From Streptomyces sp. NBC_01335 (lineage in GTDB: Bacteria > Actinomycetota > Actinomycetes > Streptomycetales > Streptomycetaceae), in the NCBI RefSeq assembly GCF_035953295.1, contig NZ_CP108370.1:4865001-4929000 (forward strand): DNA of 64,000 bases. Direction: 5' to 3'. Under the pieces are notes generated by a model. It was not told the DNA's origin, made no database searches, and was given only the letters and a program-made list of their open reading frames with translations. Shown piece after piece: positions 1 to 64,000 of this stretch; positions within the stretch are counted from its first letter, which is position 1, and the number at the start of each line of letters is the position of its first letter. The translations under genes and the position numbers were made by a program.

Positions 1-644
1 ACGACACCGCGGGCGCGAAGAAGATCCTCGCGGACGCCGGGTACCGGGACACGAACGGCGACGGGCTGGTCGAGAACAAGGACGGGTCGAAGATCGCCCT
101 CAAGCTGGCCGTGCCCACCGGCTGGACCGACTGGATGGAGGCCGCCAAGGTCGTCGCCGCCGGAGCGAAGGCCGCGGGCATCTCCGTGACCACGGAGTTC
201 CCCGACCAGAACGCGCTCAACGAGCAGCGCGCCAAGGGGGACTTCGACCTCGTCCTCAACAACGACCGCCAGCTGTCCAACACCCCGTGGACGTACTACG
301 AGTACATGTTCCAACTCCCCGTCCAGAGGCAGCAGAACACGGTGAACTTCGGACGGTACGAGAACCAGGAGGCGTGGAACCTGGTCCAGCAGCTCGGCCA
401 GGTCCCGACCGACGACGCCGCCGGGATGAAGGCGGTGACGAGCAAGCTCCAGAAGATCCAGCTGGACGAGATGCCGCTCATCCCCCTCTGGTACAACGGC
501 CTCTGGTCGCAGTCCACCACCGGCACCTGGACCAACTGGCCCTCGGACGCCCCGGGAGCACCCACCTACGCCCCGGCGCTCTGGCGCAACTGGCTGGAGA
601 TGGGCGGCTTCGAGATGCTGACCCAGCTCAAGCCGGCGAAGTAG
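1..644 (+). CDS. ABC transporter substrate-binding protein, family 5 (C-terminal part)
   Basis: The reading frame is open from base 3 of the window and ends at TAG 642-644, so only about the last 213 residues are present. The text has the look of the C-terminal lobe of dipeptide/oligopeptide-type (SBP_bac_5) lipoproteins: an A-K-K-I-L-A-D-A-G-Y helix near the start, then D-x-N-G-D-G-L, and a late D-E-M-P-L-I-P-L-W-Y strand typical of the family. It would bind the solute outside the membrane and hand it to the permeases encoded downstream. Linkage to a beta-mannosidase suggests an oligosaccharide rather than a peptide ligand. The start and signal peptide lie outside the window. Confidence 0.85.
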   Translation, partial: DTAGAKKILADAGYRDTNGDGLVENKDGSKIALKLAVPTGWTDWMEAAKVVAAGAKAAGISVTTEFPDQNALNEQRAKGDFDLVLNNDRQLSNTPWTYYEYMFQLPVQRQQNTVNFGRYENQEAWNLVQQLGQVPTDDAAGMKAVTSKLQKIQLDEMPLIPLWYNGLWSQSTTGTWTNWPSDAPGAPTYAPALWRNWLEMGGFEMLTQLKPAK

Positions 645-681
645 CCGCAGGCCGGACCGGTACGGGCGGGCCCTCCGCCAC

Positions 682-851
682 CCGTACCGGCCCGGTGGCC
701 CGCGCGCCCACCCGCGTACCCCTCCGTACCGGCCCGGTGGCCCGCCCGCGCGCCCGCGGACCCCTCCGTACCGGCCCGGCGGCCCACGCCCACGCCCGCG
801 TACCCCTCCGTGCCGCCGACCGGTGGCCCGCACCCACCCGCCCAGCCCTCG
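682..851. repeat. Four tandem copies of a 42-bp repeat
   Basis: Units begin at 682, 724, 766 and 808 with C-C-G-T-A/G-C-C-G and are exactly 42 bp apart; the first three are near identical and the fourth is diverged. The array fills most of the 295-bp gap between the binding-protein gene and the first permease gene. Because 42 is divisible by three it creates long false open frames on both strands. It could form RNA hairpins that lower expression of the permeases relative to the binding protein, but that is inference. Confidence 0.85.
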
Positions 852-939
852 TGCCGCCCCGGCCCTCTGAACGCCCCGTCCCGCCGCGTACCGACCCACG
901 GTGCCCGCACCCCGGCGGGGCACCTCGACGGGAGCTCCC

Positions 940-1935
940 TTGCGCCGCTACTTCGCCCGAAAACTCCTGGTCTACGCGCTGACCTTCGTCGTCGCCGTCA
1001 CCGTCAACTGGATGATCCCGCGCTTCATGCCGGGCGACCCGGTGGCCGCCATGGTCTCCCGCGCCCGCGTCTCCCAGCCGGAGGCGGCCGAGGCGATGCG
1101 CGCCTACTACAACAACCTCTTCGGCTTCGACCAGCCCGTCTGGCAGCAGTACCTGCACTTCTGGGGCGCCCTGTTCCAGGGCGACTTCGGGATCTCCGTC
1201 TGGGTGTTCCCGACCCCCGTCTCCGACGTGCTGCTCGACGCCCTCCCGTACACCCTGGGCCTGATGATCCCGGCGGTGCTGCTCAGCTGGATCGTCGGCA
1301 ACTGGGCCGGTGCGCTCGCCGCCCGCCGCAAGGTGCTCGACAACACCGTGCTCCCGGCGGGCTACCTGCTCACCGCGATGCCGTACATGTGGATCGCGGT
1401 GATCCTCGCCTGGGCCCTCGGCTCGAAGGCCGGCTGGTTCCCGATCTCCGGCGGCTACAGCCTGGACATCCAGCCCAGCTGGACCCTCGACTTCGTCCTC
1501 GACCTGGCGCACCACTGGGTGCTGCCGTTCCTCTCGCTCTTCCTCGTCGCGCTCGGCGGCTGGGCCATCGGCATGCGCAACATGATCATCTACGAGCTGG
1601 AGTCCGACTACTCCTCGTACCTCTCCGCCCTCGGCGCACCCCAGCGGCTCATCCGGCGCTACGCCTTCCGCAACGCCGTGCTCCCCCAGGTCACCGGACT
1701 CGCCCTGCAACTGGGCGTGCTGGTCGCCGGGGCGCTGGTCACCGAGATCGTCTTCGCCTATCCCGGACTCGGCTCGCTCATCCTCGCCGCCATCCAGAAC
1801 CAGGACTTCTTCCTGCTCCAGGGGGCGTTCCTCTTCATCGTCATCGGCGTGCTGATCGCCAACTTCGTCATCGACGTCGTGTACGTCCTCGTGGACCCCC
1901 GGACCCGTACCGGCATGGCAGGAGGCCAGTCATGA
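940..1935 (+). CDS. ABC transporter permease, DppB type
   Basis: Inner-membrane permease of the dipeptide/nickel/oligosaccharide ABC family (331 residues from this start). It begins R-R-Y-F-A-R-K-L-L with a first membrane segment at once, has the family's N-terminal P-R-F-M-P-G-D-P motif, and near residues 215-250 the ATPase-coupling loop running from R-N-M to the conserved Y-A-F-R-N-A. TTG 940 is chosen because GACGGGAG lies at good distance before it; GTG 901 in the same frame would add 13 Pro/Arg-rich residues and has no ribosome site. The stop overlaps the next start (ATGA at 1932), so the two permeases are translationally coupled. Confidence 0.9.
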   Translation: MRRYFARKLLVYALTFVVAVTVNWMIPRFMPGDPVAAMVSRARVSQPEAAEAMRAYYNNLFGFDQPVWQQYLHFWGALFQGDFGISVWVFPTPVSDVLLDALPYTLGLMIPAVLLSWIVGNWAGALAARRKVLDNTVLPAGYLLTAMPYMWIAVILAWALGSKAGWFPISGGYSLDIQPSWTLDFVLDLAHHWVLPFLSLFLVALGGWAIGMRNMIIYELESDYSSYLSALGAPQRLIRRYAFRNAVLPQVTGLALQLGVLVAGALVTEIVFAYPGLGSLILAAIQNQDFFLLQGAFLFIVIGVLIANFVIDVVYVLVDPRTRTGMAGGQS

Positions 1936-2873
1936 GCGCACCGCCCGGACCGGCCGGGACCACCCCGGACGCCGCAGGTACCCCCCCGGAGGCTGTCGGT
2001 ACCACCCCGGAGGCGACGGCCCCCGGACCCGCCCGCGAGACCCTGCACTACGCCGTCCGCAACCCGAAGCTGCTCATCGGCTTCACCGTCGTCCTGATCC
2101 TGCTCGCCCTCGGGCTGTTCGGCCCGCCCCTGCTCGACACCACCGACCCCAACGCCTACGGCGGCCCGCAGGCCGCGCCGCCCGACTCCACGTACTGGAT
2201 GGGCACCACCACCTTCGGCCAGGACGTGTACGCCCAGTTCGTGCACGGGCTGCGCGCCACCTTCCTGGTCGGCGCGGTCGGCGGGGCCATCGCGGCCGTC
2301 GTCGCGATGCTCGTCGGCTTCTTCGCCGGCTACCGGGGCGGCGTCCTCGACGAACTCCTCACCATGGTCACCAACGTGGTGCTGGTGATCCCGGCGCTCG
2401 CGGTGCTGCTCATCATCAACGCGTACCTGGGCGTGCGCTCCGTGCCCGTGCAGGGCGTGTTCATCGGGCTCACCTCCTGGCCCTGGGCGGCCCGCGCCAT
2501 CCGCGCGCAGACCTTCACCCTGCGCACCCGCGAGTTCGTGGACCTGGCCCGGCTCAGCGGCAACGGCACCTGGCGGATCGTGTTCCGCGAGATCGCGCCC
2601 AACATGAGCTCCTACCTCTTCATGATGTTCATCCTGCTCTTCGGCGGGTCCGTCCTCATCGCCTCCTCGCTCGACTTCATCGGCCTCGGACCGACCGGCG
2701 GCGTCTCGCTCGGCCTGATGCTCCAGAGCGCCCAGCAGTGGAGCGCGCTCCAACTCGGCATGTGGTGGTGGTTCGTGCCCCCGGGCGCCGGGATCACCGC
2801 CATCGTCGGCGCGCTGTACGTCGCCAACGTCGGCCTCGACGAGGTCTTCAACCCGAAGCTGAGGGAGTCCTGA
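1932..2873 (+). CDS. ABC transporter permease, DppC type
   Basis: Second permease of the same transporter, 313 residues. About 40 Pro/Thr/Ala-rich residues precede the first membrane helix (K-L-L-I-G-F-T-V-V-L). An extracytoplasmic loop holds Y-W-M-G-T-T-T-F-G-Q-D-V-Y, the DppC hallmark, and the EAA loop near residues 195-220 reads F-V-D-L-A-R-L-S-G-N-G. It pairs with the DppB-type protein to form the pore. The GGAGGCC before ATG 1932 and the 4-bp overlap with the upstream stop support the start. Thirty of the first residues come from a small repeat of G-T-T/P-P-E/D-A, which is low complexity. Confidence 0.9.
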   Translation: MSAPPGPAGTTPDAAGTPPEAVGTTPEATAPGPARETLHYAVRNPKLLIGFTVVLILLALGLFGPPLLDTTDPNAYGGPQAAPPDSTYWMGTTTFGQDVYAQFVHGLRATFLVGAVGGAIAAVVAMLVGFFAGYRGGVLDELLTMVTNVVLVIPALAVLLIINAYLGVRSVPVQGVFIGLTSWPWAARAIRAQTFTLRTREFVDLARLSGNGTWRIVFREIAPNMSSYLFMMFILLFGGSVLIASSLDFIGLGPTGGVSLGLMLQSAQQWSALQLGMWWWFVPPGAGITAIVGALYVANVGLDEVFNPKLRES

Positions 2874-2877
2874 GCAC

Positions 2878-3819
2878 ATGACGCTGACCGTCACCGACCT
2901 GCGGGTCCACTACCGCACCCTGCGCGGCGAGGTCCGGGCGCTGGACGGCGTCGGCTTCGACGTGGCCGACGGCGAGATCCTGGGCCTCGCGGGCGAGTCC
3001 GGCTGCGGCAAGACCACCCTCGGCAAGTCCCTGATCCGGCTGGACGGCCGGATGCGGCACGCCGGCGGCACCGTCACCCTCGACGGCGAGGACGTCCCCA
3101 TCGCCGACGACCGGGCGATGAACGCCTTCCGTTTCCACCGGATCTCGCTCGTACCGCAGTACTCGATGAGCGCCCTCAACCCGACCCGGCGCATCGGACG
3201 CATGATCCGCGAACTCCTCGCCTCGCGCGGGGTGAGCGTCGACACCGCCGAACTCCACCGCCGGCTCGACCTGGTGGGCCTCGACCGGAACGTCCTCGAC
3301 CGCTACCCGATCGAGCTGTCCGGCGGCATGAAGCAGCGCACCGTCATGGTGATCTCCACCCTGCTCGACCCCGCCGTCCTCATCGCCGACGAGGTCACCT
3401 CCGCCCTCGACGTCTCCACCCAGAAGGCGGTCGTCACCGCGCTCACCGGACTGCGCGACGCGGGCCTCGTCACCAGCATGCTCTTCATCACCCACGACCT
3501 GGCCCTGACCTCGCACATCGCCGACTCGATCATGGTGATGTACGCGGGGAAGCTCGCCGAGAAGGCGCCGACCCGGGCCCTCACGGCCGAACCCCGCCAC
3601 CCGTACACCCGGATGCTCCTCGGCTCGCTCCCCGAGGTCGGCGTCCGCCACCGCGACCGGCCGCTCAGCGGCATCGCCGGCTCCCCGCCCTCGCTCCTCG
3701 ACCCGCCGGCCGGCTGCCGCTTCCGCGACCGCTGCCCGCTCGCCGACGCCGGATGCGCCGAGGAGCCGCCGGTCGTGGAGATCGCCCCCCGTCACTCCGT
3801 CGCGTGCTGGAAGGCATGA
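2878..3819 (+). CDS. ABC transporter ATP-binding protein, DppD type
   Basis: Cytoplasmic ATPase, 313 residues. Walker A is G-E-S-G-C-G-K-T-T near residue 41, the signature is L-S-G-G-M-K-Q-R, Walker B is V-L-I-A-D-E-V, and the switch histidine follows in L-F-I-T-H-D-L-A. The C-terminal oligopeptide-transporter domain is present, with C-R-F-R-D-R-C and two further cysteines near the end (the C-x5-C pattern that binds an iron-sulfur cluster in some relatives). It starts 4 bp after the permease stop, and its own stop overlaps the next ATPase. It powers import together with that protein. Confidence 0.92.
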   Translation: MTLTVTDLRVHYRTLRGEVRALDGVGFDVADGEILGLAGESGCGKTTLGKSLIRLDGRMRHAGGTVTLDGEDVPIADDRAMNAFRFHRISLVPQYSMSALNPTRRIGRMIRELLASRGVSVDTAELHRRLDLVGLDRNVLDRYPIELSGGMKQRTVMVISTLLDPAVLIADEVTSALDVSTQKAVVTALTGLRDAGLVTSMLFITHDLALTSHIADSIMVMYAGKLAEKAPTRALTAEPRHPYTRMLLGSLPEVGVRHRDRPLSGIAGSPPSLLDPPAGCRFRDRCPLADAGCAEEPPVVEIAPRHSVACWKA

Positions 3820-4739
3820 TGCTGACCCTGGACCGAGTCACCAAGACCTACCGCGCGGGCGCCTTCGGCGGCGGCTCCGTCACCGCCGTCGACCGGGTCT
3901 CCTTCGACGCGGCGCCCGGCGAAGTCGTCTCCCTCATCGGCGAGAGCGGCAGCGGCAAATCCACCATCGGCCGCATGATCCTCGGCCTCACCCGGATCTC
4001 CGGCGGCAGCCTCACCCTGGACGGCGCCCCCGTCCGCCCGGGCAAGGACTTCTACCGCCGCGTCCAGGGCGTCTTCCAGGACCCGTTCTCCTGCTACAAC
4101 CCCGTCTTCAAGGCCGACCGCGTCTTCGCCATGATCCGCCGCGCCTACCACCCCGGCGTCGGCGACCGGGAGTGGGCGGAGCGCGTCGAGAAGGCGGTAC
4201 GCGACGTACGCCTCGACCCCGGCCAGGTCCTCGGCCGCTACCCGCACCAGCTCAGCGGTGGCCAGTTGCAGCGCCTCCTCATCGCCCGCGCCCTCCTGCT
4301 CGACCTGAGCTTCCTGGTCGCCGACGAGATCACCAGCATGCTCGACGCCTCCACCCGCATCGACGTGCTCAACCTGCTCGCCGGGCTGAAGGAGCGCGGC
4401 CTCGGCGTCCTCTACATCACCCACGACCTCTCCCTCGGCACCTACCTCGCCGAACGGACCGTGGTGCTCCGCCGGGGCCGGGTCGTGGAACGCGGCGACA
4501 CCCAGAAGGTGTTCGGCAACCCCCTCCACCCGTACACCCGGACCCTGCTGGCCGCCGTGCCCCGGCTCAACACCCCGTGGGACCCGCCGGAACCGGTGGA
4601 GCAGTGCGCGTACCACGCGGGGGCGGCGGACTCCGCCGACTCCACCGACTCCAGCGACTCCGCCGGTCTCCGCGAGGTCGAACCCGATCACTTCGTGGCC
4701 TGTGCCGGACTCCCCGACTGCGGAAGGATCACCGCGTGA
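3816..4739 (+). CDS. ABC transporter ATP-binding protein, DppF type
   Basis: Second ATPase, 307 residues, with Walker A G-E-S-G-S-G-K-S-T, signature L-S-G-G-Q-L-Q-R, Walker B L-V-A-D-E-I and switch motif Y-I-T-H-D-L-S. Two ATGs are adjacent (3816 and 3819); 3816 overlaps the upstream TGA as ATGA and has GGAAGG in front. Near the C-terminus a run of D-S-A-D-S-T-D-S-S-D-S encoded by 9-bp repeats precedes the last conserved Cys residues; it looks like a recent local expansion. The stop overlaps the beta-mannosidase start by GTGA, so transporter and hydrolase form one translational unit. Confidence 0.92.
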   Translation: MMLTLDRVTKTYRAGAFGGGSVTAVDRVSFDAAPGEVVSLIGESGSGKSTIGRMILGLTRISGGSLTLDGAPVRPGKDFYRRVQGVFQDPFSCYNPVFKADRVFAMIRRAYHPGVGDREWAERVEKAVRDVRLDPGQVLGRYPHQLSGGQLQRLLIARALLLDLSFLVADEITSMLDASTRIDVLNLLAGLKERGLGVLYITHDLSLGTYLAERTVVLRRGRVVERGDTQKVFGNPLHPYTRTLLAAVPRLNTPWDPPEPVEQCAYHAGAADSADSTDSSDSAGLREVEPDHFVACAGLPDCGRITA

Positions 4740-7252
4740 CTCTCCACCGACTGCCCCTCGCCGACGGCTGGACGCTGCGCCCGGACGGGCCGGTCCCTCT
4801 CGCGCTTCCCGCGGGTGGCCTGGCCGCCACCGTCCCCGGCTGCGTCCACACCGACCTCCTCGCCGCGGGGCTCATCGACGACCCGTACCTGGACGACAAC
4901 GAGAACCGGCTCGGCTGGATCGGCCGCACCGACTGGACGTACCGCACCACCTTCCAGCGTTCCGCCGTGGAGGCTTCCCGCGCGGGCCTCTGCGCGGACC
5001 TCTGTTTCGACGGTCTCGACACCGTCGCCACCGTCACCCTGAACGGCACCGAGCTCGGCCGCACCGCCAACCAGCACCGCTCCTACCGCTTCCCCGTCGA
5101 GCACCTGCTCCGCGAGGGCGCCAACACCCTGGAGATCCGCTTCACCGCCCCGTACGCCTACGCGGAGGCCCTGCGCGAGCGGCTCGGCGACCGCCCCGGC
5201 GCCTACGCGGAGCCGTACGCCTTCATCCGGAAGATGGCCTGCAACTTCGGCTGGGACTGGGGCCCGACCCTCGTCACCTCCGGCATCTGGCGCCCCGCCG
5301 CGCTGGAGACCTGGACCGGCCCCCGGATCGCCGGGGTGAGGCTCCTCGGCGACGTGGACCCGGAGGGCGTGCCGCGCCTGACCGCGACGCTGACGGTGGA
5401 CCGCCGGGGCGTGCGCGGCGACGGCGGTGCGAGCGGTGGGGGCGGTGAGCGCGGCGGGGGTGGAGAGCGCGGAGACCGCGCGGGAACGCTCGCCGGGCAC
5501 GTCGAAGTCGCGGGCGAGCGGCACGCGTTCACCGTCACCGCCGACGGGACGACCGCGACCCTCGTGGTGCCCGTACCGGGGGCCGAACGCTGGTGGCCGC
5601 ACAGCCACGGCGAGCAGCCGCTGTACGCCGTCGAGGTCCGCCTCGGCGACCACGCCTGGCAGGGCAGGACCGGCTTCCGCACGGTCGCGCTGGAGCGCGA
5701 GGCGTTCCGGATCGCCGTCAACGACGAACCGGTGTTCGTCCGTGGCGTGAACTGGATCCCCGACGACTGCTTCCCGTCCCGGATCACCCGCCGGCACCTC
5801 TCCGACCGGCTCGACGAAGCCGTCGCCGCCGGGGTCAACCTCGTACGCGTCTGGGGCGGCGGCCTCTACGAGAGCGACGACTTCTACGAACTGGCTGACG
5901 AAAAGGGCCTGTTGGTCTGGCAGGACTTCCTTTTCGCCTGCGCCGCCTACCCGGAGGAGCAGCCGCTGTACGACGAGGTCGCGGCCGAGGCCCGCGAGAA
6001 CGTCGCCCGCCTCGCCCCGCACCCCTCCCTCGTCCTGTGGTGCGGCAACAACGAGAACCTGGAGGGGCACGCCGACTGGGGCTGGGCCAAGGAGCTGGGT
6101 GACCGCACCTGGGGGTACGGCTACTACCACGAGCTGCTCCCCGCGATCTGCGCCGAACTCGACCCCACCCGCCCGTACTGGCCCGGCTCGCCCTACTCCG
6201 GATCGCCCGAACTCCCGCCCAACGCACCGGAGTCGGGAACCGTCCACCTCTGGGACGTGTGGAACCGGGTGGACTACCGCCACTACGCCGACCACGCGCA
6301 CCGCTTCGTCGCCGAGTTCGGCTTCCAGGGCCCGCCCGCGTACGCCACCCTCCGGCGCGCGATCAGCGGCCCGCTCGCCCCCGACGCCCCGTACGTACGC
6401 CACCATCAGAAGGCCGAGGACGGCGACGCCAAGCTGCTCCGCGGCCTCGGCGACCACATCCCGCAGCCCGGCGGCAGGGGCCCCGACTCCTTCGACGACT
6501 GGCACTGGCTCACCCAGCTCAACCAGGCCCGCGCCGTCGCCTTCGGCATCCGCCACTTCCGTTCGCAGACCCCCTACTGCATGGGCTCCGTCGTCTGGCA
6601 GCTCAACGACTGCTGGCCGGTCGTCTCCTGGTCCGCCCTCGACGGCGACGGCCGTCGCAAACCCCTCTGGTACGCGCTGCGTTCGGTGTACGCCGACCGC
6701 CTCGCCGTCCTCGGCGACGCCACCCTTCACCTGGTCAACGACGCCGCCGAACCCTGGGACGGCACCCTCCACCTGACCCGGCACGCGCTCGACGGCACGG
6801 TGCTCGCCGAGGAGCGGCTGCCCGTCACCACCCCCGCCCGGGGCGTCACCCGCGTCCCCCTCCCGCCGTCCGTCGCCACCCCGACCGACCCGGCGCGCGA
6901 GCTGCTGGTGGTACGGCTCGGCGGGCTGCGGACCGTGGAGTTCTACGCCGAGGACCCCGCCGTGGACCTCCCCCCGGCCCGCTGGACGGCGACCGTCACC
7001 CCGCGCGCCGACGATCCCGCCGCCTACGAGGTACGGGTGACCGCCCACACCCTCCTGCGCGACCTCGCGCTCTTCCCCGACCGCCTGGACCCGGCGGCCC
7101 GGGTGGACGAGATGCTCGTGACCCTGCTGCCCGGCGAAACCACCCTCTTCCACGTCACCGGAGCCCCCCTCGCCGACCCGGACGCCCTCACCCGGAAGCC
7201 GGTGCTGCGGTGCGTGAACGACGGCGTGCGCGACCGCCTGGACGGGGGGTGA
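4736..7252 (+). CDS. Beta-mannosidase, glycoside hydrolase family 2
   Basis: Predicted cytoplasmic exo-beta-mannosidase of 838 residues removing mannose from the non-reducing end of mannosides. GH2 architecture is visible: N-terminal jelly roll with V-P-G-C-V-H-T-D-L and the C-N-F-G-W-D-W-G-P block, a beta-sandwich, then the TIM barrel with F-V-R-G-V-N-W-I-P. The acid/base is E440 in G-N-N-E and the nucleophile E527 in A-E-F-G-F-Q-G. There is no signal peptide, fitting intracellular hydrolysis after uptake. The start is the GTG overlapping the ATPase stop. A Gly/Arg-rich stretch around residues 225-250 is a local insertion unlike the rest. Mannose specificity follows from the motifs and family length. 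Confidence 0.92.
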   Translation: MTLHRLPLADGWTLRPDGPVPLALPAGGLAATVPGCVHTDLLAAGLIDDPYLDDNENRLGWIGRTDWTYRTTFQRSAVEASRAGLCADLCFDGLDTVATVTLNGTELGRTANQHRSYRFPVEHLLREGANTLEIRFTAPYAYAEALRERLGDRPGAYAEPYAFIRKMACNFGWDWGPTLVTSGIWRPAALETWTGPRIAGVRLLGDVDPEGVPRLTATLTVDRRGVRGDGGASGGGGERGGGGERGDRAGTLAGHVEVAGERHAFTVTADGTTATLVVPVPGAERWWPHSHGEQPLYAVEVRLGDHAWQGRTGFRTVALEREAFRIAVNDEPVFVRGVNWIPDDCFPSRITRRHLSDRLDEAVAAGVNLVRVWGGGLYESDDFYELADEKGLLVWQDFLFACAAYPEEQPLYDEVAAEARENVARLAPHPSLVLWCGNNENLEGHADWGWAKELGDRTWGYGYYHELLPAICAELDPTRPYWPGSPYSGSPELPPNAPESGTVHLWDVWNRVDYRHYADHAHRFVAEFGFQGPPAYATLRRAISGPLAPDAPYVRHHQKAEDGDAKLLRGLGDHIPQPGGRGPDSFDDWHWLTQLNQARAVAFGIRHFRSQTPYCMGSVVWQLNDCWPVVSWSALDGDGRRKPLWYALRSVYADRLAVLGDATLHLVNDAAEPWDGTLHLTRHALDGTVLAEERLPVTTPARGVTRVPLPPSVATPTDPARELLVVRLGGLRTVEFYAEDPAVDLPPARWTATVTPRADDPAAYEVRVTAHTLLRDLALFPDRLDPAARVDEMLVTLLPGETTLFHVTGAPLADPDALTRKPVLRCVNDGVRDRLDGG

Positions 7253-7424
7253 ACGACAGCCCTGACGACGCGGCCGACCGGCGGCGGGAGAGCGGGGGTG
7301 GCGAGGCCCTGGCGAACGGTGGCGGAAGTCCGGCGGATTCGTCCGTAAGAGTGCGGCGACTTTCCGTCAATCCCGTTCGCCGGGGAGAGGGACCATGATC
7401 GGGTCCGGCCCATGGTCATGACCT

Positions 7425-7543
7425 CGGAGCATGGTCTGACGCACCATCAAGCGATCAATAAAATAAGACAACATCGCGCTACTGCTCCGCTGGTGGGGGA
7501 CACCCCCGGATAGGGTCAAGTCCCGACGCGGAGCCGCGCGCCA
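7425..7543 (+). promoter_or_regulatory. Upstream region of the bldA tRNA gene
   Basis: The 291 bp after the mannosidase hold no gene. Bases 7439-7472 are unusually AT-rich for this genome. TAGGGT at 7511-7516 is a plausible -10 element and would start transcription about 20 bases before the tRNA. No clear -35 is visible at 16-19 bp, so the promoter call is tentative. Confidence 0.4.
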
Positions 7544-7626
7544 GCCCGGGTGGTGGAACGCAGACACGGCGAGCTTAAACCTCGCTGCCCCTCGGGGGCG
7601 TGCCGGTTCGAGTCCGGCTCCGGGCA
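7544..7626 (+). tRNA. bldA: tRNA-Leu (anticodon UAA), bldA
   Basis: A class II tRNA folds cleanly. The acceptor stem pairs GCCCGGG with TCCGGGC, the anticodon stem is GCGAG/CTCGC around loop CTTAAAC (anticodon TAA), there is a long variable arm, and the T arm is GCCGG-TTCGAGT-CCGGC. The discriminator is A and the 3' CCA is not encoded (ACCC follows). This is the only streptomycete tRNA that reads UUA; its loss blocks aerial growth and antibiotic production because TTA codons sit in regulatory genes. On scanning I saw no in-frame TTA codon in the protein genes called here, as expected for core genes. Confidence 0.95.
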
Positions 7627-7643
7627 CCCATTCCCCTCGCGGC

Positions 7644-7665
7644 TCCGGCCCGGCCGAGGGCCGGA
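7644..7665 (+). terminator. Hairpin downstream of bldA
   Basis: Arms TCCGGCCC (7644-7651) and GGGCCGGA (7658-7665) pair perfectly around a 6-base loop, 17 bases after the tRNA. It may end transcription or guide 3' processing. Confidence 0.6.
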
Positions 7666-7981
7666 TTCCGCGCGGGTTCCCGCAGCGGTGGGAACACGGC
7701 GGGAACACACATTTCCGCTCCTCGACCCGGCAGGCGTGAAGCCCCGCACCCGGGGCCGGCCCGCTTCCGTGCCGACCGCCGCCATCCGGGCCGGAGAGGA
7801 CCACGCGCGGTGCGCCCCGAAGGAGGGGTGGCGCCACTCGGCGGGGACCGGATCGCGGGTCCGAGCGGTACGCGCGGTGGATCAGGAACTCCGTCGCAGC
7901 GCCCCGACCGGCAACCGCGGACGGATTCAGCCATCTCGTCCCGTCCCTCATCCAGGCACCCTCCGGCGCCCGAATCCCTAC
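7666..7981. other. Intergenic stretch, no gene supported
   Basis: Open frames run here on both strands, but none has a credible ribosome site, codon bias or family resemblance. A degenerate repeat of CGGTGGGAACA/CGGCGGGAACA lies at 7686-7708. Nothing else stands out. Confidence 0.5.
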
Positions 7982-8134
7982 GTGACGACACCAAGAGAGG
8001 GACCCCGCGCGGCAGAGCCCGATGCCGCATACCGTGCGTATTTGAGGCATACCATCCAGTGCTCGGCGTGCCGCGCGGGTGAGCGCTGCGCGTCCGCGTC
8101 GCGTCTGGCCGAGGAATGGCGGAGGTTCCGGTGA
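7982..8134 (+). CDS. Small Cys-containing protein (50 aa)
   Basis: The frame ends in a segment with clear protein character: A-A-Y-R-A-Y-L-R-H-T-I-Q-C-S-A-C-R-A-G-E-R-C, then S-R-L-A-E-E-W-R-R-F-R. A Tyr-rich helix, a C-x2-C...C cluster and a basic helix resemble small streptomycete proteins of unknown function. GTG 7982 is the nearest upstream start and has no Shine-Dalgarno, so the mRNA could be leaderless; other starts are possible. The stop overlaps the next gene's GTG as GTGA, which argues that both are real and co-translated. Function is unknown; metal binding by the cysteines is a guess. Confidence 0.5.
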   Translation: MTTPREGPRAAEPDAAYRAYLRHTIQCSACRAGERCASASRLAEEWRRFR

Positions 8135-8331
8135 TCTGTGTGGACTGCGATCAGGCCATTGTCGGACCGGCCGTGCTGGTGTCGGAGGCGGACAGCATGT
8201 CCGGGGCGCGGGCCCACGCCTACGCCCACCCGCCGAACTCGCCGGAGTGCGTGCCCCGTACGCCCGGCAAGGCCAGGCTGCGACGTCTCATCGACGGCGG
8301 GGTGGGACCGGGGCGCGCGGGGGCGGGGTGA
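8131..8331 (+). CDS. Conserved small hypothetical protein (66 aa)
   Basis: It begins I-C-V-D-C-D-Q and continues with E-A-D-S-M-S-G-A-R-A and A-H-P-P-N-S-P-E-C, a pattern I associate with short conserved proteins in Streptomyces; no function is known to me. GTG 8131 is preferred because GGAGG sits five bases before it and it overlaps the upstream stop. ATG 8116 in frame would add five residues but has no spaced ribosome site. Three cysteines (C-x2-C near the start, one later) could bind zinc. It is coupled to the 50-residue gene upstream. Confidence 0.7.
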   Translation: MICVDCDQAIVGPAVLVSEADSMSGARAHAYAHPPNSPECVPRTPGKARLRRLIDGGVGPGRAGAG

Positions 8332-8382
8332 CCGGCGTTCGGGCGGACGGCCCGAGAGGGCGGGTGAGCCGCCCCGCCCACC

Positions 8383-8838
8383 TCAGGGCCGGGGCCAGGG
8401 CCGTCCGCCGAGGCGTTCGAGGTCGGTGTTGAACCGGCGGAGGTAGTCGGCGAAGGTGGCGACGTCCTCGCGCGGCCAGTCGACCATGACCCGGCCCAGG
8501 GCGGCGACCGTCCCCTCGCGCTCCTCGTCGAGGATCCGGCTGCCCTCGGCGGTGATGCGGAACTTGCGGGCCATCCCGCCCGCCGGGTCGGCGATGCGCT
8601 GGACGAGTCCGGCGCGCATCGCCGCCGTGGTCTGGCGGTTGAGCGTCGAGACGTCGAGGTCGAACGCCTCGCTCAACTCCCCGATGGACATGGGCCCCTG
8701 GACGCGGATGCGGCTGAGCAGGATGTACGCGCTGCGCTCCAGGACGCCGTCCTCGCGGCGGCCCTTGCGGTGGTTCAGGAGTCCGTGGCGGCTGAGCAGC
8801 ATCTGCTCGTACTCGACGTCCTTGACGGCCCTGTCCAT
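8383..8838 (-). CDS. MarR-family transcriptional regulator
   Basis: A 151-residue winged-helix regulator. The helix-turn-helix region includes M-S-I-G-E-L-S-E-A-F-D-L-D-V-S-T-L-N-R-Q and the wing around A-D-P-A-G-G-M-A-R-K-F-R-I-T, both typical MarR. It is divergent from the MFS exporter across 227 bp, the usual layout for a local repressor relieved by an exported drug. ATG 8838 (M-D-R-A-V-K-D) is chosen because GGAGG lies upstream and the MarR fold begins soon after; longer in-frame starts run through the shared promoter. The effector is unknown. Confidence 0.88.
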   Translation of the reverse strand: MDRAVKDVEYEQMLLSRHGLLNHRKGRREDGVLERSAYILLSRIRVQGPMSIGELSEAFDLDVSTLNRQTTAAMRAGLVQRIADPAGGMARKFRITAEGSRILDEEREGTVAALGRVMVDWPREDVATFADYLRRFNTDLERLGGRPWPRP

Positions 8839-8915
8839 GGGTGGGATGCCTCCAGTCTCCTGCCGGGCCCGTGCGTCGGGTTCCCGGGTTGGCCCGGCTC
8901 CATCCTGACACATGA

Positions 8916-8946
8916 TGTGCATCGAGCACACGGCATGCATAATGCA
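8916..8946. promoter_or_regulatory. Two palindromes in the marR-MFS divergent promoter
   Basis: TGTGC-atcga-GCACA (8916-8930) and TGCAT-a-ATGCA (8936-8946) are perfect inverted repeats six bases apart, in the only AT-rich part of this intergenic region. They are natural candidates for MarR binding. Confidence 0.55.
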
Positions 8947-8965
8947 ATGGGAATGTACGATGCTC

Positions 8966-9007
8966 GCCCTTGTCCCGCCCTGCTCCGCCCTTGTCCCGCC
9001 CTGCTCC
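8966..9007. repeat. 21-bp direct duplication before the MFS gene
   Basis: Copies at 8966-8986 and 8987-9007 are identical and abut (each starts GCCCTTGTCC and ends CTGCTCC). They lie between the palindromes and the ATG at 9066, in the probable 5' untranslated region. Confidence 0.8.
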
Positions 9008-9065
9008 GGCCCGCCCGATTTTCGTCCCGGACCTCCCGTCCCGACCCACATCGAGGAATCGCGTT

Positions 9066-10523
9066 ATGGACGCCCCCCAGCCCACGGCCCGCACAGGCGG
9101 CGTGATCACCACGCTGGCCCTCGCCGGCACCGCCGCCGCGATCATGCAGACCCTGGTCACCCCGCTGATCGCCGAGCTCCCGCAGATCCTGCACACCTCT
9201 TCCTCGAACACGGCCTGGGTCATCACGGTCACGCTGCTCGTCGCGGGCGTGTGCGTGCCGGTCACCGGCCGCCTCGGCGACCTCCTCGGCAAGCGCCGGA
9301 TGCTCCTGGCGTGCGCCGTGCCGCTGATCGTCGGCTCCGTGGTCTGCGCGCTGTCCTCCTCGATCGTGCCGATGATCGTCGGCCGGGGTCTCCAGGGCAT
9401 GGGCATGGGCATGGTGCCGCTCGGCATCGCGCTGCTCCGTGACGTGGTCCCCGCCGAGAAGCTCAGCAGCTCGATCGCCCTGGTCAGCGCCTCCATGGGC
9501 ATCGGCGGCGCCCTCGGCCTGCCGATCTCCGCCGCCGTCGCCGAGTACACCAGCTGGCGCGTCCTGTTCTGGGGCTCCGCGGTGCTCGCGCTGATCGTCG
9601 CCGTACTGATCCACACCTTCGTCCCCGACGTCCCGGCCGGGGCCAAGGGCCAGCGCTTCGACGCACCCGGAGCGGTCGGGCTCGCCATCGGCCTGGTCTC
9701 CCTGCTGCTCGCCATCTCCAAGGGCGCCGACTGGGGATGGGCCTCGGGCACCACGCTCGGCCTGTTCGCCGTGGCCGTCGTGGCCCTGGGCGTCTGGGGC
9801 TTCTACGAGCTCCGCACCCGCGACCCGCTGGTCGACCTGCGCACCACGGCCCGCCCCCGCGTCCTCATGACCAACATCTCCTCGATCCTGGTCGGCGTCG
9901 GCATGTACTCCTTCATGCTGATCGCCCCGCAGCTCCTCCAGTTCCCCGAGGCCACCGGCTACGGCCTGGGCCAGTCGATGCTGGCGTGCGGCCTCTGGAT
10001 GGCCCCCGGCGGCGTGATGATGATGATCGTCTCCCCGCTCGGCGGAAAGCTGATCAACGCCCGCGGCCCGAAGATCGCCCTCGTCCTCGGCGCGCTCGTC
10101 ATCTCCGCCGGCTACGGCCTCTCCCTCTTCCTCATGGGCTCCGCCTGGGGCCTGATGATCGTCGGAATCGTCATCAACAGCGGCGTCGGCCTCGCCTACG
10201 GCGCGATGCCCGCCCTGATCATGAGCTCGGTCCCGATCTCCGAGACCGCCGCCGCCAACGGGTTCAACACCCTGATGCGCTCGCTCGGTACGACCATCGG
10301 CTCGGCCGTCATCGGTGTGGTCCTCGCGCAGATGACGATCAACCTCGGCGGCCACTCCCTCGCCTCCGAGGACGGCTTCCGCGTCGGACTGACGGTCGGC
10401 TGCGCCGTCGCCCTGGTCGCCGCCGCCGTCGCCGCGTTCATCCCGGGCCTCGTCCGCCCGGCCGCCGACAAGGGCGAGGCCGGCGAGGCCCCGGCCGAGA
10501 AGGCCGCCGTCGAAGCCGCCTGA
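9066..10523 (+). CDS. MFS transporter, drug-export type
   Basis: A 485-residue polytopic membrane protein. The first helix follows M-D-A-P-Q-P-T-A-R-T-G-G; the MFS signature loop G-R-L-G-D-L-L-G-K-R-R appears between helices 2 and 3; helix 5 carries a G-x3-G-P/G-x-G-like run (A-S-M-G-I-G-G-A-L-G-L-P). Length and about 13-14 hydrophobic segments fit the DHA2 (EmrB/QacA) group of proton antiporters. ATG 9066 has GAGGAA in front. Neighbouring MarR and palindromes suggest substrate-responsive control. The exported compound cannot be told. An Ala/Glu-rich tail follows the last helix. Confidence 0.88.
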   Translation: MDAPQPTARTGGVITTLALAGTAAAIMQTLVTPLIAELPQILHTSSSNTAWVITVTLLVAGVCVPVTGRLGDLLGKRRMLLACAVPLIVGSVVCALSSSIVPMIVGRGLQGMGMGMVPLGIALLRDVVPAEKLSSSIALVSASMGIGGALGLPISAAVAEYTSWRVLFWGSAVLALIVAVLIHTFVPDVPAGAKGQRFDAPGAVGLAIGLVSLLLAISKGADWGWASGTTLGLFAVAVVALGVWGFYELRTRDPLVDLRTTARPRVLMTNISSILVGVGMYSFMLIAPQLLQFPEATGYGLGQSMLACGLWMAPGGVMMMIVSPLGGKLINARGPKIALVLGALVISAGYGLSLFLMGSAWGLMIVGIVINSGVGLAYGAMPALIMSSVPISETAAANGFNTLMRSLGTTIGSAVIGVVLAQMTINLGGHSLASEDGFRVGLTVGCAVALVAAAVAAFIPGLVRPAADKGEAGEAPAEKAAVEAA

Positions 10524-10550
10524 CCCGTCGCCCGTACCGCCCGAAGCGCT

Positions 10551-10600
10551 ACGAGGAGGGCCCCGCACACCAGGTATCAGGTGTGCGGGGCCCTCCTCGT
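10551..10600. terminator. Bidirectional terminator between MFS and MOSC genes
   Basis: A perfect 21-bp stem (10551-10571 with 10580-10600) closes an 8-base loop AGGTATCA. It sits between the convergent MFS and MOSC genes and can serve both. Confidence 0.95.
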
Positions 10601-10628
10601 AGCGGCCGGGGTGTCACCGGAAAGCCCG

Positions 10629-11294
10629 TCAGGCTTCCTGCCTCGCCACGTACTCCCGCGCCGCCGCCAGCGCCTCCGGGTGCAGCGCCTCGCCCGCCGG
10701 GAGCAGGCTCGGCAGCAGGGTGCGGTCGGTGAAGGAGCGGAACTCCAGCGCGGCGGTCACCCCGTGGTCCGGGCGGTGGACGATCTCGATCGGGTCCCCG
10801 GCGCTGATGGAGCCGGGCGTGATGACCCGCAGGTACGCGCCGGTCGCCGCCTCCTGGCTGAAGCGCTTCACCCAGCGCTCCTCCTGTACGTGGCCCGCGA
10901 ACGTCCGGCACGGGATGCGGCCGGCGGTCACCTCCAGGACCAGGTCGGGGCCGATCCGCCACCGCTCGCCCACCAGCGCCTCGCTGACCTCCAGGCCGAG
11001 GGTGGTCAGGTTCTCGCCGAAGATCCCGTTGGGCAGCGGCTTGCCCACCTTCCGCTCCCAGGCGTCGAGCTCCTCGCGGGCGTACGCGTACACCGCCTGG
11101 TCGCTCCCGCCGTGGTGGCGCAGGTCGCAGACGGTGTCCCCGGCCAGACCGCTGCCGCCGGTGCCCTTCGGGCCCGGGTCGGTCACCCGTACCGGGCCCT
11201 CGACCGGGCGCTTGTCGATGCCGGTGAGGCCGTCGCGGGCGCTGGTGTGCTCGGAGTGGCGGGCGGTCCCGACGTTCACGGTCAGCAGATGCAT
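10629..11294 (-). CDS. MOSC domain-containing protein
   Basis: A 221-residue protein of the YiiM-like MOSC group, related to the C-terminal domain of molybdenum cofactor sulfurases. Visible hallmarks are D-L-R-H-H-G-G-S-D-Q-A-V-Y-A-Y, F-G-E-N-L-T-T-L-G, and the conserved Cys129 in G-R-I-P-C-R-T-F. Relatives bind molybdenum cofactor or reduce N-hydroxylated base analogues; which activity applies here is not decided by sequence. ATG 11294 (M-H-L-L-T-V-N-V-G) matches the family start. It is divergent from a LysR regulator. Confidence 0.88.
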   Translation of the reverse strand: MHLLTVNVGTARHSEHTSARDGLTGIDKRPVEGPVRVTDPGPKGTGGSGLAGDTVCDLRHHGGSDQAVYAYAREELDAWERKVGKPLPNGIFGENLTTLGLEVSEALVGERWRIGPDLVLEVTAGRIPCRTFAGHVQEERWVKRFSQEAATGAYLRVITPGSISAGDPIEIVHRPDHGVTAALEFRSFTDRTLLPSLLPAGEALHPEALAAAREYVARQEA

Positions 11295-11374
11295 GGAGCA
11301 AGGTTAGAGCGCCCGGCATCAAAGTCGCACGGCAGTTTTTCGCAATCATCAGAAGTGACGCTTATGGTGGAGAG
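11295..11374. promoter_or_regulatory. Divergent MOSC/LysR promoter region
   Basis: The 80-bp gap must hold both promoters. TATGGT at 11363-11368 lies seven bases before GTG 11375, so the LysR mRNA may be leaderless. No -35 match is convincing. Confidence 0.35.
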
Positions 11375-12292
11375 GTGATCGAAGCCCGCCATCTCCGCGT
11401 CCTGCGCGCCGTCGCCACCACCGGCTCGTTCTCCGCCGCCGCCCGCGAGCTGGGCTTCACCCAGCCGGCCATCAGCCAGCAGATGAAGGCGCTGGAATCG
11501 TCGGTCGGCACGCCGCTCCTGATCCGTACGGGCCGCGAGATGCGGCTCACCCAGGCCGGCGAGGCCCTCGTGCGGCACGCCTCCGGCATCCTCGCCGGGC
11601 TCACCGCCGCCGAGGAGGAGGTCGCCGCCATCGCCGGGCTGCGCGCGGGCCGGGTCCGGCTCGTCTCCTTCCCCAGCGGCAGCTCCACCCTCGTTCCCGG
11701 CGCCCTGGCCGCGCTGCGCGCCGAGCACCCCGGCACCCAGGTCTCGCTGGTGGAGGCCGAACCGCCCCGCTCCGTGGAGATGCTCCGCGACGGGGACTGC
11801 GACATCGCGCTGGCCTTCCGGTACGGGAACAGCGGCACCGGTGAAGGCGCGGAAAGCGGTGACGGCGACTGGAACGATCTGGTCGTCCGCCCGCTGCTCG
11901 CGGACCGGCTGATCGGCCTGCTGCCCGAGGACCACCGGCTGGCCGGGACGGACGCGATCGACATCGGCGAACTCGCCGGGGACCCGTGGATCGCCGGCTG
12001 CCCGCGCTGCCGCCGGCAGCTCGTGGAGGTCTGCGAGGAGTCCGGCTTCACCCCCCGCATCGACTTCGCCACCGACGACTACCCCGCCGTGATCGGACTG
12101 GTCGGCGCCGGGCTCGGGGTGGCGGTACTGCCCGCGCTGGCGATCGAGTCGGTACGCCCCAAGGGGGCCGTGACCGTGACGGTGGAGCCCGCCGTGGTGC
12201 GCGAGATCGTGGCGCTGACCCTGCCGGACCTGGCCCGGGTCCCCGCCGTGGCGGCCACCCTCGACCAGCTGTCGCTGGCGGCGGCGCGCTGA
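11375..12292 (+). CDS. LysR-family transcriptional regulator
   Basis: A 305-residue regulator. The N-terminal winged helix shows L-R-V-L-R-A-V-A-T-T-G-S-F-S-A-A-A and L-G-F-T-Q-P-A-I-S-Q-Q, followed by the linker helix and a periplasmic-binding-like effector domain beginning V-R-L-V-S-F-P-S-G-S. Start GTG 11375 puts the HTH at the usual place. It may control the adjacent MOSC gene, but nothing in sequence proves this. The effector is unknown. Confidence 0.9.
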   Translation: MIEARHLRVLRAVATTGSFSAAARELGFTQPAISQQMKALESSVGTPLLIRTGREMRLTQAGEALVRHASGILAGLTAAEEEVAAIAGLRAGRVRLVSFPSGSSTLVPGALAALRAEHPGTQVSLVEAEPPRSVEMLRDGDCDIALAFRYGNSGTGEGAESGDGDWNDLVVRPLLADRLIGLLPEDHRLAGTDAIDIGELAGDPWIAGCPRCRRQLVEVCEESGFTPRIDFATDDYPAVIGLVGAGLGVAVLPALAIESVRPKGAVTVTVEPAVVREIVALTLPDLARVPAVAATLDQLSLAAAR

Positions 12293-12424
12293 TCCCGTCG
12301 GTGCCGCCGACCCCGGTGGTTCCGCAGGCCCCGTTGACCGCGCTCTTCCCGCGGATCGCACGGTTCCCGCCGACCGCGCGGTGACTGCGGAAACGTTCCT
12401 GCGGTACGGGGCGGCGCTCAATGT

Positions 12425-12757
12425 TCAGTCGTGCTGCGCGCTGTCGCCCGGACCGGAGTGGGCCGCCGTGATCAGGCGGTTGCGGGCGCGGCCCATCAGC
12501 TCCTCGCGCTCGTCCTCGGTCAGGCCGCCCCACACTCCGTAGGGCTCGCGGACCGCCAGCGCGTGGGCGGCGCACTCGGCGCGCACCGGGCAGCGCATGC
12601 ACACCTCTTTCGCCGAGGTCTCGCGGGCGCTGCGGGCGGCTCCGCGTTCGCCCTCGGGGTGGAAGAACAGTGAACTGTCGACCCCTCGGCAGGCCGCGAG
12701 CAGCTGCCAGTCCCACAGGTCCGCGTTGGGTCCGGGAAGGCGGGAGAAATCTGCCAT
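12425..12757 (-). CDS. whiD: WhiB-like iron-sulfur regulator WhiD
   Basis: A 110-residue Wbl protein. Four cluster cysteines are present: C23 (A-A-C-R-G), C53 and C56 (C-M-R-C) and C62 (A-E-C), followed by the G-V-W-G-G turn at 74-78 and a basic C-terminal helix. Identification as WhiD rather than another Wbl rests on its length, its divergent position next to bldM, and the downstream shbA-guaB order known from streptomycetes. WhiD carries a [4Fe-4S] cluster, binds the principal sigma factor and is required for spore maturation. ATG 12757 is preceded by GAGGGG-type spacing. Confidence 0.93.
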   Translation of the reverse strand: MADFSRLPGPNADLWDWQLLAACRGVDSSLFFHPEGERGAARSARETSAKEVCMRCPVRAECAAHALAVREPYGVWGGLTEDEREELMGRARNRLITAAHSGPGDSAQHD

Positions 12758-12883
12758 TGCTTGTCCCCTCGAAACCGTGCTCTGCCGGAGACGTCCCCGG
12801 CAGTCGCAGTCCGTCGTCGTCCGTCGGTGGGCCGATCCTCAGCCCCTCGGCCCCCCGGTTCCGCAGAGGCTGAGGCGCGACCG

Positions 12884-12908
12884 TACATCTATGGTCGTAG
12901 TAGATGTA
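12884..12908. promoter_or_regulatory. Inverted repeat upstream of whiD
   Basis: TACATCTA (12884-12891) and TAGATGTA (12901-12908) form perfect 8-bp arms around 9 bases, 127 bp before the whiD start, in an AT-rich island. It has the shape of a dimeric regulator site; the binder is unknown. Confidence 0.55.
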
Positions 12909-13073
12909 AATATGACTGATTGCGAATCTAGTCACAGACACCAGCAAAAGGGAAGAAAACCCGCCAAATAGGGCACGCCGACCGGTGAAGTTTCGGTTGA
13001 AGGGTGAAGCGCCCGCGTCGATCCGCTCCGTGTGTGCGACCTCACGTAGAGTGCCGAACCCTACGGTCCGACC

Positions 13074-13101
13074 CGTAACTCTTTCGAGTGACCATCGTTG
13101 A
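13074..13101 (+). promoter_or_regulatory. Sigma-BldN-type promoter of bldM
   Basis: CGTAAC (13074-13079), a 16-bp spacer and CGTTGA (13096-13101) match the -35/-10 pair I know for the ECF sigma factor BldN, whose classical target is bldM. The start would be about 13108, leaving a leader near 115 bases. Confidence 0.75.
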
Positions 13102-13224
13102 GAGTGCGGAGGCGGTTGGCGACTAACCGGCTCGGGCACATGTCCGAGGGGGTCAACCGCACAGGTGACGACTTGTATCAGCCTGGAGGCTCAAGGTGAC
13201 GCGCATCAGCTGCGGAGGACGGTC

Positions 13225-13836
13225 ATGACATCCGTCCTCGTCTGCGACGACTCCCCGCTCGCCCGAGAGGCGCTCCGTCGCGCGGTTGCGACCGTGCCCG
13301 GCGTCGAGCGTGTGACGACGGCGGCCAACGGCGAGGAAGTACTCCGCCGCTGGGGAGCCGACCGTTCGGATTTGATTCTGATGGACGTCCGCATGCCCGG
13401 CCTGGGAGGTGTGGAGACCGTCCGGCGGCTGCTCTCCGCCGACCCCGGTGCCCGGATCATCATGCTGACGGTCGCCGAGGACCTGGACGGTGTCGCGCTC
13501 GCGGTCGCCGCCGGTGCCCGCGGCTATCTGCACAAGGACGCCTCGCGTGCCGAGCTGCGGGCCACCGTGACCCAGGCGCTGGCCGACCCGACGTGGCGGC
13601 TCGCCCCGCGTCGGCTGCGGTCCGCGGAGATGGGCGCGGCCCCCACGCTCACCGCGCGTGAGATCCAGGTGCTCGAGGGCATGAGCCACGGCCGGTCCAA
13701 CGCGGAGATCGGGCGCGAGCTCTTCCTCTCCGAGGACACGGTCAAGACCCACGCCCGCAGGCTCTTCAAGAAGCTCGGCGCCTCGGACCGTGCCCACGCC
13801 GTGGCGCTCGGATTCCGCTGGGGCCTGGTGCGCTGA
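13225..13836 (+). CDS. bldM: Developmental response regulator BldM
   Basis: A 203-residue NarL/LuxR-type response regulator, the length of known BldM. The receiver domain has the acidic pair in V-C-D-D-S, the would-be phosphoacceptor D54 in L-M-D-V-R-M-P-G, and L-T-V-A-E; the C-terminal HTH runs L-T-A-R-E-I-Q-V-L-E through V-K-T-H-A-R-R-L-F-K-K-L-G. No sensor kinase is adjacent. BldM acts as a homodimer on early and as a heterodimer with WhiI on late sporulation genes. ATG 13225 has GGAGGA in front; a longer frame exists but adds 20 unrelated residues. Confidence 0.95.
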   Translation: MTSVLVCDDSPLAREALRRAVATVPGVERVTTAANGEEVLRRWGADRSDLILMDVRMPGLGGVETVRRLLSADPGARIIMLTVAEDLDGVALAVAAGARGYLHKDASRAELRATVTQALADPTWRLAPRRLRSAEMGAAPTLTAREIQVLEGMSHGRSNAEIGRELFLSEDTVKTHARRLFKKLGASDRAHAVALGFRWGLVR

Positions 13837-13866
13837 GCCGTGCCGTCCCCGGCGTGCCGGAATCGT

Positions 13867-13892
13867 CCCCGTCCGCGGACCCGCGGACGGGG
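13867..13892 (+). terminator. Terminator after bldM
   Basis: CCCCGTCCGCG and CGCGGACGGGG pair perfectly (11 bp) around loop GACC, 31 bases past the bldM stop. Confidence 0.85.
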
Positions 13893-14049
13893 CGACGGAG
13901 GGCGCGGGCGGGGCGGCCCGCCCGCGGCGAGCCGGTCGTCATCGGCGGTGGGTGACGCTTCCCGGCCGATGACGCATCCTTGAGCTGTGGAGTTCCTCGG
14001 GAACGACGATTCGGACCAGCGGATCCAGCGGAAGGGGAGGGCGCAGGAC

Positions 14050-14715
14050 ATGACATCCGGCGCACCCGCTCGTAACGCTTCGGTGCACAACTCGGAACGC
14101 GATGGCGCGGACAGGTCGGCACCAAGGCACCATGGTCCGATGCGCGACGACGAGACGACGGTGATCGCTGCCCTGGTGCATCGGGCCGTGGACGGCGACG
14201 CGCAGGCGACCCACGACCTGCTGGCCCACGTCCACCCGCTCGCCCTGCGGTACTGCCGGTCCCGGCTGAACCGGCTGCCCGGTGACGCTCGTCACTTCGT
14301 CGAGGACCTGGCGCAGGAAGTCTGCGTCGCCGTGCTGATGGCGCTGCCCCGGTACCGCGACACCGGCCGCCCCTTCGAGGCGTTCGTCTTCGCCATCGCC
14401 GGACACAAGGTCGCCGACCTCCAGCGCGCCGCGATGCGCCACCCCGGGTCCACGGCCGTCCCGTCCGACGAGATGCCCGAGCGCCCCGACGACTCCCTCG
14501 GCCCGGAGGAGCGCGCGCTGCTCAGCAGCGACGCGGCCTGGGCCAAGAAGCTCCTCGCCAACCTGCCGGAGAACCAGCGCGAGCTGCTCGTCCTGCGGGT
14601 GGCCGTCGGCCTGACCGCCGAGGAGACCGGACAGATGCTGGGCATGTCCCCCGGAGCCGTACGCGTCGCCCAGCACCGCGCGCTCAGCCGGCTGCGAGCC
14701 CTCGCGGAACAGTGA
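14050..14715 (+). CDS. shbA: ECF-type RNA polymerase sigma factor, ShbA-like
   Basis: Region 2 is visible around [13 protein letters not shown] through [14 protein letters not shown] and [12 protein letters not shown], and region 4 around [13 protein letters not shown] with the [20 protein letters not shown]. The place between bldM and guaB matches the sigma gene known as ShbA, which transcribes hrdB. ATG 14050 (221 residues) follows GGGGAGGG; GTG 13987 would add 21 residues and ATG 14140 would remove 30, and the conserved part begins only after the latter. No anti-sigma gene is adjacent. Confidence 0.85.
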
Positions 14716-14847
14716 CTTCGGCCGCACCCCCGCCGGCCTCCCCGGGTTCGGCCCCGCGTCTTCCCGGGCTTTCCGGGCTTCTGTAGAAACCTACGGAGAG
14801 GCCCGACGATCTTGATCGTGGAATGAGACACCCCAGAAGGCCGTTAG

Positions 14848-16392
<1,545 letters not shown>

Positions 16393-16409
16393 CACCGGGC
16401 ACGGTGCTG

Positions 16410-16443
16410 AAGGGGCGGACCGGGGTTCCCCGGGCCGCCCCTT
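16410..16443 (+). terminator. Terminator after guaB
   Basis: AAGGGGCGG (16410-16418) pairs with CCGCCCCTT (16435-16443), with an inner CCGGGG/CCCCGG stem and a TT loop; one A-G mismatch separates the two stems. Confidence 0.9.
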
Positions 16444-16498
16444 CCGCGCGTGTCGGGGATACTGGTCAGCGCAGACGTAGAGGGAAAGGCCACACATC

Positions 16499-17623
16499 GT
16501 GACTGAGATCGAGATCGGGCGCGGCAAGCGCGGCCGCCGGGCATACGCATTCGACGACATCGCTGTCGTACCGAGCCGCAGGACCCGGGACCCGAAGGAG
16601 GTCTCGATCGCCTGGCAGATCGACGCCTACCGCTTCGAGCTGCCGTTCCTGGCCGCTCCCATGGACTCCGTGGTCTCCCCGCAGCACGCCATCCGCATCG
16701 GCGAGCTCGGCGGACTCGGCGTCCTCAACCTGGAGGGTCTGTGGACCCGCCACGAGGACCCGCAGCCGCTGCTCGACGAGATCGCCGAGATGCCGGTCGA
16801 GACCGCGACCCGGCGCCTCCAGGAGATCTACTCCGCGCCGATCCAGGAGGAGCTGATCGGGCAGCGCATCAAGGAGGTGCGCGACTCCGGTGTCGTCACC
16901 GCCGCCGCGCTCTCGCCGCAGCGCACCGCCCAGTTCTCCAAGGCCGTCGTCGACGCCGGGGTGGACATCTTCGTCATCCGCGGTACGACCGTCTCCGCCG
17001 AGCACGTCTCCGGTGCCGCCGAGCCGCTCAACCTCAAGCAGTTCATCTACGAGCTGGACGTCCCGGTGATCGTCGGCGGCTGCGCCACGTACACCGCGGC
17101 CCTGCACCTCATGCGCACCGGTGCTGCGGGTGTCCTGGTCGGCTTCGGCGGCGGCGCCGCGCACACCACCCGCAACGTCTTCGGCATCCAGGTGCCGATG
17201 GCGACCGCCGTGGCGGACGTGGCGGGTGCCCGCCGCGACTACATGGACGAGTCCGGCGGCCGGTACGTGCACGTCATCGCGGACGGCGGCGTCGGCTGGT
17301 CCGGCGACCTGCCGAAGGCCATCGCCTGCGGCGCGGACGCCGTGATGATGGGCTCCCCGCTGGCCCGCGCCACCGACGCCCCGGGCCGCGGCCGCCACTG
17401 GGGCATGGAGGCCGTCCACGAGGACGTGCCGCGCGGCAAGCTGGTGGACCTCGGCTCGGTCGGTACGACCGAGGAGGTGCTGACCGGTCCGTCGCACACC
17501 CCGGACGGCTCGATGAACATCTTCGGCGCCCTGCGCCGCGCGATGGCCACGACCGGCTACAGCGACCTCAAGGAGTTCCAGCGCGTCGAGGTGACGGTGG
17601 CGGACTCGCAGCACCGCCGCTGA
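16499..17623 (+). CDS. GuaB3-family IMP dehydrogenase-related protein
   Basis: A 374-residue barrel protein without CBS domains, matching the actinobacterial GuaB3 group that sits beside guaB. It keeps F-D-D-I-A-V-V-P-S-R-R-T-R-D and L-A-A-P-M-D-S-V-V-S. At the site where IMP dehydrogenase has its catalytic Cys (G-S-I-C-T-T-R) this protein reads G-G-A-A-H-T-T-R (residues 218-225), so His222 replaces Cys. Classical IMP oxidation through a thioimidate is therefore doubtful and a different purine-related role is possible. GTG 16499 is the start; GATACT at 16455-16460 may be its -10. Confidence 0.9.
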   Translation: MTEIEIGRGKRGRRAYAFDDIAVVPSRRTRDPKEVSIAWQIDAYRFELPFLAAPMDSVVSPQHAIRIGELGGLGVLNLEGLWTRHEDPQPLLDEIAEMPVETATRRLQEIYSAPIQEELIGQRIKEVRDSGVVTAAALSPQRTAQFSKAVVDAGVDIFVIRGTTVSAEHVSGAAEPLNLKQFIYELDVPVIVGGCATYTAALHLMRTGAAGVLVGFGGGAAHTTRNVFGIQVPMATAVADVAGARRDYMDESGGRYVHVIADGGVGWSGDLPKAIACGADAVMMGSPLARATDAPGRGRHWGMEAVHEDVPRGKLVDLGSVGTTEEVLTGPSHTPDGSMNIFGALRRAMATTGYSDLKEFQRVEVTVADSQHRR

Positions 17624-17662
17624 CCGCGTTCCGCGCGGTTCCGCGTGGCTTTGCGCTTACGA

Positions 17663-17701
17663 GAGAGGGCCCCGACCACCACGTGTGGTCGGGGCCCTCT
17701 C
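17663..17701. terminator. Bidirectional terminator after guaB3
   Basis: A perfect 17-bp stem (17663-17679 with 17685-17701) closes loop CACGT, between the guaB3-type gene and the convergent membrane-protein gene. Confidence 0.95.
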
Positions 17702-17723
17702 CTTACGCCGGGCGGGTCGGCCC

Positions 17724-18476
17724 TCAGTCGGAGAGCTTCTTGGCGGTGGAGAACGACGCGAACGCGGCGAGCGCGAAGAAGACGACGTTGAAGAAGTCGG
17801 CGTCCGCCTTCCACGCCTCCTGGAGCACCCCGAAGTGTTCGAAGAACATCTCGGAGACGGAGACCGGGAGGTGCTTGGAGGCGATGATCGCCTCGCCGAG
17901 CAGCTGGCCGAAGTAGACCGAGGCGAGGGAGAACAGGGCGGCGGCGAACGGCAGCGCGGGGTTGCGGCCGCCGGCCTTGCCGGCCGCCCAACCGGTGACG
18001 AGGCCGAGGACGACCGCCGCGTAACCGAACTCGCGCTCGGTGGCCCCGATGATGGCGCCGTAGACCGCCCCGATCACGGCGGCGCTGCCGAGCGACGCGA
18101 GCAGGCCGAGGGCCAGGTTGTTGCGGACCGGACCGGCGACCGGCGCGAACGGCACCCCGGGGTACTGGCCGGGCTGACCCGGCTGGGCGGGCCAGGGGGT
18201 GCCGGGGGGCGGTCCCGGCTGACCGGGCTGCGCGCCCGCGAAGGGGTTGCCGGTGGGCGCACCCGGCGCGGGTGCGACCGGCGGTCCGACCGGAGGACCG
18301 GCCTGCGCCACGGGCGCCCCGACGGGCGGGGCCACGGGCGCTCCGGCCGGCGGGGCCACCGGCGGTGCCGCCGGAGCCTGTGCCCCGGGCGCCTCGGCCG
18401 CGTACGGGTTGCCCTCGACGGGCCGGCCGTCCTCGGGCTGCTGGGGCCGGCTGGGCGGCGGCACGGGCTGGCTCAT
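17724..18476 (-). CDS. Membrane protein with Pro-rich cytoplasmic tail
   Basis: A 250-residue protein. The first ~110 residues are Pro/Ala/Gly-rich with repeats of P-P-V-G/A-P-V-A, then come about four hydrophobic segments: N-L-A-L-G-L-L-A-S-L-G-S-A-A-V, Y-A-A-V-V-L-G-L-V-T-G-W, P-F-A-A-A-L-F-S-L-A-S-V-Y, and a C-terminal F-F-N-V-V-F-F-A-L-A-A-F. It ends with S-T-A-K-K-L-S-D. I do not recognise the function; disordered Pro-rich tails often bind partner proteins. ATG 18476 follows a G-rich ribosome site; the longer frame adds 50 unconvincing residues. Confidence 0.8.
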   Translation of the reverse strand: MSQPVPPPSRPQQPEDGRPVEGNPYAAEAPGAQAPAAPPVAPPAGAPVAPPVGAPVAQAGPPVGPPVAPAPGAPTGNPFAGAQPGQPGPPPGTPWPAQPGQPGQYPGVPFAPVAGPVRNNLALGLLASLGSAAVIGAVYGAIIGATEREFGYAAVVLGLVTGWAAGKAGGRNPALPFAAALFSLASVYFGQLLGEAIIASKHLPVSVSEMFFEHFGVLQEAWKADADFFNVVFFALAAFASFSTAKKLSD

Positions 18477-18622
18477 GGTGGAAATCCCCCCTGGGACGGA
18501 TGCGCACGACGGTGCGACGGATACGCACGGCTGTGCGAAGGTGACGCCGCAGGCTAGCAGCCGCCTGTGACAGCGCCCACCGGGATTCCCGGGCCGTTCC
18601 CGCTCGCACACCGTCCCGCCCG

Positions 18623-19885
18623 TCACAGCCGGTGCGCGGCCCCCGCCGGAGTGGCCCCCCGGGTGTCGAGCAGCAGCTGCGCCTTCACCGCGAGGCCCTG
18701 GAGGTCGTACGTGCGGTGGTGCTGGAGGAGCAGCGTCAGGTCGGCGGCGGCCGCCGCCTCGTACAGCGAGTCGGCACGGGGGACCGGGACGTCGCGGACG
18801 CGCCAGTCCAGGACGTGCGGGTCGTGGTAGCCGATCTGGGCGCCCAGGTCCATCAGCCGGCTCGCGATGTCACGGGCCGGGGCCGCCTCCTGGTCGGCGC
18901 TGTCCGGCTTGTAGGTGACGCCGAGGAGGAGGATGCGGGCGCCGCGCACCGACTTGCCGTGCTCGTTCAGCAGGGTGGCGCTGCGCCGGATCACGTAGCT
19001 CGGCATGCGGTCGTTGATCTCCTGCGCCATGGAGACCAGCCGCAGCGGGGGGCCGGGCGCGTGGCCGGCGTACGGGGCGCTGCCCGGGTCCAGGGCGACG
19101 CCGTGGCCGCCGACCCCGGGGCCGGGGCGGAACGGCTGGAAGCCGAAGGGCTTGGTCTCGGCGCACCGGATGACGTCCCAGAGGTCCACGCCGAGCTCGT
19201 GGCAGAGCACCGCCATCTCGTTGACGAGCGCGATGTTCACGTGCCGGAAGTTGGTCTCCAGCACCTTCGTCATCTCGGCCTCGCGCGGGCCCCGGGCGCG
19301 TACCACCTTGTCCGTGAGCCGCCCGTAGAACGCGGCGGCGGACTCGGTGCAGGCGGGGGTGAGGCCGCCGATGACCTTGGGGGTGTTGGCGTAGGTGTGG
19401 GTGCGGTTGCCGGGGTCCAGGCGGCCGGGGGAGCAGGCGAGGTGGAAGTCGCGGCCCGCGCGCAGCCCGGACCCCTCTTCGAGCAGCCCGCGCAGGAAGT
19501 TCTCGGTGGTGCCGGGGGGTACGGGCGACTCCAGCAGCACCGTGGTGTGCGGGCGGAGCCGGGCGGCCAGCGCGCGGGCGGCGTCGCCGAGGGCGGTGAG
19601 GTCGACGGTGCGGTCGGGCCCGAGGGGGGTGGGGGAGCAGATCACCGCGGTGCGCACCCGGCCGAGTTCGGTGGCGTTGGTGGTGGGGCGGAAACCCCGG
19701 GAGAGCATCCTGCGGACCTCGGACGCGGTGAGCGAGCCCTCGACCGGGGTGCGTCCCGCGCCGAGATCCGCGTACGGGCGCGGATCGGTGTCGTAGCCGA
19801 TGGTGTCGATACCGGCGGCTACCGCTGCCTGCGCGAGGGGCAGGCCGAGGTGACCGAGTCCGATGACCGCGAGGTCTGCGGGCAT
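18623..19885 (-). CDS. Nucleotide-sugar dehydrogenase family protein, catalytic Cys missing
   Basis: Overall a 420-residue UDP-glucose/UDP-ManNAc dehydrogenase: N-terminal Rossmann A-V-I-G-L-G-H-L-G, central helix with E-T-N-F-R-H-V-N-I-A-L-V-N-E-M, and a C-terminal UDP-binding domain with L-L-G-V-T-Y-K-P-D-S-A-D. In active enzymes of the WecC type the catalytic motif is G-G-H-C; here residues 259-262 read G-G-H-G. The usual S-P-E-R is S-P-G-R (152-155). Four-electron oxidation to the uronic acid is therefore unlikely without a substitute residue. ATG 19885 has AAGGACGG before it; an in-frame ATG at 19906 adds seven residues. The role is unknown. Confidence 0.85.
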   Translation of the reverse strand: MPADLAVIGLGHLGLPLAQAAVAAGIDTIGYDTDPRPYADLGAGRTPVEGSLTASEVRRMLSRGFRPTTNATELGRVRTAVICSPTPLGPDRTVDLTALGDAARALAARLRPHTTVLLESPVPPGTTENFLRGLLEEGSGLRAGRDFHLACSPGRLDPGNRTHTYANTPKVIGGLTPACTESAAAFYGRLTDKVVRARGPREAEMTKVLETNFRHVNIALVNEMAVLCHELGVDLWDVIRCAETKPFGFQPFRPGPGVGGHGVALDPGSAPYAGHAPGPPLRLVSMAQEINDRMPSYVIRRSATLLNEHGKSVRGARILLLGVTYKPDSADQEAAPARDIASRLMDLGAQIGYHDPHVLDWRVRDVPVPRADSLYEAAAAADLTLLLQHHRTYDLQGLAVKAQLLLDTRGATPAGAAHRL

Positions 19886-19967
19886 GCGAGGGGCCGTCCT
19901 TCCCATAGGACCATGAGGACCGAAAGCGCAACTGCTGTGGACCGCGCGATGTCAGACTAGGCGTAAA

Positions 19968-19996
19968 TATGACCTGTATGTCGCATTTATGTCGCA
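19968..19996. promoter_or_regulatory. Direct repeats in the region upstream of glpD
   Basis: TATGTCGCA occurs at 19977-19985 and 19988-19996, 11 bp apart, and a weaker TATGACC lies at 19968. This is the AT-rich part of the 277-bp gap between the divergent dehydrogenase-like gene and glpD. Helical-turn spacing suggests an activator or repressor site. Confidence 0.5.
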
Positions 19997-20162
19997 CGGA
20001 ATGATCGCTGTCATGGTCCGGGGACGGGAGCGTTGTCCACAGGCGGTGGCTGAAGTCGCGTTGCGCGGACAGAATCGGGAACGTGGGCACGGCCGCTCCG
20101 GCCGGACGGACCCGGACACATCGCCCGGGTGCCGGCCCACCCCGATCCACCGGGAGGCAGAG

Positions 20163-21869
20163 TTGAGGACATCGACACTGGGCCCCGCCGAGCGCTCCGA
20201 GGCGCTCGCCGCGATGGCCGAGCGCGAGCTGGACGTACTCGTCGTCGGGGCGGGCGTGGTCGGCGCGGGGACGGCGCTGGACGCCGCCACCAGAGGGCTC
20301 TCCACCGGACTCGTGGAGGCGCGCGACTGGGCCTCCGGCACCTCCAGCCGGTCCAGCAAGCTCATCCACGGCGGCCTGCGCTACCTGGAGATGCTCGACT
20401 TCGCCCTGGTCCGCGAGGCGCTCAAGGAACGCGGCCTGCTGCTGGAACGCCTCGCCCCCCACCTCGTGAAGCCGGTGCCGTTCCTCTACCCCTTGCAGCA
20501 CAAGGGGTGGGAACGGCTGTACGCGGGCTCCGGCGTCGCCCTCTACGACGCGATGTCCCTCTCCTCCGGGCACGGCCGGGGACTCCCCGTCCACCGCCAC
20601 CTCTCCCGCCGCCGCGCCCTGCGCGTGGCCCCCGCGCTCCGCAAGGACGCCTTGGTCGGGGCCCTCCAGTACTACGACGCCCAGATGGACGACGCCCGCT
20701 ACACCGCCACCCTGGTGCGTACCGCCGTGAGCTACGGCGCGCACGCCGCGAACCGCGCGCGGGTCTCCGGATTCCTCCGGGAGGGCGAACGCGTCGTCGG
20801 CGCCCTGGTCGAGGACGTCGAGACCGGCGGCCGGTACGAGGTCAGGGCCAAACAGGTGGTCAACGCGACCGGCGTGTGGACCGACGACACCCAGGCGCTG
20901 ATCGCCGAACGCGGACAGTTCCACGTCCGCGCCTCCAAGGGCATCCACCTCGTCGTGCCCAAGGACCGCATCCACTCCTCGACCGGGCTGATCCTGCGGA
21001 CCGAGAAGTCCGTCCTCTTCGTCATCCCGTGGGGCCGCCACTGGATCGTCGGCACCACCGACACCGACTGGAGCCTCGACAAGGCCCACCCGGCCGCCTC
21101 CAGCGCCGATATCGACTACCTGCTCGAACACGTCAACACCGTGCTCGCCACCCCGCTGACCAGGGACGACGTCGAAGGCGTCTATGCCGGGCTGCGCCCG
21201 CTGCTGGCCGGCGAGTCGGACGCGACCAGCAAACTCTCCCGCGAGCACACGGTGGCCCACCCGGTGCCCGGGCTCGTCGTGGTCGCCGGCGGCAAGTACA
21301 CGACGTACCGGGTGATGGCGAAGGACGCCGTGGACGAGGCCGTGCACGGGCTCGACCAGCGGGTCGCCGAGTGCGTCACGGAGGACGTACCGCTGATCGG
21401 CGCCGAGGGGTACCGCGCCCTGTGGAACGCCCGCGCCCGGATCGCCGCCGCCAACGGCCTGCACGTCGTCCGCGTGGAGCACCTGCTCAACCGGTACGGC
21501 TCCCTCGCCGAGGAGCTCCTCGCGCTGATCGCGGAGAACCCCGCGCTGGGCGAGCCGCTGCCCGCCGCCGACGACTACCTCGCCGCCGAGATCGTCTACG
21601 CCGCCTCGCACGAGGGCGCCCGCCACCTCGACGACGTCCTCACCCGGCGGACCCGGATCTCCATCGAGACCTTCGACCGGGGCACCCTCAGCGCCCGCGT
21701 CTGCGCGGAGCTGATGGCCCCGGTCCTGGGCTGGGACGCGGACCGGGTCGACCGCGAGGTGGAGCACTACGAGAAGCGGGTCCAGGCCGAGCGGGAGTCG
21801 CAGCGCCAGCCCGACGACCTCACCGCCGACGCCGCCCGGCTCGGCGCACCGGACATCGTGCCGATCTGA
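20163..21869 (+). CDS. glpD: Glycerol-3-phosphate dehydrogenase, FAD-dependent
   Basis: Oxidises glycerol 3-phosphate to dihydroxyacetone phosphate at the membrane, feeding the quinone pool. The 568-residue protein starts with the FAD site V-L-V-V-G-A-G-V-V-G-A-G, then S-S-R-S-S-K-L-I-H-G-G-L-R-Y-L and, in mid-protein, V-I-P-W-G-R-H-W-I-V-G-T-T-D-T-D-W, all strong GlpD marks, with the C-terminal accessory domain present. TTG 20163 is chosen because GGGAGG precedes it; upstream in-frame ATGs lie in the promoter region. No glycerol kinase or facilitator is adjacent. Confidence 0.93.
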   Translation: MRTSTLGPAERSEALAAMAERELDVLVVGAGVVGAGTALDAATRGLSTGLVEARDWASGTSSRSSKLIHGGLRYLEMLDFALVREALKERGLLLERLAPHLVKPVPFLYPLQHKGWERLYAGSGVALYDAMSLSSGHGRGLPVHRHLSRRRALRVAPALRKDALVGALQYYDAQMDDARYTATLVRTAVSYGAHAANRARVSGFLREGERVVGALVEDVETGGRYEVRAKQVVNATGVWTDDTQALIAERGQFHVRASKGIHLVVPKDRIHSSTGLILRTEKSVLFVIPWGRHWIVGTTDTDWSLDKAHPAASSADIDYLLEHVNTVLATPLTRDDVEGVYAGLRPLLAGESDATSKLSREHTVAHPVPGLVVVAGGKYTTYRVMAKDAVDEAVHGLDQRVAECVTEDVPLIGAEGYRALWNARARIAAANGLHVVRVEHLLNRYGSLAEELLALIAENPALGEPLPAADDYLAAEIVYAASHEGARHLDDVLTRRTRISIETFDRGTLSARVCAELMAPVLGWDADRVDREVEHYEKRVQAERESQRQPDDLTADAARLGAPDIVPI

Positions 21870-22187
21870 CGGTCCGGCCCGGCTCAGCACCGGTCATCGT
21901 GCCGGTCCGGCGGTCCGGTCCGGCGGGACGTCCGGCCGTCCGGTCCGGCCGTACCGATCTGACGGGGCATCGCGCGGCCCCGGCGGCCCGGCATGGGAGG
22001 GCGAGGAAGGGGCACCCGCTCGCACACGGTGGGGGTGTCCGGCACGGGGTGGAGGAGCCGTGCCTCACGCCCCGCAAGCCCTCTCCCCGGCCCCGCCGGG
22101 ACCGACCGCGGACCCGGCACCAGAACCGGTCCCGGGGTGAGGGACAATGAACGCTCTGCCAGGGCGGGTTGATCGCAGAGGGGACGC
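21870..22187. other. Intergenic gap glpD to first kinase
   Basis: 318 bp with no gene. Bases 21870-21960 are a degenerate run of GGTCCGG/CCGGTCCGG elements, probably slipped-strand expansions. The kinase ribosome site GAGGGG is at 22176-22182, and no promoter is clear. Confidence 0.5.
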
Positions 22188-24260
22188 ATGTCGGAGGCGG
22201 AGCAGGCAAACGGGCCCCAACGGGACACCGAGGGGCGTCTTCTCGCGGGACGGTACCGGCTCGGGAAGGTGCTCGGCCGGGGCGGTATGGGTACCGTCTG
22301 GCGCGCCGAGGACGAGACCCTGGGCCGTACGGTGGCGGTGAAGGAACTCCGGTTCCCCACGGCCATCGACGACGAGGAGAAGCGCCGGCTGATCACGCGC
22401 ACCCTGCGTGAGGCCAAGGCGATCGCGCGCATCCGCAACACCAGCGCCGTCACCGTGTTCGACGTGGTCGACGAGGACGACCGGCCGTGGATCGTCATGG
22501 AGCTCGTCGAGGGCAAGTCCCTCGCCGAAGTGATCCGCGAGGACGGCACGCTGACGCCCCGACGGGCGGCCGAGGTCGGCCTCGCCGTCCTCGACGTGCT
22601 GCGCTCCGCGCACCGCGAGGGCATCCTGCACCGGGACGTGAAGCCGTCCAACGTGCTGATATCCCAGGAAGGCAGGGTCGTCCTCACCGACTTCGGCATC
22701 GCCCAGGTCGAGGGCGACCCGTCGGTGACCTCCACCGGCATGCTGGTCGGCGCCCCCTCGTACATCTCGCCGGAGCGCGCCCGCGGCCACAAGCCCGGAC
22801 CGCCCGCCGATCTCTGGTCGCTCGGCGGTCTGCTCTACGCGAGCGTGGAAGGCAGCCCGCCGTACGACAAGGGCTCGGCCATCGCGACGCTGACGGCCGT
22901 CATGACCGAACCGCTGGACCCGCCGAAGAACGCGGGCCCGCTGAAGGACGTCATCTACGGCCTGCTCACCCGCGACCCCGAGCAGCGGCTCGACGACGCC
23001 GGTGCGCGCGCCCTGCTCACCGCGATCGTCAACGCCCCGGAGAAGCCGCCCGCCGACGCCACCCAGGTGATGGCCGTACCCACCGGGGTGGGACCCGCCC
23101 CCTCGGACGGCAGGACCGGGCCCGGCGCCGACGCGCGGACGCCCGTCTCCTCCGGGACCGGCGAGGGAACCCGGGACCGGCTGCGTGGCGCCCTGCGCTC
23201 CGTACGGAACTCCAAGGCGGCCGCGACGGCCGGGGCAGCGGGAGCGGCCGGTGCGGCCGGTGCTCCGGGCGCCTCCGCCGCGACCTCCGCGGGCGCGCCC
23301 GCCGCCGGTCCCGCCGCCGGATCCGCCCCCGCCCGTCCCGCTGCTCCCGCCGGAAAGGCCGGAAAGGCCGGAAAGGCCGGTGTCCCGGGTGCCGCCACGG
23401 CCTCGGCCTCCGGCGGAGTGCCGCCGCGCACCCCCGGGGCGTCCACCCGCGCCTCGCTCACCGACGTGGTGCCGCGCCGGACCCTCGCGGTCATCGCGGG
23501 CGTCGTGGTGCTGGCCGTCATCGGCACCGTGCTCGCGCTCAGCCTCGGCGGCGGGGACGACCAGGACGGCAAGGGCACCGCCACGCAGGGAACCTCGGCC
23601 GGGTCCACCGGTGGGGCCGACGCCTCCGGCAAGGGCGACGACCGCACCGAGGGGCAGGGCAAGTCCGGCGACTCCGCCTCTCCGTCCACGGCCGGCACCC
23701 CGTCCGGCTCCGGCACCCCCTCCGCCTCCTCGTCCGGCAAGGACGGCGACGACGACAAGGGTGGCAAGGACGACAAGGGCGGCAAGGACGACAGCGCGGT
23801 GCCGGCCGGGTACAAGACGGTCGACGACAGCCGTTTCCACTTCACCATGGCGTTGCCCGCCGCCTATCAGCGCACCGCCATCGCGGGGTCCAACTCCGGC
23901 GGCATCTACAACGCGTCGAAGGGCAGCTTCCCGCGCGTCCAGGTCGACTACAACAGCTCACCGGGCAAGGACGCCGCGGCGGCCTGGTCGGCGGCGGTCG
24001 CGGGGGTGAGCGCCGCGAGCAACAACTACAAGCACATCGGCATCAGGAAGGTCGAGTACAACGGCTACCCGACCGTCGCGGACTGGGAGTTCGAGCGCAC
24101 CCAGAACGGCGAGCGGGTGCACGTCCTCAACCGGGGCTTCCGGGCCGACCCGACGCACGGCTACTCGATCATGGTGAGCTGCCCGGCCGCGAAGTGGAAC
24201 GAGGACGAGTGCCGCACCCTGCGGGAGACGGCGTTCGCCACCTTCGCGCCGAAGGACTGA
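22188..24260 (+). CDS. Receptor-type Ser/Thr protein kinase
   Basis: A 690-residue PknB-type Hanks kinase. The kinase domain (about 20-285) is complete: G-R-G-G-M-G-T-V, V-A-V-K-E-L, H-R-D-V-K-P-S-N, D-F-G-I-A and S-P-E-R-A. A Pro/Ala/Gly/Lys-rich linker follows, then one membrane helix (A-V-I-A-G-V-V-V-L-A-V-I-G-T-V-L) and an outside region of about 240 residues: an Asp/Gly/Ser-rich stalk and a folded C-terminal domain starting V-P-A-G-Y-K-T-V-D-D. It has no PASTA repeats. It is the first of three related genes in tandem and probably senses an envelope signal. Confidence 0.92.
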   Translation: MSEAEQANGPQRDTEGRLLAGRYRLGKVLGRGGMGTVWRAEDETLGRTVAVKELRFPTAIDDEEKRRLITRTLREAKAIARIRNTSAVTVFDVVDEDDRPWIVMELVEGKSLAEVIREDGTLTPRRAAEVGLAVLDVLRSAHREGILHRDVKPSNVLISQEGRVVLTDFGIAQVEGDPSVTSTGMLVGAPSYISPERARGHKPGPPADLWSLGGLLYASVEGSPPYDKGSAIATLTAVMTEPLDPPKNAGPLKDVIYGLLTRDPEQRLDDAGARALLTAIVNAPEKPPADATQVMAVPTGVGPAPSDGRTGPGADARTPVSSGTGEGTRDRLRGALRSVRNSKAAATAGAAGAAGAAGAPGASAATSAGAPAAGPAAGSAPARPAAPAGKAGKAGKAGVPGAATASASGGVPPRTPGASTRASLTDVVPRRTLAVIAGVVVLAVIGTVLALSLGGGDDQDGKGTATQGTSAGSTGGADASGKGDDRTEGQGKSGDSASPSTAGTPSGSGTPSASSSGKDGDDDKGGKDDKGGKDDSAVPAGYKTVDDSRFHFTMALPAAYQRTAIAGSNSGGIYNASKGSFPRVQVDYNSSPGKDAAAAWSAAVAGVSAASNNYKHIGIRKVEYNGYPTVADWEFERTQNGERVHVLNRGFRADPTHGYSIMVSCPAAKWNEDECRTLRETAFATFAPKD

Positions 24261-24315
24261 CGAAGGACTGACGAAGGACTGACGAAGGACCGACGAAGGA
24301 CCGACGAAGGGCTGA
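24250..24315. repeat. Six 11-bp tandem repeats at the kinase stop
   Basis: Unit CGAAGGACTGA (variants CCGA and GGCTGA) occurs six times from 24250. The first copy encodes the last codons and stop of the first kinase. Because 11 is not divisible by three, TGAs at 24258, 24269 and 24280 close all three forward frames. Confidence 0.9.
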
Positions 24316-24326
24316 CGGTGACCGGT

Positions 24327-24346
24327 GACCGCCCTCCGGGGCGGTC
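24327..24346 (+). terminator. Hairpin after the first kinase
   Basis: GACCGCCC and GGGCGGTC pair perfectly around TCCG. Confidence 0.7.
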
Positions 24347-24539
24347 GCCCCGCCGCTCCCGCCGGTCCGGTCCACCCGGGTTGGCGCGACCCGGACACGC
24401 CGCCGCGTCCCGCCACGTATCGTAAGAGACCGAGAACCGTTCGCAGCCATGATGGCGCGTCATATGTACGGCAAAGTCCGTGATGTGACGGCTCGTCCGG
24501 ATCTCGTGACCGGGGGACCGTGCGCTCTGGGGAGGCGTC

Positions 24540-27500
24540 GTGGACGACTATGCGGGTCGGGTGCTTGCCGACCGCTACCGCCTTCCGCTGCCGCCGTCCG
24601 ACGCCTACGAACTGGTCGAGACCCGCGCCTTCGACACCTACAGCGGCCAGGAGGTCCTGGTCCGGCAGGTGCCGCTCCCCGAGGTCGTCGACGCCGAGGT
24701 GCTCGACGGCGACGGCCGGCCGTCGCCCGTGCGCCGGACCACCGGCCGGGCGGTCCGCCGCTCCTCGGACCCGGCGGTGCGCCGGGCGATAGAGGCCGCG
24801 CAGGCCGCCGCCCAGGTCCCGGACCACCCGCGTCTCGACCAGGTCTTCGACGTGTTCGCCGAGGCGGGCTCGCTCTGGATCGTCAGCGAACTGGTGCCCG
24901 CCCGCCCGCTCGCCGCGCTCCTGGCCGAACGCCCTCTCAACCCCTACCGCGCCGCCGAGATCGGCTCCGACGTGCTCACCGCCCTGCGGGTGCTGCACGC
25001 GCACGGCTGGACCCACCGCAACATCACCGTGCGGACGGTGCTGGTCTGCGACGACGGCCGGGTCATGCTGACCGGCCTCGCGGCGGGCGCCGCCGAGGAG
25101 GCGCTCTGCGGGTACGTCACCGTGCCCCGCCCCGACCTGGACGAACCGGACGCCCCGCCCCGGCTCCACGAGCCGGAGAGCGACCCCGCGCAGGAGTACG
25201 GGCGGGAGTACGGGCGGGAGCACGCGTACGAGCACCGGAGCGGGCCCGACGACGACGGCGACCACGACGGCGACCGTGACGGCTACGGCGAGCAGCACAC
25301 CGGGTACGCCCCCGGGCTGCCCGCCGCCCTCCCCCCGGCCCTGCCCCCCGCCCCCGCCCCGCCGCACGCCCCGTGGGGCGAGCCGAGCGACCCGTACGCC
25401 GACCGGGAGCCGTACACCGGCCACTTCGACCGGGACTCCTCCCCGGTGCCGCTCCCGGCCGCCCCCGCGGCCCCGGCCCTCCCTCCCGTCCCGCAGCACC
25501 GGCCGCCGGTCCAGGAGGAGCCGCCGGGCGAGGCCCAGCCGCCCGCCGATCCCGGCGCGGCGACCGCCGACCGGCTGCGGGCCGCCCGGGCCGGAGCGAT
25601 AGCCGCCTACCGTGCGGGCGCCCTCGCGGCATCGGCCCGCGTCACCGAGGAGCAGCAGCGCGCCGAGGAGCAGCGCCTGGCGGAGGAGCGGCGCCGGGCC
25701 GAGGCGGAGCAGCGCGCGGACGAGCAGCGCCGGGCGGAGGAACAGCGCGTCGCGGAGGAGCAGCGTCGCGCCGAGGAGGAGCGGCGCGCGGAGGCCGCCG
25801 ACGGGCCGGGGCTGCTGCCGCCGCCGCGTCCCGCGGCCGGGGCGCTGCCGCCGCTGCCCAGCGGCTGGGGCCGCTCCTCCGCCGATCTCTACCCCGACCT
25901 CTACGACGAGGAGGACGACGAGGAGGACGACGACCCGGAGGACCCGGGTCCGGCCGCTCCCGGCCGCCGCGTCCACCTCGCCGGCTCCTGGGAGGACGGC
26001 CACTCCGGCCGTCCCGTGCCCGCCGGGGGCTCCGGCGCCGACGCCTTGCGGGCCGACTCCCGCCGGGAGATGCTGCCCGCCGCCCGTTCCGGCGCGGCCG
26101 TCGAGCGGGTGCCCGCCGGCAGCTGGGACGCCGTCGTGGCCGCCGGCGACCAGGGCCCCGTCTACCGGGGGCCCGCCACCCCGCTCGCCGCCGAACGCGC
26201 CCGGCAGGCCCGTATCGCCGTCGTCGGGGCCGTCACCGAGCGGTGGGCGCCCGAACAGGCCGGGCCGGTCCACGAGAACTGGCAGCTCGCCCCGCCCATC
26301 GGCCCCGCCACCGACCTCTGGGCGCTGGGCGCGCTGCTCTACCGCGCGGTCCAGGGGCACGCCCCCTACCCGGAGGAGAACGCCGCCGAGCTCGTCCAGA
26401 TGGTGTGCGGGGAGCCGCCCGCCTTCGCGGAGGAGTGCGGCCCGCTGCGGCCCGTCGTGGAGTCCCTGCTGCGCCAGGACCCCGCCGAGCGGCCCGACTT
26501 CGAGGAGCTGCGCGGCTGGCTGCGCTCGCTGATCCGGTCCGCCCCGGAGCCGGAGGCCGGTACGGACGTCGTGCCGCTCCCCGCCGACGACGCCACCAAG
26601 CTGCCCATCGTCCGCCGCAAGGGCGAACTCGTCCGCAGGCGCCGCCGGTTCCGCTCCGCCGCGCAGGGCCGGCATCGCCAGGGCACCGGCGGTGGCCGGG
26701 ACGGCCAGGAGACAGCGGGGCTTGAGGCCCTGGGGCTGCGCTCCTACCCGGAGGCCGACGAGCGGGCGTACCAGGAGCCCGCGTACGAGCCTCGGGCCAC
26801 CCAGGAGCGCAGGCCGCCCCGGGGCCCGCGCGAGCCCAAGGTGCTGCGGGACAACGGCAACCGGCCGCCGCGCCGCCTCGGCCGGCTCCTGCTGCTGCTC
26901 GTCCTGCTGGCGCTGGCCGGCGCGGTGGTCTACGCCCTGATGTTCATGCCGGAGAACGACGCCGGTACGCGTACGGGCGGGGCCGCCACCCCGGCGGCCA
27001 CCGACTCCGCCGCACCCGCCGGTTCCGAGCCGCCCGCCGAGAAGCCCTCCCCGTCCGCCTCCGGCAAGCCCTCGTCGGCGCCCGGGACCCAGGACCCGCA
27101 GACGAGCGGGTCCGCCGTGGCGCTCCCGCCGGGGTACACGCTCAGCAAGGACCCGGAAGGGTTCGAGGTGGGCGTGTTGAAGGGCTGGCAGCGCAGCCCC
27201 GCCAACGCGGACCGCCAGATCCGTTACGGCAGCGACGGGTTCAGCCTGCTGATCGTGCCGGGCCGGGACACCGTGCAGGCCAACGGGGCCGATCCGCTGG
27301 CCTACCAGCGCGACAAGGAGCCCGAGTTGCAGCCGTTCCGCGACTCCTCCTGGTCCACCGCGACCGGGCTCCGCCGGGTCGACGTCGGCCGACAGGCCAT
27401 GGCCGAGGGGCAGTACACCTGGCAGGACGTCAACGGCCGTGAGGTGTACGTCCGCAACCTCGCGATGGTCGTCGGCGGCCGCTACCACATCATCCAGGTC

Positions 27501-27578
27501 ATCGGCCCGGTCAACGAGCGTGACCAGGTCTCCAGCATCTACCAGCAGGTCATCTCCTCGTACAAGGTCACGTCCTGA
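24540..27578 (+). CDS. Pseudokinase with split kinase domain, membrane anchored
   Basis: A 1012-residue protein. Residues 1-195 follow a Ser/Thr kinase N-lobe and early C-lobe, but key residues are gone: R42 where the VAIK lysine belongs, H-R-N (159-161) for H-R-D, and T-G-L (178-180) for D-F-G. A Pro-rich insert of about 365 residues follows, including a Glu/Arg/Gln coiled coil (roughly 341-420) and an acidic run (roughly 455-470). The C-lobe then resumes near 561 with R-W-A-P-E-Q and D592-L-W-A-L-G. One membrane helix (about 778-802) and an outside domain of about 200 residues end it. GTG 24540 follows GGGGAGG. Likely a non-catalytic scaffold for the neighbouring kinases. Confidence 0.88.
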   Translation: MDDYAGRVLADRYRLPLPPSDAYELVETRAFDTYSGQEVLVRQVPLPEVVDAEVLDGDGRPSPVRRTTGRAVRRSSDPAVRRAIEAAQAAAQVPDHPRLDQVFDVFAEAGSLWIVSELVPARPLAALLAERPLNPYRAAEIGSDVLTALRVLHAHGWTHRNITVRTVLVCDDGRVMLTGLAAGAAEEALCGYVTVPRPDLDEPDAPPRLHEPESDPAQEYGREYGREHAYEHRSGPDDDGDHDGDRDGYGEQHTGYAPGLPAALPPALPPAPAPPHAPWGEPSDPYADREPYTGHFDRDSSPVPLPAAPAAPALPPVPQHRPPVQEEPPGEAQPPADPGAATADRLRAARAGAIAAYRAGALAASARVTEEQQRAEEQRLAEERRRAEAEQRADEQRRAEEQRVAEEQRRAEEERRAEAADGPGLLPPPRPAAGALPPLPSGWGRSSADLYPDLYDEEDDEEDDDPEDPGPAAPGRRVHLAGSWEDGHSGRPVPAGGSGADALRADSRREMLPAARSGAAVERVPAGSWDAVVAAGDQGPVYRGPATPLAAERARQARIAVVGAVTERWAPEQAGPVHENWQLAPPIGPATDLWALGALLYRAVQGHAPYPEENAAELVQMVCGEPPAFAEECGPLRPVVESLLRQDPAERPDFEELRGWLRSLIRSAPEPEAGTDVVPLPADDATKLPIVRRKGELVRRRRRFRSAAQGRHRQGTGGGRDGQETAGLEALGLRSYPEADERAYQEPAYEPRATQERRPPRGPREPKVLRDNGNRPPRRLGRLLLLLVLLALAGAVVYALMFMPENDAGTRTGGAATPAATDSAAPAGSEPPAEKPSPSASGKPSSAPGTQDPQTSGSAVALPPGYTLSKDPEGFEVGVLKGWQRSPANADRQIRYGSDGFSLLIVPGRDTVQANGADPLAYQRDKEPELQPFRDSSWSTATGLRRVDVGRQAMAEGQYTWQDVNGREVYVRNLAMVVGGRYHIIQVIGPVNERDQVSSIYQQVISSYKVTS

Positions 27579-27704
27579 CGGTCCGGAATGTTCCGGTACG
27601 TCGCTGGCCGGGGTCATCACAGTGCGGTCTCATGGGCGGTGCGAGGTTCCCCGCCCGGGAGCCCCTCCGTAATCTGGCACCCGAGCAACGGGCGGGGACG
27701 ACAC

Positions 27705-29663
27705 GTGGATCACTCATCGAACAGCGGCAGGCGCACCGACAAGGCCGCCAAAACGGCGTCCGGACTGGTACTCGCGGGCCGGTACCGGCTGGTGGACGTG
27801 CTGGGCCGGGGCGGCATGGGCAAGGTGTGGCGGGCACAGGACGAGCTGCTCCACCGCACGGTCGCCGTCAAGGAGCTGACCGCCGGACTGTACGTCGCCG
27901 AGGCCGACCGGGTCGTGCTGCACGCCCGTACCCGCAAGGAGGCGCGGGCCGCCGCCCGCATCAGCCACCCCGGTGTCGTCACCGTCCACGACGTGCTCGA
28001 CCACGACGACCGCCCGTGGATCGTCATGCAGTACGTCGACGGGCCGTCGCTCGCCGACTCCGCCAAGGAGAACGGCGAGGTCACCCCGCACGAGGCGGCC
28101 CGCATCGGGCTCGGCGTCCTCAGCGCGCTGCGCGCCGCGCACGCGGCGGGGGTGCTGCACCGGGACGTCAAGCCGGGCAACGTCCTGCTCGCCCGCGACG
28201 GGCAGATCCTCCTCACCGACTTCGGCATCGCCGCCATCGAGGGCGACTCGACCATCACCCGGACCGGCGAACTCATCGGCTCCATCGACTATCTGGCGCC
28301 CGAGCGGGTGCAGGGCCAGGACCCCGGCCCCGCGTCCGACCTCTGGTCGCTCGGCGCCACGCTCTACGCGGCGATCGACGGCCGGTCGCCGTTCCGGCGC
28401 TCCTCGCCCATCGCGACCATGCAGGCGGTCGTCACGGACGAACCGTCGATCCCCCCGGGGGCCGGCACCCTCGGCCCGGTGATCGCCGCCCTGCTCCGCA
28501 AGGACCCGGCCGGCCGGCCCTCGGCGGCCGAGACCGAGCGGATGCTGCGCTCCGTGCTGACCGGCCGCGAACCGCGCACCGCGCAGGTGTACGTGGAGAC
28601 GCGCCACTACGCGGGCGAGACCCGGAGCGAGCAGGCCCCGCCGTACGGGCAGGAGGCACCGGCCGACCGGGCGGGGGCGACCGGACCCACCGTCGCCCGG
28701 GCAGCGGCCCCGGCGGCCGGACCGGCTTCCGCGCCGCCCGGGTACGGCACCCAGGGCGGGCAGGCGGCCCCGGTGTCCGGGTACGGCACCCGGGGCGGAC
28801 CGGTGTCCGCGCCGCCCGGATACGGCACCCAGGGCGGGCAGGGTTCCGCCGTGTCCGGGTACGGCGCCGCCACGCCTCCGGCCGGGTTTCCGTACGGCAC
28901 CCCGCCCGGCCACACCACCGCCGCGACCCCCACGACCCCCGGGACGAAGTCCGGGTCGCGGCGGCGCAACACCGTGGTGGCGGTGCTGGTCGCGGCGGTG
29001 CTCGGCACCGGGGCCGGACTGGGCGCGATGCACTACGCGGGCGGCGGCTCGGACGACGAGGGAGGGCGCCCCACGCCCACCGCGCAGCAGCCCACCGCCT
29101 CCTCGGAGCCCTCGGCCGGCGCCGCGGGCGGCACCTCGGACGCCGGCGCCGGACCCTCCGACGCCACCGCCTCGCCGACCGCCGGATCGGCCGACTCCTC
29201 GATACCGGCCGGCTGGAAGCGGGTGGAGGACCCGGCCGGCTTCAGCCTCGCCGTACCGGAGGGGTGGGAGCGCCGGACGGAAGGCACCCAGATCGACTAC
29301 ACCCCGGACGAGGGCGGGCACCGCCTCCGCGTCAGCATCGACGACGCGCCCGACTTCGACACCGCGTACGCCCACATGCAGTCCATGGAGGAGACGCTCA
29401 GTGACCGGCTCCCGGGTTACTCGCGCATCTCCCTGGAGGAGAACACCTTCCGCGACCACTCCGGCTCGCTCTGGGAGTTCACCTGGACGGAGACGAAGGA
29501 CCATCCGGGGGAGCGGCGCGGCATCGACCAGATGTACTTCGCCGGCACCGGCGGGCCGGAGTACGCGCTCTATCTGACGGCCCCGGTGGACGACTGGGAG
29601 AACACCAGGGAGCTGTTCGACACCATGCTCAGGAGCTGGCGCCCGCCCGCCCGGACGGAGTGA
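27705..29663 (+). CDS. Receptor-type Ser/Thr protein kinase
   Basis: A 652-residue Hanks kinase with an intact catalytic domain: G-R-G-G-M-G-K-V, V-A-V-K-E-L, H-R-D-V-K-P-G-N, D-F-G-I-A, A-P-E-R-V. The linker holds several near copies of G-Y-G-T-Q-G-G; a membrane helix (V-V-A-V-L-V-A-A-V-L-G-T-G-A-G-L) and an outside domain beginning I-P-A-G-W-K-R-V-E-D-P-A-G-F follow, similar in layout to the other two genes. GTG 27705 is preferred; the open frame upstream adds 39 residues without kinase features. TAATCT at 27670-27675 could be a -10. The three genes point the same way and may work as one sensory unit. Confidence 0.92.
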   Translation: MDHSSNSGRRTDKAAKTASGLVLAGRYRLVDVLGRGGMGKVWRAQDELLHRTVAVKELTAGLYVAEADRVVLHARTRKEARAAARISHPGVVTVHDVLDHDDRPWIVMQYVDGPSLADSAKENGEVTPHEAARIGLGVLSALRAAHAAGVLHRDVKPGNVLLARDGQILLTDFGIAAIEGDSTITRTGELIGSIDYLAPERVQGQDPGPASDLWSLGATLYAAIDGRSPFRRSSPIATMQAVVTDEPSIPPGAGTLGPVIAALLRKDPAGRPSAAETERMLRSVLTGREPRTAQVYVETRHYAGETRSEQAPPYGQEAPADRAGATGPTVARAAAPAAGPASAPPGYGTQGGQAAPVSGYGTRGGPVSAPPGYGTQGGQGSAVSGYGAATPPAGFPYGTPPGHTTAATPTTPGTKSGSRRRNTVVAVLVAAVLGTGAGLGAMHYAGGGSDDEGGRPTPTAQQPTASSEPSAGAAGGTSDAGAGPSDATASPTAGSADSSIPAGWKRVEDPAGFSLAVPEGWERRTEGTQIDYTPDEGGHRLRVSIDDAPDFDTAYAHMQSMEETLSDRLPGYSRISLEENTFRDHSGSLWEFTWTETKDHPGERRGIDQMYFAGTGGPEYALYLTAPVDDWENTRELFDTMLRSWRPPARTE

Positions 29664-29759
29664 GCCGGGGGTGGCACGTTGGTCGGTGCCCAAGGTGGGC
29701 CGCCGCTCCGCGTTCCCCCCCCTCCCGCGCCGGGAACCGCCCTGATCAGCGGTTATTTC

Positions 29760-29775
29760 GCCAGTGATCACTGGC
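29760..29775. promoter_or_regulatory. 16-bp perfect palindrome upstream of SSADH gene
   Basis: GCCAGTGATCACTGGC is a perfect palindrome 74 bp before the ATG of the dehydrogenase, next to the AT-rich GGTTATTT. It looks like an operator. Confidence 0.6.
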
Positions 29776-29848
29776 TGAGTGTGGGGAGTGTGAAAAGGGT
29801 GTTACCCACGGGTACCCAAAGTCGCCCGGTGGACCTACCCTCGCCCTC

Positions 29849-31555
29849 ATGACGGACTCGCAGGCAGCGGACTCGACGGCAGCGGCCCCCAAGGCATCGG
29901 ACCCCGGGGCGGCGGACCCCGAGGTGTCGGAGCCGCTGGCCCCCGACGCGCGGGCGGCGACGGCCGCCCCGGGCACCAACCCGGTGGCGGCGGCCCCCGC
30001 GGGCGTACGCACGGCGGCCGACGTGGTCACCCCCGACCTGGTCGCCCGGCTGGTCCGCGGGGTCGTCGGCTCCGGACGTACCGCCAACCACACCCCCCTC
30101 ACCGGCGAGAAGCTGGCCGACCTGCCGGAGTCCACCCCCGAGGACGTGGCGACCGCCTTCGAACGGGCCCGCGCCGCCCAGCCCGCCTGGGCCGCCACCC
30201 CCGTACGCGCCCGGGCCGCCGTGCTGCTCCGCTTCCACGACCTCGTCCTCCAGCGCCAGGCCGAGGTCCTCGACCTCATCCAGCTGGAGACCGGCAAGGC
30301 CCGGCTGCACGCCCACGAGGAGGTGCTGGCGGTCGCCGTCGCCTCCCGCCACTACGGGCGCAAGGCCGCCGCGTACCTGCGCCCGAAGCGGCACACCGGA
30401 GTCGTACCGGCCCTCACCAAGGTCACCGAGCTGCGCCAGCCGCGCGGGGTCGTCGGCCAGATCGCCCCGTGGAACTACCCGCTGGAACTCTCCGTCGGCG
30501 ACGCGCTGCCCGCCTTCGTCTCCGGCAACGCCGTCGTGATGAAGCCCGACACCGAGACCGCGCTCACCGCGCTCTGGGCCCGTGACCTCCTGATCGAGGC
30601 CGGACTGCCCGCCGAGGTCTTCCAGGTCGTGCTCGGCGAGGGCCCGGTCGTCGGCCCCGAGGTCGTCCAGCGCGCGGACTACGTCTCCTTCACCGGCTCC
30701 ACCCGCACCGGCCGCGAGGTCGCCCAGGGCGCGGCGGCCCGGCTCGTCGGCGTCTCGCTGGAGCTCGGCGGCAAGAACGCCATGCTGGTGCTCGCCGACG
30801 CCGACGTGGAGAAGGCCGCCGCCGGAGCCGTCCGCGCCTGCTTCTCCTCCGCCGGCCAGCTCTGCATCTCCATCGAGCGGCTCTACGTCCACGCGTCCGT
30901 CGCCGACGACTTCGTGGCCCGCTTCGCCGCCCGCACCAGGGCGATGCGGCTCGGCGGCTCCCTCGCGTACGGCGCCGACATGGGCTCGCTCGCCGGGGAA
31001 CGCCAGCTGGAGGCCGTGGTCCGGCACGTGGACGAGGCCGTCGCCAAGGGCGCGACCCTCGTCGCGGGCGGGAAGGCGCGCCCCGACATCGGCCCGCTCT
31101 TCTACGAGCCGACCATCCTCGAAGGCGTCGAGGCGCCCATGGAGGTCTGCGCCCAGGAGACCTTCGGCCCGGTCGTCTCCCTCTACCGCTTCACCGACGA
31201 GGACGAGGTGATCGCCCTAGCCAACGCCACCCCGTACGGCCTCAACGCCAGCGTCTGGACCACGGACGCCCGCCGCGGCCACCGGGTCGCCGCCCGGCTG
31301 CGCACCGGCACCGTCAACATCAACGAGGGGTACGCCTCCGCCTACGGCAGCGTGGGGTCCCCGATGGGCGGCATGAAGGACTCCGGACTCGGCCGCCGGC
31401 ACGGCTCCGAGGGCATCCTCAAGTACACCGAGGCGCAGACCGTCGCCCAGCAGCGGCTGATCCCGCTCGCCCCGTCCTTCGGGATGGACGACGAGAAGTA
31501 CGCGGCGTTCATGAGCCGCAGCCTCAAGGCGATGAAGGCGTTCCGGCTGCGCTGA
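29849..31555 (+). CDS. Succinic semialdehyde dehydrogenase (NADP+), GabD2 type
   Basis: A 568-residue aldehyde dehydrogenase, probably oxidising succinate semialdehyde to succinate. The family core starts near residue 65 (P-L-T-G-E-K-L-A-D-L-P). Catalytic residues are visible: N of P-W-N-Y-P, E305 in L-E-L-G-G-K-N and C339 in G-Q-L-C-I-S. The first ~60 residues are Ala/Pro/Asp-rich and not part of the fold, so a later start is conceivable, though ATG 29849 is the best placed. The exact aldehyde is inferred from resemblance to actinobacterial GabD2. A palindrome upstream suggests local control. Confidence 0.88.
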   Translation: MTDSQAADSTAAAPKASDPGAADPEVSEPLAPDARAATAAPGTNPVAAAPAGVRTAADVVTPDLVARLVRGVVGSGRTANHTPLTGEKLADLPESTPEDVATAFERARAAQPAWAATPVRARAAVLLRFHDLVLQRQAEVLDLIQLETGKARLHAHEEVLAVAVASRHYGRKAAAYLRPKRHTGVVPALTKVTELRQPRGVVGQIAPWNYPLELSVGDALPAFVSGNAVVMKPDTETALTALWARDLLIEAGLPAEVFQVVLGEGPVVGPEVVQRADYVSFTGSTRTGREVAQGAAARLVGVSLELGGKNAMLVLADADVEKAAAGAVRACFSSAGQLCISIERLYVHASVADDFVARFAARTRAMRLGGSLAYGADMGSLAGERQLEAVVRHVDEAVAKGATLVAGGKARPDIGPLFYEPTILEGVEAPMEVCAQETFGPVVSLYRFTDEDEVIALANATPYGLNASVWTTDARRGHRVAARLRTGTVNINEGYASAYGSVGSPMGGMKDSGLGRRHGSEGILKYTEAQTVAQQRLIPLAPSFGMDDEKYAAFMSRSLKAMKAFRLR

Positions 31556-31669
31556 CCCATCCGGCACGGTCCGGGCCGGCCGGGGTCGTGAAGCCTCGTA
31601 CCGGGTCCGTGACCGCTGACATCCGTACAGATCAGAAGGTTCCACCCGAGGTTCGCGACGAGGAGAGCC

Positions 31670-33532
31670 ATGCCCGAGGACAGCCCTGCCCGCAACCAGG
31701 CCGACAGCGGCGGCCCCGCTTCGGGCACCGCTTCCGGCCCCGCTTCCGGCCCCGCTTCCGGCCCCGCGTTCGACTACGACGTCCTCGTCGTCGGCTCGGG
31801 GTTCGGCGGCGCGGTCTCCGCGCTCCGGCTGACCGAGAAGGGGTACCGGGTCGGCGTCCTGGAGGCGGGCCGCCGCTTCACCCCGGGGACGCTGCCCAAG
31901 AACTCCTGGGACCTGAAGAACTACCTCTGGGCCCCCGCCCTCGGCCTCTACGGCATCCAGCGGGTGCACCTCCTCGGCAAGGTCATGGTGCTGGCCGGAG
32001 CCGGGGTCGGCGGCGGCTCGCTGAACTACGCGAACACCCTGTACGTCCCGCCCGCCGCGTTCTTCGAGGACCGCCAGTGGGCCGCCATCACCGACTGGCA
32101 GGACGAGCTGCGGCCCTACTACGACCAGGCCACCCGGATGCTCGGGGTCCGGCTCAACCCGACGACGACCCCCTCCGACGTGCACCTCAAGGCGACCGCC
32201 GAGGCGATGGGCGTCGGCGACACCTTCCACCTGGCACCGGTCGGGGTGTTCTTCGGCGACGGCCGGGACGCCGACGGCACGGCGAAGGCGGAGCCCGGCG
32301 GCACGGTCGCCGACCCGTACTTCGGCGGCGCGGGGCCCGCCCGCAAGGCCTGCACCGAGTGCGGCGAGTGCATGACCGGCTGCCGCCACGGGGCGAAGAA
32401 CACCCTCACCGAGAACTACCTCCACCTCGCCGAGAAGTCCGGTGCGGTCATCCACCCCATGACCACGGTGCTCGCCGTCACCGAGGACCCGGCGGGCGGC
32501 CACCGGGTCGAGACCGTCCCCACCGACCGCCGCCGCAAGGCCGCGCCCCGTACGCTCCGGGCCCGCCACGTGATCGTCGCGGCGGGCACGTACGGCACCC
32601 AGACCCTGCTGCACCGGATGAAGGACGAGGGACGGCTGCCCCGGCTCTCGGACCGGCTCGGCGAGCTGACCCGTACCAACTCCGAGGGGCTGGTCGGCGC
32701 GCAGACCAGCGACCGCCGCTACCGCCGCAAGCACGGCACGAAGCCCGACTTCACCAAGGGCGTCGCCATCACCTCGTCGATCCACCCCGACGCCAGCACC
32801 CACATCGAACCGGTCCGCTACGGCAAGGGCTCCAACGCCATGGGCGGCCTCACCATCCTGCAGGTGCCGTACGCGAAGCGGCGGGTGCTCGCCTGGCTCT
32901 CCCGGGTGGTCAGGCACCCCACCGTCGCGGCCCGCTCGCTCTCCAACCGGAAGTGGTCCGAGCGGACCATCATCGGGCTCGTCATGCAGTCGCTCGACAA
33001 CTCGCTGACCGCCTACCGCAAGCCGAGCGGCATCGGAAAGGGCCTGCTCACCGCCCGGCAGGGGCACGGCGCACCGAACCCGACGCAGATCGCCGAGGCG
33101 ACGCAGAGCGCCTCGCTGCTCGCCGAGGAGATCAACGGCTTCGCCGGTTCCAACATCGGCGAGCTGATGGGCACCCCGCTCACCGCGCACTTCCTCGGCG
33201 GCTGCCCGATCGGGGCGAGCGCGGCCGAGGGCGTCATCGACCCGTACCACCGGCTCCACGGCCACCCCGGCATCTCGGTCGTCGACGGCTCGGCGGTCTC
33301 CGCCAACCTCGGCGTCAACCCGTCGCTGACGATCACCGCGCAGGCCGAACGCGCCATGTCGTTCTGGCCCAACAAGGGCGAGCCGGACCCGCGACCGGCG
33401 CAGGGCGAGGCGTACCAGCGGCTGTCACCGGTGAAGCCGGCCACCCCGGCGGTGCCCCAGGAGGCGTTCGGCGCGCTGAAGCTGCCGTTCCTGGGCATCC
33501 CGGCCGTACCGCCGAAGCTGCCGAAGGTGTGA
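31670..33532 (+). CDS. GMC-family FAD oxidoreductase (cholesterol oxidase-like)
   Basis: A 620-residue flavoprotein. The FAD-binding V-V-G-S-G-F-G-G lies at 41-47 and the GMC end motif appears in V-V-D-G-S-A-V-S-A-N-L-G-V-N-P-S-L-T-I near the C-terminus. It has a ferredoxin-like cysteine cluster C228-x2-C231-x2-C234-x3-C238 (C-T-E-C-G-E-C-M-T-G-C), unusual for a GMC oxidase. The first 33 residues include S-G-P-A repeats encoded by 12-bp tandem units. No twin-arginine or Sec signal is seen, so it is probably cytosolic or membrane-associated. ATG 31670 follows GAGGAG. The substrate is not known; sterol oxidation is only an analogy. Confidence 0.85.
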   Translation: MPEDSPARNQADSGGPASGTASGPASGPASGPAFDYDVLVVGSGFGGAVSALRLTEKGYRVGVLEAGRRFTPGTLPKNSWDLKNYLWAPALGLYGIQRVHLLGKVMVLAGAGVGGGSLNYANTLYVPPAAFFEDRQWAAITDWQDELRPYYDQATRMLGVRLNPTTTPSDVHLKATAEAMGVGDTFHLAPVGVFFGDGRDADGTAKAEPGGTVADPYFGGAGPARKACTECGECMTGCRHGAKNTLTENYLHLAEKSGAVIHPMTTVLAVTEDPAGGHRVETVPTDRRRKAAPRTLRARHVIVAAGTYGTQTLLHRMKDEGRLPRLSDRLGELTRTNSEGLVGAQTSDRRYRRKHGTKPDFTKGVAITSSIHPDASTHIEPVRYGKGSNAMGGLTILQVPYAKRRVLAWLSRVVRHPTVAARSLSNRKWSERTIIGLVMQSLDNSLTAYRKPSGIGKGLLTARQGHGAPNPTQIAEATQSASLLAEEINGFAGSNIGELMGTPLTAHFLGGCPIGASAAEGVIDPYHRLHGHPGISVVDGSAVSANLGVNPSLTITAQAERAMSFWPNKGEPDPRPAQGEAYQRLSPVKPATPAVPQEAFGALKLPFLGIPAVPPKLPKV

Positions 33533-33555
33533 CAGCAACCCCTGCGGACAGACCA

Positions 33556-33595
33556 GTGGGGGCCGGCCCCGGGCGTCCCCGGAGCCGGCCCCCAC
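33556..33595 (+). terminator. Terminator after the GMC oxidoreductase gene
   Basis: GTGGGGGCCGGC (33556-33567) pairs with GCCGGCCCCCAC (33584-33595) around a GC-rich inner loop. Confidence 0.9.
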
Positions 33596-33864
33596 ACGGG
33601 TGACCGGGCTGCTGTCCCCTGCCGACCGGTCACGTACGCCGGGACGCGGTCCCACGACGCACCTGAGATACGTCACACGTCCTGGCGGAGCCACGCGCTT
33701 CTTCCTGCCGATGCCGCCCCTGGCCGACGCGGACACACCCCGAACAACGAAGGCCGGTCCGGGCCGGTCACGCTCCGTACGGGTGAGACCGGGACCGAAC
33801 GGGGGTGCGGCCGTACAGCCCTGCGCGCGGGGGCACGCCGCCGGTACGCCCGGGTACGCCGGGT
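33596..33864. other. Intergenic stretch, no gene supported
   Basis: Rest of the 332-bp gap between the convergent GMC oxidoreductase and chorismate mutase genes. It holds GC-rich short hairpins such as GGCCGGTCC/GGGCCGGTC near 33750-33770 but no credible reading frame. Confidence 0.5.
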
Positions 33865-34200
33865 TCACACCTGGCCGCGGCAGAGCTCCAGCAGCGTCAT
33901 CGCGAGCGGGGTGCCGGGCTTCCCGAGCGCGTCCCGGAAGTGGCTGAGCACCTCCATCTCGCGGGCGAGGTTCACCCGGCGGCCCCCGGACGTGATCCTC
34001 GCCTCCTGGATGACCGCCGACACCGCCATCCGCTCCTGGACCAGGCCGATGATCCGGTCGTCCAGCGCGTCGATGCGCTCCCGGGCGCCGCCGATCAGCG
34101 CGGCGGCCTCCTCGGTGTGCGCGCCGGTCGCCTCGGTCGCGGTCTTCGAGGGCCGCGCGGCAGGCGTGGTGGCGGCGGTCGTGTTCGTGATGGTGCTCAT
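33865..34200 (-). CDS. Chorismate mutase, AroQ type
   Basis: Converts chorismate to prephenate, the branch to Phe and Tyr. The 111-residue all-helical protein has the AroQ pattern: helix 1 with A-R-E-R-I-D-A-L-D-D-R-I-I-G-L-V-Q-E-R-M, then S-A-V-I-Q-E-A-R-I-T-S-G-G-R and R-E-M-E-V-L. The catalytic Arg of helix 1, a second Arg (in E-A-R/G-G-R-R) and Glu are present. ATG 34200 follows GGGAG. The first ~25 residues are Thr/Ala-rich and dispensable-looking. A leader peptide and hairpin upstream (34255-34378) suggest transcription attenuation by aromatic amino acids. Confidence 0.9.
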   Translation of the reverse strand: MSTITNTTAATTPAARPSKTATEATGAHTEEAAALIGGARERIDALDDRIIGLVQERMAVSAVIQEARITSGGRRVNLAREMEVLSHFRDALGKPGTPLAMTLLELCRGQV

Positions 34201-34254
34201 GGTCGGACTCCCGGTCGGGATAGGGGCCCCGGCCCGACGGCCCCCGAACGCCAA

Positions 34255-34284
34255 GACGCCCCGGGCCTGTCGGCCCGGGGCGTC
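34255..34284 (-). terminator. Candidate attenuator hairpin before chorismate mutase
   Basis: GACGCCCCGGGCC and GGCCCGGGGCGTC form a perfect 13-bp stem with a 4-base loop, 55 bases before the chorismate mutase ATG and 22 bases after the leader-peptide stop. On the minus strand it is followed by TTGGCGTTCG, only weakly U-rich, as common for actinobacterial terminators. Confidence 0.7.
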
Positions 34285-34306
34285 TGGAAGGTCGCTCGTC
34301 AGTTGC

Positions 34307-34378
34307 TCAAGCAGCACGACCATGACACCCGGCGGGCCGGATGCCATAGGTAAAGACGGAGGTCGTGTACTGACGCAT
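34307..34378 (-). CDS. Putative Tyr/Phe leader peptide (23 aa)
   Basis: A 23-codon frame starting ATG-CGT-CAG-TAC and ending GCT-GCT-TGA lies between the probable promoter and the hairpin. Tyr4, Phe9 and Tyr11 are the aromatic residues, the end products of the pathway that chorismate mutase feeds. It has no Shine-Dalgarno, but CATACT (minus strand, 34394-34389) ends seven to ten bases before the ATG, so the mRNA could be leaderless. GGCCCG within codons 14-16 can pair with CGGGCC of the hairpin's 5' arm, offering an antiterminator. Stalling at Tyr/Phe codons would then allow read-through. This is inference from layout. Confidence 0.55.
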
Positions 34379-34523
34379 GACAGCCAGTATGGACCCGCCC
34401 GGCCCGGCACCCGACGGGGGGTCCGGATGGCGGGACGGCCCCGGGAACGCGAAGCGGAAGGCCGCTTCGCCGCGGCCGGTAACATTGAAGGACCGACACC
34501 CCTCACCGCCGGAAGGCCGCCTC

Positions 34524-36119
34524 GTGCCAGCAGCACCCCCCGCCGCCCCCGACATGACCACCGACGTGGTTCTCGTCGTCGACTTCGGCGCGCAGTACGC
34601 CCAGCTCATCGCCCGTCGCGTCCGTGAGGCCCGGGTCTACAGCGAGATCGTCCCGTCCACCATGCCGGTGGCCGAGATGCTGGCGAAGAACCCCCGCGCG
34701 ATCATCCTGTCCGGCGGCCCGTCCTCGGTGTACGCGGAAGGGGCGCCCTCGCTCGACCGCTCGCTGTTCGAGGCCGGGGTCCCGGTCTTCGGCATGTGCT
34801 ACGGCTTCCAGCTGATGGCGACCACGCTCGGCGGCACCGTCGACGACAACGGGGCCCGTGAGTACGGCCGTACCCCGCTCAAGGTCACCAAGTCGGGCTC
34901 CACCCTCTTCGAGGGCACCCCCGACGACCAGGCCGTCTGGATGTCGCACGGCGACGCCTGCTCCGCCGCCCCCGAGGGCTTCACCGTGACCGCGTCCACC
35001 GACGTCGTCCCGGTCGCCGCCTTCGAGAACGACGAGAAGCGCCTCTACGGCGTCCAGTACCACCCCGAGGTCATGCACTCGACCCACGGGCAGCAGATCC
35101 TGGAGCACTTCCTCTACCGCGGCGCGGGCATCGAGCCGACCTGGACGACCACCAACGTGGTCGAGGAACAGGTCGCGCTCATCCGCGAGCAGGTCGGCAC
35201 CAAGCGGGCCATCTGCGGCCTCTCCGGCGGCGTGGACTCCGCGGTCGCCGCGGCCCTCGTGCAGAAGGCCATCGGCTCCCAGCTGACCTGCGTCTACGTC
35301 GACCACGGCCTGATGCGCAAGGGCGAGACCGAGCAGGTCGAGAAGGACTTCGTGGCCGCCACCGGCGTCCAGCTGAAGGTCGTCGACGCCGAGAAGCGCT
35401 TCCTCGACGCGCTCGCCGGGGTCTCCGACCCGGAGCAGAAGCGGAAGATCATCGGCCGCGAGTTCATCCGCGTCTTCGAGCAGGCCCAGGCCGAGATCAT
35501 CGCCGAGGGCGCGGCCGACGGCGAGCAGGTCGCCTTCCTCGTGCAGGGCACCCTCTACCCGGACGTCGTCGAGTCCGGCGGCGGCACCGGCACGGCCAAC
35601 ATCAAGTCGCACCACAACGTCGGCGGTCTCCCCGACGACATCGAGTTCGAGCTCATCGAGCCGCTGCGCCAGCTGTTCAAGGACGAGGTCCGGATGGTCG
35701 GCCAGGAGCTCGGCCTGCCCGAGGAGATCGTCCAGCGCCAGCCGTTCCCCGGCCCCGGCCTGGGCATCCGCATCGTCGGTGACGTCACCAAGGAGCGCCT
35801 CGACCTGCTCCGCGAGGCCGACGCCATCGCCCGCGAGGAGCTGACGGCCGCCGGTCTCGACCGCGAGATCTGGCAGTGCCCGGTGGTCCTCCTCGCCGAC
35901 GTCCGCTCGGTCGGCGTCCAGGGCGACGGCCGCACCTACGGCCACCCGATCGTGCTGCGCCCGGTGTCCTCCGAGGACGCCATGACGGCCGACTGGTCGC
36001 GCCTGCCGTACGAGACGCTGGCGAAGATCTCCACCCGCATCACCAACGAGGTCGCCGACGTCAACCGCGTCGTCCTCGACGTGACGAGCAAGCCGCCGGG
36101 GACGATCGAGTGGGAGTGA
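34524..36119 (+). CDS. guaA: GMP synthase (glutamine-hydrolysing)
   Basis: Converts XMP to GMP with ATP and glutamine, completing the pathway begun by guaB. The 531-residue protein shows the amidotransferase domain ([11 protein letters not shown], nucleophile in [12 protein letters not shown]), then the PP-loop S-G-G-V-D-S in the ATP pyrophosphatase domain and the C-terminal dimerisation part ending G-T-I-E-W-E. GTG 34524 with GGAAGG upstream gives the usual start; ATG 34554 is an alternative. TAACAT at 34480-34485 may be the -10. It is divergent from the chorismate mutase leader. Confidence 0.96.
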
Positions 36120-36139
36120 CCCTCCCCGAAGCCCCCTGA

Positions 36140-36176
36140 CGATGCCGCCGCTTCCCCCGTGGGAGCGGCGGCATCG
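36140..36176 (+). terminator. Terminator after guaA
   Basis: CGATGCCGCCGCT and AGCGGCGGCATCG pair perfectly around a C/G-rich loop, 20 bases after the stop. Confidence 0.9.
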
Positions 36177-36356
36177 CCGTGTCCGGACCCCTCCGCCGTC
36201 CCCGCGGTGGCACGGGCGCTGCCCCGCGGTGGCACAGGTGCGCGAAACCGGGCGGCCGGGCCGACCCGATGCGGCCCGAAGGCCCCCGGTACGGCACAAT
36301 TCACAAAAAACGTAAGTGAGTTGGCTGTACCGGGGCGGGAAAGGGCGGCACAGGTC

Positions 36357-37625
36357 GTGGCGTTGGACGAGGCGAGGGCAAGCAGGGCGCACGGCGGGGG
36401 CTGTACGTGCGGCGACTGCCCGCACGGAGCACGCGAAGGACACCGGCGCGCGGTCGCCGCCTTCCTCGCCAAACGGGACGAGTACGCCGCCGGGAAGGGA
36501 CTTCCCGCCGGGGTGGCGCAGTCGCCCTCCGCCTCCCGGCAGTGGGTCTCCGACGAGCTGACCGGCGCCGCCCGCGCGGTCGCCGACCGCAGCCGGGAAG
36601 CCGGTGACGCCTGGCTCCACGAGGTGCGGCTGCGCACCCTCGCCGTCATCGCGGTCGCGCTCGTCGCCCTCGTCCTCGGTGAGACCGCCACCGCGATCGG
36701 CCCGGGCTGGTCCACCGCCCGTACCGCCGGGCTGATCGCCGGACTCGTCACCGCCGCGCTGCTGGCCGCCGGCGCCTCGTACCACCGGGCGCGCGGAGGG
36801 CTGCTCGCCCCGCTCATCGGCGAGGACAACCGGCTCTCCACCTCGCGGACCGTCGCCGCCGCCTGGGTGCTGCTCGCCGCCTTCGCCGTCCTGGTGCTCT
36901 CCCTCCAGCTCGCCGGGGCCTCCGACCACGCCGAGCGCGACGCGCTCATCGAGGGGCTGGACCTGATGCGTTCGGCGGGGGTGCTGACGGTGCTGGCGCT
37001 GGTCTGCGCCGTCGCCGTCGTCGTCCGCCGGGTCGTCTCCGTACGGGTGCTGGCGCAGCGGCTCCAGAAGATCCGGGCCGACCGGCCGCGCGCCGCCGAC
37101 CTGCTGACCGACGACTCCGGCCGCGGCAGCTTCACGGACGTGCAGTACGTGCTGGTGAGCGGCGTCGCGGTGCTCTTCGCGGCGGTCCGCCTCGCCCGCC
37201 GCCCCGAGCAGCTCCCGGACCTGCCGTGGGGGCTCGCGCTGCTGGTGGCGGTCTCGGCGGCGACCTACTTCGCGGGGAAGTACGCGGAGGGCGGCCGCCC
37301 GGTGGTCCTGTCGGTCGTCCGGGCCCGCGAGGCCGGCGATCTGGACGCCCCGATCCGTACCGGCGACGACATCGAGATCCGGGGCGCCGGCTTCGTACCG
37401 CCCGGCGCGGGCGGCCCGGCCGGGCTGGCCCGGCTCGTCGTGCGGATAGGGACGGTCCACGTCCACGTCCCGCTGATCCCGGTCCCCGGCGGCTTCGCCA
37501 ACCCGACCGACACCGTCCTCACCGTGCCCGTCCCGGTGGAGGTCGAACCCGGCTCGGTGGACGTGCAGGTGGTGACTGCCGCCGGGGTGGAGACCAACAG
37601 CTGCCGGATCGACGTGACGGACTGA
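36357..37625 (+). CDS. Membrane protein, unknown function
   Basis: About 422 residues. The N-terminal part has C-T-C-G-D-C-P-H-G-A and a helix A-V-A-A-F-L-A-K-R-D-E-Y. Hydrophobic segments follow around L-A-V-I-A-V-A-L-V-A-L-V-L-G, A-A-W-V-L-L-A-A-F-A-V-L-V-L, G-V-L-T-V-L-A-L-V-C-A-V-A-V-V-V and two later ones, about six in all. The soluble C-terminus (about 320-422) looks beta-rich, with D-I-E-I-R-G-A-G-F-V-P-P and N-P-T-D-T-V-L-T-V-P. I do not recognise the family. GTG 36357 is chosen after GGGAAAGGG; TTG 36363 is possible. AT-rich DNA at 36293-36325 probably holds the promoter. Confidence 0.75.
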   Translation: MALDEARASRAHGGGCTCGDCPHGAREGHRRAVAAFLAKRDEYAAGKGLPAGVAQSPSASRQWVSDELTGAARAVADRSREAGDAWLHEVRLRTLAVIAVALVALVLGETATAIGPGWSTARTAGLIAGLVTAALLAAGASYHRARGGLLAPLIGEDNRLSTSRTVAAAWVLLAAFAVLVLSLQLAGASDHAERDALIEGLDLMRSAGVLTVLALVCAVAVVVRRVVSVRVLAQRLQKIRADRPRAADLLTDDSGRGSFTDVQYVLVSGVAVLFAAVRLARRPEQLPDLPWGLALLVAVSAATYFAGKYAEGGRPVVLSVVRAREAGDLDAPIRTGDDIEIRGAGFVPPGAGGPAGLARLVVRIGTVHVHVPLIPVPGGFANPTDTVLTVPVPVEVEPGSVDVQVVTAAGVETNSCRIDVTD

Positions 37626-38012
37626 CACCGGGGAGGAACGGGGGCGTGGGCCACGGACGTCAGGAGTGAGGCCCCCCACGCTCCGCGGGCGGTTCGCCGC
37701 GCCGCCAGAAGGTGGGGCGCCACCAGTACAGCGCCGTCACGTCCTCCGGCCCCGGAGCACGGCTACATCTGGTGTCCGCAGCACGGGCAGGGGAACCAGC
37801 CCTGCGGGGGCGGGACGGGTGGCGGGCGCATCCGGTACTCCGATCCGGGCACGGGCTCTCCCGCGCCCTCGAATGCCGCCTCCCGTGTCCGGGCTCGGCG
37901 GGTCTCGCGTGTGTGCGAACCTCCGGGTCCGCCCGCCCGACGGTATGACAGAGGGCCAGAACGGTGCGCGCCCATTTCGGTCCGGGGGCGCGGAGAGCCG
38001 GGCCCGGACCGC
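37626..38012. other. Gap with remnants of a small Cys-rich frame
   Basis: 387 bp. No confident gene. Minus-strand frames here give the short peptide entered at 37763-37831 and, in another frame ending at 37660, D-V-T-A-L-Y-W-W-R-P-T-F-W-R-R-G-E-P-P, which also looks protein-like. They may be pieces of one decayed gene. Confidence 0.4.
37763..37831 (-). pseudogene. Short CPCC-motif frame, possibly a truncated gene
   Basis: ATG 37831 follows GGAG at six bases and opens a 22-residue frame of Pro-rich sequence ending G-W-F-P-C-P-C-C-G-H-Q-M. C-P-C-C-G recalls the start of small Cys-rich CPCC proteins, but the frame stops right after it. A one-base shift would join it to the Trp-rich tail that ends at 37660. 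It could be a frameshifted remnant or a genuine tiny protein. Confidence 0.3.
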
Positions 38013-38462
38013 TCAGAACTCGGGCGCCGCCATGAAGGTCGTGAAGACGGATCCGGCGAGGACCAGCCAGACCAGGACCGCACCGGTCAGCACGGAGCGC
38101 GCGACGGGCACGGCGGCGGGCCGGTCGCGGAGCCCGGCGACGATCCACCCGCACGCGGCGCAGAGGGCCGGCACCCCGAAGAGCACCAGCGCGGTGCGCT
38201 GCAGCGCGAGCTTCGTCTCGTGGTTGCCCTGCCAGTCGCTGACGCTCTTGTTCCGGATCGCCTCCTCGGCGGTGTACCAGAACCCGAGGAGCAGCGGGAC
38301 CAGGAGCACGGCGGTCACCACGAGGAGGGTGACGAGCGTGCGGCGGGCCGGGCGGTCCGTTCTCCCGGAGGCGTCCGTGTCCCCGTGGGGGTCCGTGCCC
38401 GCGTGGGCGTCGGGGTTTTCCGAACGGTCCGCGAGATCGGGAGAGTTGGGCGTATCCGTCAT
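38013..38462 (-). CDS. Small membrane protein, unknown function
   Basis: A 149-residue protein with an Asp/Ser-rich cytoplasmic head (about 40 residues) and three hydrophobic segments: T-L-V-T-L-L-V-V-T-A-V-L-L-V-P-L-L-L, L-V-L-F-G-V-P-A-L-C-A-A-C-G-W and L-T-G-A-V-L-V-W-L-V-L-A-G-S. A loop W-Q-G-N-H-E-T-K lies between the first two. ATG 38462 starts the head; the ribosome site is weak. It is divergent from the DoxX gene across 186 bp. No family recognised. Confidence 0.75.
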   Translation of the reverse strand: MTDTPNSPDLADRSENPDAHAGTDPHGDTDASGRTDRPARRTLVTLLVVTAVLLVPLLLGFWYTAEEAIRNKSVSDWQGNHETKLALQRTALVLFGVPALCAACGWIVAGLRDRPAAVPVARSVLTGAVLVWLVLAGSVFTTFMAAPEF

Positions 38463-38648
38463 GCGGGCATCGTCCGCGAGGACCCGCCCGCACCGCCACC
38501 CGTATCGCCCACCGGGACGGAAGCGGTGCAGAGCCGTGACAGGCCGCTCCGGCGTACGTCGGACGGACCTTGCACCCCCGCGCGCGCCCACGTACGTATG
38601 TTCTTACGTATGGTCTGTTGACGGGGCAACGGAAAGGTGGGGCAGTTC

Positions 38649-39164
38649 ATGCAGGGCCACGGAAGCAACGGTTACGGACGCGTTCCCGGCGAACCGAAGG
38701 GGCTGAGCGAGCTGGCGCGCACCTACGCGCTGCTGCCGCTGCGGGTCTTCCTCGGCGTCACCTTCATCTACGCCGGGCTCGACAAGCTGACGGACAGCGC
38801 CTTCCTGTCGTCGAGCGGAGCCGGCTCGATCGGCGACCAGATGCGCGGGGTCCGCGACTCCGCCGGGGCCCCCTGGCTCGTCGACCTGGCGCTGCACAGC
38901 CCGGTCGGCTTCGGGTACGCCATCGCGCTCGGCGAGCTCGCCGTCGGCCTCGGCACCCTGTTCGGGCTCTGGGGCCGGCTCGCCGCGCTCGGCGGCGCGC
39001 TGATCTCGCTGAGCCTCTGGCTCACCGTGAGCTGGCAGGCGACCCCGTACTACTACGGCAACGACCTCGTCTACCTCATGGCCTGGCTGCCGCTGCTGCT
39101 CGCCGGATCGGGGCCCTTCTCGCTGGGCACGCTCCTGCCGCCGCGCCGCCGCCGGAGCCTGTAG
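38649..39164 (+). CDS. DoxX family membrane protein
   Basis: A 171-residue four-helix membrane protein. Marks of the DoxX family are R-V-F-L-G-V-T-F-I-Y-A-G-L-D-K-L near residue 40, A-L-G-E-L-A-V-G-L-G-T-L-F-G-L and a late W-L-P-L-L-L-A-G. Relatives act with thiosulfate:quinone oxidases or in redox homeostasis; the specific role here is unknown. ATG 38649 is preferred over GTG 38637 because the GGTGGGG before it is properly spaced. Its 3' end overlaps the convergent small gene at 39071 by 94 bp. Confidence 0.85.
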   Translation: MQGHGSNGYGRVPGEPKGLSELARTYALLPLRVFLGVTFIYAGLDKLTDSAFLSSSGAGSIGDQMRGVRDSAGAPWLVDLALHSPVGFGYAIALGELAVGLGTLFGLWGRLAALGGALISLSLWLTVSWQATPYYYGNDLVYLMAWLPLLLAGSGPFSLGTLLPPRRRRSL

Positions 39165-39334
39165 GCGACCCAGGCGGCCACGGCGGCGAGGAAGAGCCCG
39201 CCGCCCAGCACCGCGGCGAAGAACACCCACGGCGCCTGCCAGGCCCCGGCCCAGTCGGCCGCGTACCCGGCGGACAGGGCCAGCAGGGTCAGGCCGGCCA
39301 GCGCGCGGCCCGGCCGGAACTCATGAAGCAGCAC
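39071..39334 (-). CDS. Small two-helix membrane protein
   Basis: An 87-residue protein with two membrane segments (L-A-G-L-T-L-L-A-L-S-A-G-Y-A and W-V-F-F-A-A-V-L-G-G-G-L-F-L-A-A-V) followed by R-L-R-R-R-R-G-G-R. GTG 39334 lies inside the end of the upstream PspC gene (14-bp overlap), so translation is likely coupled. The last 30 codons run over the DoxX 3' end in antisense and look less protein-like; the true stop may still be this one. Function unknown, probably tied to the PspC protein. Confidence 0.7.
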   Translation of the reverse strand: MLLHEFRPGRALAGLTLLALSAGYAADWAGAWQAPWVFFAAVLGGGLFLAAVAAWVAYRLRRRRGGRSVPSEKGPDPASSSGSQAMR

Positions 39335-40787
39335 GGGTGACCTCCACCTGTCCGAGACCGACTTCCAGGCGCAGCTCGATCGTGCCGGCCGGGTCCGCGC
39401 CCCTGGGGGGCGCCAGGGTGCGGGTGGTCTGCCGGTCCGGGGCGATGTCGACGTCCTGGCCGGCCGGATCGCCGGGCAGGGTCACGTCCCCGAGCCCCAC
39501 CTCCGCCCGCACCCGGACCGTCGCGTCCTGCGGGACGACGACCACCACGCGCCCGGCCCCCGCCTCCACCCGGGTGGAGAGGGCTGTTCCCAGCGGGACC
39601 GGCAGCCCGGACAGGTCGAGGCGGGCGGTACCGGCCCCGATGTCGTAGGACGGCCGCAGCTGGGCGGCGGTGACGGGACGCCACTCGGTCCGCGCCCACG
39701 TCGTCCCGATGTCCCTCGGCAGTACGGTCGACGCCGCGAGCACCCCCGTGACGAGCAGCGCGAACACCAGCGTGCCGAAACCGGTCCGGCCGAAGAACGA
39801 GGCGACCAGCAGCCCCACCCCGAGGACGGCGAGCGCCGCGACCGCCCCGATCTGGAGGCTCTCGCCGAGCGGGTGCCTGCCCCAGCCGGGCCAGGCGGCG
39901 GCCACCCCGGCGACGATCGCCAGGAACCGCACCAGGCCCCCGATCGAGTGCGGCCCGTGCGTCCTCTCCCGCGGATCGGTGGCGACCGGCGGCACGTGCC
40001 TCCCGTGCGCCGGGTGCTTCCGGTGCGGCCCGTGGTGCGGTGCCCCGTGGTGTCCGCCGCGCGCCCGGCCCGGCCCGTCCGCCTCGCCCGCCGAGCCCGG
40101 CACCGCGTCCGCCGGGCCCCACAGGTACCCCGCGCCCACCGGCCCCGTCGTGCCGTCCTTGACGATCGGGTCCCGCCACCACGACGGCCCGGCCGGCGCC
40201 GGGGGCGCCTGGACCTCCGGCGGCACCGAGCCCCGGCCGGAGGGCGCCGGCGCCGGGGCGGTGCGGGGCGCGGAAGGTACGGAGTCCCCGGCGGCCCGGT
40301 CGTCCCGGCCGTCCCGGGCGGCCCGGTCCGGTTCCTCGTCCGTGGCGGCGGGCCGGCCGTGCCTCGTCCACACCGCGAACCCGGCGACCGCCAGCACCAG
40401 CAGCGCGGCGAACGCCAGGACCCCGCCGTTGTTGATCATCGAGAGGAAGAGCCCGCAGCCGACCAGCGCGAAGAGCAGCGCCACCAGCGGCGGCCCCTCC
40501 ACCCGGCCGGAGAGCAGCCCGCGGAACTCGTTCTCCTCCTCGCCCTCCACCGGAACCAGCAGCCACGCGAAGCCGTAGAGGATCAGCCCGGTGCCGCCCG
40601 CGACGGCGAGCACCCCGAGGACCACCCGGAAGATGACCGGGTCCACGTCGAAGTACCGGCCGAGGCCGCCGCACACCCCCGCCACCACCTTCTGCCGGGG
40701 GCTCCGCCTCAGCTGCGGTTTCGGTGCGCTCTTCGGTGCGCCGGGGGGCGCCTCGCCGGGGGGCGCGGCGGGCGGGGAAGCGGTCAT
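39321..40787 (-). CDS. PspC domain membrane protein
   Basis: A 488-residue protein. The PspC domain is at about 25-90: R-S-P-R-Q-K-V-V-A-G-V-C-G-G-L-G-R-Y-F-D-V-D-P-V-I-F with its membrane helix and Y-G-F-A-W-L-L-V-P. Two more helices follow, a Pro/Ala-rich and His/Gly-rich linker, further helices near 310-360, and a C-terminal part rich in alternating V/T/R that looks like the beta-rich LiaF-like domain (V-E-A-G-A-G-R-V-V-V-V-V-P). Such proteins often restrain the LiaSR-type kinase, and here that kinase gene is divergent. ATG 40787 has GGAG at five bases. Confidence 0.88.
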   Translation of the reverse strand: MTASPPAAPPGEAPPGAPKSAPKPQLRRSPRQKVVAGVCGGLGRYFDVDPVIFRVVLGVLAVAGGTGLILYGFAWLLVPVEGEEENEFRGLLSGRVEGPPLVALLFALVGCGLFLSMINNGGVLAFAALLVLAVAGFAVWTRHGRPAATDEEPDRAARDGRDDRAAGDSVPSAPRTAPAPAPSGRGSVPPEVQAPPAPAGPSWWRDPIVKDGTTGPVGAGYLWGPADAVPGSAGEADGPGRARGGHHGAPHHGPHRKHPAHGRHVPPVATDPRERTHGPHSIGGLVRFLAIVAGVAAAWPGWGRHPLGESLQIGAVAALAVLGVGLLVASFFGRTGFGTLVFALLVTGVLAASTVLPRDIGTTWARTEWRPVTAAQLRPSYDIGAGTARLDLSGLPVPLGTALSTRVEAGAGRVVVVVPQDATVRVRAEVGLGDVTLPGDPAGQDVDIAPDRQTTRTLAPPRGADPAGTIELRLEVGLGQVEVTRAAS

Positions 40788-40908
40788 GGCTCCATGGTGA
40801 CGGCCCGGAGGCCCCCGTGGGACCCACGGCGACCCTGGTCGTTCCCTGATATGGGAGTAGGGGCCGTCCCTGATGTCCCGGCCCACCCGGACGTGTGACG
40901 ATCGGACC

Positions 40909-42195
40909 ATGCCAACCGCCACGACCCGAGCCGCCGGTGCACCGGCCACCGACCCGGAGGAGCCACCGGCGCGCAAGCTGTACCGCAGCGCCGAGGGGCG
41001 CATGCTGGGCGGCGTCGCGCGCGGCCTCGCCGGACACCTCGGGCTGCCGGTCGCCTGGGTGCGGCTCGTCTTCCTCGGCCTCTTCATGGCGGACGGCCTC
41101 GGCGCGGTGCTCTACGCGGTGTTCTGGATCGTGGTGCCCCTCGGCGTCGGCGGCGTCGAGGCCCCGCGCTCCCTCTTCATCACGGCTCCGGACGGCAGCC
41201 GCCGGCTCCGCAAGCCCGACCGGGGGCAGGTCTTCGCGCTCGTCGGGCTCTTCGTCGGCGCCCTGATCTTCCTCGCCAACGTGAACATGGGCAGCGGCGC
41301 CGACCGCTACATCTGGCCCATCCTCCTCATCGGGGCCGGCTCCGTGCTGGTCTGGCGGCAGGCCGACAACGCCCGCCGCGCCCAGTGGATGGAGGTGGGC
41401 CGCCGCCGGAGCATGCTGCACCTGGCGCGCGGTCTCGCCGGGGTCGCGCTCGTCGGCCTCGGGCTCGCCGCGTTCCTGGTGGTGCGCGGCTCGGCCGCCC
41501 AGCTCGGGAACGTCCTCACCGCCGCCATCGCGGTGCTCACCGGCATCGCGCTGCTCGCCGGCCCCTACCTCGTCCGCATGACCCAGGACCTCTCCGAGGA
41601 ACGCCTGATGCGCATCCGCGCCCAGGAACGCGCCGAGGTCGCCGCCCACGTCCACGACTCGGTGCTGCACACCCTCACCCTGATCCAGCGCAACGCCGAG
41701 GACGCCGGAGAGGTCCGCAGACTGGCCCGCGCCCAGGAACGCGAACTGCGGAACTGGCTGTACGACCCCGGCGGCACCGGCAAGGACGCCGACGACGAGC
41801 CGGCCACCCTCGCCGAGGCCGTGAAGCGCGCCGCCGCCGAGGTCGAGGACAAGCACGGCGTCCCGCTGGAGGTCGTCGTGGTCGGCGACTGCCCGCTGGA
41901 CGAGAAGACCACCGCCCAGCTCCAGGCCGCGCGCGAGGCGATGGTGAACGCCGCCAAGTACGGTGGCGAGGGCGGCGCGGTCCAGGTCTACGCGGAGGTC
42001 GAGGGCCGGACGGTCTTCATCTCCGTACGCGACCGGGGGCCCGGGTTCGACCTGGACGCGGTCCCCGAGGACCGCATGGGTGTACGAGAATCGATCGTCG
42101 GCCGGATGCGGCGCAACGGCGGTACGGCCCGGCTCCGGTCGGTGCCCGGTGGTGGCACGGAAGTCGAGCTGGAGATGGAGAGGGCGGGCGAATGA
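40909..42195 (+). CDS. PspC-domain sensor histidine kinase
   Basis: A 428-residue kinase. It starts with its own PspC domain (K-L-Y-R-S-A-E-G-R-M-L-G-G-V-A-R-G-L-A), passes through about four membrane helices, then has a HisKA_3 helix with the phosphoacceptor H249 in A-H-V-H-D-S-V-L-H-T-L and a HATPase with R-E-A-M-V-N-A-A-K-Y and D-R-G-P-G-F-D. It probably monitors envelope or membrane stress, in line with the LiaS/PspC group. ATG 40909 is preferred; an in-frame ATG 36 bp upstream lies in the shared promoter. Its stop overlaps the regulator's start. Confidence 0.92.
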   Translation: MPTATTRAAGAPATDPEEPPARKLYRSAEGRMLGGVARGLAGHLGLPVAWVRLVFLGLFMADGLGAVLYAVFWIVVPLGVGGVEAPRSLFITAPDGSRRLRKPDRGQVFALVGLFVGALIFLANVNMGSGADRYIWPILLIGAGSVLVWRQADNARRAQWMEVGRRRSMLHLARGLAGVALVGLGLAAFLVVRGSAAQLGNVLTAAIAVLTGIALLAGPYLVRMTQDLSEERLMRIRAQERAEVAAHVHDSVLHTLTLIQRNAEDAGEVRRLARAQERELRNWLYDPGGTGKDADDEPATLAEAVKRAAAEVEDKHGVPLEVVVVGDCPLDEKTTAQLQAAREAMVNAAKYGGEGGAVQVYAEVEGRTVFISVRDRGPGFDLDAVPEDRMGVRESIVGRMRRNGGTARLRSVPGGGTEVELEMERAGE

Positions 42196-42890
42196 CCGAG
42201 AACACCGAAGCGACGACCCAGGGACCGGAACGCCGGGTACGGGTCGTCCTCGTGGACGACCACCGGATGTTCCGCACCGGTGTCCAGGCCGAGATCGGCC
42301 GCACCGAGGAGACCGGGGTCGAGGTCGTCGGCGAGGCCGCCGACGTCGACCAGGCCGTCACCGTCATCACGGCGACCCGCCCCGAGGTCGTCCTCCTCGA
42401 CGTCCACCTCCCCGGCGGCGGCGGCGTCGAGGTACTGCGCCGCTGCGCCCCGCTGATGTCGGCCGCCGAGAACCCGGTCCGCTTCCTCGCGCTCTCCGTC
42501 TCCGACGCGGCCGAGGACGTCATCGGGGTCATCCGGGGCGGCGCCCGCGGCTACGTCACCAAGACGATCACCGGCGACGACCTGGTCAACTCGGTCTTCC
42601 GGGTCCAGGAGGGCGACGCGGTCTTCTCGCCCCGCCTGGCCGGCTTCGTGCTCGACGCCTTCGCCTCCACGGACGCCCCGCCGGTCGACGAGGACCTGGA
42701 CCGGCTCACCCAGCGCGAGCGCGAGGTGCTGCGGCTGATCGCCCGGGGCTACGCGTACAAGGAGATCGCCAAGCAGCTCTTCATCTCGGTGAAGACGGTG
42801 GAGTCGCACGTCTCCGCGGTGCTCCGCAAGCTCCAGCTCTCCAACCGCCACGAGCTGACCCGCTGGGCGACGGCGCGCCGCCTGGTCTGA
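42192..42890 (+). CDS. NarL-type response regulator
   Basis: A 232-residue partner of the PspC kinase, coupled to it by an ATGA overlap. The receiver domain has V-D-D-H (21-24), phosphoacceptor D70 in V-V-L-L-D-V-H-L-P and a conserved K in Y-V-T-K-T-I; the C-terminal LuxR HTH runs L-T-Q-R-E-R-E-V-L-R-L-I-A-R-G-Y-A-Y-K-E-I-A. It likely controls its own operon and the divergent PspC gene. Confidence 0.93.
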   Translation: MTENTEATTQGPERRVRVVLVDDHRMFRTGVQAEIGRTEETGVEVVGEAADVDQAVTVITATRPEVVLLDVHLPGGGGVEVLRRCAPLMSAAENPVRFLALSVSDAAEDVIGVIRGGARGYVTKTITGDDLVNSVFRVQEGDAVFSPRLAGFVLDAFASTDAPPVDEDLDRLTQREREVLRLIARGYAYKEIAKQLFISVKTVESHVSAVLRKLQLSNRHELTRWATARRLV

Positions 42891-42932
42891 CGCCCGTCAC
42901 GGTCGCCCCGCCCGCCCGGCCCTTGCGCCGGG

Positions 42933-44042
42933 TCACGCCACCCGGGTCGCCCCCGCGAACGGCATCTCGTCGATCGGGGCGACCCGGATCGGTGCGCCCG
43001 GGCGCGGTGCGTGGATCATCTTGCCGTCGCCGACGTAGAGGCCGACATGGCTGATCCCGGAGTAGAAGAACACCAGGTCACCGGGGGCGAGCTGGGAGCG
43101 GGAGACTCGCTGCCCGGCGTTGATCTGGGTGTAGGTGGTGCGCGGCAGTGAGACGCCCGCCGCCCGCCAGGCGGCCTGGGTGAGGCCGGAGCAGTCGTAC
43201 GCGGACGGGCCGGTCGCCCCCCAGACGTACGGCTTGCCGATCGCCCCGTACGCGAAGGCGACCGCCTCGGCGGCGCGGGAGTTCGGGGCGGCGGCGGTAC
43301 CCGAGGGGGCGCCGGTGCCGGTCGTGCCGGTCGTGCCGCTCGTACCGCCGGTGTCGCCCGTGCTGGTCGTGCCTCCGGTGCCGCCCGTGCCGTGCTCGGC
43401 CTCGTAGCGGGCGCGTTCGGCGGCGGTGAGGGTGTGCAGCAGCCGCCGGGCGTCGGAGAGGCTGGTGGTGATCTTCTTCTTGTGCCGTGCGAGTTCGGTC
43501 TCGCGGGTGGCGAGCACCGCCGACTCGTCCTCGGCGCGGGCCCGGACCTGCTCGATCCCGATGACCTGGCGCCGGATGCCGCTGATGGTCCCGGCCTGGA
43601 TGGCGCCCGCCTTCTCCACGTACGAGGCGCGCTCCAGGTACTCGTCGGGGTCGGAGGTGAGCAGCAGCTGGAGCGCGGGGTCCAGACCTCCCGAGCGGTA
43701 CTGGGCGGTGGCGAGCGAACCCAGGGCGTGCCGGGACTCGTTGAGGAGACCGGTGCGGCGGGCGGCCTCGTCGCGCAGCGCGTCCACGGAGCGGGCGGCG
43801 TCGGCGGCTTTCTCCTTGGCCCCGTTGTACTGCTCGGTGGCGACCTCGGCGTCCCGGTAGAGCTGGTCCACCTTGGACTTGACCTGGGAAGCGGTGAGCG
43901 GGGGCTCCGCCTGGGCGGAACCGGTCGCGGCGGTCGCGGTGGCCGCCCCGGCGAGGGCCAGGGCGGCGGCGGAGCGGGCAGCAGAGCCGGCGAACAGGCG
44001 CTGCTTGGGCTTGCGGTGAGCTGCTTTCCGGTGCGCGGCCAC
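42933..44042 (-). CDS. NlpC/P60 peptidoglycan endopeptidase, secreted
   Basis: A 369-residue cell-wall hydrolase that would cut D-Glu/meso-Dpm-type stem bonds. Residues 1-45 are a long signal peptide with a basic start (H-R-K-A-A-H-R-K-P-K-Q-R). A coiled coil (about 50-220) and a Gly/Thr-rich linker precede the catalytic domain: nucleophile Cys in A-Y-D-C-S-G-L-T-Q, then P-G-D-L-V-F-F and the His in G-I-S-H-V-G-L-Y. GTG 44042 follows AGGAAGGA. Its leader contains a candidate structured element (44152-44203). It is a paralogue of the gene at 44833. Confidence 0.93.
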   Translation of the reverse strand: MAAHRKAAHRKPKQRLFAGSAARSAAALALAGAATATAATGSAQAEPPLTASQVKSKVDQLYRDAEVATEQYNGAKEKAADAARSVDALRDEAARRTGLLNESRHALGSLATAQYRSGGLDPALQLLLTSDPDEYLERASYVEKAGAIQAGTISGIRRQVIGIEQVRARAEDESAVLATRETELARHKKKITTSLSDARRLLHTLTAAERARYEAEHGTGGTGGTTSTGDTGGTSGTTGTTGTGAPSGTAAAPNSRAAEAVAFAYGAIGKPYVWGATGPSAYDCSGLTQAAWRAAGVSLPRTTYTQINAGQRVSRSQLAPGDLVFFYSGISHVGLYVGDGKMIHAPRPGAPIRVAPIDEMPFAGATRVA

Positions 44043-44151
44043 GAGGGCTGCATCCTTCCTGTCGGCTGCCCGCCCGGGGTACCGGCGGGCCCGGCGGACC
44101 CCGGCGGCGCGCGCCTCATGGGGGAGGGCGGGCACCACCGGGATCGTTCGG

Positions 44152-44203
44152 CCAGGTGACCGGTGCTGCCCGTCAGGGGCGGCAAGGCGGGCCGATCACC
44201 TGG
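44152..44203 (-). promoter_or_regulatory. Candidate structured RNA upstream of NlpC/P60 gene
   Basis: CCAGGTGA (44152-44159) and TCACCTGG (44196-44203) form a perfect 8-bp outer stem around an inner imperfect GC hairpin. It lies 110 bases before the start codon in a 387-bp intergenic region. Cyclic di-AMP (ydaO) riboswitches precede some actinobacterial wall hydrolases, but I could not match the ydaO core here, so the class is open. The element could also be an operator. Confidence 0.35.
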
Positions 44204-44354
44204 GAGGGACGCTAACCCCGGGGCGGGCCGAGAAGGCGTCATGATCGAAATTGACCTCCTGTGACGTTTCGCCTTCGGAGTGCGATCAGGGCTACGGAGG
44301 GGGATCCGGTCACTTTCGGGCAGCTTCGGGAAAAGGGCCCCAGCGGCACGCGTG

Positions 44355-44392
44355 AGCCCCACCTGACTGAAGACGGGTAAGCCCCACCTGAC
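44355..44392. repeat. 13-bp direct repeat before the small membrane protein gene
   Basis: AGCCCCACCTGAC at 44355-44367 and 44380-44392, exactly 25 bp apart, 38 bases before ATG 44430. It may be a regulator site. Confidence 0.7.
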
Positions 44393-44429
44393 CGCGGAGG
44401 GGTGGTACAGCCGTCGTTAGGCTGCGGAC

Positions 44430-44783
44430 ATGTCTGTACTCATCCATGTCTTCGTCGCCCTGCACATCATCGGTATCGCCTCCCTGCTGGGCGGCTTCCT
44501 GACGCAGATGAAGGCGATGGGTGCCGGCACCGCCCGGTTCGTCCCCGCGATGCTGCACGGTGCGCTCACCATGCTCGTGACCGGCATCGCCCTCGTCGGC
44601 TTCCACCAGGCCGACGACAACCCGGTCAACAACGTCAAAATCGGCATCAAGCTGCTGATCCTCGTCGTGATCCTGGCCCTCATCTACCTCAAGCGCGACG
44701 AGGAGAAGGTGTCCAAGGGCGCTTTCGCCGCCGTGGGCGGGCTGACCGTCGCCAACATCTTCATCGCCACGCTCTGGACCTGA
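44430..44783 (+). CDS. Small integral membrane protein (117 aa)
   Basis: A 117-residue protein with four hydrophobic segments starting H-V-F-V-A-L-H-I-I-G-I-A-S-L-L-G-G, then M-L-H-G-A-L-T-M-L-V-T-G-I-A-L, I-K-L-L-I-L-V-V-I-L-A-L-I and a C-terminal G-G-L-T-V-A-N-I-F-I-A-T-L. His residues in helices 1 and 2 could bind haem, as in small cytochrome b-like proteins, but this is a guess. It lies between two NlpC/P60 genes that are both on the other strand. Function unknown. Confidence 0.8.
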   Translation: MSVLIHVFVALHIIGIASLLGGFLTQMKAMGAGTARFVPAMLHGALTMLVTGIALVGFHQADDNPVNNVKIGIKLLILVVILALIYLKRDEEKVSKGAFAAVGGLTVANIFIATLWT

Positions 44784-44790
44784 TCGGGCC

Positions 44791-44819
44791 CGGGCGGGTG
44801 CCCCGAGGCGCCCCGCCCG
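44791..44819. terminator. Terminator between convergent genes
   Basis: CGGGCGGG and CCCGCCCG pair around a GC-rich loop between the membrane protein gene and the second NlpC/P60 gene. Confidence 0.75.
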
Positions 44820-44832
44820 TGGACCGCCCGGA

Positions 44833-45990
44833 TCAGCCCGGCCGCACGCTGCCGTAGATCGGCATGTAGTAGATCGACTCCTCGCGGACGTACGCGCCCG
44901 GCTTCGGCGCGTGGACCATCATCCCGTCGCCCTTGTAGATGCCCACGTGGCTGATGTCGTCGTAGAAGAAGATCAGGTCCCCCGGCCGGAGGTCCGCCGT
45001 CGCGACCTTCGTCCCCACGTTGACCTGGTCCCAGGTGGTACGCGGCAGGTCGACGCCCGCCTCCCGCCAGGCCGCCTGGGTCAGGCCGGAGCAGTCGTAC
45101 GACGCGGGGCCGGTGGCTCCCCACACGTACGGCTTGCCGATCTGGGACTCGGCGAACGCCAGCGCCTGCGCACCCTTGGTGGACGCGGCCGTGGTCGAGC
45201 CGGTGGCGGTGCCGGTGCTGCCGGAGGCTGTCGTGTCCGAGCCCGTGTCGGCCGTGTCGGCGGCCTCCTTCTCGGCCGCCTCCTTCGCGGCGGCGGCCTG
45301 CTGCGCGGCGAGCTGCTCCGCCTTCTTCTTCGCCTCGGCTTCCTTCTTCCGCTCCAGCTCCGCCAGGCGCGCCTTCTCCTCGGCGGTCAGCTTCGACAGC
45401 AGCGTGCGCGCCTCGGACAGCTTGTCCTGCACGGTCTGCTTGCTGGTGCGCAGATCCGCCTGCGACTCGGTCAGCGCCTGCAGGCTCTCGGTGGCCTCGG
45501 TGCGCTTCTCGGCGGCGGCCAGCTGCTCGGTGCGGAAGTCGGCGACCGCCTTCTCCTGCTGGCTGGTGCGCCGCTCCATCAGATGGTCCTGGTCGAAGTA
45601 CGACTGCGGGTCGTCCGCCAGGAAGAACGTCATGGTGGAGGCCAGTCCGCCGCTGCGGTACTGGGCCGCCGCGTAGCTCCCCAGCGCGCGACGGGCCTCG
45701 TTGACCTTGTCCGCCCGCTTGGCCGCGTCCTCCAGCAGGGCGTCCACCTTGCCCTGCTGCTCGACCGTGGCGTCCTTCGCCCGGTTGTACTCCTGCGTCG
45801 CGGAGCCCGCCTGGCGGTAGAGGTCGTCGACCTTCTTCCGTACGTCCTCGATGCTCGGCTTCGGCGCCGAGGGGGCGGCCGTCGCGCTCTGCGTGGAGAG
45901 CAGGGTCGCGGTCGCGAGCGCCACCGTGGTGAAGCCGACGGCCTGCGACGAGACGCGCACCGGGGTGCGGGGTTTGCGATGCGATGCCAC
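44833..45990 (-). CDS. NlpC/P60 peptidoglycan endopeptidase, secreted (paralogue)
   Basis: A 385-residue paralogue of the gene at 42933. It has a signal peptide (M-A-S-H-R-K-P-R-T-P-V then a hydrophobic core), a coiled coil (about 45-255) ending in a Glu/Lys/Ala-rich helix, a Ser/Thr/Gly linker, and the catalytic domain with Cys in S-Y-D-C-S-G-L-T-Q, P-G-D-L-I-F-F and His in D-I-S-H-V-G-I-Y. GTG 45990 follows GGAAGGAG. The coiled coil probably inhibits or positions the catalytic domain until recruited to division or growth sites. Confidence 0.93.
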   Translation of the reverse strand: MASHRKPRTPVRVSSQAVGFTTVALATATLLSTQSATAAPSAPKPSIEDVRKKVDDLYRQAGSATQEYNRAKDATVEQQGKVDALLEDAAKRADKVNEARRALGSYAAAQYRSGGLASTMTFFLADDPQSYFDQDHLMERRTSQQEKAVADFRTEQLAAAEKRTEATESLQALTESQADLRTSKQTVQDKLSEARTLLSKLTAEEKARLAELERKKEAEAKKKAEQLAAQQAAAAKEAAEKEAADTADTGSDTTASGSTGTATGSTTAASTKGAQALAFAESQIGKPYVWGATGPASYDCSGLTQAAWREAGVDLPRTTWDQVNVGTKVATADLRPGDLIFFYDDISHVGIYKGDGMMVHAPKPGAYVREESIYYMPIYGSVRPG

Positions 45991-46324
45991 GACGGCATCT
46001 CCTTCCGTGGACCGCCCACCGGGTGGCCGGGCCGAGGTCGTCCGGCCTGCCGTGGCGGACGGGTCGTCCGGCTGAGCACGGTAGCCAAGCGGTGGGACGG
46101 CTGGGAAGGGCGATGAGCGATATGCCCGATACATTTTCGTGACCTTGGTCGCAGGGGTCCGTACCGGGGCACCGGGGCGTGTCCGTAGCGGGCCCGTACG
46201 GGGTCCGTGGCGAGGGGTTTCTCTCGCGCGCCGCGCACGGTCCTTGACACCCGGTGACGGCCGCCGGCCGGCTCCGCCGAAGCCCGCCCGGAGTGTCGGC
46301 CCGACACCCTAAACTCGACTAGCG
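45991..46324. other. Divergent NlpC/P60-pcrA intergenic region
   Basis: 334 bp without a gene. Direct repeats GGTCGTCCGGC lie at 46036-46046 and 46062-46072 in the NlpC/P60 leader. An AT-rich patch at 46108-46142 likely holds that gene's promoter. The pcrA promoter is listed separately. Confidence 0.55.
46293..46315 (+). promoter_or_regulatory. pcrA promoter with overlapping palindrome
   Basis: TAAACT (46310-46315) is a good -10 placed ten bases before ATG 46325, and no Shine-Dalgarno is present, so pcrA mRNA is probably leaderless or nearly so. Just upstream GTGTCGG-c-CCGACAC (46293-46307) is a perfect inverted repeat in the -10/-35 spacer, a likely operator. Confidence 0.55.
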
Positions 46325-48844
46325 ATGAGCAGCCTCTTTGACGACAGTTTCCTGACCGGCCTCCAGCCCGTGGACGAGGGGCCCCCGCCGCCCCCCGAGG
46401 ACCACGCGCCCGAGGAGGAGCCCGAGGGCCTCTTCGAAGGGCTCTTCGACGCACCCCCGCCGCCCAGGGACGGGTACTACCGCGACGGCGCCCCGCGCCC
46501 GGTCCTCGACTCCGCCGCACTGCTCGACGGACTCAACACCGAGCAGCGCGCCGCCGTCGTGCACGCCGGATCCCCGCTGCTCATCGTCGCGGGCGCCGGC
46601 TCCGGCAAGACCCGGGTGCTCACCCACCGCATCGCCCACCTGCTCGCCGAGCGCGGCGTGCACCCCGGGCAGATCCTGGCGATCACCTTCACCAACAAGG
46701 CCGCCGGCGAGATGAAGGAGCGGGTCGAGCAGCTCGTCGGCCCCCGCGCCAACGCCATGTGGGTCATGACCTTCCACAGCGCGTGCGTCCGCATCCTGCG
46801 CCGCGAGTCGAAGCGGCTCGGCTTCACCTCGTCGTTCTCGATCTACGACGCGGCCGACTCCAAGCGGCTGATGGCCCTGGTCTGCCGCGACCTGGACCTC
46901 GACCCCAAGCGCTACCCGCCGAAGTCCTTCACCGCCAAGGTCTCCAACCTCAAGAACGAGCTCATCGACGAGGAGACCTTCGCCGGGCAGGCCGCCGACG
47001 GTTTCGAGAAGACCCTCGCCCAGGCGTACGCGCTCTACCAGGCGCGGCTGCGCGAGGCCAACGCCCTCGACTTCGACGACATCATCATGACGACGGTCCA
47101 CCTGCTCCAGGCGTTCCCCGACGTCGCCGAGCACTACCGCCGCCGCTTCCGGCACGTCCTGGTCGACGAGTACCAGGACACCAACCACGCCCAGTACACC
47201 CTCGTACGCGAGCTGGTCGGACCGGCGGGCGAGCACGACGCGCCCGGCGAGCTCTGCGTCGTCGGTGACGCGGACCAGTCGATCTACGCCTTCCGGGGTG
47301 CGACGATCCGCAACATCCTCCAGTTCGAGGAGGACTACCCGGACGCCACCACGATCCTGCTGGAGCAGAACTACCGCTCCACGCAGACCATCCTCTCGGC
47401 CGCCAACGCCGTCATCGAGCGCAACGAGAGCCGCCGCCCCAAGAACCTCTGGACCAACGCCGGAACCGGCACCCGCATCGCCGGGTACGTCGCCGACACC
47501 GAGCACGACGAGGCGCAGTTCGTCGCCGACGAGATCGACCGGCTCACCGACGCGGGCGACGCCAAGGCCGGCGACGTCGCGGTCTTCTACCGCACCAACG
47601 CCCAGTCCCGCGTCTTTGAAGAGATCTTCATCCGCGTCGGCCTGCCCTACAAGGTCGTCGGCGGGGTCCGCTTCTACGAGCGCAAGGAGGTCCGGGACAT
47701 CCTGGCCTACCTCCGGGTGCTCGCCAACCCCGAGGACTCCGTACCGCTGCGCCGCATCCTCAACGTGCCCAAGCGCGGCATCGGCGACCGCGCCGAAGCG
47801 ATGATCGACGCCCTCTCGCAGCGCGAGAAGATCTCCTTCGGGCAGGCGCTGCGCCGCGTCGACGAGGCGTACGGCATGGCGGCCCGCTCCACCAACGCCG
47901 TGAAGCGGTTCAACACGCTGATGGAGGAGCTGCGCACCGTCGTGGAGTCCGGCGCGGGCCCCGCGGTCGTGCTGGAAGCCGTCATGGAACGCACCGGCTA
48001 CCTCGCCGAACTCCAGGCGTCCACCGACCCGCAGGACGAGACACGCATCGAGAACCTCCAGGAACTCGCCGCCGTCGCCCTGGAGTTCGAGCAGGACCGG
48101 GCCCGCGCGGCGGCCGAGCCGGCGGAGGGCGACGAAGGTGGCGACGTGGGTGGCGCCGACGCCGCTGCGGACGCCGACGCCGAGGCGGCCGGGCCGTCCG
48201 GGACGCTCGCGGAGTTCCTGGAGAAGGTGGCCCTGGTCGCCGACTCCGACCAGATCCCCGACGAGGACGAGGACGGCTCCGGCGTCATCACGCTGATGAC
48301 GCTGCACACCGCCAAGGGCCTGGAGTTCCCCGTCGTCTTCCTCACCGGCATGGAGGACGGCGTCTTCCCGCACATGCGGGCGCTGGGCCAGGTCAAGGAG
48401 CTGGAGGAGGAACGCCGCCTCGCGTACGTCGGGATCACCCGCGCCCGCGAACGCCTCTACCTCACCCGCGCCTCCATGCGGAGCGCCTGGGGTCAGCCCT
48501 CGTACAACCCGCCGTCGCGGTTCCTGGAGGAGATCCCGGACCAGCACCTGGAGTGGAAGCGGAAGGGGCCGATGGCGGCCTCGGCCGGACCCACCTCCGG
48601 GATCACCTCGTCGCTCTCCTCCTCCCGCGCCCGCTCCGGCCCCTCCGGCTTCGCGACCCGGCGCACCGGCGACAAGCCGGTCGTCACCCTGGTGGTCGGG
48701 GACCGGGTCACGCACGACCAGTTCGGCCTGGGCACGGTGACCGCCGTCGAGGGCTTCGGCGACCAGGCGAAGGCCACCGTCGACTTCGGCGACGAGCGGC
48801 CCAAGAAGCTGCTGCTGCGGTACGCCCCCGTCGAGAAGCTGTAG
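46325..48844 (+). CDS. pcrA: ATP-dependent DNA helicase PcrA/UvrD
   Basis: A superfamily 1A 3'-5' helicase of 839 residues acting in repair and in clearing replication roadblocks. The fold starts near residue 65 (L-D-G-L-N-T-E-Q-R-A-A-V). Walker A is G-A-G-S-G-K-T (90-96), motif II V-D-E-Y-Q-D-T near 281, motif III G-D-A-D-Q-S-I-Y, motif V T-L-H-T-A-K-G-L-E, motif VI Y-V-G-I-T-R-A-R-E-R. A C-terminal Tudor-like domain (V-T-H-D-Q-F-G-L-G-T-V) that can bind RNA polymerase is present. The first 60 residues are Pro/Glu/Asp-rich and extra to the core. Confidence 0.96.
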   Translation: MSSLFDDSFLTGLQPVDEGPPPPPEDHAPEEEPEGLFEGLFDAPPPPRDGYYRDGAPRPVLDSAALLDGLNTEQRAAVVHAGSPLLIVAGAGSGKTRVLTHRIAHLLAERGVHPGQILAITFTNKAAGEMKERVEQLVGPRANAMWVMTFHSACVRILRRESKRLGFTSSFSIYDAADSKRLMALVCRDLDLDPKRYPPKSFTAKVSNLKNELIDEETFAGQAADGFEKTLAQAYALYQARLREANALDFDDIIMTTVHLLQAFPDVAEHYRRRFRHVLVDEYQDTNHAQYTLVRELVGPAGEHDAPGELCVVGDADQSIYAFRGATIRNILQFEEDYPDATTILLEQNYRSTQTILSAANAVIERNESRRPKNLWTNAGTGTRIAGYVADTEHDEAQFVADEIDRLTDAGDAKAGDVAVFYRTNAQSRVFEEIFIRVGLPYKVVGGVRFYERKEVRDILAYLRVLANPEDSVPLRRILNVPKRGIGDRAEAMIDALSQREKISFGQALRRVDEAYGMAARSTNAVKRFNTLMEELRTVVESGAGPAVVLEAVMERTGYLAELQASTDPQDETRIENLQELAAVALEFEQDRARAAAEPAEGDEGGDVGGADAAADADAEAAGPSGTLAEFLEKVALVADSDQIPDEDEDGSGVITLMTLHTAKGLEFPVVFLTGMEDGVFPHMRALGQVKELEEERRLAYVGITRARERLYLTRASMRSAWGQPSYNPPSRFLEEIPDQHLEWKRKGPMAASAGPTSGITSSLSSSRARSGPSGFATRRTGDKPVVTLVVGDRVTHDQFGLGTVTAVEGFGDQAKATVDFGDERPKKLLLRYAPVEKL

Positions 48845-48860
48845 TCCGTCCCGAACACGT

Positions 48861-48891
48861 GAAAGGCCGGGCCTCCTCGGCCCGGCCTTTC
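48861..48891. terminator. Terminator between pcrA and the M23 gene
   Basis: GAAAGGCCGGGCC and GGCCCGGCCTTTC form a perfect 13-bp stem with loop TCCTC; the AAA/TTT base gives U-runs on both strands, so it can end both convergent genes. Confidence 0.95.
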
Positions 48892-48916
48892 GTGAAGGGC
48901 GTGAAAACCGCTGGAC

Positions 48917-50803
48917 CTACTGCGGGTCGAGTCCATGGCTCGCCAGCCAGGGCAGTGGATTGATCGCGGACCCGCCGCCGGGGCGCACCTCGAAGTGCAG
49001 GTGGGGGCCGGTGGAGTTGCCGGAGCTGCCGGAGTACGCGATCACGTCGCCGGCCTTCACCGAACCGGAGCGGATCTTGGTACTGCTCAGGTGGCAGTAC
49101 CAGGTCTCGGTGCCGTCCTCCATGGTCACGATCGCCATGTTGCCGTAGGCGCTGTTCCACTGGGTGCGTACGGTGCCGTCGGTCGCGGCCATCACCGGAG
49201 TCCCGTACTGCACGGGGAAGTCGATGCCGGTGTGCACCGACATCCAGTTGACCCCGGCCTGGCCGAAGTAGGCGCTCAGCCCGTGCTGCGCCACCGGCAG
49301 CAGGTACTTGGGGCGGGCCGCCTCCTTGCGGGCGGCCTCCTCCTCGCGCTTCTTCTTCTCGGCGGCCTGCCGCTCCTTGAGGTCGATGCGCTCCTGCGTC
49401 CGGCTGGCCCGGTCCCGGAAGTCCGCCCCGGCCGCGTCGACGCCCGCGAGCTGGGTGTCGAGCTTGGTGTTGGACGCGAGCGCCTTCACGGCGGACGTGT
49501 CGGCGGCCGCCATCGTCGTCGTGTCGTCCTTGGTCTCCTCGCCGCCCCCGAGCCCCCCGACCGAAGCCGCCGCGATCCCCGCGACGCCCATCACGCAGGC
49601 GGACGGAACCGCGATCGTCAGCAGCGCGGACCGCTTGGCGGGGGTACGGCGGCGGGCCCGGTTCCGGGCGGCGGAACGGCCCTCGGGCCGTACGGCGGAG
49701 GTGTACGGGTCGGGCCAGGTGTCCGGGAGGCCGGCGGCAGGGCCCTCGGACTCCGGGGCGGGCTCCTGTACGGCGTCGGGCGCGGCGTCCTGCGTGGCGT
49801 CGGGCGGGTGCGGGGCGTCGTTCTGCGCGGACCCGTGCTGTTCGGGCGCCCGGTGTTCGGGCGCCTCGTGTGCGGAGGTCAGGTGTTCGGGGTCCGCCCG
49901 GTGCTGCTCGTCGGGCGGGTAGGACATCTGTTCCGGGATGTACGCGGCCGCCCCGGGCGTGGCGTCGGGGCCCTCCGGTGCGGTGTTCCAGGCGGTCGCG
50001 TCGTAGGCGCCGCTGTCGTACGCGCCGGTGGCGAACGCGGTGGCCGCGTAGGCGGGGGTGTCGTGGACCGGGGTACCGGAGGCGGGGGTGTCGTGGACCG
50101 GGATGCCGTGGACGGTGGTGTCGTAGCCGCCCGCCCCGAAGGTCCGGCTGTCGAAGGTGCCCGTGTCGTAGGCGCCGGTCGCATAGGCGGTGGGCCCGTA
50201 GTGCGGGGCGTCGGTTCCGTAGCCCGAGGGGGTGGTGGCGTATCCCGTGCCGTCGTACCCGCCGTGGTTCTCGCCGCCGTGGTTCTCGTACGTGCCGGTG
50301 GCCGGGGCCGCCTGGTACGTCCCCGGCTCGTACAGGGCCGACTCGAAGGTGGTGGTGGGGAAGGCCCCGGTGTCGGTGAAGGCCCACTGGCCGGTCGTGG
50401 TGTGGGTCGCGGCCTGCTGCCAGCCGCTGGAGTCCCACTGCCCGGTCTGGTCGGGCGAGCCCGTCGGGCCGGTCTGCCAGCTGCCGGTGGTGTCGTACGG
50501 ATGGTGGTGCGCGGCCTGGGCGTCGGCCGCGTAGCCGGCGTACGTGCCGGTGTGTGCGCCGGTGTGCGCGCCTTCGTGCGGGCCGCTCTCCCAGGAGGAG
50601 CCGGCGGCGTAGGAGGTGTCCTGACCGGGATACGTGCCGTGCTGGGCGGGCGTGGGGACCGCGGTGAAGTCGCCGTCGTATCCGGAACCGGGAGCGACGC
50701 CCTGCTCGCCGGGGTACGTCCCGTAGAGCGGATCGGCAGGGTAGCTGCCTGTCTGTGACGCGTCGTATCCGGCGTACCCGGCGTGGGTGTGCTGGTCGTT
50801 CAC
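48917..50803 (-). CDS. M23 (LytM-type) metallopeptidase with large disordered cytoplasmic tail
   Basis: 628 residues. Residues 1 to about 385 are low complexity, rich in Tyr, Gly, Thr, His, Ala and Asp, with loose repeats such as T-G-A-Y-D and V-H-D-T-P. A basic patch (A-A-R-N-R-A-R-R-R-T-P-A-K-R) and one membrane helix (about 392-414) follow, so by the positive-inside rule the long tail is cytoplasmic. Outside come a coiled coil with K/E-rich helix and the M23 domain with zinc ligands H524 and D528 in H-T-G-I-D and H603 of H-L-H. GTG 50803 is chosen after GAGAGAAG. Probably a wall endopeptidase or an activator of one. Confidence 0.9.
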   Translation of the reverse strand: MNDQHTHAGYAGYDASQTGSYPADPLYGTYPGEQGVAPGSGYDGDFTAVPTPAQHGTYPGQDTSYAAGSSWESGPHEGAHTGAHTGTYAGYAADAQAAHHHPYDTTGSWQTGPTGSPDQTGQWDSSGWQQAATHTTTGQWAFTDTGAFPTTTFESALYEPGTYQAAPATGTYENHGGENHGGYDGTGYATTPSGYGTDAPHYGPTAYATGAYDTGTFDSRTFGAGGYDTTVHGIPVHDTPASGTPVHDTPAYAATAFATGAYDSGAYDATAWNTAPEGPDATPGAAAYIPEQMSYPPDEQHRADPEHLTSAHEAPEHRAPEQHGSAQNDAPHPPDATQDAAPDAVQEPAPESEGPAAGLPDTWPDPYTSAVRPEGRSAARNRARRRTPAKRSALLTIAVPSACVMGVAGIAAASVGGLGGGEETKDDTTTMAAADTSAVKALASNTKLDTQLAGVDAAGADFRDRASRTQERIDLKERQAAEKKKREEEAARKEAARPKYLLPVAQHGLSAYFGQAGVNWMSVHTGIDFPVQYGTPVMAATDGTVRTQWNSAYGNMAIVTMEDGTETWYCHLSSTKIRSGSVKAGDVIAYSGSSGNSTGPHLHFEVRPGGGSAINPLPWLASHGLDPQ

Positions 50804-51115
50804 CAACTTCTCTCTCGCCTCGGCAGCAGGACCAGTCCGGAGTTCAGTGGGGTGAGCCCCGGGGAAGCAGTGGCCGCGACTGTACCTGGCGGTGTGTGAC
50901 GGCCACAATCTTCGGAGGGGTCCGGTCTCGGGGGAACCGGGCATTCGGGCGCCTTTCGGCGCAGCCGAGACCCGTTGTTGGCGATACGTTCGAGGAATCC
51001 GTTCTGATTTCCGCCCGGTGCGGTGACGGAACGTAATCGCAGTGGTCGGCGGTGGTCGGCGGTGGTCGGTCCGAGTGGGGGATCGGTGTTCGATCGATAC
51101 GGAGGGGGAGATTCG
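50804..51115. other. Divergent M23-barstar intergenic region
   Basis: 312 bp with no gene. It contains the RNA candidate at 50924-50972 on the M23 side and the ribosome site GGAGGGGGAG of the barstar gene at its right end. No promoter is clear. Confidence 0.5.
50924..50972 (-). promoter_or_regulatory. Candidate structured leader RNA of the M23 gene
   Basis: On the minus strand GGTCTCGG pairs with CCGAGACC (8 bp) and encloses a GCGCC-GAAA-GGCGC hairpin with a GNRA loop plus a second small arm (GAA...TTC). It would sit in the 5' untranslated region 120-170 bases before GTG 50803. The three-way-junction shape suggests a cis-acting RNA. I cannot assign it to a known riboswitch class. Confidence 0.4.
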
Positions 51116-51982
51116 GTGGACGGGACGGCGCGGGGTGGCGAGGGCTGGGGCCATGCCCTCAGGTCCGACGAGGACGAGAGCGACTTCTGGGGTTTCGCGC
51201 GCGGCGTCGAGGGGCTGTTCACGCGGGTCGGCGAGGCGGTCGGCGAGGGCACCGACGAGGGGGAGACCGAGGACGGGGACGGCGACGACGGGGCCCGGCG
51301 GGTGGTTCTCACCGGCTGCCGTCCGGAGGGCGGCCTGCTGAAGGCCCTCGACCACATCGGGGGCCGACGGGCCGGGGCGGGGAACGCCTGGCTCTCCTTC
51401 CTCGACGCGGACGGCGCGTCCATCGGGCGCTACTTCGTCAACCACGTGACCGTCACGGACGCCCGGCCCTCCACCCACGGCGCCGGACTGCTCGACCTCA
51501 CGGCCGAGCTGTGGTGCGACAACGCCGTGCCCGGCTCCGACGCGGTGTGGGAGCTCTTCCGATCCGGTGGACCGGACCGCCCGGGCCTCTGGCACGGCCT
51601 CTCCACCGACGAGCAATGGGCCTGGCTGTCCGTTGCGTTGTGGTCCCACGAGTGGCGTCGGTACGGGAAGCCGGACGCGCCCGAGGGGCGGACGGTCACC
51701 CTGGACGGCCGGTACACCGTCGACCGGAACAGCCTCTGGTGCGCGATCGGCGAGGCCGTCAACGGGCCGGGCGGGTACTTCGGTTGGAATCTGGACGCGC
51801 TGGACGACTGCCTGTGCGGCGGCTGGGGCGCCGCCCCCGGATTCACCCTCGACTGGATGAACTCGGCCGACGCGCGAGGGCGGTTGACGGAACCGGTGCC
51901 CTCGGGCGAAGGGGAGGTCACGCTCTTCGACGTGATCCTGGAGATCTTCGAAGGGCGGGGCGTCACCGTCGTACTGAGGTGA
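51116..51982 (+). CDS. Barstar-domain protein with unknown N-terminal module
   Basis: A 288-residue protein. The C-terminal ~90 residues are barstar-like: G-R-T-V-T-L-D-G, then G-Y-F-G-W-N-L-D-A-L-D-D-C-L, in which both Asp residues used by barstar to plug barnase are kept. Ahead is a module of about 120 residues with A-W-L-S-F-L-D-A-D-G and L-W-C-D-N-A-V-P-G-S that I do not recognise, and an acidic start. GTG 51116 follows GGAGGGGGAG; the frame is open to 51023 but earlier starts lack ribosome sites. No barnase-type RNase lies nearby, so it may guard against an RNase toxin elsewhere or from outside. Confidence 0.82.
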   Translation: MDGTARGGEGWGHALRSDEDESDFWGFARGVEGLFTRVGEAVGEGTDEGETEDGDGDDGARRVVLTGCRPEGGLLKALDHIGGRRAGAGNAWLSFLDADGASIGRYFVNHVTVTDARPSTHGAGLLDLTAELWCDNAVPGSDAVWELFRSGGPDRPGLWHGLSTDEQWAWLSVALWSHEWRRYGKPDAPEGRTVTLDGRYTVDRNSLWCAIGEAVNGPGGYFGWNLDALDDCLCGGWGAAPGFTLDWMNSADARGRLTEPVPSGEGEVTLFDVILEIFEGRGVTVVLR

Positions 51983-52016
51983 GGCGGGCGGCCCGGTCTT
52001 CCCGGGCCGCCCGCCT
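51982..52016. terminator. Bidirectional terminator, barstar and lipase genes
   Basis: A perfect 15-bp stem (51982-51996 with 52002-52016) around TCTTC, between convergent genes; it includes the last base of the barstar stop codon. Confidence 0.95.
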
Positions 52017-52022
52017 GCTCCC

Positions 52023-52931
52023 TCAGGCCACGGTGGCGCCGCCCGTCGCGCCGCCCGCGATGCCGTCGGCGGTGGCGGAGGAGCCGGGGGAGTCGAGCAC
52101 CTGGCGGATGCGGGCGGCGACGGCCGGGTGCACGGGGAGCGCGAGATGGCCGATGCCCGTGACCCGTACGTTCTCCGCGTCGAGGTCGGGGTGGTCGATG
52201 CACGCGGTGCGTACCGGAACCATCACCCGGTCCAGCTCGCTCCAGAACGAGACGAAGTGCGTCCGGCACCCCGGCGCCGGGGTCCGCAGCTCCTCGATGA
52301 AGTCGGAACCGGCGCGCATCTGCCGCACGATCGGATGGGCGCTCGCCAGTGGAGCGACGGCGGTGCCGCCGTGCGGGGTGCCGAGGGTGACCAGCACGCG
52401 CACCCGATGGTCACCGCCGAGGCACTGTACGTAGTACCGGGCGATCAGGCCGCCCAGGCTGTGCCCCACGATGTCCACCCGCCGGTGGCCGGTGCGCTCG
52501 CAGATCTCCTCGACGTGCCGCCCGAGCAACTCGGCGGCCGCACGGATGTCGCAGGTCAGCGGGGAGTAGTTGAGCGATTCCAGATGGCGTCGGCCGTGCC
52601 GGGCGAGCGAACGGCGGAGCAGCACGAAGACGGAACGGTTGTCGATGAACCCGTGCAGCAGCACCACCGGCGGCCGGTCGTCCTCCCGGGCCCGGGGCAG
52701 CGCGGCCACGCCCGAGGGCAGCGCGTCGAGGTCCTGGTGGGCACCGGGGGTGGTCCTGCGGCGCTCCGGGGTCAGGCCGGTCGGGTAGAAGAGCACGTGT
52801 CCGGCGAGGACCGCCAGATCCAGCGCGGTGGCCCTGAGCAGCGCGGACGAGGAGCGCAGGCCCTGCGGTGAGGGCAGGCGCAGCAAGCGCGGCAGACGCG
52901 GCAGCAGGGTGAGCAAAGGCAACAGATTCAT
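52023..52931 (-). CDS. Alpha/beta hydrolase, lipase/esterase type
   Basis: A 302-residue hydrolase. The oxyanion motif V-V-L-L-H-G-F-I-D-N is at 89-98, the nucleophile S158 in V-G-H-S-L-G-G, probable acid D234 in W-S-E-L-D-R-V-M-V-P and H262 in G-I-G-H-L-A-L-P, the pattern of bacterial triacylglycerol lipases. The N-terminus is Leu/Pro/Arg-rich and hydrophobic without a clear cleavage site, so it may be membrane-associated. ATG 52931 follows GGAGG. The natural ester is unknown. Confidence 0.88.
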   Translation of the reverse strand: MNLLPLLTLLPRLPRLLRLPSPQGLRSSSALLRATALDLAVLAGHVLFYPTGLTPERRRTTPGAHQDLDALPSGVAALPRAREDDRPPVVLLHGFIDNRSVFVLLRRSLARHGRRHLESLNYSPLTCDIRAAAELLGRHVEEICERTGHRRVDIVGHSLGGLIARYYVQCLGGDHRVRVLVTLGTPHGGTAVAPLASAHPIVRQMRAGSDFIEELRTPAPGCRTHFVSFWSELDRVMVPVRTACIDHPDLDAENVRVTGIGHLALPVHPAVAARIRQVLDSPGSSATADGIAGGATGGATVA

Positions 52932-53746
52932 GGCCGACCTCCTGCACCGGCACGCGCGAACGGCTTCGGTCCCGCGCGCCTTCAGGGGGTGCCGTGGCGA
53001 GGTCGCGACCGGCCCGGTCGGCCGCCGACGAAAGCTGATGCCGGTCGGACCGCTCTTCCGGTGCCCGGATCGCCTGGTGGAGGTCCGGGTGGCCGTCTAT
53101 TCTTTCTCGTCGCTTCTTCCGTCGCTCCGCTGGCTGCGCCGGACCGGAGCGAACCCGGCGGCCGGGATCTCCGGCCTGCTGCCGTCCGTTCCCTCGGCGG
53201 CCCTGGTCGGACGGCCGAGGGACCGGACGTTCGCGGGGGCCGCACCTCCGCGCCGTGCGGCTGACGGCGCGGGGGTACGGCGACCTCTGGCGGCTCCCCG
53301 TACGGCCGTCCCCAGGTGGCGGGTGTGCGCCTCTCGATGGAGGGGGCGGGCGTATGGCGAACATGTCCCACAAGGAGATTTCCCCCCTCACGTCCTTCAC
53401 GAAACGGGACGCGGCGGGGAAGGATGCTGAGGATAACGTTCGTTCACATCCGTGGATCGTCGGCGCGAGGAGCAGTGCGGGAATGTCGTGAGCTGCGTGA
53501 GCTGCGGGAACTGCCTGAAGTGCGGGGCGTGCGCGAGCTGAGGGGCCGGTGCGGGAATCGGCTCGGAAGCAGCGCGTTACGGTGCGGCACAGTGCGTTGC
53601 GTCGCAGGATGGCGCGGCGCGTTACGTCGCAGGGCAGCGCGCGGAGCGTGACTCAGGGCGTGGCTCAGGGCGTGGCTCAGGGCGTGGCTCAGGGCGTGGC
53701 TCAGGGCAGTGCGACCGGCGATGCGGGAGACCAGGTGGAGGCAGTG
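52932..53746. other. Long intergenic region (815 bp) lipase to icmB
   Basis: The largest gap in the window. Several open frames occur but none is convincing. One at 53354-53491 (+) has GAGGGGG eight bases before ATG and would encode 45 residues starting M-A-N-M-S-H-K-E-I-S-P-L-T, with coding-like third positions only in its first half. AT-richer spots at 53097-53110 and 53430-53450 (GGATAACG) may be promoters. The tandem repeats at 53648-53707 end the region. Confidence 0.45.
53648..53707. repeat. Five 12-bp tandem repeats before icmB
   Basis: GTGGCTCAGGGC occurs four times, preceded by one copy with a single change. Being 12 bp, it keeps frame and encodes G-V-A-Q repeats in frame with icmB. 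The array ends 39 bases before the icmB ATG, in the leader, or at the N-terminus if a GTG upstream is used. Confidence 0.9.
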
Positions 53747-54160
53747 ATGAGTGTGTCCGGTCCGATTCGTGTGGTGGTGGCCAAACCGGGGCTCGACGGC
53801 CACGACCGTGGGGCCAAGGTGATCGCGCGGGCACTGCGGGACGCCGGAATGGAGGTCATCTACACCGGTCTCCACCAGACCCCGGAACAGATCGTGGACA
53901 CCGCCATCCAGGAGGACGCCGACGCGATCGGTCTGTCGATCCTCTCCGGCGCCCACAACACGCTGTTCGCCAAGGTGATCGAGCTGCTGAAGGAGCGGGA
54001 GGCCGAGGACATCAAGGTCTTCGGCGGCGGGATCATCCCGGAGGAGGACATCGTGCCGCTCAGGGAACTCGGGGTCGCCGCGATCTTCACCCCGGGTGCC
54101 ACCACCACCGCGATCGTCGACTGGGTCAACGCGAACGTCCCGCACCCGGCGGACGCCTGA
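53747..54160 (+). CDS. icmB: Coenzyme B12-binding small subunit of isobutyryl-CoA-type mutase
   Basis: A 137-residue cobalamin domain. The base-off motif is D17-x-H19-x2-G22 in G-L-D-G-H-D-R-G, followed by L-S-I-L-S-G-A-H and V-F-G-G-G-I-I-P. It supplies B12 to a separate large mutase subunit that is not in this window, as known for IcmA/IcmB in streptomycetes, linking isobutyryl-CoA and n-butyryl-CoA. ATG 53747 with GGAGG five bases before is the family start. Upstream in-frame GTGs would add G-V-A-Q repeats. A hairpin at 54231-54257 ends the unit. Confidence 0.88.
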
Positions 54161-54230
54161 TGCCGGCGGACGCCTGATACCGGCGGGCGGGATGCGCGGC
54201 GGTGTCGTGGTGCGACGGCGGTGTCGGGGT

Positions 54231-54257
54231 GTCCCGGGGTGCGGGGTGCCCCGGGAC
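54231..54257 (+). terminator. Terminator after icmB
   Basis: GTCCCGGGG and CCCCGGGAC pair perfectly around a 9-base loop. Confidence 0.75.
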
Positions 54258-54373
54258 AGCCGGTGTCCGGCCGGCCGCCCCGGGCATCCCGCTCCCCGTG
54301 TGCCGCTCTCAGTGTCCCGCTCTCCGTGCCCCGCTCTCTGCTCCTCGCTCTCCGTACCCCTTTCCGTCGCGCG

Positions 54374-56173
54374 TCAGGGCCCGGCCGGGGCCAGCTCGGC
54401 TTCCATGGCGGCCCGCAGCCGGAGGGTGGAGACCAGGCGCTGGAAGGCCTCCGACCAGTAGCCGCCCGCCCCCGGTGAGGCGTCCTCGCGTTCGTCCTCC
54501 GGGGTGGTGAGCACCTCCAGCCGGTCGGCCTCGCCGGGGTCGAGGCAGCGCTCGGCCAGGCCCATGACTCCGCTGAAGCTCCAGGGGTAACTGCCCGCCT
54601 CTCGGGCGATGTCGAGCGCGTCGACGACCGCGCGCCCGAGCGGCGCCGCCCAGGGCACGGCGCACACGCCCAGCAGCTGGAACGCGTCGGACAGGCCGTG
54701 GGCCGCTATGAAACCGGCCGCCCATGCGGCGCGTTCCTCCCGGGGCAGGGTCGCGAGGAGCTTGGACCGTTCGGCCGGAGAGTCGGTCCCGGTGGTGTCC
54801 GCCGGGGGAGCGGTGGGGGTGCCGAGCAGCGCCCGCGCCCACTCCTCGTCCCGCTGCCGTACGGCGGCACGGCACCAGGCGGCGTGCAGGTCGGCGGCCC
54901 AGTCGTCGGCCACCGGCAGTCGCACCAACTCCCGCGCCGTACGTCCGCCGAGTCGGGCGGGCCAGGTGGCGAGCGGGGTCGATTCGACCAACTGGCCGAA
55001 CCACCACGACCGTTCGCCCTTCCCGGCGGGCGGTACCGGGATCACCCCGTCCCGCTGCATTCCGGCGTCGCACTCGTGCGGTGCCTCTATGAACAGGGAC
55101 GGCCCGCCGGGCGCGGCGACGGCGGGCTGCCCACCGCCAACCCTGCGGTCCAGGCCGACGCAGGAGACGGCGCGGGCGGCCATCCGCCGGCCCAACGCGG
55201 TGTCGGGCAGGGCGGAGAGGAGCTCGGCTGCGGTGGCGCGGACGTTGCGGCTGCGGTCGCCGAGCGCTTCCTCCAGGAAGTCCTCGTCCGCCCCGGAGAG
55301 CTTGGCGCGGAGCGTGTCCAGGAACATCAGCCGGTCCTCCGCGCGCTCGCCGGACCAGGTCCCGGCGAGCAGGTCCCGGGCCGCGTCCGGATCGCGGAGC
55401 CGTACGGCACTCAGCAGTGCGATCCGCTCCGTGAACAGCCCCTCCTCCCACAGTTCGCGCACCGCTTCCCGGTCGGCACCGCCGCCCGGCCCTCCCTGGA
55501 GGGCGGCCTGCGGAGCGCCGTCGCGCAGGGCGAACCGCCAGTCCGTGTTCAGACCCGCCAGCCAACGGCCGCGCGGACCGGCGAAGGCCAGTGCGTGCGG
55601 CCGCAGATCGGTACGCGCCCGCGCCGCGTCCAGCAGCGGCGGGAGCAACGCCGCGGGGGCGCGGTAGCCGTGGCGGTTGGCGGCGGCCAGCCACTGCGGG
55701 ATCAGCTCGGTCAGATCGGGGGCCGTGCCCCGCCTGCCGCCGTGCGGGCCGACCGCCCGGTCCGCGAGGAGCTGCGCGAGTCTGCGGCGGGCCGCCGGGG
55801 GCAACGGCGGGCGGGGGTCCTCGGGCGCCCGGTCGGGGAACGCCCCGGCCGTGGCGGGGCGCAGTCCCGCCCGGCGGCGTACGGCGTGCACCGCGGCCAC
55901 GTCCAGCAGCGCGGTCGGTCCGCCGGACCCGCCGTCCGGGGCCTGCGCCGGGCGGCGGTCCGTACCGAGGAGGGCGCGGGTGACCAACTCGTCCCACTCC
56001 TCGCCCCGCCGCACCGACGGGGAGCCGACCGGGTGCGGGGTGGCTGGGCGGTCGGTGCCGGTGGTGTGGTTCGAGGCGTCGGTGGGATCCGGGGCGTGCG
56101 GGTGGACCGAGGTATGCGGGTGGTCGAAGTCCGGGCAGCCGGGTCCGGACGGGGGCGGGTTCGTGGCGGTCAT
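54374..56173 (-). CDS. DUF5691 family protein
   Basis: A 599-residue protein matching what I know as DUF5691: W-D-E-L-V-T-R-A-L-L-G-T-D-R-R-P near 60-75, V-H-A-V-R-R-R-A-G-L-R-P, P-Q-W-L-A-A-A-N-R-H-G-Y-R-A-P and F-A-G-P-R-G-R-W-L. It looks all-helical, with HEAT-like pairs around 240-320 (R-D-P-D-A-A-R-D-L-L...S-R-N-V-R-A-T-A-A-E-L-L). ATG 56173 follows GGAGGTG. It is downstream of the SWIM-family gene on the same strand and opposite a MoxR/DUF5682/VWA operon; such genes travel together in actinobacteria. The biochemical role is unknown. Confidence 0.82.
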   Translation of the reverse strand: MTATNPPPSGPGCPDFDHPHTSVHPHAPDPTDASNHTTGTDRPATPHPVGSPSVRRGEEWDELVTRALLGTDRRPAQAPDGGSGGPTALLDVAAVHAVRRRAGLRPATAGAFPDRAPEDPRPPLPPAARRRLAQLLADRAVGPHGGRRGTAPDLTELIPQWLAAANRHGYRAPAALLPPLLDAARARTDLRPHALAFAGPRGRWLAGLNTDWRFALRDGAPQAALQGGPGGGADREAVRELWEEGLFTERIALLSAVRLRDPDAARDLLAGTWSGERAEDRLMFLDTLRAKLSGADEDFLEEALGDRSRNVRATAAELLSALPDTALGRRMAARAVSCVGLDRRVGGGQPAVAAPGGPSLFIEAPHECDAGMQRDGVIPVPPAGKGERSWWFGQLVESTPLATWPARLGGRTARELVRLPVADDWAADLHAAWCRAAVRQRDEEWARALLGTPTAPPADTTGTDSPAERSKLLATLPREERAAWAAGFIAAHGLSDAFQLLGVCAVPWAAPLGRAVVDALDIAREAGSYPWSFSGVMGLAERCLDPGEADRLEVLTTPEDEREDASPGAGGYWSEAFQRLVSTLRLRAAMEAELAPAGP

Positions 56174-56265
56174 GGTTCACCTCCGGCAGACGGGTATCGA
56201 GTTACGGGTGCAGCAGCGGGTGGTGGAGAGGGGCTGGGCGGAACCTGGGGCCGTGCGCTCGGTGA

Positions 56266-57300
56266 TCAGGCCAGGGCGACGGTCCCGCCCGGGCCGTCGC
56301 CGTCGCCTTCGCCGGGGGCCCAGGCCGTCAGCGGGACGAAGCCGCGCGGGCCCAGCTCGCCGAAGACCGTGACCGGGCCGCCGCCCGAGAGCGCGGCCAG
56401 CCGCCAGAGCCCCGGCCGGGAGCGGGGGTCCCCCGCCACCGGCAGGGCGCTCCCGGTCTCCCCGTCGGCGAGCTGCCAGCGGCCGGCGGCGGGGACGGGT
56501 ATCACCGCGCCCAGCACCACCGGATGCCGCTCCGCCCAGGGGTCCTCGCCCAGCGCGCGGCCGTATCCGGCGAGGGCCTCGGCGGGGGACACCCCCGGCG
56601 GGGGTGTCCGAGCGGAATCCGGGGTGGCGAACACCGCCCCCAGCTCGGCCCGTCGGCCCGCACCCGGATGCGGCGTCAACTCCGCGTCCAGGACCGTGCC
56701 CACCGGGAGGGACAGCTCCGGGGCGCGACCCCCCGGGCCGTAGGAGAGCAGCACCGCGGTGCGGCCCGACCCCTTCCCGTACATCCAGATACGTCGGGTG
56801 ACGAGCTTGCCGTCCGAGGTGTCGTACCGGGCGAGCGCCTGCCAGCGGTCGCGCACCGGCGGGCCGTCCGGCGCCGAGGGCAGACCCACCCGGGTGCGGA
56901 CCGTCGCCAGCAGCGGGGCCGGCAGTCGATCGCGGCCCAGCCAGGCGGTGTTGAGCAGGTGCAGCAGCCCGCACTCCTCCAGCATCCGCACCGGCCACCC
57001 CGGACCGGACGCGGCCAGGGAGCCCAACTCGCGCACCCGCGCGGCCAGTCCGGGGGCCTGGGCGTCGACCATCCGGGCGGCGGTCTCCTCCCAGTGGTCA
57101 TGGCCGGACTGCCCGGACACCGCGAGGCCGGTGCGCAGGAGATCGGCGAGGCGCTCCTCCAACTCCCGCGCACCGTCGGTGATCCGGGCGGCCCTCCGCT
57201 CGGCACGCCTGCGCGCCGCCTCGGCGTCGGCCGGGACGGCAGGGGTGCGCCCCGCCGGTTCGGCGGTCCGCGCGGACTCTCCCTCATGAGACAGCAGCAT
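56266..57300 (-). CDS. SWIM-family protein lacking the SWIM zinc finger
   Basis: 344 residues. From A-E-A-A-R-R-R-A-E-R-R-A-A-R-I onward it matches the C-terminal part of SWIM zinc-finger proteins that accompany DUF5691 (E-E-T-A-A-R-M-V-D-A-Q-A-P-G-L-A-A-R-V-R-E-L-G, G-P-G-W-P-V-R-M-L-E-E-C). The usual N-terminal ~100 residues with the C-x-C...C-x-H finger are absent. ATG 57300 is the only sensible start: the predicted promoter's -10 (57313-57308, minus strand) places the transcript start at about 57301, so the mRNA would be leaderless. Loss of the DNA/zinc module is therefore real unless the assembly is wrong. Confidence 0.75.
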   Translation of the reverse strand: MLLSHEGESARTAEPAGRTPAVPADAEAARRRAERRAARITDGARELEERLADLLRTGLAVSGQSGHDHWEETAARMVDAQAPGLAARVRELGSLAASGPGWPVRMLEECGLLHLLNTAWLGRDRLPAPLLATVRTRVGLPSAPDGPPVRDRWQALARYDTSDGKLVTRRIWMYGKGSGRTAVLLSYGPGGRAPELSLPVGTVLDAELTPHPGAGRRAELGAVFATPDSARTPPPGVSPAEALAGYGRALGEDPWAERHPVVLGAVIPVPAAGRWQLADGETGSALPVAGDPRSRPGLWRLAALSGGGPVTVFGELGPRGFVPLTAWAPGEGDGDGPGGTVALA

Positions 57301-57307
57301 GGCAACG

Positions 57308-57390
57308 ACGGTAGGACCCCCCACTGACAATCGCCCTGACCTGCGGTGACGGTGAGTGAGGGATCGATTGTCAGTGGGGTGGTGCACGGT
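57308..57390. promoter_or_regulatory. Twin divergent RecA-NDp/PafBC-type promoters
   Basis: A 15-bp perfect inverted repeat (57319-57333 and 57365-57379, 31 bp apart) holds TTGTCAGTG on each strand pointing outward. Leftward it continues N8-TACCGT, an exact match to the DNA-damage promoter form TTGTCRGTG-N8-TAnnnT; rightward it continues N8-CACGGT, one base off. Starts would be about 57301 (minus) and 57397 (plus). This form is recognised by PafBC in mycobacteria. Confidence 0.75.
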
Positions 57391-57428
57391 GGTGACACAC
57401 ATCGGACCGAGCGATCTGGAGGGGGACC

Positions 57429-58646
57429 ATGACCGTGTACGAACGAGCCGGGGAATCCGCGGCCACCGGGCGCACGCCCGCGTCGGACGGCATGCCGGAC
57501 GGCGGAAGGCGGGGCGCCGACGTGCCCGCGAGGGCGCTGCCCGACGGTGCGCTGCCCGACGCCGGGGCGCGGGCGCTGCGGCCGCACGCCGAGGACGCCT
57601 TCGCCGACGAACTCAAGGCGCTGGCCGCCGCCGACGACCGCCCCAGGCCTGCCCGTTGGCGCCTCTCTCCGTGGGCCGTCGCCACCTATCTGCTCGGCGG
57701 CGCACTCCCGGACGGCACGGTGATCACCCCCAAGTACGTGGGCCCGCGCAGGCTCGTCGAGGTCGCCGTGTCCACGCTCGCCACCGACCGCGCCCTGCTG
57801 CTCCTCGGGGTGCCCGGGACCGCCAAGACCTGGGTCTCCGAACACCTCGCGGCGGCCGTCAGCGGTGACTCGACACTCCTCGTCCAGGGCACCGCGGGCA
57901 CGCCCGAGGAAGCGATCCGGTACGGCTGGAACTACGCGCAGTTGCTCACCCACGGCCCGAGCCGGGCCGCCCTGGTGCCCGGCCCGGTGATGCGCGCCAT
58001 GGCGGAGGGGCTGACCGCCCGGGTGGAGGAGCTGACCCGCATCCCGGCCGACGTGCAGGACTCGTTGATCACGGTCCTCTCGGAGAAGACCCTGCCCGTC
58101 CCCGAGCTGGGCCAGGAGGTCCAGGCGGTCCAGGGGTTCAACCTCATCGCCACCGCGAACGACCGCGACCGGGGCGTCAACGAGCTGTCCAGCGCGCTCC
58201 GTCGCCGCTTCAACACCGTCGTGCTGCCGCTCCCGGCGACGCCCGAGGACGAGGTGGACATCGTCTCGCGCCGCGTCGACCAGCTGGGCCGCGCCCTCGA
58301 TCTGCCGGCCGCCCCCGAGGGGATGGCCGAGATCCGGCGCGTCGTCACCGTCTTCCGGGAACTCCGCGACGGCGTCACCACGGACGGCCGCACCCGGGTC
58401 AAGTCCCCCTCGGGCACGCTCTCCACCGCCGAGGCGATCTCCGTCGTCACCCACGGCCTGGCGCTCGCCGCCCACTTCGGCGACGGCACCCTGCGCCCGG
58501 GCGACGTCGCCGCCGGAATCCTCGGCGCGGTCGTCCGGGACCCGGCGGGCGACCGTGCCGTCTGGCAGGAGTATCTGGAGACGGTCGTCCGCGAGCGGGA
58601 CGGCTGGAAGGACTTCTACCGCGCCTGCCGCGAGGTCGCGCCATGA
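57429..58646 (+). CDS. MoxR-family AAA+ ATPase
   Basis: A 405-residue AAA+ protein. Walker A is G-V-P-G-T-A-K-T (127-134), the Walker B equivalent has E200-E201 in A-R-V-E-E-L-T-R-I-P, sensor 1 is in I-A-T-A-N-D-R-D-R-G, and Arg residues A-L-R-R-R-F follow. The first ~55 residues are low complexity. MoxR ATPases pair with VWA proteins to remodel or insert cofactors into targets, and a VWA gene is two genes downstream. ATG 57429 follows GGAGGGGG. The stop overlaps the next start (ATGA), so the three genes form one translational unit. Confidence 0.9.
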   Translation: MTVYERAGESAATGRTPASDGMPDGGRRGADVPARALPDGALPDAGARALRPHAEDAFADELKALAAADDRPRPARWRLSPWAVATYLLGGALPDGTVITPKYVGPRRLVEVAVSTLATDRALLLLGVPGTAKTWVSEHLAAAVSGDSTLLVQGTAGTPEEAIRYGWNYAQLLTHGPSRAALVPGPVMRAMAEGLTARVEELTRIPADVQDSLITVLSEKTLPVPELGQEVQAVQGFNLIATANDRDRGVNELSSALRRRFNTVVLPLPATPEDEVDIVSRRVDQLGRALDLPAAPEGMAEIRRVVTVFRELRDGVTTDGRTRVKSPSGTLSTAEAISVVTHGLALAAHFGDGTLRPGDVAAGILGAVVRDPAGDRAVWQEYLETVVRERDGWKDFYRACREVAP

Positions 58647-61231
58647 CCCCGACGCCGGTACCCCCCACGCCCGCGACCCGGGCGCCGGTACCCCCCACGC
58701 CCGCAACCGCGGTGCGCGCAACCGCGGTGCCCGCAGCCGCGGCGCCCCCACCACCGGAGCGCACGACTCCGGCGGACGGGGCTGCCGGGCCGCTGCTGCT
58801 GGGCGTGCGGCACCACGGGCCGGGGTCGGCGCGGGCGGTGCTGGCCGCGCTGGAGGCGGTGGGGCCGCGGGCCGTGCTGGTCGAAGGGCCGCCGGAGGCC
58901 GACGCGTTGCTCGCCTTCGCCGCCGACCCGGAGATGCGGCCCCCGGTGGCGCTGCTCGCGCACGCCGAGGACGATCCGGGGCTGGCGTCGTTCTGGCCGA
59001 TGGCGGAGTTCTCACCGGAGTGGGTCGCGATCCGCTGGGCGCTCGCGCACGGTGCGGCCGTCCGCTTCGTCGACCTGCCCGCCGCCCACTCGCTGGCGCT
59101 CGCGGCGGCGGCGCAGGGCGAAGGGGAGTGGGAGGCCTCGCCCGCCCCTCCCGACCCGATCGCGCTGCTGGCCGAAGCCGCCGGATACGACGACCCCGAG
59201 CGGTGGTGGGAGGACGTGGTCGAACACCGGTCCTCGGCACCCGGCGCCGATCCCGTCGCCCCGTTCACCGCGCTGGCCGAGGCGATGGCAGCCCTGCGCG
59301 AGACGTACGGCGACGGCGGGCACCCCCGCGACGCCGTACGCGAGGCGTTCATGCGCATCCGGCTCCGGGCGGCGCGGAAGGAGTTCGGCGACGAGGTCGC
59401 GGTCGTCTGCGGCGCCTGGCACGTACCCGCCCTCGCCGCCCGCACGACCCTCACCGCCGACCGCGCGCTGGTGAAGGGACTGCCCAAGGTGAAGACCGGC
59501 ATGACCTGGGTGCCCTGGACGCACCGGCGGCTGGCCCGGCGCAGCGGATACGGCGCCGGCATCGAGGCCCCCGGCTGGTACGCCCACCTCTTCCACGCCC
59601 CGGACCGGCCCGTCGAGCGCTGGATGACGAAGGTCGCGGGGCTGCTGCGCGACGAGGACCGGTTCGTCTCCCCGGCCCACGTCATCGAGGCGGTACGGCT
59701 CGCCGAGACGCTCGCCGCCCTGCGCGGCCGCCCGCTCGCCGGACTCGCCGAGGCCACCGACGCGGTCCGGGCCGTTCTGTGCGACGGCTCCGACGTGCCC
59801 CTCGCGCTCGTCCACGACGGACTCGTCGTCGGTACCGCGCTCGGTGAAGTCCCCGACGGCGCACCGGCCGTGCCACTCCAGCGGGACCTGACCCGGCAGC
59901 AGCGCACCCTGCGCCTGAAGCCGGAGCCGGCCGACCGGGAGGTGGAGCTCGACCTCCGCCGGGAGAACGACGCGGCGAGGAGCCTGCTGCTGCACCGGTT
60001 GCGGCTCCTCGCCGTGGACTGGGGCGAGCCGGTGGCGGGCCGGGGCAGCACCGGTACCTTCCGGGAGACCTGGCGGCTGCGCTGGGAGCCGGAGCTCTCG
60101 GTCCGGATCGCGGAGGCGGGGACCTGGGGCACCACCGTGCTCACCGCCGCCACCGCCAAGGCCGAGTCCCAGGCTCTTCTGGCGACCACCCTCGGGGAGG
60201 TCACCGCCCTTGCCGAACACTGCCTCCTCGCCGGTCTGCCCGGCGCGCTGCCCGTGGTGATGCGGGCCCTCGCGGACCGGGCCGCGCTCGACGCGGACGT
60301 CTCCCATCTCGCCGAGGCCCTGCCCGCGTTGGCCCGCTCGCTGCGGTACGGGGACGTACGCGGCACGGACACCGCCGCCCTCGGCGAGGTGGCCGCCGGA
60401 CTGGCGGCGCGCGTCTGCGTCGGGCTGCCCGCCGCCTGCACGGGCCTGGACGCCGACGGTGCGGAGGCGATGCGCCGCGCGGTGGACGAGGTGCACGGCG
60501 CGATCGCCCTCCTCGCACCTCCGGACGGACCCGGCCACGAACTGCGGGACCGCTGGCCGGCGGTGCTCGGCAAGCTATCGGCCCGGGACACGGTCGCCGG
60601 GGTGGTACGGGGCCGCGCCACCCGGCTGCTGCTGGACGAGGGCCGGCTCGGCGACGGCGAGGCGGCGCGGCTCATGGGCCTCGCCCTGTCGCCCGGTACC
60701 CCGCCCCCGCACGCCGCCGCGTGGATCGACGGCTTCCTCGGGGGAGCCTCCGGCGGCGGGATGCTCCTCGTGCACGACGAGCGCCTGTTCGCCCTCGTGG
60801 ACGGCTGGCTGACCGGCGTATCCGACGACGCCTTCACGGACGTGCTGCCGCTGCTCCGCCGTACCTTCTCCGCGTACGAACCGGGGGTCCGGCGCACCCT
60901 GGGGGAGCTGGCCCGCCGGGGCCCGGCCGATGCCGGGCGGGCCCGGGGACCCGGCACCGGGGCGGCGCTGCCCGGCTTCGGCCCGGAGCTGGACGGGCCC
61001 CGCGCCGACGCCGTACTCCCGCTGCTCCGCCTCGTCCTCGGCCCCGAACGCGTACCGGCGCACTTCGCGCACCCGGAGCACCCGGAGCACCCGGAGCGTC
61101 CGGCGCACCCGGAGCGCGACCCCGACCCGGCTCCGACCGGTCGATCCCGACCGAACCCGACCCGGCCCCGGTCGGACGATCCCGACCTGACCCGACCGGC
61201 CCTCCCGCGTACAGGAGTTGATCGACCGTGA
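58643..61231 (+). CDS. DUF5682 family protein
   Basis: An 862-residue protein of the DUF5682 group, recognised by G-V-R-H-H-G-P-G-S-A-R near residue 54 and V-L-V-E-G-P-P-E-A-D-A-L. The N-terminal part up to about 280 resembles TraB/ChaN-like folds (F-V-D-L-P...V-V-C-G-A-W-H-V-P-A-L). The rest is mostly helical. The first ~45 residues are Pro/Ala/Thr repeats and the C-terminus has an E-H-P-E-H-P-E-R run and a D-P-T-R-like repeat, both low complexity. It is coupled to the ATPase upstream and the VWA gene downstream (GTGA). Function unknown. Confidence 0.85.
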   Translation: MTPTPVPPTPATRAPVPPTPATAVRATAVPAAAAPPPPERTTPADGAAGPLLLGVRHHGPGSARAVLAALEAVGPRAVLVEGPPEADALLAFAADPEMRPPVALLAHAEDDPGLASFWPMAEFSPEWVAIRWALAHGAAVRFVDLPAAHSLALAAAAQGEGEWEASPAPPDPIALLAEAAGYDDPERWWEDVVEHRSSAPGADPVAPFTALAEAMAALRETYGDGGHPRDAVREAFMRIRLRAARKEFGDEVAVVCGAWHVPALAARTTLTADRALVKGLPKVKTGMTWVPWTHRRLARRSGYGAGIEAPGWYAHLFHAPDRPVERWMTKVAGLLRDEDRFVSPAHVIEAVRLAETLAALRGRPLAGLAEATDAVRAVLCDGSDVPLALVHDGLVVGTALGEVPDGAPAVPLQRDLTRQQRTLRLKPEPADREVELDLRRENDAARSLLLHRLRLLAVDWGEPVAGRGSTGTFRETWRLRWEPELSVRIAEAGTWGTTVLTAATAKAESQALLATTLGEVTALAEHCLLAGLPGALPVVMRALADRAALDADVSHLAEALPALARSLRYGDVRGTDTAALGEVAAGLAARVCVGLPAACTGLDADGAEAMRRAVDEVHGAIALLAPPDGPGHELRDRWPAVLGKLSARDTVAGVVRGRATRLLLDEGRLGDGEAARLMGLALSPGTPPPHAAAWIDGFLGGASGGGMLLVHDERLFALVDGWLTGVSDDAFTDVLPLLRRTFSAYEPGVRRTLGELARRGPADAGRARGPGTGAALPGFGPELDGPRADAVLPLLRLVLGPERVPAHFAHPEHPEHPERPAHPERDPDPAPTGRSRPNPTRPRSDDPDLTRPALPRTGVDRP

Positions 61232-62517
61232 CGGAGAAGGTCCCCGCACCAGGGCGGGCCCCGAGAGCCCAACAACCCCGTCCCGCACGGGCATCCGGCG
61301 ACGAGCGGGTCAGGCGGTGGCGGCTGGTGCTGGGTTCCGACAGCGCGGAGTCCACCGGCCACGCACCCGAGGGCCGGGACGCGGCGATGGACCGCACCCT
61401 CACCGCGCTCTACGGCGGCGGGAAGAGCCCTGGCACCCGGACGCCCGGTGAACGCGGGGCCGGGCTCGGTGCGTCCGCTCCCGCCGCCGCCCGCTGGCTC
61501 GGCGACATCCGCACGTACTTCCCCGCCCCGGTCGTCCAGGTCATGCAGCGGGACGCCATCGAGCGGCTCGGCCTCGCCGCCCTGCTGCTGGAACCCGAGA
61601 TGCTCGACGCGGTCGAGGCCGACGTCCACATCGTCGCCACCCTCCTCCAGCTCGGCGGCGCGATGCCGGAGACCACCCGGGAGACGGCCCGCGCCGTGGT
61701 GCGCAAGGTCGTCGCCGACCTGGAGAGGAGACTGGCCGGCCGCACCCGGGCGACCCTCACCGGCGCCCTCGACCGGTCCGCGCGGACCGGCCGCCCGCGC
61801 CACGGCGACATCGACTGGAACCGCACCATCCGCGCCAACCTCAAGCACTGGGTACCGCTCCCCGGCACGGGCGACGCGGTCGGATCAACCGGCTCGGGCG
61901 GCGCGGACCGTGAGGGCGGCGAGCGCGGGGCGGCCGGCGCGGGCACCGTCGTCCCGGAGCGGCTCATCGGTTACGGCCGGGCGGGCCGGGCCGTGCGCAA
62001 GGAGGTCGTCCTCTGCGTCGACCAGTCCGGTTCGATGGCCTCCTCCGTCGTCCACGCGGCCGTCTTCGGGGCGGTCCTCGCCTCGATGCGTTCGCTGGAC
62101 ACCCGGCTGATCGTGTTCGACACCGCCGTCGTGGACCTCACCGACCAGCTGGACGACCCCGTCGACGTGCTCTTCGGTACCCGGCTCGGCGGCGGTACGG
62201 ACATCAACCGGGCCCTCGCCTACTGCCAGGCGCGCCTCACCCGCCCCGCCGACACCGTCGTCGTCCTGATCAGCGACCTCTACGAAGGCGGGATGCGCGA
62301 CGGGATGGTCCAGCGGGTCGCGGCGATGAAGCGGTCCGGAGTGGAGTTCGTGGCCCTGCTCGCGCTCTCGGACGAGGGAGCGCCCGCCTACGACCGGGAC
62401 CGTGCGGCGGCGCTGGCCGCTCTCGGGGTCCCCGCCTTCGCCTGTACCCCGGACCTCTTCCCCGAGGTGATGGCGGCGGCCCTGGAGAAACGCCCCCCGC
62501 CGGTCCCGGAGCGGTGA
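61228..62517 (+). CDS. VWA domain protein partner of the MoxR ATPase
   Basis: A 429-residue protein. The VWA domain starts near 258 with V-V-L-C-V-D265-Q-S267-G-S269-M-A-S, an intact MIDAS metal site; later MIDAS parts are G-G-G-T-D-I-N and V-V-V-L-I-S-D-L-Y-E-G-G. The N-terminal ~235 residues are helical with R-W-R-L-V-L-G at 30-36, where the family's conserved part begins. A Gly/Ser-rich linker separates the halves. GTG 61228 overlaps the upstream stop. MoxR-VWA pairs usually act as substrate-specific chaperones. Confidence 0.88.
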   Translation: MTEKVPAPGRAPRAQQPRPARASGDERVRRWRLVLGSDSAESTGHAPEGRDAAMDRTLTALYGGGKSPGTRTPGERGAGLGASAPAAARWLGDIRTYFPAPVVQVMQRDAIERLGLAALLLEPEMLDAVEADVHIVATLLQLGGAMPETTRETARAVVRKVVADLERRLAGRTRATLTGALDRSARTGRPRHGDIDWNRTIRANLKHWVPLPGTGDAVGSTGSGGADREGGERGAAGAGTVVPERLIGYGRAGRAVRKEVVLCVDQSGSMASSVVHAAVFGAVLASMRSLDTRLIVFDTAVVDLTDQLDDPVDVLFGTRLGGGTDINRALAYCQARLTRPADTVVVLISDLYEGGMRDGMVQRVAAMKRSGVEFVALLALSDEGAPAYDRDRAAALAALGVPAFACTPDLFPEVMAAALEKRPPPVPER

Positions 62518-62917
62518 GGGCGTGTCGGGGATGTCCGGCGCCCGTACTCGTACCGGGTGGGTGGTTCATCTCTCACCGCTCCGACGGTTGGCCCGGCGCC
62601 CGCCCGTCGGCCGCACGCCCGTCCGTAGCCCCGCCCGTCCCGCCGCAACCCCGCTGACCAGCGCCCCCGCAGGGCCGGTGGCGTGCCGATTTGTCCCCTG
62701 CACCCCGGTCACCAGGGGCATCTGTGACCGTAATCACCGCTCGTGCGGGATCTCCGATTTAGGGTCGGGCGGAGCGCGGGGATAACCTGCCGGATGGACA
62801 TGCCGCGTACTGGTACACCGTGTACGCATTCCTTGGTGACAGCGCAGTCACGTTTGCCCCTCGCGGCACGCCCACGCATCAAACCAACCGCGAGACCACT
62901 AAAAGGGACGGACGCGC
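62518..62917. other. Upstream region of sucC
   Basis: 400 bp, no gene seen. GATAAC at 62781-62786 may be a -10. Two inverted repeats follow: GTACA-ccg-TGTAC (62813-62825) and GTGAC-agcgca-GTCAC (62836-62851). Both would lie in the leader or near the start site and could bind regulators of TCA-cycle genes. Confidence 0.5.
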
Positions 62918-64000
62918 GTGGACCTGTTCGAGTACCAGGCGAGGGACCTCTTCGCCAAGCACGGTGTACCGGTGCTGGCCGGTGAAGTCATCGACACGCC
63001 TGAGGCAGCCCGCGAGGCGACCGAGCGGCTGGGCGGCAAGTCCGTCGTCAAGGCGCAGGTCAAGGTCGGAGGCCGCGGCAAGGCCGGCGGCGTCAAGCTC
63101 GCCGCCGACCCGGACGAGGCAGTCGCCCGGGCGACCGACATCCTCGGCATGGACATCAAGGGCCACACGGTCCACAAGGTGATGATCGCCGAGCTGTCTC
63201 CGGAGATCGAGGCGGAGTACTACGTCTCCTACCTCCTCGACCGCACCAACCGCACCTTCCTGGCCATGGCCTCGGTGCAGGGCGGCATGGACATCGAGGA
63301 GGTCGCGGAGAAGACCCCCGAGGCCCTCGCGAAGGTCCCGGTCAACGCCGTCGACGGCGTCGACATCGTCAAGGCCCGCGAGATCGTGGCTCTGGCGAAG
63401 TTCCCGGCCGACGTGGCCGAGGGTGTCGCCGAGGCCCTGGTGACCCTGTGGAAGACCTTCGTCGCCGAGGACGCGCTCCTCGTCGAGGTCAACCCGCTGG
63501 TCAAGACCAAGGACGGCCGCATCCTGGCGCTGGACGGCAAGGTCTCGCTCGACGAGAACGCCGACTTCCGCCAGCCGGAGCACGAGGCGCTCGAGGACAA
63601 GGCCGCGGCCAACCCCCTCGAAGCCGCCGCGAAGGCCAAGAACCTCAACTACGTCAAGCTCGACGGCGAGGTCGGCATCATCGGTAACGGTGCCGGTCTG
63701 GTCATGTCGACCCTGGACGTCGTCGCGTACGCCGGTGAGAACCACGGCAACGTGAAGCCCGCCAACTTCCTCGACATCGGTGGCGGCGCCTCCGCCGAGG
63801 TCATGGCGAACGGCCTGGAGATCATCCTCGGCGACACCGACGTCAAGTCCGTGTTCGTCAACGTCTTCGGTGGCATCACCGCCTGCGACGAGGTCGCCAA
63901 CGGCATCGTCCAGGCGCTCGCGCTGCTGGAGAGCAAGGGCGAGAAGGTCGAGAAGCCGCTCGTCGTGCGTCTCGACGGCAACAACGCGGAGCTGGGTCGC
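62918..64000 (+). CDS. sucC: Succinyl-CoA ligase, ADP-forming, beta subunit (5' part)
   Basis: TCA-cycle enzyme making succinate and ATP/GTP from succinyl-CoA. It begins [19 protein letters not shown], the standard SucC start, with the ATP-grasp parts [23 protein letters not shown] and the C-terminal ligase domain D-I-G-G-G-A-S-A...[10 protein letters not shown]. The frame is still open at base 64000 after 361 codons, so about 30 codons are missing. GTG 62918 follows AAAGGGACGG. sucD is expected just beyond. Confidence 0.96.

Follow-up and report, generated by a model that had tools for sequence, protein, structure and literature searches.

Two outward-facing promoters of the RecA-NDp kind lie between the arms of a divergent five-gene locus in Streptomyces sp. 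NBC_01335, and both are real. Judged from sequence and conservation, they are likely to constitute a divergent pair of PafBC-dependent promoters that would be induced by DNA damage and would drive both the SWIM-DUF5691 and the MoxR-DUF5682-VWA arm. The strong conservation of the paired promoters suggests that the five-gene locus is part of the response to damaged DNA. The features are listed below by their position in the window, i.e., the whole stretch of 64,000 nucleotides that was analyzed.

54374-56173, minus strand: DUF5691 gene, 599 aa (Pfam PF18944, E 4.8e-170)
56266-57300, minus strand: SWIM-family gene, 344 aa; ATG at 57298-57300, 7 nt past the leftward -10; allele without zinc finger and without Pfam match
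57308-57330, minus strand: leftward RecA-NDp promoter, TTGTCAGTG (57322-57330), GGGGGTCC, TACCGT (57308-57313); 0 mismatches to TTGTCRGTG-N8-TANNNT
57319-57333, no strand: left arm of the 15-bp inverted repeat, CCCCACTGACAATCG, perfect complement of the right arm
57336-57344, minus strand: accessory element U, GCAGGTCAG on the minus and CTGACCTGC on the plus strand, between both sites
57365-57379, no strand: right arm of the 15-bp inverted repeat, CGATTGTCAGTGGGG, perfect complement of the left arm
57368-57390, plus strand: rightward RecA-NDp-type promoter with CA-type -10, TTGTCAGTG (57368-57376), GGGTGGTG, CACGGT (57385-57390); 1 mismatch to TTGTCRGTG-N8-TANNNT
57429-58646, plus strand: MoxR-type AAA+ ATPase gene, 405 aa (Pfam AAA_5, E 1.8e-37); purine-rich GGAGGGGG immediately 5' of the ATG
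58643-61231, plus strand: DUF5682 gene, 862 aa (Pfam PF18934, E 3.3e-290); overlaps the MoxR gene by 4 bp
61228-62517, plus strand: VWA/CoxE-like gene, 429 aa (Pfam VWA_CoxE, E 4e-60); overlaps the DUF5682 gene by 4 bp

The two promoter sites and their conservation

An earlier note on this DNA had described the two arms as perfect complements, each supplying TTGTCAGTG in outward orientation, with an exact RecA-NDp match on the left and a single deviating base on the right, and this description was borne out. Both sites fall within the divergent intergenic region at 57301-57428. When TTGTCRGTG-N8-TANNNT was searched with A at the R position, the window contained two matches at up to two mismatches against 0.35 expected; because 4 of 100 shuffles also reached two, the window by itself is only moderate evidence. 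Likewise, the window has perfect inverted repeats of 15 bp (with a loop of no more than 80 nt) at three further places, so that a repeat of this length is unremarkable as such. What stands out is its content and its conservation.

Among 101 genomes of the genus, including that of the window, 95 orthologues were found at an identity of at least 79%, and the upstream regions of all 95 were read. The six remaining genomes had either a paralogue only (two) or nothing at E ≤ 0.001 (four). The earlier note had made its proposal depend on the motif being kept in orthologous loci, and it is kept: with the pattern.TGTCRGTG-N8-.A...T, in which the first base is free, the leftward site was found in 94/95 and the rightward site also in 94/95 genomes (that of the window included). 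The two misses are single core substitutions (TTGTCAGAG), one on the left (L113) and one on the right (L154), and conservation of this extent is therefore not due to chance. In a second set of 80 named loci, all from Streptomyces and possibly overlapping in part with the first sample, both sites were present in all 73 loci with upstream DNA. As the genomes of the genus are related, these counts represent non-independent events.

In the 93 sites aligned per side, TTGTCAGTG is 96-100% conserved at every position, and conservation drops upstream of it. The leftward -10 is TANNNT in 93/93 sites. The rightward site has the TTGTCAGTG and N8 of the RecA-NDp motif, and the first base of its -10 is C in all 93, making it CANNNT throughout; the CACGGT of the window thus appears to be a conserved CANNNT form and not a decayed TANNNT. 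Within the genome, 16 one-mismatch sites have C at this position, five of which are leaderless, including dinB with a start at 7 nt. Since CANNNT occurs at dinB and at four other leaderless sites, CACGGT probably functions as a -10 at the rightward site. A -10 without the canonical T might nevertheless need another factor, which counts against control by PafBC.

The end of the rightward spacer, TGGTG, and the CA that follows it are 92-100% conserved, the leftward spacer less so. At the rightward site, the stretch 57380-57392 reads TGGTGCA (92-100%), two freer bases and GTGG (83-100%), and is more conserved than its leftward counterpart. This stretch may perhaps be bound by a second protein.

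Spacing of the sites and an accessory element

The distance between the two sites ranges from 26 bp to more than 800 bp among species. Both promoters had been proposed to be built from one inverted repeat; the repeat is present, but it is not a single unit, and because the distance varies it is better described as two independent sites. The same variability largely refutes a further reading, in which the repeat serves as an operator, or forms a terminator or attenuator hairpin in RNA, and looks like a promoter pair only incidentally. A perfect 15-bp repeat within a divergent intergenic region would suit such a function, but each site keeps its outward -10 across all these distances, and we regard this reading as scarcely credible.

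Gaps were shorter than 200 bp in 81 of the 92 regions having both sites, with values of 27-28, 37-39, 48, 50-51, 61-62, 72, 82, 85, 93, 108, 127, 165, and 185 bp. The best period of the unique gap values was 11.3 bp (11.2 bp below 100 bp), and none of 20000 random-integer sets was equally strong over the same period range, although this null takes no account of ancestry. A minimum of 32 changes of gap class is needed on a fast and rough tree of 91 SWIM proteins (26 of its 88 inner branches are starred), and the phasing is therefore not simple inheritance. In nine of the ten wide-gap regions inspected, the promoters are separated by a small lipoprotein-like gene (137-175 aa; L073, L076, L077, L081, L089, L091, L097, L101, and L138).

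Between the sites lies the accessory element U. The sequence GCAGGTCA was found within one mismatch in 85/92 inter-site regions against 8.0 expected from shuffles, and exactly in 49/92 against 0.2. In 40 placements it precedes the left site by 6-7 bp, and in 33 it precedes the right site by this distance. Switching between the sides requires only three steps on the SWIM tree. In the named set, the element was present in 70/73 loci (next to the left site in 32, next to the right site in 26, and elsewhere in 12), and three loci lacked it.

The five genes

The ATG of the SWIM-family gene follows the leftward -10 by 7 nt, and a leaderless mRNA is therefore predicted. In 92/93 genomes, an ATG located 5-9 nt past the leftward -10 opens an open reading frame of at least 150 aa. 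The label "SWIM-like" given by the earlier note holds for the family, the orthologue in L072 matching Pfam SWIM (PF04434), but not for a zinc finger in the protein of the window: the CxC...CxH finger is present in 87/92 readable SWIM alleles, and the allele of the window is among the five without it (the others being L091, L099, L131, and L156). This allele lacks the finger and retains the promoter. The VWA gene is followed by a gene that was recognized by eye as the beta subunit of succinyl-CoA synthetase.

Distribution of the motif in the genome and the genus

Exact sites number 12 in the 8.36-Mb genome, where the reversed pattern has none; with up to one mismatch allowed, the counts are 68 and 4. 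All 61 genus genomes searched, including the one analyzed here, carry 11-44 exact sites each, adding up to 1487 against 6 for the reversed pattern. The first open reading frame begins 6-8 nt past the -10 at 25/68 sites of the genome compared with 2.6% of random positions. The other 43/68 sites lack this leaderless arrangement, and among those that have it, several stand before genes with no known role in repair; both observations count against the PafBC reading.

Within the genome, the motif is common to recA and DNA-repair genes. Sites precede recA, dnaX, and ogt (recognized by eye) as well as dinB, rarA (RarA/MgsA), uvrB, dnaB, xseB (the small subunit of exonuclease VII), and genes for a PD-(D/E)XK nuclease, an AlkZ-like glycosylase, and an Exo_endo_phos protein (all by Pfam; the last is XthA by eye). 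Among the recognized genes, the site is exact only at recA, dnaX, and a macrodomain gene and has one mismatch at all others. The Ogt fragment of 52 aa scored slightly below the Pfam cut-off, and the macrodomain fragment had no Pfam match. The macrodomain-like reading frame, which lies behind an exact site (L012, 1501-1523), comprises only 78 aa and is apparently cut short. A second divergent pair of exact sites (L008/L009, G000:C1:5608853-5609056), 159 bp apart from first base to first base, is located between an ABC-exporter-like gene and a 291-aa gene of no assigned function.

Candidate activator and published expression data

Six WYL-domain matches were found in the genome, two of which are adjacent PafB and PafC genes. 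Their products match 7p5x, the PafBC transcription complex of M. smegmatis (E 4.6e-58 for one of its chains and 3.3e-54 for its PafC), and both also match 6sj9 (PafBC). The four further WYL-domain matches leave room for a reader other than PafBC, e.g., a different WYL protein or some unknown factor with GCAGGTCA as a further binding site. This would agree with the distribution of the accessory sequences: within 70 nt upstream of the 66 other sites of the genome, GCAGGTCA occurs exactly at only two (L186 and L192) and with one mismatch at eleven, it was not found 6-7 bp from the sites of a paralogous locus described below, and the rightward spacer TGGTG-CA was seen, by eye, at 0/66 other sites. 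Against it, TTGTCAGTG-N8-TANNNT is the known RecA-NDp/PafBC layout and both PafB and PafC are encoded, which makes a different reader quite unlikely.

Single-stranded DNA is the signal that activates PafBC, which redirects the housekeeping polymerase (PMC11804915), and the RecA-NDp gene SCO6735 of S. coelicolor is reported to rise 5-fold after UV (PMC5087735). According to a study of S. venezuelae LexA, an initial search suggested that conservation of the PafBC motif of M. smegmatis does not extend to this species (PMC9380542). This statement counts against PafBC as the activator; the enrichment of the motif in 61/61 genus genomes bears on it.

The genes SCO4803-SCO4805 of S. coelicolor are probably the MoxR, DUF5682, and VWA genes, an assignment made by synteny and gene counting and not by sequence match. 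They lie ahead of SCO4808, a succinyl-CoA synthetase subunit (PMC8981147), with SCO4806 being a secreted protein (PMC8120823). In the six named loci followed from the VWA to the succinyl-CoA synthetase gene, one (L312) has a secreted-protein-like and a small open reading frame in between, and five have none by the criterion used. Upon depletion of TopA, sco4804 and adjacent genes are upregulated eightfold. The activity of the topA promoter falls when sco4804 is lost, and SCO4804 is reported as an activator of this promoter (PMC8120823). The authors attribute the induction to supercoiling, which counts against a role of PafBC, and the terms "SWIM" and "DNA damage" are absent from the main text of that paper (PMC8120823).

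According to this alternative, the promoters respond to DNA supercoiling itself, and topA is regulated by the DUF5682 protein (by synteny SCO4804), a role that has been proposed in S. coelicolor. Both the eightfold induction and the effect of sco4804 on topA are in its favor. However, TopA depletion also raises recA, recX, dinP, dnaE2, uvrA, and lexA and therefore triggers a DNA-damage response too (PMC6637917). Moreover, the promoter sequence is of the RecA-NDp type common to repair genes, and a direct response to supercoiling seems unlikely. Overproduction of TopA raises most of the genes named as well, which counts against the PafBC reading (PMC6637917). Provided that the locus is correctly mapped to S. 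coelicolor by synteny, the RNA-seq data on TopA depletion fit induction of the locus and point the same way as the promoter motif (PMC8120823, PMC6637917).

As TopA depletion induces lexA and presumed LexA-controlled genes (PMC6637917), membership of the locus in the LexA/SOS regulon was also considered. Between 57201 and 57500, there is no good match to GAAC-N4-GTTC: a single sequence is within two mismatches (57405, GACCGAGCGATC) and none is better. Nothing in the same interval came within five mismatches of a 16-mer LexA box. LexA control of the locus is thus highly improbable.

Paralogous and distant loci

The genome contains a paralogous locus with a 172-aa gene, whose cysteines were judged by eye to be arranged as in SWIM proteins, together with VWA and MoxR genes and a distant DUF5682; an exact site lies upstream of it. 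Altogether 22 paralogous loci were read, i.e., this one, one other, and twenty chosen among the listed matches, and a.TGTCAGTG site was located upstream of the 172-aa-type SWIM-like gene in 22/22. Its first base is T in 20/22, and the -10 is TANNNT in 21/22 and CATGCT in one.

Beyond the genus, 29 loci were analyzed (20 of 52 non-genus matches and nine others), and the SWIM start was readable in 26 of them. The six loci from other families in which the complete set of five was detected (L166, L168, L169, L172, L174, and L175) all have these genes in collinear order with SWIM first. A site with at most two mismatches lies 5-9 nt before the in-frame SWIM start in 8/26 loci against 0.01 expected from mononucleotide shuffles. 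The strict leaderless criterion was failed by the other 18/26, which counts against the PafBC reading; near matches that fail the frame or distance rule are exact in L335 and have one mismatch in L338 and L166 and two in L174 and L175, while the remaining non-genus loci have three mismatches or nothing. A third locus type (L062-L066, L176, and L180) carries DUF5682 within a long open reading frame of about 1170-1340 aa, which in L176 and L180 has a VWA domain near its end.

A wider account, about which we are almost evenly divided and which is offered tentatively, is that SWIM-DUF5691-MoxR-DUF5682-VWA is an old actinobacterial DNA-damage machine that was once a collinear operon behind one PafBC promoter. 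The SWIM-DUF5691 half would have been inverted in Streptomyces, each half keeping or gaining its own PafBC site; the sites, held on a fixed helix face around the shared GCAGGTCA, would allow the halves to be switched on together, and the paralogous SWIM/VWA/MoxR locus would have joined the regulon.

Proposed mechanism and relation to known systems

For the locus as it stands, we infer PafBC binding, induction by damage, co-expression, and joint action of the five proteins. DNA damage would generate single-stranded DNA and thereby activate PafBC, and the housekeeping RNA polymerase would then be diverted by PafBC to the two TTGTCAGTG sites. The leftward output would be a leaderless SWIM-DUF5691 mRNA and the rightward output a leadered MoxR-DUF5682-VWA mRNA, and with both arms on, all five parts of one machine would be made together. 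As the most likely, though tentative, mode of action, the MoxR ATPase and its VWA partner might remodel or load DUF5682, and the SWIM and DUF5691 proteins might provide nucleic-acid or scaffold contacts, serving damage tolerance.

The RecA-NDp promoter reportedly includes that of S. rimosus recA and a motif of M. tuberculosis. The promoters described here resemble the RecA-NDp/PafBC promoters of actinobacteria in TTGTCAGTG, N8, and -10, in the leaderless distance of the leftward start codon, and in being shared with recA and repair genes. They differ in that two outward sites are phased along the helix and flank a single accessory element, in the invariant CANNNT of the rightward -10, and in their target, an uncharacterized five-gene locus. 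The locus resembles SCO4803-SCO4805 of S. coelicolor in its probable gene identity and its position ahead of a succinyl-CoA synthetase gene, but induction there is explained by supercoiling (PMC8120823).

With the vWA-MoxR-VMAP ternary conflict systems (PMC10910872) it shares a MoxR ATPase and a VWA protein encoded with a third protein; unlike in those systems, the third protein is DUF5682. No VMAP-type effector-associated domains were detected by Pfam in the five proteins, no PADLOC model matched the locus at E ≤ 0.01, and a fold search with DUF5682 gave no match at E ≤ 0.001. The only MoxR subfamily model reported was bpMoxR, to which the MoxR of the window scored 21.2 bits against a Pfam cut-off of 27. 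The yehLMPQ genes of E. coli encode MoxR, DUF5682, VWA, and SWIM proteins and are similar to the locus in content; DUF5682 was found in an E. coli control genome. To our knowledge, yehLMPQ differs in lacking DUF5691, and E. coli has no PafBC.

Control by PafBC would offer an alternative view of the published work on SCO4804 and topA. It also bears on the open question of a PafBC-type response in Streptomyces, where the motif is strongly enriched in every genus genome searched and, in the single genome examined for this, stands ahead of repair genes. A divergent layout with helical phasing would add a detail to PafBC promoters that we have not met in the literature consulted on them. If true, an AAA+/VWA system of unassigned function would take part in how the main antibiotic-producing genus responds to DNA damage.
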